A stretch of DNA of 21,326 nucleotides from a virus: positions 1 to 21,326 of IMG/VR virus record IMGVR_UViG_3300023181_000087, one strand, 5' to 3'. The notes under the pieces were generated by a model, which was not told where the DNA came from, searched no databases, and was given only the letters and a program-made list of their open reading frames with translations. The position numbers and the translations under genes are program-made. Each line of letters opens with the position of its first letter. Within the stretch, counting starts at the first letter, position 1. Shown here piece after piece: positions 1 to 21,326 of this stretch.

Positions 1-594
1 AACTATGCTTTCCTTCGTGCCGTTGATGGAGTATTCACACAGGCGGAAGCTGGAAATGGAATCAAGATTGAAGTAACCGAGAATGCAGCAGGAACAGGAT
101 TGACAGGCGAGGCTATGTACGCCTACATGAATGACGCTTATTTAAGAGCTTCGGTATTGCCTTGGTTTGATCCTGCTACATTGCGAATTGAAATGACTTC
201 TGCAATGGCGGCTGTTTGGGTTGCGTGGATGAATTCATTAGGTGACAGGTCAATGTACAATTGCGAATGTTATTCTGCTGATGGTTTGACTTCACAAAGA
301 AGTTTTACATTGGACGGTCAACTTAGAATATTTGGCATTCCTGTATTCGTAAGACGTGAATTTGATGGCGTAATAAATCAATTGGATTTGGGCAACCCAT
401 ACAGGGCTTTGCTTACAACAAATGAAAACATCCTTATCGGTACATCAGAACTAGATCAGCTTCCTGCTTTCTCTATCCACTATTCACAGGATGATGATAT
501 GATTTATATCAAAGGAGGTGCGCAAATCGGGGTATCATTGGTAACAGATGACTACATCTACATCGGTGCAGAAACTGAATCACCAAGCGTTTAA
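1..594 (+). CDS. Probable major capsid protein, C-terminal part (5' end outside window)
   Basis: The reading frame is open from the first base, so the TTG at 100 is not taken as the start; the gene begins upstream of the window. The 197 visible residues end in a segment (LPAFSIHYSQDDDMIYIKGG, then AQIGVSL) that resembles the C-terminal strands of HK97-fold capsid proteins of Bacteroidota phages, where an IxGGAxxGV-type stretch precedes the final strand. Such proteins form the icosahedral shell. The following gene starts 19 bases downstream and is also structural, and the portal lies at 1693. Capsid identity is inferred from this motif and from context; another abundant virion protein is possible. 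Confidence 0.6.
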   Translation, partial: NYAFLRAVDGVFTQAEAGNGIKIEVTENAAGTGLTGEAMYAYMNDAYLRASVLPWFDPATLRIEMTSAMAAVWVAWMNSLGDRSMYNCECYSADGLTSQRSFTLDGQLRIFGIPVFVRREFDGVINQLDLGNPYRALLTTNENILIGTSELDQLPAFSIHYSQDDDMIYIKGGAQIGVSLVTDDYIYIGAETESPSV

Positions 595-613
595 CCATTA
601 AAAATAAAAAGAT

Positions 614-1213
614 ATGGCTGTAACAAGCGTTTGTGGTACATTAAGAAACGGGCAGGATAATTCTTGCCCTACCACCATAAAAAGAAAATACTACCAACAG
701 GCTGTTATTATAAACCGTACATCTATTAATTACACCGATGCTGTATATGGAGTGCCTACGGAAGAAGAATGCGCCTATAATGTACAATTCGCATTAAAAA
801 CAGGTGAAACGGGTTATCGTATTTCAGGTTCAGAGCAAGGAAGCTCTTTCAAAGGGTTCTATGACAAATCACTTTCTGATTTAGGGAACGTTCAATACGC
901 ACACCAAGTTCAGTTATTGATTATGGGTATATCGGAAGAAACAAAATGTATTCTGAATGCTTTGGATCAAGGCAGCTTCGTCGTCGCATTGCAGAATGGT
1001 GACATTGTGGAAATATTCGGATTCAACAACGGATTAGGCACAGGTGACTATACCTATGACGTACAGGAAAACGGAGGCGGTACATTGATTACATTAACAT
1101 CTGCCGAAGATAACAATGAATCAAAATTGCCTATGGTTTACAAATCAGAAACTACAGGCGGTGAAATTGCTGATTTCGATGCATTGTTTGCTAACACCGC
1201 TCCTAGCGTGTAA
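614..1213 (+). CDS. Virion structural protein, paralogue A
   Basis: A 199-residue protein with no family I can name. It is clearly a paralogue of the protein at 3518. Both begin with a short Cys-containing segment, then share KYYQQxVxINR (from about residue 25), TKCILxxLDxG, IEIFGF or VEIFGF, a GGG turn near residue 155, and LPxVYKS followed by DFD near the C terminus. Alternating hydrophobic residues and Gly-rich turns suggest a mostly beta protein. It lies between the capsid-like gene and the portal, so a role as a tube, head-completion or decoration protein is reasonable, but that is inference. The leader upstream is A-rich with no Shine-Dalgarno sequence. Confidence 0.7.
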   Translation: MAVTSVCGTLRNGQDNSCPTTIKRKYYQQAVIINRTSINYTDAVYGVPTEEECAYNVQFALKTGETGYRISGSEQGSSFKGFYDKSLSDLGNVQYAHQVQLLIMGISEETKCILNALDQGSFVVALQNGDIVEIFGFNNGLGTGDYTYDVQENGGGTLITLTSAEDNNESKLPMVYKSETTGGEIADFDALFANTAPSV

Positions 1214-1222
1214 TAAAGCCTT

Positions 1223-1693
1223 ATGGACATACAAGAATTAATATTAAATAATAGTGATAAGGTTAGGAGAGATTCTAGCCTTATGGCTTTTTATATAGAA
1301 TCGTTTGAAAAAACATTCGGATATAAACCAAATTGCGCAGGTTGTACTTTTAACGAAGATTTTCGTAAATTGCAGAATCATTACAACGGTTCAAAAACAC
1401 AAACCTTAAAAACTTCAAAAATGGAATCAGATTATAAGTTAAAGAAAATTGTTCACGAAATTAAATACTACCACAAAGAAGGGAAGACACATCGGCTATA
1501 TGATAACCTTTTCGATAAGTACCCTTCATTTGTAAATGACTATTTGACTTTCGGAACAAAAGAAGAAATTACAGAACGAAAATCGTTATTTTCATTATTG
1601 CCTGAAAAGTTCAGGCCAAAGGAAAAGAAAAATCCAATAGAAAATGATATTCCTAAAGTAGCAAAGACCCGAAAAAGAAAAAACGCTAACTAA
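1223..1693 (+). CDS. Hypothetical protein in the virion module
   Basis: A 156-residue soluble protein I do not recognise. The N-terminal half has a CAGCTFNEDF segment near residue 38 (a CxxC pair); the C-terminal half is strongly basic and Lys-rich, ending in RKRKN, which could contact nucleic acid. It starts 9 bases after paralogue A and its stop shares a base with the portal start, so it is co-translated with structural genes. A role in head assembly or packaging fits the position, but nothing in the sequence proves it. Confidence 0.6.
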   Translation: MDIQELILNNSDKVRRDSSLMAFYIESFEKTFGYKPNCAGCTFNEDFRKLQNHYNGSKTQTLKTSKMESDYKLKKIVHEIKYYHKEGKTHRLYDNLFDKYPSFVNDYLTFGTKEEITERKSLFSLLPEKFRPKEKKNPIENDIPKVAKTRKRKNAN

Positions 1694-2889
1694 TGACCGA
1701 AGCAGTAAGAAAGAGCCGTGCGGTTTTAATTGAACTATACCACCGTGTAGTAAAATTATCTACTGATAAAAAAGACGGTGATGTTTATTGGAATGGAGAA
1801 AACAACCTTTATCCGAATGAGGTTGAACGGGTTGTTAATTCAAGTCCTACGGCTAAACGTGCGGCAAAGATTATGGCGAAGTTTATTTCTGGTCGTGGTC
1901 TTACTGATGAAACACAGGATATTATTGTAAACGTTGATAAGAACTACAAACTTTCGAAAATTGCTGATTTGGTTGCACAAGATGTATCCGAGCAAGGCGG
2001 TAGCTGGATTCATAGAGGATTTGGTTTAGAAGTTGATGAAATTACAAATGAAGTAAAAATAGTTCCTAAAACATTAGACGTTTTGGATTATTGCAAAGTA
2101 AGAAAGTCAAAAGAAGATGATAACAAATATGATTCAAAGATTTGGCTAAAGGATTACACTGAAAAATCATCATTTGGAACAAAAGACAAAAAGGCGAAAT
2201 GGTTCTATCCTTTGAACAATAACCAAGATGTTATAATTGCCCAAATAAAAGCCGACTATGAAGAAAAAAAGGGAACGCCTACGGATAACATAGCCGAAAT
2301 GTTACCTTATTACCGTGGTCAAGTCTATTATTGGAATACAACGCCTAAGTTTAAATACGCACTTGCTCCAATTGATTCGGTGTATAATGCCGCTGATTCA
2401 GAAGCACGTATTCAGACTTGGGAGAATGGCGAAATAAGAAAAGGATTTCTGGGCAAAACCGCTGTTTTAACTCAGGGATTGGATGAAGAAATTGCTAAAA
2501 ACATAGACAAGCAAATTGAAGAATGGCTAGGCGAAAGTTCCAACGGTATTTTCAGGCTTGATTTGGAATCAGTAGAAGATATTACAAAGGTTTTGCACGT
2601 CATACAACTTAAGGCTCAGATTGACCCTAAGTTATTTTCTGACATGAAAAAACAATTAGCTACTACTATAATGGGTGCGTTTAATTCTATACCTGAATTG
2701 CTTGTAGTTTCATCATCGGGTTCATTGTTCGGAACATCAGGAGAAACTTACGAACAAGCAAAGATATTCTACAACGAACAAACTGAATCAGAACGTTGGG
2801 GATTGTCCGAAACACTTACCTATATGGGATTTCCTTGTGAAATTAAACCAATAGTAGAACCAAAAATAGAAATAACACCATCAATATAA
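1693..2889 (+). CDS. Phage portal protein
   Basis: A 398-residue protein with portal-like features. Portals form the dodecameric ring through which DNA enters and leaves the capsid. The N-terminal region contains LYPNEVERVVNSSPTAKRAA and then IMAKFISGRGL, typical of portals of Bacteroidota phages. A long central region follows, and near residue 340 comes SGSLFGTSGETYEQAKIFYN, matching the conserved Gly/Ser-rich segment before the C-terminal helices. The length is normal for a short portal. The start overlaps the previous stop (TAATG), and the next gene overlaps this stop in the same way. The odd point is position: the gene lies downstream of the probable capsid gene, the reverse of the common terminase-portal-capsid order. 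Confidence 0.75.
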   Translation: MTEAVRKSRAVLIELYHRVVKLSTDKKDGDVYWNGENNLYPNEVERVVNSSPTAKRAAKIMAKFISGRGLTDETQDIIVNVDKNYKLSKIADLVAQDVSEQGGSWIHRGFGLEVDEITNEVKIVPKTLDVLDYCKVRKSKEDDNKYDSKIWLKDYTEKSSFGTKDKKAKWFYPLNNNQDVIIAQIKADYEEKKGTPTDNIAEMLPYYRGQVYYWNTTPKFKYALAPIDSVYNAADSEARIQTWENGEIRKGFLGKTAVLTQGLDEEIAKNIDKQIEEWLGESSNGIFRLDLESVEDITKVLHVIQLKAQIDPKLFSDMKKQLATTIMGAFNSIPELLVVSSSGSLFGTSGETYEQAKIFYNEQTESERWGLSETLTYMGFPCEIKPIVEPKIEITPSI

Positions 2890-3521
2890 TGCTAATACAA
2901 GAAGATTATGTTTGCATAGGGGTTATCGCAAAGCATTGCGACAACACAAAGTTATGCGTTGCTGAAAACCAATCATTGGAATTTGATTTGCCTGGACTTT
3001 ATTGTGACTTTTGGACTACTGTTTTGGATATTTGGAATGAGATAAATGCATACCGCATTTATTTGGCTGAATGTGAAACAGACCCTGATTGCATAACGCC
3101 GCCAACCGAGCCAACAAATTACGATTTAAAGGTAAAACTTATATTTGGTGGAGAATATGCAACTTGTAACGGAAAAACACGCAAACAGGGCGGTGTAAAA
3201 AAAGTTATTACTTACTATTCATACGCCCGTTATGTAATGACAAACGTATTTAACGATACTGCTACAGGGTTGGTTCAGAAAACAAACGAATTTTCCATAC
3301 CTATTGACCCGAAGGCGTTAAAAGATTTATCCAACGAGTATCGAAACTTCGGATTTATAACATTCAATGAAACAATTAATTTTTTATGCGCCAATAAGGA
3401 TTCATTTACAGATTTCGATTCATGCGAATGCAAAGGTTGTGGTTGTGGTTCTGAAAAATGTGGAGGCACTAAGGCAAAAGGTTTCGGAATACGCACTTCA
3501 AACATCACGAAAAAGTTATGA
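2889..3521 (+). CDS. Probable head-tail connector/adaptor with Cys-rich C terminus
   Basis: A 210-residue protein immediately after the portal (one-base overlap). A central segment, YYSYARYVMTNVFNDTATGL followed by NEFSIPIDPKALKDLS, resembles adaptor proteins of Bacteroidota phages in which a conserved Tyr-rich helix precedes a QKxNEFS segment. These proteins extend the portal to form the neck. The last 40 residues are unusual: a dense Cys/Gly cluster (CECKGCGCGSEKC) followed by a basic tail, which could bind a metal. Further Cys residues occur near the N terminus. The stop overlaps the start of the next gene as ATGA. The adaptor call is moderately supported; metal binding is inference. Confidence 0.5.
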   Translation: MLIQEDYVCIGVIAKHCDNTKLCVAENQSLEFDLPGLYCDFWTTVLDIWNEINAYRIYLAECETDPDCITPPTEPTNYDLKVKLIFGGEYATCNGKTRKQGGVKKVITYYSYARYVMTNVFNDTATGLVQKTNEFSIPIDPKALKDLSNEYRNFGFITFNETINFLCANKDSFTDFDSCECKGCGCGSEKCGGTKAKGFGIRTSNITKKL

Positions 3522-4156
3522 GTTGCGAAAGTTTACAACAGGGAATGGATTTAAGGTGTTCGCCTTATTCCCAAAAGTATTATCAGCAATTGGTATTGAT
3601 TAATCGTTCGGATGTTTTAAACAAGCGTATAGTAACTTCTAACACCGATATAGGAGGCGTTTATCATTGCGCCAACCGAGTTTTTTTTAACCTTAAGGAA
3701 GATTTAAAAGGTTTCAGGTTCTCAATGAATGAAAATGCATCAGCTATATTCGGTAATGTAGATAAATCAATAGTTGAATCAATACCACAATATTCACATG
3801 GCGTTTCAATTGTCGTGATGGGAGTGGATGAACCCACAAAATGCATCTTATCACAATTGGATTACGGGGATTATTTCGCCGCCTTGCAGTACTACGACAA
3901 CACTATTGAAATATTCGGGTTTGAATTTGGATTGTCTACAATAAATTACAATTACGATCCGCATAATTCAGGAGGTGGCGCAGTAATCAGGCTGGCTTCT
4001 TTATCCGATGCTTTAGAAGATAACCTTCCCTTTGTTTACAAGTCTACAGAAGGAACGGAAGTATCAGACTTTGACAATAATTTTGAGAATGTTATCTTCG
4101 ATATAAACGGGGATTTCAATTCGGATTTCAATAATGACTTTAATAATCAGGAATAA
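3518..4156 (+). CDS. Virion structural protein, paralogue B
   Basis: A 212-residue paralogue of the protein at 614, with the same order of motifs: N-terminal Cys-containing segment, KYYQQLVLINR, PTKCILSQLDYG, IEIFGFEFGL, a GGG turn, LPFVYKS and DFD. Sequence between these anchors has diverged widely, so the duplication is old. It carries an extra C-terminal tail of about 20 residues built from repeats of Asp-Phe-Asn (GDFNSDFNNDFNNQE). The start overlaps the connector stop as ATGA, indicating translational coupling. Function is unknown; as part of the virion it could form a ring, tube or decoration layer distinct from paralogue A. Confidence 0.7.
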   Translation: MSCESLQQGMDLRCSPYSQKYYQQLVLINRSDVLNKRIVTSNTDIGGVYHCANRVFFNLKEDLKGFRFSMNENASAIFGNVDKSIVESIPQYSHGVSIVVMGVDEPTKCILSQLDYGDYFAALQYYDNTIEIFGFEFGLSTINYNYDPHNSGGGAVIRLASLSDALEDNLPFVYKSTEGTEVSDFDNNFENVIFDINGDFNSDFNNDFNNQE

Positions 4157-4767
4157 TGACAGAAGCAGATGTTTTACAATTAATTGCTGATTTTATAGTA
4201 GCTAACGGAAACAATGAAATAACCGCAGATGTTTTACGTCCAATATTGGAGGAAATGGTAAAACAGCCTAATGATTACATTGGGGATTTATCACAGTTAA
4301 GCACAGCGGCTAACGATAATTTAGTAGAGGCAATAAACGAAGTAAATCAAGCAATAGCAGATTATGGCGTAAACTTTGTTACACTATATCAAGGCTATGA
4401 CAATCCAAATGTAACGCCTCCACCTACTTATTCATTTGGGGATTTCTATTTAGAAAAGGCATTGGATAATACGCCAATACAATTATGGCGTTATGATGTA
4501 ACTGGATGGGTTAACACATTGTCAAGTCCTGTAGATGTAATTTCCGCATTGACAGAATACCACGGACAATTCAATTGGGATTCAGTAGGAAATCCTTTGA
4601 AGCAATTTGACCTTCCAGAAAACTGCAAAATCATAAATGTTCATGCGGATGGAAGATACTTGAATCATACTTACGATTGGACACGTGGCACAGCACGATT
4701 AAATATAATATCAACAATAGACGAAAACGCATTCATCTGCGTAGATGGATTAATACCAACACCATAA
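4156..4767 (+). CDS. Tail-fibre-associated or baseplate-like structural protein
   Basis: A 203-residue protein that starts in a TAATG overlap with paralogue B. The N-terminal 35 residues (LIADFIVANGNNEITADVLR) resemble a helical head found at the start of many Bacteroidota phage fibre and baseplate proteins. A second helical region (LVEAINEVNQAIADYG) and a Gly/Pro-containing beta region (TPPPTYSFGDFYLEK) follow. The last 70 residues form a beta domain with aromatic residues. It lies directly before a large fibre gene. The fibre-attachment role is inference from the N-terminal pattern and position. Confidence 0.5.
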   Translation: MTEADVLQLIADFIVANGNNEITADVLRPILEEMVKQPNDYIGDLSQLSTAANDNLVEAINEVNQAIADYGVNFVTLYQGYDNPNVTPPPTYSFGDFYLEKALDNTPIQLWRYDVTGWVNTLSSPVDVISALTEYHGQFNWDSVGNPLKQFDLPENCKIINVHADGRYLNHTYDWTRGTARLNIISTIDENAFICVDGLIPTP

Positions 4768-4768
4768 T

Positions 4769-6874
4769 ATGAAAAAAATAATCTTTTTACTTTTTGTTTA
4801 TGCTTCGGCATTCGCACAACCTGCAAACCCGACATCATTTCCTCTTGGAATAAAATCTAATTTTATACTGCCTTATTCAGGCGGTAAGGTTGGGATAAAT
4901 ACTACTTCGCCTTTATCTGTATTTGATATTACAAGTACCACAAGCGGTATATTGATACCTAGAGTTACAACAACTCAAAAGAATGCCATTTCATCACCTA
5001 TAACCTCTACATTAGTATTCGATACCACATTGGGCTATTACAGCTATTACAACGGTTCTGTTTGGGTTTCAATATTTGACAGCACATTGATTGATGGTAA
5101 GGCAAATTTAGTTGGAGGTAATACGTTTACAGATTCCCAAATCATAAATACGAACGGCGTAGCTAAAGTAGGATTGAGCATAATGGCTACCACTTCACAA
5201 ACAGCAGATTTACAGCGTTGGGTTAACGAAGTTGGTACTATTCAGACACGGATAGGTTTCGGGGCAAACCTTATCACCTCACAGCCAATAACTGGAACTA
5301 TATTTACAAATGCAAATTCAAACTTTTCAAAGGTAGAAGTTGGAACGCTAGGTACTACTATTTCAAGGAATCATCCGACTACAGGCGTAACTTTGACAGT
5401 TACCGATACGGATGCATCACAGACGGCAAACCCTTTGGAAGTATCTACAAATATAAGCGGTTCACAGGCGGTAAGATTTGCAGTACAGAAAAGTGGTAAG
5501 GTTACAATGACAGACGGAACAGCATCTACTGACGGGGCTACTGTTGGTCAGTTGACGGCTTTGGGTGGTAGTTATGTGCCTTATACGGGTGCGACGACAA
5601 ATGTTGATTTAGGAGCATTTAATTTAACAGCAAACAGGGTTACATCAGGAACGGTTCAGATAGGGGCTACTACAGAATCAGGATTCAATCAATTCTCAGA
5701 AGTTGATGGTAATATAAACAACGAACGAAGGAGGCTGGCTTCTAATACTTCCACTCACTCGGTAGGTTCAAACCACCAACGTTCAAGAGGAACATTAGCC
5801 GCTAAAACCGCTACATTGGCAAATGATAGGATTGCTGTTTATTCGTTTGGTGGTTACGATGGTTCGGCATTTCAAAATAATTGTAGGATAATTGTTTCAG
5901 CAAATGAAAACATAACACCTACAGCGCAAGGCGCCAAAATGGTTATTGAAACCACGAAGTTAGGCACTACTGCTGATTATCCTAGTATGGAAATTGCAGG
6001 GGATTTGATTACAATACATGGAAAGGCAGTTATAGACAATGCGCCAACGAACCCAACTGATGCGGTAAGACTTACAGAAATTACCGCTTTATCTACGGTA
6101 TATCAGCCTTTGGATTCAGATTTAACCGCCATAGCCGCACTTACAACAACATCGTTCGGGCGTTCTTTATTGACTCAGGCAGATGCGACGGCTACACGAA
6201 CTACAATAGGAGCTGGAACAGGAAATGGAACGGTGACTTCGGTATCAGGAACTACGAATAGGGTTACGGTAGCAACAGGCACAACCACGCCTGTAATTGA
6301 TATATCAGCCACGTTCGAAGCATTACTTTCTAAGGTTGCAAATAGAATAGATCAAAACAATTCAGCAACAACATCAGCGCAATTGGCATCTATCTTGACA
6401 GATGAAACAGGAACAGGAGTTGCTTCGCCTGTTGTGTTGTTCGGAACTGCTTCTGCACTAGCAACAGATATAAGACGCGCAGACGGTAGCACATTGGCTC
6501 GTAATACGCTTACGCAAGGCTCACAAGTAGGAACAGATGGAACAGCGGGAAGTACGGCTGTAGTAGTTGCAACAACTACATTTAACGATGCTATTTTTAG
6601 GCTTCAAAACATGATGGTAGGACTGACGGCAACGGCTACACTAGATTTTCCGTCAACGACAGCGCAATCATCATCTGATTTGACAATAACAGTAACAGGC
6701 GCAACGGTTGGTCAATTTGTAAGACTTATAGTTCCTATAGCTTCAATGATGACAAATAGCTTTTATGAAGCATTTGTAAGTGCGACAAATACCGTAACAG
6801 TGCGTTACCACAATTATTCATCTACAACCCAAAACCCTCCTTCGGGATCATTCAAGGTTACGGCTTTAAACTAA
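4769..6874 (+). CDS. Large tail fibre protein with N-terminal signal peptide
   Basis: A 701-residue Thr/Ser/Ala-rich protein. Residues 1-16 form a typical signal peptide (two Lys, hydrophobic core, AFA before Gln). Next comes a segment VGINTTSPLSVFDI, then a TTSGILIPRVTT-type stretch and a YYSYYNGSVW motif, a common N-terminal module of Bacteroidota fibres and surface proteins. Near residue 268 is the fibre motif YVPYTGATTNVDLGAFNLTA, followed by repetitive beta-rich sequence and DAVRLTEI- and DLTAIAALT-type segments seen in phage fibres. Such proteins bind the host receptor. The signal peptide is odd for a virion protein assembled in the cytoplasm. No T9SS domain or chaperone domain is seen at the C terminus. 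It ends just before a terminator. Confidence 0.75.
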   Translation: MKKIIFLLFVYASAFAQPANPTSFPLGIKSNFILPYSGGKVGINTTSPLSVFDITSTTSGILIPRVTTTQKNAISSPITSTLVFDTTLGYYSYYNGSVWVSIFDSTLIDGKANLVGGNTFTDSQIINTNGVAKVGLSIMATTSQTADLQRWVNEVGTIQTRIGFGANLITSQPITGTIFTNANSNFSKVEVGTLGTTISRNHPTTGVTLTVTDTDASQTANPLEVSTNISGSQAVRFAVQKSGKVTMTDGTASTDGATVGQLTALGGSYVPYTGATTNVDLGAFNLTANRVTSGTVQIGATTESGFNQFSEVDGNINNERRRLASNTSTHSVGSNHQRSRGTLAAKTATLANDRIAVYSFGGYDGSAFQNNCRIIVSANENITPTAQGAKMVIETTKLGTTADYPSMEIAGDLITIHGKAVIDNAPTNPTDAVRLTEITALSTVYQPLDSDLTAIAALTTTSFGRSLLTQADATATRTTIGAGTGNGTVTSVSGTTNRVTVATGTTTPVIDISATFEALLSKVANRIDQNNSATTSAQLASILTDETGTGVASPVVLFGTASALATDIRRADGSTLARNTLTQGSQVGTDGTAGSTAVVVATTTFNDAIFRLQNMMVGLTATATLDFPSTTAQSSSDLTITVTGATVGQFVRLIVPIASMMTNSFYEAFVSATNTVTVRYHNYSSTTQNPPSGSFKVTALN

Positions 6875-6878
6875 TAAC

Positions 6879-6904
6879 AAGGCAACTTTAAACGGTTGCC
6901 TTTT
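6879..6904 (+). terminator. Intrinsic terminator after the fibre gene
   Basis: An 8-bp perfect stem (AAGGCAAC at 6879-6886 and GTTGCCTT at 6895-6902) with an 8-base loop sits four bases after the fibre stop. A short T run is built into the right arm. It would end or attenuate the virion transcript before the next gene at 6931. Confidence 0.7.
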
Positions 6905-6930
6905 AAGATTAACTTTTAAATACTTTTATC

Positions 6931-7590
6931 ATGATTAAAAAACTACTTTTTATTTTACTTTTATCGGGAATTACGGCAAGCTCTCAAACGAGTTTTAAGT
7001 CCTACCTTTGCGTGGACTACAGGGCTATCATGCGCACAGCCATTGTAACGCATCATCAGAAGATTTTATGCACAGGTGCAAGCGCATTCAACGACATTTT
7101 GCCAGAGGTATGGTATTATGACGAAAACAGTTTGGCGGTGGATAATGGAACAACCGTCTTAAAGCCTACTGAACTACTGACAACGGAAGGAGGGCGTTAT
7201 ATTTTCCTTTATCGTGCAACTACGGGGGATTTTCCTATACCTACAATCGCAACATCTACAAGAGTAGCGGGAACAAGTTGGCAGAATACAGGCACACGTC
7301 CTGTTATGGGAGTTTATTCGATTACGGCATCGGTTACAAATCCATTACTTGCTGGAAATAGTAGCGTAACTATTTATGGGGAAACATCTACAAACGGCAC
7401 CACATGGACTACAGCCACAACTAACGGTAATACATCCAGTGTTGCGTTGACGGTAACTTTGCAGATTACAAACGGACAAACGGCAAACCTTGTATTTGCG
7501 GTTCCCGTAGGTCAATATGGACGCATCAGGATTGTAACAACGGGTACGGCATCAGCATCAATTGTAAATCAGTGGGAAATGACATTGTAA
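6931..7590 (+). CDS. Secreted beta-rich protein with signal peptide, possible accessory fibre or adhesin
   Basis: A 219-residue protein with a clear N-terminal signal peptide (MIKKLLFILLLSG, then ITASSQ). The N-terminal half has an aromatic-rich region (PEVWYYDENS; RYIFLYRATTG). The second half is Thr/Ser/Asn-rich beta sequence (SSVTIYGETSTNGTTW; VTLQITNGQTAN), like a jelly-roll or immunoglobulin-like domain used in adhesion or sugar binding. It follows the signal-peptide fibre gene across a terminator. A TACTTTTA box lies just before the ATG and resembles a weak Bacteroidota -7 element. It could be a fibre partner, or a secreted protein acting on the host surface. No specific family is recognised. 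Confidence 0.65.
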   Translation: MIKKLLFILLLSGITASSQTSFKSYLCVDYRAIMRTAIVTHHQKILCTGASAFNDILPEVWYYDENSLAVDNGTTVLKPTELLTTEGGRYIFLYRATTGDFPIPTIATSTRVAGTSWQNTGTRPVMGVYSITASVTNPLLAGNSSVTIYGETSTNGTTWTTATTNGNTSSVALTVTLQITNGQTANLVFAVPVGQYGRIRIVTTGTASASIVNQWEMTL

Positions 7591-7614
7591 TTACAAAATA
7601 AATTCTTACATTTG
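7585..7614 (+). promoter_or_regulatory. Promoter P1, Bacteroidota type
   Basis: TTG at 7585-7587, a 19-base spacer, and an exact TAnnTTTG box (TACATTTG, 7607-7614). This matches the established Bacteroidota -33/-7 consensus. The -33 element lies in the last codons of the preceding gene. The only thing downstream before a terminator is about 40 bases. Confidence 0.6.
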
Positions 7615-7652
7615 ATTTTGTTTTCATAGTTTATACTTTGGTTAGTAACAGA

Positions 7653-7689
7653 AGCCCGATTTCCTATAACATGGAAAATCGGGTTTTTT
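7653..7689 (+). terminator. Intrinsic terminator
   Basis: CCCGATTTCC (7655-7664) pairs with GGAAAATCGGG (7673-7683) with one bulged A, followed by six T. It lies between promoters P1 and P2, so it ends both the virion transcript and any short P1 transcript. Confidence 0.8.
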
Positions 7690-7690
7690 G

Positions 7691-7721
7691 TTTGGTAGTT
7701 TGAAAATAAGTTGTATGTTTG
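7691..7721 (+). promoter_or_regulatory. Promoter P2 for the RNA island, perfect Bacteroidota consensus
   Basis: TTTG at 7691-7694, exactly 19 bases, then TATGTTTG at 7714-7721. This is the best promoter match in the window. It should start transcription near 7727 and drive the structured leader and, by readthrough, the tRNA array. Confidence 0.75.
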
Positions 7722-7726
7722 CATAT

Positions 7727-7841
7727 ATGAAAGCAACAAATTTATATCTATCATTTTGTTATTCGCTATTTAGCGGAGGGACTGAGGTATGATATAGATT
7801 AAATATATTTTACAATCCCCTCCGAAAGTTGGGGATTTTTA
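7727..7841 (+). ncRNA. Candidate structured leader or small RNA upstream of the tRNA array
   Basis: Between promoter P2 and the first tRNA are about 115 bases with no convincing ORF. An outer stem forms between ATCTATCAT (7746-7754) and ATGA-TA-TAGAT (7789-7799, two-base bulge) around a small hairpin, CGCT (7764-7767) with AGCG (7772-7775). An intrinsic terminator follows (AATCCCC 7814-7820 with GGGGATT 7831-7837, then five T). CGGAGGG (7774-7780) can instead pair with CCCTCCG (7818-7824), which would disrupt the terminator. This allows either a free small RNA or an attenuator controlling the tRNAs. The structure was read by eye, without energy calculation. Confidence 0.5.
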
Positions 7842-7845
7842 TTTT

Positions 7846-7926
7846 GGGAGTAATGCCAATCGGTTAGGCGGCAGACTGTAAATCTGCTAAACGTTACGTT
7901 GGGTGGTTCGATTCCATCTGCTCCCA
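7846..7926 (+). tRNA. tRNA-Tyr (GTA)
   Basis: An 81-base class II tRNA. Acceptor GGGAGTA pairs with TGCTCCC; the anticodon stem GCAGA/TCTGC encloses loop CTGTAAA with anticodon GTA at 7878-7880; a long variable arm is present, as expected for bacterial tRNA-Tyr; the T arm has loop TTCGATT. The discriminator is A. CCA is not encoded in full. Confidence 0.9.
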
Positions 7927-7932
7927 CAAAAA

Positions 7933-8005
7933 GGTTTAGAAGCTAACTCGGTAGAAGCGTCGGACTGAAAATCCGAAGGAATTGGTTCAACTCCAATCTA
8001 TACCA
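7933..8005 (+). tRNA. tRNA-Phe (GAA)
   Basis: A 73-base cloverleaf. Acceptor GGTTTAG pairs with CTATACC with one T-T mismatch; the anticodon stem CGGA/TCCG encloses loop CTGAAAA with anticodon GAA at 7967-7969; T stem ATTGG/CCAAT with loop TTCAACT. The discriminator is A. It reads UUC/UUU. Confidence 0.85.
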
Positions 8006-8009
8006 CAAT

Positions 8010-8082
8010 GACCGCATAGCCCAACGGCAGAGGCATCGGGTTTAAGCCCCGTTCAGTAATGGTTCGAATCCATTTGCGGTTA
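8010..8082 (+). tRNA. tRNA-Leu (TAA) with short variable arm
   Basis: A 73-base cloverleaf. Acceptor GACCGCA pairs with TGCGGTT (first pair G-T); the anticodon stem CGGG/CCCG encloses loop TTTAAGC, giving anticodon TAA for UUA; T stem AATGG/CCATT with loop TTCGAAT. The variable region is only about 5 bases, whereas bacterial leucine tRNAs normally carry a long arm, and base 37 is G rather than the usual A. Charging with leucine is therefore assumed from the anticodon only. Confidence 0.75.
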
Positions 8083-8097
8083 CAAAAAAATGATAAT

Positions 8098-8171
8098 GCT
8101 CTGATACGCTAAATGGAAGTGCGGTAATACTTAGGATATTATGGTTGCAAGTTCGAATCTTGCTCAGAGTA
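8098..8171 (+). tRNA. tRNA-Leu (TAG) with short variable arm
   Basis: A 74-base cloverleaf. Acceptor GCTCTGA pairs with TCAGAGT (first pair G-T); anticodon stem TAATA/TATTA with loop CTTAGGA, anticodon TAG for CUA; T stem GCAAG/CTTGC with loop TTCGAAT. The variable region is 5 bases, again not class II. It is not a stop suppressor, because the anticodon sequence TAG reads CUA. Confidence 0.75.
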
Positions 8172-8178
8172 CTAAAAT

Positions 8179-8254
8179 GTCGGATTACCTAATATTGGCG
8201 TTGGGCATTGATTGCAAACCTCTGTTAATTTCAGTTCGATTCTGAAATCCGACT
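8179..8254 (+). tRNA. Probable tRNA-Cys (GCA), weak anticodon stem
   Basis: A 76-base element with a perfect 7-bp acceptor (GTCGGAT/ATCCGAC) and a T arm TTCAG/CTGAA with loop TTCGATT. The loop TTGCAAA gives anticodon GCA, and the discriminator is T, which is characteristic of tRNA-Cys. The anticodon stem pairs poorly (about three of six possible pairs), so the gene may be decaying or may fold differently. Confidence 0.6.
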
Positions 8255-8261
8255 CATTTTT

Positions 8262-8297
8262 AAATCCCTTTCATTAATTTGTAATGGATTTTTTTAT
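8262..8297 (+). terminator. Terminator after the tRNA array
   Basis: AAATC (8262-8266) pairs with GATTT, and CATTA (8272-8276) pairs with TAATG (8282-8286), followed by a run of T through 8295. It closes the tRNA transcript and lies on top of promoter P3. Confidence 0.55.
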
Positions 8298-8306
8298 TTA
8301 TATTTG
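8278..8306 (+). promoter_or_regulatory. Promoter P3, -7 box abutting a start codon
   Basis: TTTG at 8278-8281, 17 bases, then TATATTTG at 8299-8306. The ATG of the next gene is at 8310, three bases after the -7 box, so the message would be leaderless or nearly so. Confidence 0.6.
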
Positions 8307-8309
8307 CTT

Positions 8310-8528
8310 ATGCGTAACAAATTTATAATTATAGGTGGTTCTGCTTTTTTGTTAGGGGTTAGTTTTAGCTTCAACGAAAACCCAGACACTATAAAATCAA
8401 AACCATGTGACGAGGTTGTAATATACGATATGCTAGGAAACGAAACAGACACATTACAAAGCGGAGTTTACATAATCAAAGAAACCAAAGACGGTAATAC
8501 AACTACCAAAAAAATAGTAATCAATTAA
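8310..8528 (+). CDS. Mini-protein: signal/anchor peptide plus T9SS sorting-domain-like tail
   Basis: A 72-residue protein. I chose the ATG at 8310 over the TTG at 8304, which lies inside the -7 box. Residues 4-21 form a hydrophobic signal peptide or anchor (FIIIGGSAFLLGVSFSF). After a short linker, residues 36-72 read VVIYDMLGNETDTL, then QSGVYIIKETKDGNTTTKKI and a short end. This matches the final strands of type A T9SS C-terminal domains, whose usual pattern is VxIYDxxGxxV, then LxxGxYxVxV and a Lys-rich end. The N-terminal YPNP part of a full domain is missing. Such domains target cargo to the type IX translocon. With almost no passenger, this could be a decoy, a blocker or a surface peptide. 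It precedes the lysis genes; a holin-like role is the alternative. Confidence 0.6.
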   Translation: MRNKFIIIGGSAFLLGVSFSFNENPDTIKSKPCDEVVIYDMLGNETDTLQSGVYIIKETKDGNTTTKKIVIN

Positions 8529-8539
8529 ACATCATAAAA

Positions 8540-8704
8540 ATGCCTAAGCCTACATTAACAGTTGACATCAGCACATTGCCAACGAAACAAGAAAACCTAG
8601 ATTTAATGAATGAGTGGTTAGATGCTGAGGAAGTAGAATCAGCAGTAACATTTAAGGTCAATGGAGTTCAAGTAGTTCCAAGACCTAGAACAATCCAACA
8701 CTAA
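8540..8704 (+). CDS. Small hypothetical protein
   Basis: A 54-residue protein, too short for many gene finders. It starts 11 bases after the T9SS-like mini-protein, behind an A-rich leader (CATCATAAAAATG). It has an N-terminal beta-like stretch (MPKPTLTVDIST), an acidic helix (LDLMNEWLDAEEVES) and a C-terminal strand (FKVNGVQVVPRPR). The stop overlaps the next ATG (TAATG), which supports real translation. Function unknown. Confidence 0.55.
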   Translation: MPKPTLTVDISTLPTKQENLDLMNEWLDAEEVESAVTFKVNGVQVVPRPRTIQH

Positions 8705-9111
8705 TGAAGTTCGGACTAAAAGAAACTATTTCCCTATGCGCTTTGTTGCTCGTAGGGATTTTGTATTTAACGGTGTTTGAACCTTATTTTTATGATCGTG
8801 TTTGGTGTGTAATAAACGAAATGCCCTCAATAACAGGAATAACTGCCTTATGGGTTATTCTATGGCAAAATAAAGGCATCCATTGGATTTACACCGCAAT
8901 GCTATGCTTTGTTACAGGAATGGAAATAATGACGCTTTCAGACGCTTTATTTAGAGTTTACATTTATCTTACACAATACAATACAGATATTTTCGTTCTG
9001 AATGAAGAAATTAATAAAACTTATCCTAACTTGCAGGGTGTTTGTATTTTGATATCGGGTATTTTTATAATGACGGTATTTTTTAAAACAGTAACTTCTA
9101 ATAAAAAATAA
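8704..9111 (+). CDS. Four-helix membrane protein near the lysis genes
   Basis: A 135-residue integral membrane protein with about four hydrophobic segments: residues 8-26, 43-56, 60-79 and 110-130. It is translationally coupled to the small gene upstream and lies two bases before a holin-like gene. It could be a holin, an antiholin or a superinfection-exclusion protein; no family motif decides. Loops are short and mostly acidic (FVLNEEINKTYPN). Confidence 0.6.
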   Translation: MKFGLKETISLCALLLVGILYLTVFEPYFYDRVWCVINEMPSITGITALWVILWQNKGIHWIYTAMLCFVTGMEIMTLSDALFRVYIYLTQYNTDIFVLNEEINKTYPNLQGVCILISGIFIMTVFFKTVTSNKK

Positions 9112-9112
9112 T

Positions 9113-9400
9113 ATGGCTACAGTAGTAGAATCAAAACAGTTTAGATTAAATTGGCGTGACGCTGGCAGGGGTTTAATTGTCGCTTTAATTGGTGCGGTAT
9201 TGCCAATACTTAACAATGCACTTTACGCATGGATCAATGGCGCCGACTTTCAAGTGAATTGGGAAACGGTTATAAAGGTTGCAGTCGGTGCTTGCCTTTC
9301 TTATTTAAGTCTTAACTTTGGTTCGGCATCTAAAGTTATTGCCATAACCGATAAAGGCGATTTAAGTCAAGCTAAAACCCGAATAGAAAAAGTAGCATGA
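9113..9400 (+). CDS. Putative holin, two membrane segments
   Basis: A 95-residue protein with two hydrophobic segments (residues about 20-42 and 53-72) and charged ends (N-terminal RLNWRDAGRG; C-terminal DLSQAKTRIEKVA). This size and topology suit a class II-like holin, which opens the inner membrane so that endolysin reaches the wall. A spanin-like pair follows within 600 bases and an M15 endolysin lies further downstream. The stop overlaps a 20-codon ORF as ATGA. The holin call rests on topology and context only. Confidence 0.55.
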   Translation: MATVVESKQFRLNWRDAGRGLIVALIGAVLPILNNALYAWINGADFQVNWETVIKVAVGACLSYLSLNFGSASKVIAITDKGDLSQAKTRIEKVA

Positions 9401-9459
9401 ATTACATACCGACAAAAGAAGAACAGCAAACAATTAATGAAATATCCTTAAATTTGTAG
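9397..9459 (+). CDS. Possible 20-residue leader ORF
   Basis: ATGA overlap with the holin-like stop; encodes MNYIPTKEEQQTINEISLNL and ends two bases before the next ATG at 9461. It may only keep ribosomes moving between the holin-like and spanin-like genes. Its 3' part contains a TAAATTTG promoter box, so it could equally be non-coding. Confidence 0.25.
   Translation: MNYIPTKEEQQTINEISLNL
9449..9456 (+). promoter_or_regulatory. Promoter -7 box abutting the spanin-like gene
   Basis: An exact TAnnTTTG match (TAAATTTG), four bases before the ATG at 9461. No good TTG at -33 is visible, so the promoter is weak or needs another factor. Confidence 0.35.
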
Positions 9460-9460
9460 G

Positions 9461-9808
9461 ATGCAGAATGTACCGCAATGGGCAAAATCGATATTAGAAT
9501 TAGCCAAACTAAATGAGAAACACTTCTATAATGTAAAGATAATTGCATTGTGGGGTGTTATATTTTTTTTAGTCAACGTACTAATATCTGGCAAAGATTC
9601 CGATTGCGACAAAATCATCAAAGAAAAGGATGAAAATTATAAAAATCTTAAAGAAATATGTAACGTTTATAAATCCGAAAACATTTATCTTACCAAAGGT
9701 AAATCTGACTGCTTGAAAGAAAAAGATACTTTGCACGCTTTGTATTTTAGAATTAAGTCAGAAAGGGATTCGCTGGAAAACGAAATATCAATCCTTAAGA
9801 ACAAATAA
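9461..9808 (+). CDS. Inner-membrane spanin-like (Rz-type) protein
   Basis: A 115-residue protein with a short cytoplasmic N terminus, one membrane segment at about residues 24-43 (VKIIALWGVIFFLVNVLIS) and a long charged heptad-rich region (about 50-115) that should form a periplasmic coiled coil. Three Cys lie in the periplasmic part. This is the plan of an i-spanin, which joins an outer-membrane lipoprotein to disrupt the outer membrane at lysis. The next gene encodes a short lipoprotein-like protein, as expected for such a pair. The call is from topology and context. Confidence 0.55.
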   Translation: MQNVPQWAKSILELAKLNEKHFYNVKIIALWGVIFFLVNVLISGKDSDCDKIIKEKDENYKNLKEICNVYKSENIYLTKGKSDCLKEKDTLHALYFRIKSERDSLENEISILKNK

Positions 9809-9810
9809 TT

Positions 9811-9975
9811 ATGAAAAGAATTTTACTTATATCAGTTGTATTCCTAGTATGTACTAGCGAAAAACCCTTGTCAACTAGGGAACCCACCATGCAGGAAGCA
9901 CTTAAAGAACTGCATTATTGGGAATCTAAAGACCTTGCAAACAGGGAGAAAATGCTGATTATAAACAACCAATAA
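9811..9975 (+). CDS. Small lipoprotein, candidate outer-membrane spanin
   Basis: A 54-residue protein starting two bases after the spanin-like stop, behind AATAATT. Residues 1-13 are a signal peptide (MKRILLISVVFLV), with Cys14 in a relaxed lipobox (FLVC; Val at -1 is non-canonical). The mature part is a short, charged helix (MQEALKELHYWESKDLANRE). Length and arrangement fit an Rz1-like o-spanin. The weak lipobox is the main uncertainty. Confidence 0.5.
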   Translation: MKRILLISVVFLVCTSEKPLSTREPTMQEALKELHYWESKDLANREKMLIINNQ

Positions 9976-10003
9976 AAAATAATTTAAAAATAATTAATAA
10001 AAA

Positions 10004-10036
10004 GTACGTACGTATCAATTATTATGTATACATTTG
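10004..10036 (+). promoter_or_regulatory. Promoter P5 with GTACGTAC palindrome
   Basis: GTACGTAC at 10004-10011 sits where a -33 element is expected; GTATAC at 10026-10031 overlaps an exact -7 box TACATTTG (10029-10036). Upstream is an A/T-only tract (AATAATTTAAAAATAA type). The same set occurs at 15597. The palindrome is a candidate operator or activator site. Confidence 0.6.
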
Positions 10037-10040
10037 TCAT

Positions 10041-10134
10041 GTAGAGTTAGAGGGCTACCAACAAAGTTTACTGTTTTAATTTAAACAGACCGCAAAAGCC
10101 TCATTCGTCCTCTAACGTTTGGGGCTTTTTGCAT
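10041..10134 (+). ncRNA. Candidate kissing-loop small RNA, copy 1
   Basis: About 94 bases between promoter P5 and the gene at 10155. The 5' hairpin is GTAG (10041-10044)/CTAC (10055-10058), with GTTAGAGG (10046-10053) in its loop. A middle hairpin is CTGTTT (10071-10076)/AAACAG (10083-10088). The terminator hairpin is AAAAGCCTC (10094-10102)/GGGGCTTTT (10121-10129), ending in T, and its 18-base loop holds CCTCTAAC (10109-10116), the exact complement of the 5' loop. The two loops can pair over 8 bp. No ORF is seen. The same plan recurs at 18362. Confidence 0.55.
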
Positions 10135-10135
10135 T

Positions 10136-10153
10136 AACATTAATACTTATTAT
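10136..10153 (+). repeat. Repeated 5' leader, copy 1
   Basis: AACATTAATACTTATTAT, one base before the ATG at 10155. It is identical over 18 bases to 15640-15657, where it is also one base before an ATG, and both genes continue ATGAAAA. It is probably a shared translation or regulatory leader, or a duplicated promoter region. Confidence 0.75.
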
Positions 10154-10154
10154 T

Positions 10155-10388
10155 ATGAAAATAGAAAACAAATTATCTGAAATTAAAAAACATTTAGGAC
10201 TTGAATTAGTAAAGTGTGATTATTTTACAGGAATACAAAATCACAATGGTAAAGAATATTTTAATATAATCACGAAAAACGCAATAAGCGAAGATTCATT
10301 ATATTATGATCTAAGAAGCCTTATACAAGTAGGCATATTGTCTAAAATAGAGCCTAATGGATATAAAAGAATTGCTTTATTTTTTTAA
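10155..10388 (+). CDS. Small hypothetical protein
   Basis: A 77-residue basic protein. I chose the ATG at 10155, which follows the conserved leader, over a TTG at 10119 inside the terminator. It reads as an N-terminal helix (KLSEIKKHLGLELV), a central part with DYFTGIQNHNGKEYFNI and a C-terminal helix-turn (YYDLRSLIQVGILS, KIEPNGYKRIALFF) that resembles a small winged-helix fold. It could bind DNA, but no family is recognised. Its leader matches that of the gene at 15659, so the two may be expressed together. Confidence 0.55.
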   Translation: MKIENKLSEIKKHLGLELVKCDYFTGIQNHNGKEYFNIITKNAISEDSLYYDLRSLIQVGILSKIEPNGYKRIALFF

Positions 10389-10423
10389 TTAACCCAAACA
10401 CTAACAACTTAAAAAACATTCAC

Positions 10424-10978
10424 ATGAAAACAACAATCTTACTATTACTAACAGCCTTTACATTATCGGCTCAGGACAAAGACAACTACTTAGGATTTAC
10501 AACAGGAATAGATGTAGCAAACATCGCACAGGGTGATTACAACGGAATATTTAAGTTTACTATGGTTGCCAGCAACGTAGAAGTAAACTTAGGTTACGAA
10601 ACATATCCTGAACTCGATTTTAAGCGTTACAGCTTCGGATTAGGCTATCACTTCCCTTTATATGCTTATGTAGGCGGAAAAGAGCTTAAAACAACGTTTA
10701 CTCCGTCATTAGAGCCTTCCTTAATTGACCGTTCAGGAACTTGGGGCGTTGCGTTCGTGGATGAAAACAAATCGTCGCATTTGTCCTTAGCTTTGAATTT
10801 GGAATTTGAATGGAATGTAACCGATAACATTTCGGTAGGCTATAACCTTAACTTTTTACCAAGCACTGATTTAAAGGCTAAATTTGAGCGTGAATTATGG
10901 AGTGAAAAATTGGTTATTGCTGACACGCCTGTAAGGGTTTCGGGTTTTGTGAGTGTGAAATATAAATTAAACAGATAG
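10424..10978 (+). CDS. Phage-encoded outer-membrane beta-barrel protein
   Basis: A 184-residue protein with a signal peptide (residues 1-16, ending TLSAQ). The mature part is made of alternating-residue strands with Gly/Tyr/Phe (NYLGFTTGID; VEVNLGYETY; FGLGYHFPLYAYVGG; LSLALNLEFEWN; ISVGYNLNF) and ends in a typical last strand, VSGFVSVKYKL. This fits a small eight-stranded outer-membrane barrel. It starts 36 bases after the gene at 10155 and precedes a small membrane protein. A role in masking a receptor or changing the host surface is inferred; a virion role is less likely. Confidence 0.65.
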   Translation: MKTTILLLLTAFTLSAQDKDNYLGFTTGIDVANIAQGDYNGIFKFTMVASNVEVNLGYETYPELDFKRYSFGLGYHFPLYAYVGGKELKTTFTPSLEPSLIDRSGTWGVAFVDENKSSHLSLALNLEFEWNVTDNISVGYNLNFLPSTDLKAKFERELWSEKLVIADTPVRVSGFVSVKYKLNR

Positions 10979-10980
10979 TT

Positions 10981-11169
10981 ATGGAAAAGATTATAGAATC
11001 GTTTATGAAGGGTATCATGATTAGTCAACTAATAATGATTATTATTGCAATAGTGATGATGTTTCAAGGAATATTCGACACAGGTTTTTATACGTTTTCC
11101 GCTTCATTATTAGGATTCGTTTTAATATATTTTAACCTTGACGAACCAAAATCAAAGTATCACAAATAA
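10981..11169 (+). CDS. Small two-helix membrane protein
   Basis: A 62-residue protein with two hydrophobic segments (about residues 11-29 and 36-52) and a charged C terminus (DEPKSKYHK). It starts two bases after the beta-barrel gene, behind AGATAGTT, so the two are probably one unit. Small phage membrane proteins of this kind include exclusion proteins and antiholins; nothing here decides. Confidence 0.55.
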   Translation: MEKIIESFMKGIMISQLIMIIIAIVMMFQGIFDTGFYTFSASLLGFVLIYFNLDEPKSKYHK

Positions 11170-11180
11170 CACCTAAAACA

Positions 11181-11450
11181 ATGGAAACATTAAAAAAATA
11201 TCTGGAAAATCTTTTAAAAGAATGTGAGCATGGAGACGCGGAACATAGACAATGGCTAAAAGATAAATTCAATGATCACTATGAGCAAAACAAAGACCAA
11301 TACGAGGATGATTTTGAAAGTGAATTTGTTGAAAAACTTATAGAAGAACTTCCTTCCGAAGGAATAGACACTTCTATGTGGGAATATAATTATGGGGATT
11401 GTTGTTCAGGTGCTGTTGAGTTCCTATCTCGATGTATAAAGGGACAATAA
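11181..11450 (+). CDS. Acidic hypothetical protein
   Basis: An 89-residue, strongly acidic and mostly helical protein (ECEHGDAEHRQWLKDKF; QYEDDFESEFVEKLIEELP). The C-terminal part has CC and a third Cys (YGDCCSGAVEFLSRC). Small acidic phage proteins sometimes mimic DNA or inhibit host factors, but that is speculation. The leader is CACCTAAAACAATG. An 85-base gap follows that holds only an A-rich leader. Confidence 0.5.
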   Translation: METLKKYLENLLKECEHGDAEHRQWLKDKFNDHYEQNKDQYEDDFESEFVEKLIEELPSEGIDTSMWEYNYGDCCSGAVEFLSRCIKGQ

Positions 11451-11535
11451 TAAATCCTGTAAAAACTAAACCAAATAACACCTCGATTGTATAGGTAAAT
11501 CAAAACCAACAAACATTAACTTAATAAACAAAACG

Positions 11536-12078
11536 ATGGAAAATAAAACAGAATGGGAATTTGCTAGAGAGTGGTGGAATATGTTAAGTGAAATTGGTAA
11601 AGCATATTTTATGGAAAAATACGAAAACTCTGCGTTATTCAAAGAAGCAACTGATATTGAAATTTTAAATATATTTAAGAAATCTGTATTGCAGAAACAA
11701 CCCGAAACCGATGTTAACGACACGGAAGAAGTGAAAGAACGGGAGAGTGGCTATTATAAGTTAAAAATAAAAGTAGTGCCTAACGAGATTAGCAATACGG
11801 TAGGATTGTATTATTCAGATAAAAAATACTGGGTAGTAATGGGAAGCCCTCATATTTTCAAAGATGATGATTTTGAATCAATCGACGAAAAAATATCGTT
11901 TGAAGCTTCCGAATCCGATTTGATTGTTAAACTGAAAGAAGCGAAAGACGCTATTAAAGAGTTTGAAATTTATTTCGATAACGCCAGTAAAATTACAGGA
12001 ATAGTAAATGAGGAATTTGATTTATGGAAACTTGCAAATAATACCCTATCAACTTTAGAATCACTAAAATACATTTAA
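11536..12078 (+). CDS. Hypothetical protein
   Basis: A 180-residue acidic protein I do not recognise. The N-terminal 55 residues form a helical domain (WEFAREWWNMLSEIGKAYFM, then DIEILNIFKKS). A charged linker (TDVNDTEEVKERESG) leads to a beta/alpha domain (YYKLKIKVVPNE; VGLYYSDKKYWVVMGSP) and a C-terminal coiled region. The WE-W-LS-kayf segment resembles small conserved Bacteroidota phage proteins. The leader AATAAACAAAACG has no Shine-Dalgarno sequence. Confidence 0.5.
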   Translation: MENKTEWEFAREWWNMLSEIGKAYFMEKYENSALFKEATDIEILNIFKKSVLQKQPETDVNDTEEVKERESGYYKLKIKVVPNEISNTVGLYYSDKKYWVVMGSPHIFKDDDFESIDEKISFEASESDLIVKLKEAKDAIKEFEIYFDNASKITGIVNEEFDLWKLANNTLSTLESLKYI

Positions 12079-12079
12079 A

Positions 12080-12475
12080 ATGGCAAATACATTCAAAAAA
12101 GGCGATACCGTTGATTACGATAACGGAACCATTAAGAAAACTTTTGTAGTTTACACCGTCGGAGAGCATCATTTGTATTCAGATAAATGGAATACGTCTT
12201 CCCACGCGATTAAATATTGTAAAATATCAAATACAGATAACAAGACAGCGGAGTGGAAGTCAGACAAACAAAGATTTTCGGATTTAAACAACGAATTGAA
12301 ATTATCCAATCAGAAAAAAGCATCGCTTATTAATGATTTGAAGGAGTTGAGGGAACATATACAGAAATGCATTCATCCTAACCCAAGAAATATTGATTTG
12401 ATATTCGGAGCAAATGACGGATACGAATACGTCAATACTTTAATAGATGATCTACTAACTAAACACCAAGAGTAA
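12080..12475 (+). CDS. Hypothetical protein with central coiled coil
   Basis: A 131-residue protein. The N-terminal 45 residues look like a small beta barrel (FKKGDTVDYDNGTIKKTFVV, then a YTVGEHHLY turn). A helical coiled-coil region follows (RFSDLNNELKLSNQKKASLI and on to about residue 95), then a short C-terminal domain. It starts one base after the preceding stop and overlaps the next gene by one base (TAATG). Function unknown. Confidence 0.5.
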   Translation: MANTFKKGDTVDYDNGTIKKTFVVYTVGEHHLYSDKWNTSSHAIKYCKISNTDNKTAEWKSDKQRFSDLNNELKLSNQKKASLINDLKELREHIQKCIHPNPRNIDLIFGANDGYEYVNTLIDDLLTKHQE

Positions 12476-12603
12476 TGGAAATACTATGTAAAATATTAGG
12501 GCATAAGATATCTACAAAAAGAATTTGGAGAAGATATTTCACAGCAATAGCAGGAGAAACGGACGGCGTTATTCCATTCCTTAAATCTAAATTAAAAGAA
12601 TGA
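12475..12603 (+). CDS. Small CxxxGHK-type protein
   Basis: A 42-residue basic protein beginning MEILCKILGHKISTKRIW. The CKxxGHK start resembles short phage proteins of the DUF1660 type, which keep a CxxxGHK motif, though the second Cys pair of longer members is absent. It is bounded by a TAATG overlap upstream and an ATGA overlap downstream, strong signs of translation. It is below usual length cut-offs. Confidence 0.5.
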   Translation: MEILCKILGHKISTKRIWRRYFTAIAGETDGVIPFLKSKLKE

Positions 12604-13064
12604 AAACCCTAATCCCAATACCCGAATTGCCTAACGTGTACGTTGTGAAAGTTGAATTAACAGCGGATGATTTTAACGTAACAGGAAATAGCCTGATTTA
12701 TGATCCGAATCCAAATAATGCATCAGAACTTTATGATATTGTAGATGTAGGATTCGATTTTCAACTACTAGGCTTCGTGACGAAGGATGAAATAAGTTTT
12801 GATGTTGATCCGTATGTAGAGTGTTTCTCCCGTGAATTAGGACATTATAGGAACTACACCATAAAAGCACAAATTACTCAAACTATAAAACAAAACGCTG
12901 TTGATTCTTTTCGTTCTGCTCTTGCGTCGGAGGAAATAACTTTTGTAAATCCATTTGGAGAAACAAAGCCAATGTCTTTTGATGAATATGCAATGGAATG
13001 TCAGACATGGCAAACCGCCGAAGATAACCTAGCACAAAAACTTGTAGTGTTAATTAAAAAGTAA
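12600..13064 (+). CDS. Hypothetical protein
   Basis: A 154-residue protein, translationally coupled to the preceding small gene by an ATGA overlap. The N-terminal 45 residues are beta-rich (LPNVYVVKVELTADDFNV), the middle has a DVGFDFQLLGFVTKDEISF segment, and the C-terminal third is helical. I recognise no domain. A TATATTTG promoter box follows its stop by five bases. Confidence 0.5.
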   Translation: MKTLIPIPELPNVYVVKVELTADDFNVTGNSLIYDPNPNNASELYDIVDVGFDFQLLGFVTKDEISFDVDPYVECFSRELGHYRNYTIKAQITQTIKQNAVDSFRSALASEEITFVNPFGETKPMSFDEYAMECQTWQTAEDNLAQKLVVLIKK

Positions 13065-13068
13065 AACG

Positions 13069-13076
13069 TATATTTG
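13069..13076 (+). promoter_or_regulatory. Promoter -7 box before the endolysin unit
   Basis: TATATTTG, an exact TAnnTTTG match, four bases before the ATG at 13081. A TTG lies further upstream at 13042-13044 with a 24-base spacer, longer than usual. The message would be nearly leaderless. Confidence 0.45.
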
Positions 13077-13080
13077 AATT

Positions 13081-13122
13081 ATGGCACACGATCAAATCAC
13101 ATTAGAAAGAATTGAGTTATGA
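13081..13122 (+). CDS. 13-residue mini-ORF coupled to the endolysin
   Basis: Encodes MAHDQITLERIEL and stops in an ATGA overlap with the endolysin start. The peptide resembles the N terminus of other phage M15 peptidases, which often begin with an ITLERIxLLHP-type helix. It may be a remnant of an older endolysin whose body was replaced, or a leader peptide that couples translation. The family resemblance is from memory. Confidence 0.35.
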   Translation: MAHDQITLERIEL

Positions 13123-13586
13123 TAACAACAGAGCAAGCAATAAAAAAATACGGAAAACCAAATCAATCAGGCGCAGGATATTTAGTAAGTATTAATTTGC
13201 CTTTTCCAATGCGTTTAGCATGGGATTTAAATACTAAGGTAAAAACAGTTCGCTGTCATAAGTTAATAGCTGAAAAGCTATTAAATGCACTTAATGAAAT
13301 AAACTGTGTTTACGGATATACGAAAATAGTAGATTTAGGTATTGATTTGTTTGGGGGCTGTTTTAATTTCAGACAAATGCGTGGCGGTTCAGATTACAGT
13401 CGGCATAGCTGGGGAATCGCAATAGATTTAGATCCCTTACGGAATCAGTTACATGAAACATCTAAAACAGCTAGATTTGCAAGACCTGAATACAAACAAA
13501 TGATTGATATATTTTACAAACATGGATTTATTTCATTAGGTAGGGACAAAAACTACGATTGGATGCACTTTGAAATAAAAGATTAG
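13119..13586 (+). CDS. M15-family peptidase, probable endolysin
   Basis: A 155-residue zinc peptidase related to VanY and L-Ala-D-Glu peptidases, which cut peptide bridges of peptidoglycan. The SxHxxGxAxD motif is present (SRHSWGIAID, residues 94-103, with zinc ligands His96 and Asp103), and the second signature is DWMHFE near residues 147-152, with His150 as the third ligand. The domain fills most of the protein and there is no wall-binding domain or signal peptide, so release would depend on the holin. The holin-like and spanin-like genes lie 3-4 kb upstream. The start is set by the ATGA overlap with a mini-ORF. Confidence 0.85.
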   Translation: MITTEQAIKKYGKPNQSGAGYLVSINLPFPMRLAWDLNTKVKTVRCHKLIAEKLLNALNEINCVYGYTKIVDLGIDLFGGCFNFRQMRGGSDYSRHSWGIAIDLDPLRNQLHETSKTARFARPEYKQMIDIFYKHGFISLGRDKNYDWMHFEIKD

Positions 13587-13596
13587 CGTATATTTG
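13569..13596 (+). promoter_or_regulatory. Promoter P7 at the end of the endolysin gene
   Basis: TTTG at 13569-13572, 16 bases, then TATATTTG at 13589-13596. Transcription would start near 13602, directly before an inverted repeat, and drive the homing endonuclease gene. Confidence 0.5.
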
Positions 13597-13604
13597 TAGT
13601 AAAT

Positions 13605-13656
13605 CCCGCCAGATTTAAAATTTAAATCAATGCTTTTCTTATGACTTCCTGGCGGG
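13605..13656 (+). repeat. Inverted repeat forming a 5' hairpin before the homing endonuclease
   Basis: CCCGCCAG (13605-13612) and CTGGCGGG (13649-13656) are perfect 8-bp arms, GC-rich in an AT-rich setting. Between them GATTTAAA (13612-13619) and TTTAAATC (13621-13628) form a second palindrome. No T run follows, so a terminator is less likely than a 5'-UTR structure. An in-frame ATG at 13641 lies within it. Confidence 0.6.
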
Positions 13657-13682
13657 TGTTATTCGAAAGGCATTTTTCAATT

Positions 13683-14273
13683 ATGATAGGAATATACAAA
13701 ATAACAAATCCTGAGGGTTTAGTTTACGTAGGAGCAAGTAGTAATATAATGAAAAGAATAAATCATTATAAATCTATAAGCTGTAAAGGTCAGAAGAAAT
13801 TATATTCTTCTATTCAAAAGTATGGATTTGACAATCATTTATTTGAAGTTTTAGAGGAATGTGATAAAAGCCAACTTAATGATAAAGAATGCTTTTATGG
13901 AATTAAATACGATGTTTTGGAAAATGGTCTAAATTCGGTTGTACCTAAAATGGGTGTTAGTATGGAAACTAAAATAAAAATGAGCGTTAATAAGATGGGT
14001 TCAAAAAACAAATTTTATGGAAAAACACATTCTGATGAAACAAAGGAAAAAATAAGACAATTTCAAACAGGAAGAAAGCATACAATGGAACACAGAATGA
14101 AGGTTTCTAAGAATAGCGCAAAATCGATGTCTAAAATAGTTTTAGATTTGTCTACTGGAATATTTTTTAACTCGATAAAAGAAGCCTCTATTTGTTTAGG
14201 GTTTAATCACTCTACTTTAAAAAGCAAACTTAACGGCTCAAACAAAAACACAACAAATTTAATAATAGTCTAA
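13683..14273 (+). CDS. GIY-YIG homing endonuclease with NUMOD-type DNA-binding modules
   Basis: A 196-residue free-standing endonuclease. The N-terminal domain shows MIGIYKITN and VYVGASS (the GIY and YVG motifs), Arg25 in the helix after them, and a Glu in DKECFYGI, matching catalytic residues of the I-TevI family. The middle has NUMOD3-like repeats (NKFYGKTHSDETKEKI; GRKHTMEHRMKVS). The C terminus has a NUMOD1/helix-turn-helix-like module (VLDLSTGIFFNSIKEAS, LGFNHSTLKSKLNG). I prefer the ATG at 13683 to the in-frame ATG at 13641, because the latter adds 14 residues before the GIY motif and lies in a hairpin. Such genes move by cutting related phages that lack them. No intron is apparent. 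Confidence 0.85.
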   Translation: MIGIYKITNPEGLVYVGASSNIMKRINHYKSISCKGQKKLYSSIQKYGFDNHLFEVLEECDKSQLNDKECFYGIKYDVLENGLNSVVPKMGVSMETKIKMSVNKMGSKNKFYGKTHSDETKEKIRQFQTGRKHTMEHRMKVSKNSAKSMSKIVLDLSTGIFFNSIKEASICLGFNHSTLKSKLNGSNKNTTNLIIV

Positions 14274-14297
14274 GGACACTAACCAAAAATAATAATT

Positions 14298-14672
14298 ATG
14301 GAAGCAAGAGAATTGAGAATCGGGAATTACGTTAATGTAAAATGCATAGCAATGGAAATTGGATTTTTAGATGATTTTGATGCATGCCAAATAAATATAC
14401 CAAATCTTAATGATATTTCAATAGGCTCAAAAGATTTCCTTTACGAACCTATCCCATTAACAGAAGAATGGCTGTTGAGGTTTGGGTTTTATAAAAAACA
14501 AGCAAATTATGAATTAGATAATTTCAGGTTTCACATAACCAAGCCAATGAACTATGACGGATTTCTTTTTTGTGAAGGCTATTCTGTGATAACAGAGAAA
14601 ATCCAAAACGTCCACCAGCTCCAAAACCTATACTTCGCATTAACGGGTGAAGAACTAACACTGTCCGAATGA
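14298..14672 (+). CDS. Conserved Bacteroidota phage protein (ELRIGNYV type)
   Basis: A 124-residue protein starting MEARELRIGNYVNV, with a central PIPLTEEWLLRFGFYK segment and the end NVHQLQNLYFALTGEELTL. This pattern is common in phages and prophages of Bacteroidota, where the family has no assigned function. It is preceded by the A-rich leader CTAACCAAAAATAATAATT that recurs before other genes here. The next gene overlaps its stop by four bases. Confidence 0.65.
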   Translation: MEARELRIGNYVNVKCIAMEIGFLDDFDACQINIPNLNDISIGSKDFLYEPIPLTEEWLLRFGFYKKQANYELDNFRFHITKPMNYDGFLFCEGYSVITEKIQNVHQLQNLYFALTGEELTLSE

Positions 14673-14860
14673 ACCAACCCAAACCCAAAGTACCAAAAGA
14701 AATCCAACACGCAGGAGTTGAAGCCGTAAACACCGCATCGAACGAACTGTTCAAAGAATGGAAGCCAAATACTACATTCGGTCACATTGCAAAATGGTTT
14801 GCTAAAACAGCCCTTACAATAGGAATAGGAATAACAACAAAGAACATTAATAAACAGTAA
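14669..14860 (+). CDS. Small basic hypothetical protein
   Basis: A 63-residue protein, coupled to the previous gene (ATGA). It has a Pro/Lys-rich N terminus (MNQPKPKVPKEIQHAG), an amphipathic middle and a hydrophobic C-terminal segment (IAKWFAKTALTIGIGITT) that might associate with membrane. No family recognised. Confidence 0.5.
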   Translation: MNQPKPKVPKEIQHAGVEAVNTASNELFKEWKPNTTFGHIAKWFAKTALTIGIGITTKNINKQ

Positions 14861-14862
14861 TT

Positions 14863-15066
14863 ATGGAAAAACTTATTGAAGCATTACAGATTTTTTTAAA
14901 GTATTGTAATACTGATTATCCTATAACTTGTGCAAACGACTTATTACACGTTGGTATTTATCCTGAATTAGTATCTAATGAAGATAAACAGAAACTTGAT
15001 GAATTAGGATTTTTCGTTAGTGATGATGAGGATGGATTTGATAGTTATGAATTTGGAAGTTGTTAA
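14863..15066 (+). CDS. Small acidic hypothetical protein
   Basis: A 67-residue protein starting two bases after the previous stop, behind AGTAATT. Its N-terminal helix, KLIEALQIFLKYC, leads to PITCANDLLHVGIYPELVS and EDKQKLDELGFFVSDDEDGF; this N-C-H-D-L-V-type pattern resembles small phage proteins found across Bacteroidota. The tail is strongly acidic. Function unknown. Confidence 0.55.
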   Translation: MEKLIEALQIFLKYCNTDYPITCANDLLHVGIYPELVSNEDKQKLDELGFFVSDDEDGFDSYEFGSC

Positions 15067-15119
15067 ATAAAAGCGGAACCCGAAAAGCTAACGAGTAGGG
15101 AAAACATTAATTTATTTTT

Positions 15120-15509
15120 ATGAGAAGTATTTTTAGCGTCGTGTTATTAGGAATTGCAATGTTATCCTGCACGAATGAAAACGAAGTTACAACGGCTAAC
15201 CTAGAAGCCGAAACACCTGTTGAATTGACTTGGATAGATGGTGGCACATCGGGTTACTCGGTAATCGACCGAACCAACACAACGGCAACATGGACTATTA
15301 TTTGTAAGGACGGTACGCCAGCAGACAGCCCTTACGGTACATTTTGCGCAAGTGATGGTAAGGGCAATTACGCCACTGTAAATTGGAGCCTAAGCCGATC
15401 AAGCGTATTAACTCCAGGCGGCGGCGGTCACGGTTACGTCGGCAGTGCGTCAGGCGGTGGCTATATACATTATTACTCAAACCGAGTGCCTTTTTGCGGT
15501 GCTTGCTAG
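15120..15509 (+). CDS. Phage-encoded lipoprotein with Gly-rich C terminus
   Basis: A 129-residue protein. Residues 1-16 form a lipoprotein signal peptide, with MLSC at 14-17 as a good lipobox, followed by an acidic NENE stretch. The mature part is Thr-rich with paired Cys (TIICKDG; GTFCASDGKGNY) and a Gly-rich region (PGGGGHGYVGSASGGGY) before the final CGAC, so disulfides are likely. The gene stands alone, with an AACATTAATTTATTTTT leader and a strong terminator 17 bases after its stop. It is probably surface or periplasmic; receptor masking or exclusion is inference. Confidence 0.65.
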   Translation: MRSIFSVVLLGIAMLSCTNENEVTTANLEAETPVELTWIDGGTSGYSVIDRTNTTATWTIICKDGTPADSPYGTFCASDGKGNYATVNWSLSRSSVLTPGGGGHGYVGSASGGGYIHYYSNRVPFCGAC

Positions 15510-15526
15510 AAATAAAATTACCTCTT

Positions 15527-15554
15527 AAACCTCCCATAACACGGAGGTTTTTTT
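15527..15554 (+). terminator. Strong intrinsic terminator
   Basis: AAACCTCC (15527-15534) pairs with GGAGGTTT (15543-15550) around an 8-base loop, followed by more T. It separates the lipoprotein gene from the downstream early-type operon. Confidence 0.9.
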
Positions 15555-15596
15555 ATGCCTTGAAAAATAATCTGAAAATAATTTAAAATAAATTAG

Positions 15597-15624
15597 GTAC
15601 GTACTAATAAAGTACGTACATTTG
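15597..15624 (+). promoter_or_regulatory. Promoter P8 with duplicated GTACGTAC palindrome
   Basis: GTACGTAC at 15597-15604 and again at 15612-15619, the second overlapping an exact -7 box TACATTTG (15617-15624). No TTG -33 element is present, so the palindrome may bind an activator or repressor. An A/T-only tract lies upstream, as at 10004. It should drive the small-gene operon from 15659. Confidence 0.65.
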
Positions 15625-15639
15625 CTATATAAAAACAAC

Positions 15640-15657
15640 AACATTAATACTTATTAT
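15640..15657 (+). repeat. Repeated 5' leader, copy 2
   Basis: AACATTAATACTTATTAT, identical to 10136-10153, and also one base before an ATG (15659). Confidence 0.75.
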
Positions 15658-15658
15658 C

Positions 15659-15811
15659 ATGAAAAATGTTTATCAAAATCTAAGCGGATTTACTTTTAGC
15701 GAAACTAGAGCTAAAGAATATTATGGAGAAAGATTCAATTCTATGTTAAGCAACAATCTTTTAATAAAAGTTATTTTAGATGAAGATGGTAATCTAATTG
15801 GAGAATGGTAA
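15659..15811 (+). CDS. Small hypothetical protein, first gene of the operon
   Basis: A 50-residue protein (begins MKNVYQNLSGFTFSETRAKE, ends DEDGNLIGEW), 35 bases after promoter P8 and behind the conserved leader. Being first after a strong regulated promoter suggests early, abundant expression. The next gene overlaps by seven bases. Function unknown. Confidence 0.6.
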   Translation: MKNVYQNLSGFTFSETRAKEYYGERFNSMLSNNLLIKVILDEDGNLIGEW

Positions 15812-15981
15812 AACTAAACGAAAAACAAATAAAAAAACTTGAAGTATTAAATAGACGAAAAAGGCATTTAGAAAACTCAAAAGAATGCCTTTTAGAAAAT
15901 TTAAAACCAATACTTGAAGATTTAGAAAAAATAAGAATATCTATTGATGAAATAGAAATCGAAAACAAATATGGAAATTAA
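15805..15981 (+). CDS. Small coiled-coil protein
   Basis: A 58-residue protein that is almost entirely Lys/Glu/Leu-rich helix (KQIKKLEVLNRRKRHLENSK; ILEDLEKIRISIDEIEIENK), a probable coiled coil. It overlaps the genes on both sides (7 and 11 bases), which argues for a coupled operon. A minus-strand ORF here is only its shadow. Confidence 0.55.
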   Translation: MVKLNEKQIKKLEVLNRRKRHLENSKECLLENLKPILEDLEKIRISIDEIEIENKYGN

Positions 15982-16255
15982 AAAATACATTGCAAAAATA
16001 GTCGATACTGAGACAGAGGTTATTGGTTATATTTCAGAATGCAGAAAATATGAATCAGGATCTTATAATGGTGAAATTGATTATATAATTTCAGTTACTG
16101 AAATATCCATGCCAGAATCAATAATAAGAGGTTGTTTTAAAGTGGAAAAAGAATCCATACAAGAGTTTGTTCAATGCCCTGTTTGTAAATACAATAAAAC
16201 AATAATAGATTATGAATATTTATCTTGTTCTGAGAAATGCTATAAAAACCTATAA
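15971..16255 (+). CDS. Hypothetical protein with zinc-knuckle-like C terminus
   Basis: A 94-residue protein. The N-terminal 65 residues look like a small alpha/beta domain (KYIAKIVDTETEVIGYISEC). The C terminus has CPVCKYN and then CSEKC, a four-Cys arrangement (CxxC-x(n)-CxxxC) suitable for one zinc ion. It may bind nucleic acid or a protein partner; no family recognised. Confidence 0.55.
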   Translation: MEIKKYIAKIVDTETEVIGYISECRKYESGSYNGEIDYIISVTEISMPESIIRGCFKVEKESIQEFVQCPVCKYNKTIIDYEYLSCSEKCYKNL

Positions 16256-16288
16256 AAACTTTATCCAAATACAAAAATAACTTAAACA

Positions 16289-16561
16289 ATGCCAACAGAC
16301 AGACTAACAACTTTACAAAACAGATACGATAGGTTATTAGAAGCCAATCAAACACACTTATACATCTATTCCGATAAAGCGGAAAGATATATAAAAACTA
16401 TTCGTGAAATACGCACGCAAATAGATTTAAGGCGTGAACACAACAAGAGGGTTAATTTTAATTCAGCAGAAAGCCAATTCTTAAGAAATTCAAAAGGCAT
16501 GAGCGGAGTTCAAATACTTACAAAAAAAGATATGTTTAATTTAACCAGCCCAATACTATGA
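16289..16561 (+). CDS. Helical hypothetical protein
   Basis: A 90-residue basic protein, largely helical in its first 55 residues (LTTLQNRYDRLLEANQTHLY; ERYIKTIREIRTQIDLRREH). It is translationally coupled to the next gene by ATGA. Function unknown. Confidence 0.5.
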   Translation: MPTDRLTTLQNRYDRLLEANQTHLYIYSDKAERYIKTIREIRTQIDLRREHNKRVNFNSAESQFLRNSKGMSGVQILTKKDMFNLTSPIL

Positions 16562-16719
16562 TAAATAACAACAAAAGGATGGAGATAAAGTACTCCGAAA
16601 AGCATGCAGAATTTCACGGAAGCAAAGAAGAACTGTCTAAGGCTATGAGAGCAATACGAGATTGTAAAGACAAAGAGCTTATAGAAAAAGTAAAGAAATC
16701 AAAAAACAAATCAAATTAA
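16558..16719 (+). CDS. Small basic hypothetical protein
   Basis: A 53-residue, Lys-rich protein starting in an ATGA overlap with the previous gene (MINNNKRMEIKYSEKHAEFH, ending KKSKNKSN). It could bind nucleic acid. A possible internal start is Met8. It is below common length cut-offs, but the overlap supports it. Confidence 0.45.
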   Translation: MINNNKRMEIKYSEKHAEFHGSKEELSKAMRAIRDCKDKELIEKVKKSKNKSN

Positions 16720-16754
16720 CGAGGTGTTGAAGCCTTACTAAACCAAAATAAATT

Positions 16755-16907
16755 ATGGACGCAAAAGATTTTAAAAACTTGTTTCAAGAAATATACCGTT
16801 TGATTGATTCTAAAAAATCAAGTAAAATGAGTGGTGCATCTGGAGAGTTAAATAATAAATTAGAAAAATTGAAATATCAAATAAAAAAACTTAATAATGA
16901 CAAATAA
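16755..16907 (+). CDS. Small helical protein
   Basis: A 50-residue protein (MDAKDFKNLFQEIYRLIDSK, then a KLEKLKYQIKKLNN helix), preceded by the recurring leader AAACCAAAATAAATT. It overlaps the next gene by 11 bases. Function unknown. Confidence 0.5.
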   Translation: MDAKDFKNLFQEIYRLIDSKKSSKMSGASGELNNKLEKLKYQIKKLNNDK

Positions 16908-17013
16908 AGAAAAATTCGCAATATGGATGCGAGACAGGGTAAAGTCAGTACACTTTGCCAACAACGAGAAAATGTATAACGCTTACTGTAAAATAGATGA
17001 ATATGGAAAATAG
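16897..17013 (+). CDS. Very small protein
   Basis: A 38-residue protein beginning MTNKEKFAIWMRDRVKSVHF. It overlaps both neighbours and uses the AATAATG context. Support comes only from the tight packing. Confidence 0.4.
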   Translation: MTNKEKFAIWMRDRVKSVHFANNEKMYNAYCKIDEYGK

Positions 17014-17320
17014 CAGCTTTTTTGAATTAGGATATTCACTATGGGTAACATTTGTTTGCATATTGATTATTATAGTACTTGGTTATTTTATAAAAGGATA
17101 TTTGAAGTCTGAAAAAGAAAGGGAGTATTTGGAAGAAGAAAACCAACGCCTTTTAACAGCACTTGAAAACGCCAACGATAAAGTATTCGGATTGGATGCT
17201 GAAATTGAAACCAAGAGCCTTAAAATAGCTAAAGACTTGGAAACAATAGAGGCTATGAAAGTAGTTTTGAATACGCAGAATTTATTAATTGCTAACCATA
17301 AAGTAGAAAGTCATGAGTAG
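16997..17320 (+). CDS. Membrane-anchored coiled-coil protein
   Basis: A 107-residue protein with one membrane segment at about residues 12-32 (YSLWVTFVCILIIIVLGYFI) and a long heptad region after it (KEREYLEEENQRLLTALENA and on to about residue 90). An alternative start is Met3 at 17003. The plan resembles i-spanins, but the location in an early-type operon makes that less likely; it may act on a host membrane process. It overlaps the YopX-family gene by eight bases. Confidence 0.55.
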   Translation: MNMENSSFFELGYSLWVTFVCILIIIVLGYFIKGYLKSEKEREYLEEENQRLLTALENANDKVFGLDAEIETKSLKIAKDLETIEAMKVVLNTQNLLIANHKVESHE

Positions 17321-17765
17321 AGAAATTAAGTTTAGAGGTAAAAGGGTTGATAACGGAGAATGGGCATTTGGGATGTATTTAATTTCAGGTAAAAATCATC
17401 ACAGCCCAAATCTTCATGTTATTTATTCTGACGAAAATAATCTAAATCAATACATGGGATTGCAAGGCCGTACTGTAATTCCTGAAACAGTCGGACAATT
17501 TACAGGATTAACCGACAAGAACGGAAAAGAAATCTATGAAGGGGATATTTTGAAATCCTCTATGCCCAGTGATTTTGATGAAGAAAGAGTTTATTCTGTT
17601 GGATTTTATTTTGGTGCATTTTGTTTCCACAAAGGAACCGATAAACTACCTTGCAGACAATGGAATGATGGATCAAATGACTGGTATTCAATTGAAAATA
17701 TAGAATCGTATTTATCAGAAGTAATTGGAAATATTCACGATAATAAATCACTATGCCAACAATAA
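17313..17765 (+). CDS. YopX-family protein
   Basis: A 150-residue protein with the YopX pattern: REIKFRGKRVDNGEWAFG at the N terminus, a TVGQFTGLTDKNGKEIYEGD core near residues 60-80, and a C-terminal EVIGNIHDN. This family is very common in phages and prophages of Firmicutes and Bacteroidota, and its function is not established. It overlaps its neighbours, so it belongs to the early-type operon. Confidence 0.9.
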   Translation: MSREIKFRGKRVDNGEWAFGMYLISGKNHHSPNLHVIYSDENNLNQYMGLQGRTVIPETVGQFTGLTDKNGKEIYEGDILKSSMPSDFDEERVYSVGFYFGAFCFHKGTDKLPCRQWNDGSNDWYSIENIESYLSEVIGNIHDNKSLCQQ

Positions 17766-17881
17766 CCAAAGTACCTGAACCCAAAGACCCAAGATTCAAT
17801 CTACCTATTCAAAACGTAGATTACAGCAAAAAGGGAAGTTTTAAATGTATAACCAAATTTAGCAGATTGCTACAAAAATAA
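17753..17881 (+). CDS. Very small protein
   Basis: A 42-residue basic, Pro-containing protein (MPTITKVPEPKDPRFNLPIQ, ending FSRLLQK), overlapping the YopX-family gene by 13 bases. Function unknown; support is from packing only. Confidence 0.4.
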   Translation: MPTITKVPEPKDPRFNLPIQNVDYSKKGSFKCITKFSRLLQK

Positions 17882-17889
17882 AAAAAATC

Positions 17890-18339
17890 ATGAACACACT
17901 AAAAAAAGAATTACCGAAAAGATTTACCGATGCGGTTAGTAAATTGTATAATGCTTTTCACAAAGGAGAGTTAAACGCATTAGATTGTGAACATTGCGCA
18001 GTAGGAAATATGTGCAATAATGATGGCGGTTGGATGGAAGTTAATAGTGGATTAAACAGTCGTCCTATTCCGAAAAAATATGAAAAAATTACAGGATACA
18101 ATATTTTTGAACTAAACACAATAGAAACACTATTTATGTTTGGAGTTAGAAAAGCAAGGTTAGAAATGAGCGGTCATTTTGCATCTGATGGCACGACTGA
18201 ATCGCAATTTAAAGGACTTTGCGCTGTCATAGAATACCTTTGTGAATTAGACAATATTCCAAACATCATGGAATATAAATCGCTTTTTGAAACTGAAAAC
18301 AATACACCAAAAATAGAACTTTCAGAAGTGTTTATCTAA
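17890..18339 (+). CDS. Conserved Bacteroidota phage protein with CxxCAVGN motif
   Basis: A 149-residue protein with an N-terminal helix (RFTDAVSKLYNAFHKGEL) and then CEHCAVGNMCNN near residue 33, a three-Cys cluster that may bind a metal. A C-terminal helical part follows (NTIETLFMFGVRKARLE; FKGLCAVIEYLCELDNIP). Similar proteins in Bacteroidota phages are sometimes labelled as an NADH-quinone reductase subunit, which I think is a spurious transfer. The leader is AAAAAAATC. Role unknown. Confidence 0.6.
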   Translation: MNTLKKELPKRFTDAVSKLYNAFHKGELNALDCEHCAVGNMCNNDGGWMEVNSGLNSRPIPKKYEKITGYNIFELNTIETLFMFGVRKARLEMSGHFASDGTTESQFKGLCAVIEYLCELDNIPNIMEYKSLFETENNTPKIELSEVFI

Positions 18340-18361
18340 ATAATTTCACTATCTTAGCATA

Positions 18362-18447
18362 ACAATAGCGGTCGAACTATTGCACAACACACAACGGTTT
18401 TACTAGGAAAGGATTCGACCACTTTCCAATTGGTAGAGCCGTTTTTT
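18362..18447 (+). ncRNA. Candidate kissing-loop small RNA, copy 2
   Basis: Lies in the 131-base gap between genes. A weak -7 box (TATCTTAG, 18350-18357) precedes it by a few bases. The 5' hairpin is CAATAG (18363-18368)/CTATTG (18377-18382) with loop CGGTCGAA. The terminator hairpin has AACGG (18393-18397)/CCGTT (18439-18443) at the base and GGAAAG (18406-18411)/CTTTCC (18422-18427) at the top, then a T run. Its apical loop contains TTCGACC (18414-18420), the perfect complement of GGTCGAA (18370-18376) in the 5' loop: a 7-bp kissing interaction. The linker is ten bases. The plan matches 10041-10134. Confidence 0.6.
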
Positions 18448-18450
18448 ATT

Positions 18451-18470
18451 TAACCAAAAATTATAAAAAC
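18451..18470 (+). repeat. Recurrent A-rich translation leader
   Basis: TAACCAAAAATTATAAAAAC before the ATG at 18471; near-identical copies lie at 18689-18705 (before 18706), 14280-14297 (before 14298), 16740-16754 (before 16755) and 20896-20912 (before 20913). It has no Shine-Dalgarno sequence, so it is probably a ribosome-recruiting leader. Confidence 0.6.
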
Positions 18471-18689
18471 ATGAAATACATTACAAAATTAAAATTAGCT
18501 TCCGTTCATCAGGTTTGCGATTTTGAAAACAAATCAACAGAATTTATGCTTCAACTAATGCAAGATACTTGTAAAGTAGATTTAGATACTGTTATTGCAT
18601 ATATGGAAACGCCTTTTGAAGAAAAACAAAAACTTTTTTCGGATTTAAAAGATTTGCTTAACGTGATTACAAAATTAGATATTTTTTAA
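18471..18689 (+). CDS. Small hypothetical protein
   Basis: A 72-residue protein with a basic start (MKYITKLKLASVHQV) and a helical acidic remainder (EKQKLFSDLKDLLNVITKL). It is the first gene after the structured RNA at 18362 and shares a leader with the next gene, so they are probably one recombination operon. Function unknown. Confidence 0.55.
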   Translation: MKYITKLKLASVHQVCDFENKSTEFMLQLMQDTCKVDLDTVIAYMETPFEEKQKLFSDLKDLLNVITKLDIF

Positions 18690-18705
18690 CCAAAAATTAT
18701 AAATT

Positions 18706-19206
18706 ATGTCAACAGAAAAACACCATTACAGAAACGTTTTCAAATCGGATCACTTAGGAAGTGCAGATTTAGAAGATTTCATCGAACAAAAGAAAGCACT
18801 TGTTTTTACAATTAAAGAAGTTAAACAAGAGTTTGGCGCAAAGGTGGCGGGTAAAAAAGGGGATTTTAACATTGCCTATTTCGTAGAACCGATTAAGCCT
18901 TTGGTTTTAAATGCAACAAACTCGAAACAAATTAAGGCATTCGCGGGCGGTTCTCCTTTTGTTGAGAATTGGAAAAATATAACAATCGAATTATACATCG
19001 ATGAAAATGTTAAGTCTGTTGCGGGAGGAACAACGCAAGGAGTTAGAATACGACCTGTTCAGCCTATAGTTTCAAAGCCTGAATTTAAAGAGGTTAACTT
19101 TGAGCCAGCAAAAAAAGCTAATGCTACAATTGAAATGATAAAATTAGGATATTCAATTACTCCTGAAATGGAAAAAATGTATTTGGAATATGCAACAGCG
19201 GAGTAA
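18706..19206 (+). CDS. Recombination-associated protein, possible ssDNA-binding protein
   Basis: A 166-residue protein beginning MSTEKHHYRNVFKSDHLGSA, with FNIAYFVEPIKPLVLNATNS in the middle, then a FVENWKNITIELYIDENVK segment and GVRIRPVQP near residue 135. The family, as I remember it, sits beside YqaJ exonucleases in Bacteroidota phages and has no firm function. The beta-rich centre with basic and aromatic residues would suit an OB-like ssDNA-binding protein or annealing cofactor. It overlaps the exonuclease gene by 17 bases, so the two proteins are probably made together. Confidence 0.55.
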   Translation: MSTEKHHYRNVFKSDHLGSADLEDFIEQKKALVFTIKEVKQEFGAKVAGKKGDFNIAYFVEPIKPLVLNATNSKQIKAFAGGSPFVENWKNITIELYIDENVKSVAGGTTQGVRIRPVQPIVSKPEFKEVNFEPAKKANATIEMIKLGYSITPEMEKMYLEYATAE

Positions 19207-19816
19207 AGAATGGTTTGCTATGCGGAAAGGTAGAGTTACAGGCTCTACCGTTTCACGCATACTTGGTAAGGAAGGACTAAAGGCAACCATTGGAGCCATT
19301 GAAAACTACGCAGAAGAAAAAGCCATTGAAATAGTTTACGGACTGGATGAAGAAGATACTTTCGAATCAGCAGACATGAAACGTGGAACCGAATTAGAAC
19401 CCTTAGCATTCCGTAAGTTTTCGGAGTTAATGATTTTAAAATTTGTTACCGTAAAAGAATGTACCTTTTTCCCTTTTGGCAAAGATGCTGGCGCAAGTCC
19501 TGATGGTATAGTTTCCGATGATGAGTGTTTAGAAATAAAATGCCCAAGGCCTAAAAAGTTTTTCAACTTGGTTCGTGTTGGCATTCCCGCTATTGATTCA
19601 GAATACATGGCACAAATGCAATTTGAAATGTTATGCAGTAATTCAAAGCGTTGCCATTTTTTCAACTACATAATTTACAATGGAAAAGAAATGTGGCATC
19701 ACTTAATTATTGAACGTGATGAGGTGTTTATTGACTTTATAAAAACCCGCGTAAAAGAAGTAGTTTCATTGCGTGACAGGTTTGTAAAAGAAATGTTTGC
19801 AAAACAACAGTTCTAA
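19190..19816 (+). CDS. YqaJ-type phage recombination exonuclease
   Basis: A 208-residue nuclease of the lambda-exonuclease/YqaJ fold (PD-(D/E)XK). The family degrades one DNA strand to give 3' tails for recombination. Motifs in order: RSKEWFAMRKGRVTGSTVS at residues 4-22; MKRGTELEPLAFRKF at 63-77 (catalytic-type Glu68/Glu70); GASPDG at 101-106 (Asp105); ECLEIKCPRP at 112-121 (Glu115-x-Lys117); and EYMAQMQFEM at 138-147 (conserved Gln). All key residues are present and the length is normal. It is coupled to the NinB/Orf-like gene downstream (TAATG). Confidence 0.88.
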   Translation: MQQRSKEWFAMRKGRVTGSTVSRILGKEGLKATIGAIENYAEEKAIEIVYGLDEEDTFESADMKRGTELEPLAFRKFSELMILKFVTVKECTFFPFGKDAGASPDGIVSDDECLEIKCPRPKKFFNLVRVGIPAIDSEYMAQMQFEMLCSNSKRCHFFNYIIYNGKEMWHHLIIERDEVFIDFIKTRVKEVVSLRDRFVKEMFAKQQF

Positions 19817-20256
19817 TGAAAATACAAATAATAACCTCGATAATTGATGGACGTTTCAAAAGAAACATTAACCATGTTTTGGATGCGGTTAAAAACTTCG
19901 AAGGCAAAAACTGTTTATTAACTTTAGAGCCAATTAAAAAGAACCGCTCTAATCAACAAAATAGTTTTTATTGGGGCGTAGTGGTGGTTTTGGTTCAAAG
20001 CGGCTTAAAAGACGCCACAGGAGAGTTCAGGACGGCAGAAAACATTCACTACAATATACTTCTTAAGATGTTTGCGCCTGAAAAGGAATTGATAAACATA
20101 GAAACAGGCGAATGCATCACAGAGAAAATAAGCAGTTCCGAAATGACAACCACGCAATTTATGGAATATATTATGGAAATTCAAAAATGGGCTTCGGAGT
20201 TTTTGAATATCGACATACCAAATCCGAATGAAGAAATAACTTTAAATTTTGAATAA
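19816..20256 (+). CDS. NinB/Orf-like recombination protein
   Basis: A 146-residue protein. The central KKNRSNQQNSFYWGVVVVLV and the C-terminal MTTTQFMEYIMEIQKWASEF, ending NIDIPNPNE, resemble NinB (lambda Orf), a recombination mediator that helps load recombinases onto ssDNA; that family keeps RSxxQNxxxW and an S/T-x-x-x-F-x-x-x-I helix. The N-terminal beta segment also fits. Position directly after the exonuclease supports the role. The similarity is partial, so the call is moderate. Confidence 0.6.
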   Translation: MKIQIITSIIDGRFKRNINHVLDAVKNFEGKNCLLTLEPIKKNRSNQQNSFYWGVVVVLVQSGLKDATGEFRTAENIHYNILLKMFAPEKELINIETGECITEKISSSEMTTTQFMEYIMEIQKWASEFLNIDIPNPNEEITLNFE

Positions 20257-20720
20257 TGAATATAGTAGACAGAATAAACCAAATAGAAAGAGCCTTGAAT
20301 ATGGATTTCAGAAACCAGCCTACACGAATCGAGGTTATGGCACGAGTAGCAATATGTGATGAATATCCCGAACTAAACGGTATGAGCTTAAAAAAGGCTT
20401 TCAGCGTAAGTCATTCAATAGCGATGAACTACAGACGAGGCATAAAAAAATACAAAGGAACAGAACGTTACGAAATGGTTTTAATGGCAATTAAACATTT
20501 AGATCCGTCGTTCTTACCTGAACCGATAAACAAACACTACGTTCGAAAGAAAGCATTTTCAGAACTCAAACCGAAGTTAAAGCCTATACAGCAGAAAATA
20601 CCAACGGAACAGGTTATGTTAGTACTACGTAAAAACCGAAAATGCCCTTTGTGGTTAAAAGAAATACGAAATTGGGGCAATGCTGAGTGGGGATTATTTG
20701 AAACGCTTAAATCGGCTTAA
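20256..20720 (+). CDS. Basic helical protein, possible DNA-binding
   Basis: A 154-residue basic protein. The first 80 residues form helices that could include a helix-turn-helix (NGMSLKKAFSVSHSIAMNYR, then RGIKKYKGTERYE). The C-terminal 70 residues are Lys/Pro-rich, then IPTEQVMLVLRKNRKCPLWLK. It is coupled to the NinB/Orf-like gene (TAATG). It may be a replication or recombination accessory protein; I recognise no family. Confidence 0.5.
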   Translation: MNIVDRINQIERALNMDFRNQPTRIEVMARVAICDEYPELNGMSLKKAFSVSHSIAMNYRRGIKKYKGTERYEMVLMAIKHLDPSFLPEPINKHYVRKKAFSELKPKLKPIQQKIPTEQVMLVLRKNRKCPLWLKEIRNWGNAEWGLFETLKSA

Positions 20721-20721
20721 A

Positions 20722-20910
20722 ATGGGAAAGCCTTTAATAAAACTTACCGAACACGAAAAAGAGCAGATAATAACAATATTTGAAACTTCTAATGATAATG
20801 GAGTAAGTTTAATATCAAAAAAACTTAATCTTAGCTATCACAAAGTAAATACGTTTTTAGACGCTTACCTGGATGAAAAAAGACTTTTACTGATAACCAA
20901 AAATAAATAA
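20722..20910 (+). CDS. Small helix-turn-helix-like protein
   Basis: A 62-residue protein. I chose the ATG at 20722, one base after the previous stop, over an upstream TTG. Residues 6-56 read as helices with a turn, EHEKEQIITIFETSNDNG then VSLISKKLNLSYHKVNTFLD, typical of a recognition helix-turn-helix. It could be a regulator or a DNA-binding accessory. No family is named. Confidence 0.5.
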   Translation: MGKPLIKLTEHEKEQIITIFETSNDNGVSLISKKLNLSYHKVNTFLDAYLDEKRLLLITKNK

Positions 20911-20912
20911 TC

Positions 20913-21212
20913 ATGAATAGCGAAATAATACTACACGGTTTTACAAAAGCCTACGCAAACAATACATTCAAAGAATTTAGTTCCGATGATGTAAGAAACG
21001 AGTTACTCAGTTTAAACACCGATTTCAACGACTTTTCTAAAATGGGTGCGGTATTCCGTTCGCTGTTAAAAGATGGCTTAATCACGAAGAAAGGCGTAAA
21101 ATGTAGTACGATTCCGTCGAGGCGTGGTGGTCTACAATGGTCGTATATCAGTCGTGCCTATCAGTTGAGGCAACAACAAAACAGAAAATTAAAACAACCT
21201 GAATTATTTTAA
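20913..21212 (+). CDS. Small winged-helix-like protein
   Basis: A 99-residue basic protein with FTKAYANNTFKEFSSDDVRN near the N terminus, FSKMGAVFRSLLKDGLITKK, then a basic wing-like part (STIPSRRGGLQWSYI). The FxxMGxxFRxLxKxGLI pattern resembles winged-helix DNA-binding proteins found in Bacteroidota phage replication regions. It has the AACCAAAAATAAATAATC leader. Function is inferred only as DNA-binding. Confidence 0.5.
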   Translation: MNSEIILHGFTKAYANNTFKEFSSDDVRNELLSLNTDFNDFSKMGAVFRSLLKDGLITKKGVKCSTIPSRRGGLQWSYISRAYQLRQQQNRKLKQPELF

Positions 21213-21231
21213 CCATTAATATTTTTAAACT

Positions 21232-21326
21232 ATGAATTTAAAATTCACAAACCCGACAGGATTTCAATTTAAAGAAATCAAAAACGCAATTGGAAATGAT
21301 GAAATGAGACCAGCTTTTCATTATGT
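21232..21326 (+). CDS. Partial gene, possible sliding-clamp-like protein (3' end outside window)
   Basis: Starts at ATG 21232 after a 19-base A/T-rich leader and runs off the window. The 31 visible residues include LKFTNPTGFQFKEIKNAIGN and then DEMRPAFHYV, which resembles the start of DNA polymerase III beta-subunit-like clamps (a helix followed by an RPxx-V strand). The neighbours are DNA-metabolism genes. The call is weak because so little is visible. Confidence 0.35.
   Translation, partial: MNLKFTNPTGFQFKEIKNAIGNDEMRPAFHY

Follow-up and report, generated by a model that had tools for sequence, protein, structure and literature searches.

We found that the 21,326-nt stretch of viral DNA analyzed here (IMG/VR virus record IMGVR_UViG_3300023181_000087; "the window") contains three copies, starting at 10029, 13589 and 18350, of an RNA element in which the loop of a 5′ hairpin is complementary to the apical loop of a terminator-like hairpin. 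The copies almost certainly belong to a previously uncatalogued family of structured RNAs, ~95 nt long, from viruses of Flavobacterium and related bacteria, in which the two loops pair (kissing loops). The family is defined by a descriptor with controls and by covariation of the stems and of the kissing helix. We propose, at a probability of roughly 50%, that these RNAs are cis-acting leaders that attenuate transcription in Bacteroidota phages.

Three kissing elements in the window

The features of the three elements and of the genes that follow them are listed below; copy numbers follow the initial annotation, with the additional element as copy 3.

18350..18357, + strand: copy 2, −7 promoter box TATCTTAG of the Bacteroidota type (consensus TAnnTTTG), read directly from the sequence
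18363..18382, + strand: copy 2, 5′ hairpin with stem CAATAG (18363-18368)/CTATTG (18377-18382) and loop CGGTCGAA (18369-18376), from the sequence and RNAfold
18383..18392, + strand: copy 2, 10-nt linker CACAACACAC, from the sequence and the fold
18393..18447, + strand: copy 2, terminator-like hairpin (18393-18443) with apical loop GATTCGACCA (18412-18421) and T-run (18442-18447)
18471..18689, + strand: first gene downstream of copy 2, 72 aa, function not assigned, head of the recombination operon; ATG 27 nt past the stem
18706..20256, + strand: recombination genes encoding a phrog_21613 protein, a YqaJ exonuclease (PF09588) and a NinB-like protein
13589..13677, + strand: copy 1, box TATATTTG (13589-13596), 5′ hairpin (13600-13617; loop CCCGCCAG) and T-run at the end
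13629-13674, + strand: copy 1, terminator hairpin with kissing stretch CTGGCGGG (13649-13656)
13683..14273, + strand: GIY-YIG/NUMOD3 homing endonuclease gene directly 3′ of copy 1; ATG ~8 nt past the hairpin stem
10029..10130, + strand: copy 3, box TACATTTG, 5′ hairpin (10041-10058; GTTAGAGG at 10046-10053), then a middle hairpin
within 10029..10130, + strand: copy 3, terminator with CCTCTAAC (10109-10116) and T-run (10126-10130)
10155..10388, + strand: 77-aa open reading frame 3′ of copy 3, without a Pfam match

The initial annotation, made from the letters alone, had described copy 2 as two hairpins separated by a linker of ten bases, with loops that are exact 7-bp complements. Direct reading of the sequence confirmed this: GGTCGAA (18370-18376) and TTCGACC (18414-18420) are exact 7-nt complements. 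It had also reported an unrelated sequence with the same order of box, 5′ hairpin and terminator carrying the complement (copy 1), and this element is real. Both cases that it counted in 21 kb therefore stood, but the count was too low. A check of the same genome for further copies, which it had suggested, turned up copy 3.

The minimum free energy structure of copy 2 (−26.6 kcal/mol, RNAfold) contains both hairpins. Its z score was −4.05 and none of 200 shuffles was as good, while the reverse strand folded no better than expected (z = −1.38). For random loops of the same base composition, the probability of a 7-nt complement between loops of 8 and 10 nt, as in copy 2, was 0.0007, and that of an 8-nt complement between loops of 8 and 12 nt, as in copy 1, was 0.0001. 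The box of copy 2 (TATCTTAG) is of the family type and lies 5 nt upstream of the hairpin, and the terminator and T-run are followed within ~50 nt by an open reading frame (ATG at 18471), as in the rest of the family.

Copy 1 comes after the endolysin gene. Copy 2 is at the head of the recombination operon, as had been annotated: the 72-aa open reading frame is followed by the genes for the phrog_21613 protein, YqaJ and the NinB-like protein. A same-locus search covered the regions upstream of the downstream gene in 11 relatives and of the 72-aa open reading frame in 4, and the element was absent from all of them. BLAST of the copy 2 element itself against phages gave nothing real, and its exact 5′ hairpin had no match in IMG/VR. 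The locus at 18.35 kb is not conserved among relatives of the adjoining recombination genes, because the element is a module that can be moved or exchanged.

The window has several other features. The Rfam DUF805b RNA (RF02914) matches positions 15070-15101 with 40 bits, above the gathering score, 5′ of a small open reading frame at 15120; this match is a second structured cis-element of the same phage. Palindromes of the GTACGTAC type are at 10010-10036 and 15597-15626, immediately 5′ of TACATTTG promoter boxes or overlapping them, and are possibly a shared operator; positions 15597-15619 form a perfect inverted repeat, GTACGTACTAATAAAGTACGTAC. A near-identical stretch of 22 nt (TTTAACCAAAAATTATAAA...) precedes two successive start codons (18451-18472 and 18682-18703) and is perhaps a translation-start motif. 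A cluster of four tRNA genes (Tyr, Phe, Leu, Leu) is at 7846-8172.

A family of RNAs in phages of Flavobacterium and related bacteria

Adjacent hairpins with complementary loops of 7-8 nt arise by chance in AT-rich DNA, as seen in a loose loop-complement scan. Complementarity alone is therefore unconvincing; it is the box, 5′ hairpin, terminator and complement jointly that convince. Because the loose scans gave many AT-rich chance matches, we replaced them with a strict descriptor and controls. The descriptor consists of a TAnnTT[T/A]G box, a 5′ hairpin within 12 nt, a complement of its loop in the apex of a terminator hairpin, and a T-run; the strict settings demand a complement (k) of at least 7 nt, GC of at least 3 and a strong terminator. 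With these settings there were 16 elements in 0.98 Mb of related loci that had been fetched without a loop criterion. There were none in 15 dinucleotide shuffles and none when the partner was reversed, complemented or repeated. With k = 6 and loose settings, the descriptor did no better than its controls (35 vs 26-37), and so we took the strict set alone as evidence.

Besides recovering the three copies of the window, the descriptor matched related contigs (L003, L004-L007, L008, L010, L013, L015 and L021) with GC-containing pairs of 7-9 nt, and there was a further member in L009. Members from cultured phages are in FCL-2 (37475), FCV-1 (35865 and 40354), FCOV-S2 (35295 and 38516), elemoF, elemoA and snusmum9-1 (9083, 13024 and 14059). 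The proposal in the initial annotation that the copies represent a phage RNA family is thus borne out, by this recurrence in many phage contigs and cultured phages and by covariation of stems and kissing loops (below). When the search made no demand for kissing, promoter-hairpin-terminator units split into those with a loop complement of at least 7 nt and those with one of at most 4 nt, with none at 5-6 nt, in a set that was partly fetched by a loop pattern, so that its counts are not a frequency.

We rejected some candidates. Pattern matches in L065 and L091 were structures without a terminator and are probably due to chance, and a recurrent match with k = 8 in tail genes of the FCL-2 type (L030, L057, L085 and L086, ~17.6 kb) was excluded because it is inside a coding region. 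Cellulophaga phage Nekkels_1 (L097) has a promoter and leader at 13565, upstream of the portal gene, that may be a divergent member preceding structural genes; CTACCTTAC near the 5′ end of this leader matches GTAAGGTAG in the terminator loop (9 nt), with alternative folds.

The initial annotation could not match the RNA to a known class, and neither could we. None of the kissing elements tested (those of the window and relatives) reached the gathering threshold of any of the 4227 models in Rfam 15, and we found no description of such an RNA in the literature covered, that is, open-licence papers.

We also scanned for individual loop alleles. The pattern TATATTTG-N6-16-CCACTAC-N35-65-GTAGTGG had 26 matches in IMG/VR and the same loops in swapped order had 9, compared with none for a scrambled partner of equal composition. 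Two allele-pattern scans of 84,980 prokaryote species genomes gave 0 and 0 matches. The scanned alleles were therefore found in virus contigs alone, and these results exclude chance. Although the pattern asked for no stem, one of at least 4 bp closes the loop in 17 of the 19 distinct matches of the first type. The closing stems are of many different sequences (for example, GCAA/TTGC, CGTTG/CAACG, GTGA/TCAC and AGATA/TATCT).

Stems and the kissing helix covary among orthologues

Orthologues were gathered by plain DNA similarity, with the loops disregarded. The elements at 35865 in FCV-1 and 14059 in snusmum9-1 are 75% identical and can be aligned. Three of the eight pairs of their kissing helix have changed on both sides and are still paired, and so have five pairs of the terminator stem. 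The comparison included FCOV-S2, in which the kissing helix has 7 pairs vs 8 in FCV-1. Over the whole structure, 97.8% of cells are paired, vs 32-45% with the partners slid. In a subfamily of 14 sequences, double changes occur in 18 of 27 pairs, a value that none of 500 shuffles reached, and 87% of cells are paired, vs at most 41% when slid; the terminator and 5′ stems covary throughout.

Orthologues found by similarity of their flanks behave in the same way. elemoF and elemoA are identical through the promoter box and their RNAs differ beyond it, with the loop pairs GTGGAGG/CCTCCAC in elemoF and TGAGAGC/GCTCTCA in elemoA. The loop pair of elemoA_13-1A, GTGAGATG/CATCTCAC, is complementary too, and its promoter region is identical or near-identical to those of other elemo phages. 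L004 and L010 share a downstream gene and have their loops exchanged: one has CTTCTCAC in the 5′ loop and GTGAGAAG in the 3′ loop, and the other has the reverse. The letters of the loops vary freely between viruses and yet the match is kept, which shows that pairing matters.

Homologues that keep the hairpins and lose the complementarity had been named as the observation that would speak against kissing. Among the orthologues collected by similarity regardless of their loops, there was no clear instance of lost pairing. L016 has a hairpin and terminator (6663) after the endolysin gene, syntenic with copy 1 and without a loop complement; this may be an ordinary, unrelated terminator.

Common anatomy of the members

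Measured from 5′ hairpin to U-tract, the RNAs of 37 distinct members are 96 ± 8 nt long (range 82-115 nt), and the gap between box and hairpin is 0-11 nt. Some members have a middle hairpin. The terminator has 11-24 pairs, and the loop complement of 7-9 nt corresponds to a duplex worth −8 to −16 kcal/mol. The start codon is 4-49 nt past the stem (median 14 nt), with the shortest spacing at endonuclease genes (median 7.5 nt vs about 18; p = 0.017).

The type of promoter box is invariant in 40 distinct members, and TTG is enriched ~20 nt upstream of it. The Bacteroidota promoter consensus includes such an upstream TTG. Because the TTG ~20 nt upstream of TATATTTG fits a Bacteroidota promoter, the transcript is predicted to start at or beside the 5′ hairpin. 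At the other end, all 37 members measured have at least 5 T in the 8 nt past the last G/C of the stem (mean 6.1 vs a background of 2.5). Thus, a GC-containing stem followed by a U-tract lies between promoter and gene, the arrangement of an attenuator with an intrinsic terminator. A terminator scan did not list the copies, because it allows only loops of 3-8 nt.

The geometry of the kiss is less simple. Linker length does not grow with terminator length, as strict intramolecular geometry would predict. By a rough estimate, a straight stack of 6 + 7 + 19 bp in copy 2 spans more than its 10-nt linker reaches. An intramolecular kiss in copy 2 with the terminator fully formed would therefore need a bend or partial opening; otherwise the short linker points to pairing in trans.

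Downstream genes and exchange of cassettes

The genes downstream of members encode homing endonucleases of the NUMOD4/HNH or GIY-YIG type (10), replication-initiator-like proteins (HTH_36, Phg_2220_C and Lin1244), DEAD helicases, a BT4734/PriCT primase, PAPS reductase and, in the window, the YqaJ/NinB recombination operon. The allele CCACTAC precedes unrelated genes, so the letters of the loop do not identify the gene.

The RNA and its gene move as one cassette that includes the promoter. A block of promoter, RNA and HNH gene is present between RusA and the next gene in FCV-1 and absent in FCL-2. Comparison of FCL-2 with FCOV-S2 shows an exchange between flanks of 98.5% and 99.5% identity, with the promoter box as the point where similarity ends. 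Among the elemo phages L096, L099, L100 and L101, a gene for tRNA-Met or tRNA-Ala has been exchanged at the position immediately 5′ of the kissing leader that heads the replication operon.

Four phages have two or three copies each; their loops match over 7-8 nt in cis and over at most 4 nt between copies. L090 is an exception to this orthogonality: its copies at 4205 and 334 (minus strand) both have the loop GTAGTGG.

A proposed function in attenuation

The terminator is between the promoter and the start codon, with little room for another promoter, and so the gene would have to be reached by read-through. This is why we chose an attenuating leader, the reading to which we give about an even chance. 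Host RNA polymerase would start at the TAnnTTTG promoter, and the transcript would begin almost directly with the 5′ hairpin. It would then fold into this short hairpin, sometimes a middle hairpin, and the terminator hairpin, whose apical loop would pair with the 5′ loop over 7-9 bp. We infer three things: termination of transcription by the hairpin, kissing inside a single molecule, and stabilization of the terminated RNA and the terminator by the kiss. Most transcripts would end at the U-tract, giving a compact RNA of ~96 nt whose two ends are both locked in structure. Transcripts that read through would express the gene that starts from a few to ~50 nt further on. The kiss would tie a weak 5′ hairpin (4-8 bp) to the terminator, should protect both ends, and may alter termination. 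The element may thereby throttle early or potentially harmful genes (homing endonucleases, replication and recombination), traveling with them as a cassette of promoter, RNA and gene. It is also conceivable, and we hold this tentatively, that the loop-loop helix is a switch in which the nascent 5′ hairpin captures the terminator loop on its emergence from the polymerase and thereby determines the frequency of termination. We noticed no alternative fold for a choice between termination and read-through.

The U-rich stretch before the start codon could serve translation initiation instead. The element would then be a 5′-untranslated module for stability or translation, without termination: the structure would protect the 5′ end, and either the U-rich stretch is a landing site for the ribosome or the hairpin, 4-14 nt before the AUG, restrains translation. 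The position of the 5′ hairpin at the predicted transcript start agrees with this, as does the short distance from stem to AUG (4-49 nt, and closest at endonuclease genes). We consider it rather unlikely, because all members measured have a stem followed directly by at least 5 T in 8 nt, the hallmark of intrinsic termination, and because the U-tract is mirrored by an A-rich 5′ side. The opposite effect on transcription would result if the kissing-locked leader bound polymerase and made it read through pauses and terminators, including its own, so that early operons were fully expressed. Two hairpins at the heads of early operons, as in HK022 put, and a compact fold that is kept while the sequence drifts are what this would look like. 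However, the strong hairpin and U-tract at the end of 37/37 members would be out of place, processive antitermination has little to do before the single endonuclease gene that many members precede, and a polymerase-binding RNA should conserve contact residues, whereas the sequence here varies freely. We think such a role unlikely.

The loops might also act between molecules, with the terminated RNA pairing through its loops with another copy of itself, nascent or free, for feedback, exclusion of related phages, or dimers. The loops are self-complementary pairs that are allele-specific, with no cross-match between copies in the four phages tested, and the linker of copy 2 is short for an intramolecular kiss. 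Comparable cases are the copy control of ColE1 and pT181 and the P4 CI RNA; the latter pairs with leader sequences (PMC4825925). A partner in the same molecule, 10-60 nt away, should nonetheless outcompete one in trans, and the two copies in L090 have the same loop. Moreover, all isolates in the snusmum study are described as virulent except for a single temperate phage from a different genus (PMC7077304). Trans-acting control of this kind seems to us quite unlikely. Finally, the two 7-mers also form an inverted repeat at the DNA level, and loose chance matches do occur in AT-rich DNA, so we considered protein-bound repeats or plain chance. This DNA-level explanation is refuted by the covariation and the control scans, which gave zero, and we give it almost no weight. 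There is no common binding sequence: the alleles are wholly different, with letters that are free while the pairing is kept, and stems and kissing helix covary as RNA. In addition, promoter and U-tract are on one strand only.

Attenuating leaders or not, these elements are a compact and strongly covarying RNA family, absent from Rfam and from the literature searched, in phages of an ecologically important group of bacteria. They mark promoters and expression units in genomes in which few have been mapped, and they join homing endonucleases with replication modules, both carried in exchangeable cassettes of promoter, RNA and gene. About twenty loop alleles have been seen, which makes the family a clean natural system for studying the effect of a loop-loop contact on an intrinsic terminator. 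Because the loop pairs are naturally orthogonal in most multi-copy phages, they are a possible set of parts for synthetic attenuators. If the loop-loop helix is indeed a switch, the family would be a class of protein-free RNA regulators with a private loop code for each copy; several could then operate in parallel in one phage and be exchanged together with genes as ready-made expression modules.

Comparison with known systems

Kissing of the ColE1 RNA I/RNA II type involves 7-bp helices between loops of 7-8 nt in sense and antisense RNAs made from opposite strands. The kissing leaders are similar in their 7-bp loop-loop helix and in specificity set by the loop letters, and, judged by sequence, their typical 5′ loop is 1 + 7 nt. 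They differ in that a single strand and a single transcript carry both loops, the second of which is a terminator's apex.

Antitermination by put of phage HK022 works through contact with the zinc-binding domain of the polymerase β′ subunit. To our knowledge, put RNA has no hairpin and U-tract terminator of its own. It is an RNA of ~70 nt with two stem-loops, just downstream of an early promoter, and acts on polymerase without other factors (PMC9378689). Like putL and putR (PMC9378689), the kissing leaders are short, sequence-economical RNAs that act in cis, have about two hairpins and immediately follow early promoters of phages. put acts as an antiterminator, and we found no mention of kissing in its description (PMC9378689), whereas the kissing leaders have a built-in terminator and paired loops. 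Rather than ~70-nt RNAs of two hairpins without a U-tract, they are 82-115 nt long and have a U-tract in every member measured.

The CI RNA of P4 stops transcription of replication genes through pairing with leader sequences (PMC4825925). This system and IsrK of Gifsy-1 are alike with the kissing leaders in that a phage leader gives a short terminated RNA and a read-through mRNA with replication or regulatory genes, and RNA pairing decides (PMC4825925). However, CI RNA is processed and pairs in trans with two separate sites in the leader. In the kissing leaders, two loops of one ~96-nt RNA would pair, terminator and complement are in one hairpin, and the phages include isolates described as virulent. 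canT of Tn916 is similar in that a terminator guards genes of a mobile element that would be costly if expressed early (PMC11658703). There, terminator and processive antiterminator are separate, whereas in the kissing leaders a dedicated promoter feeds the terminator directly. The Rfam DUF805b RNA and other Bacteroidota cis-RNA motifs are likewise short cis-elements of Bacteroidota; they differ in that the kissing elements tested have no match in Rfam. As described, none of put, P4 CI/IsrK, canT and the ColE1-type RNAs unites a 5′ hairpin with a terminator that carries the complement in its own loop.
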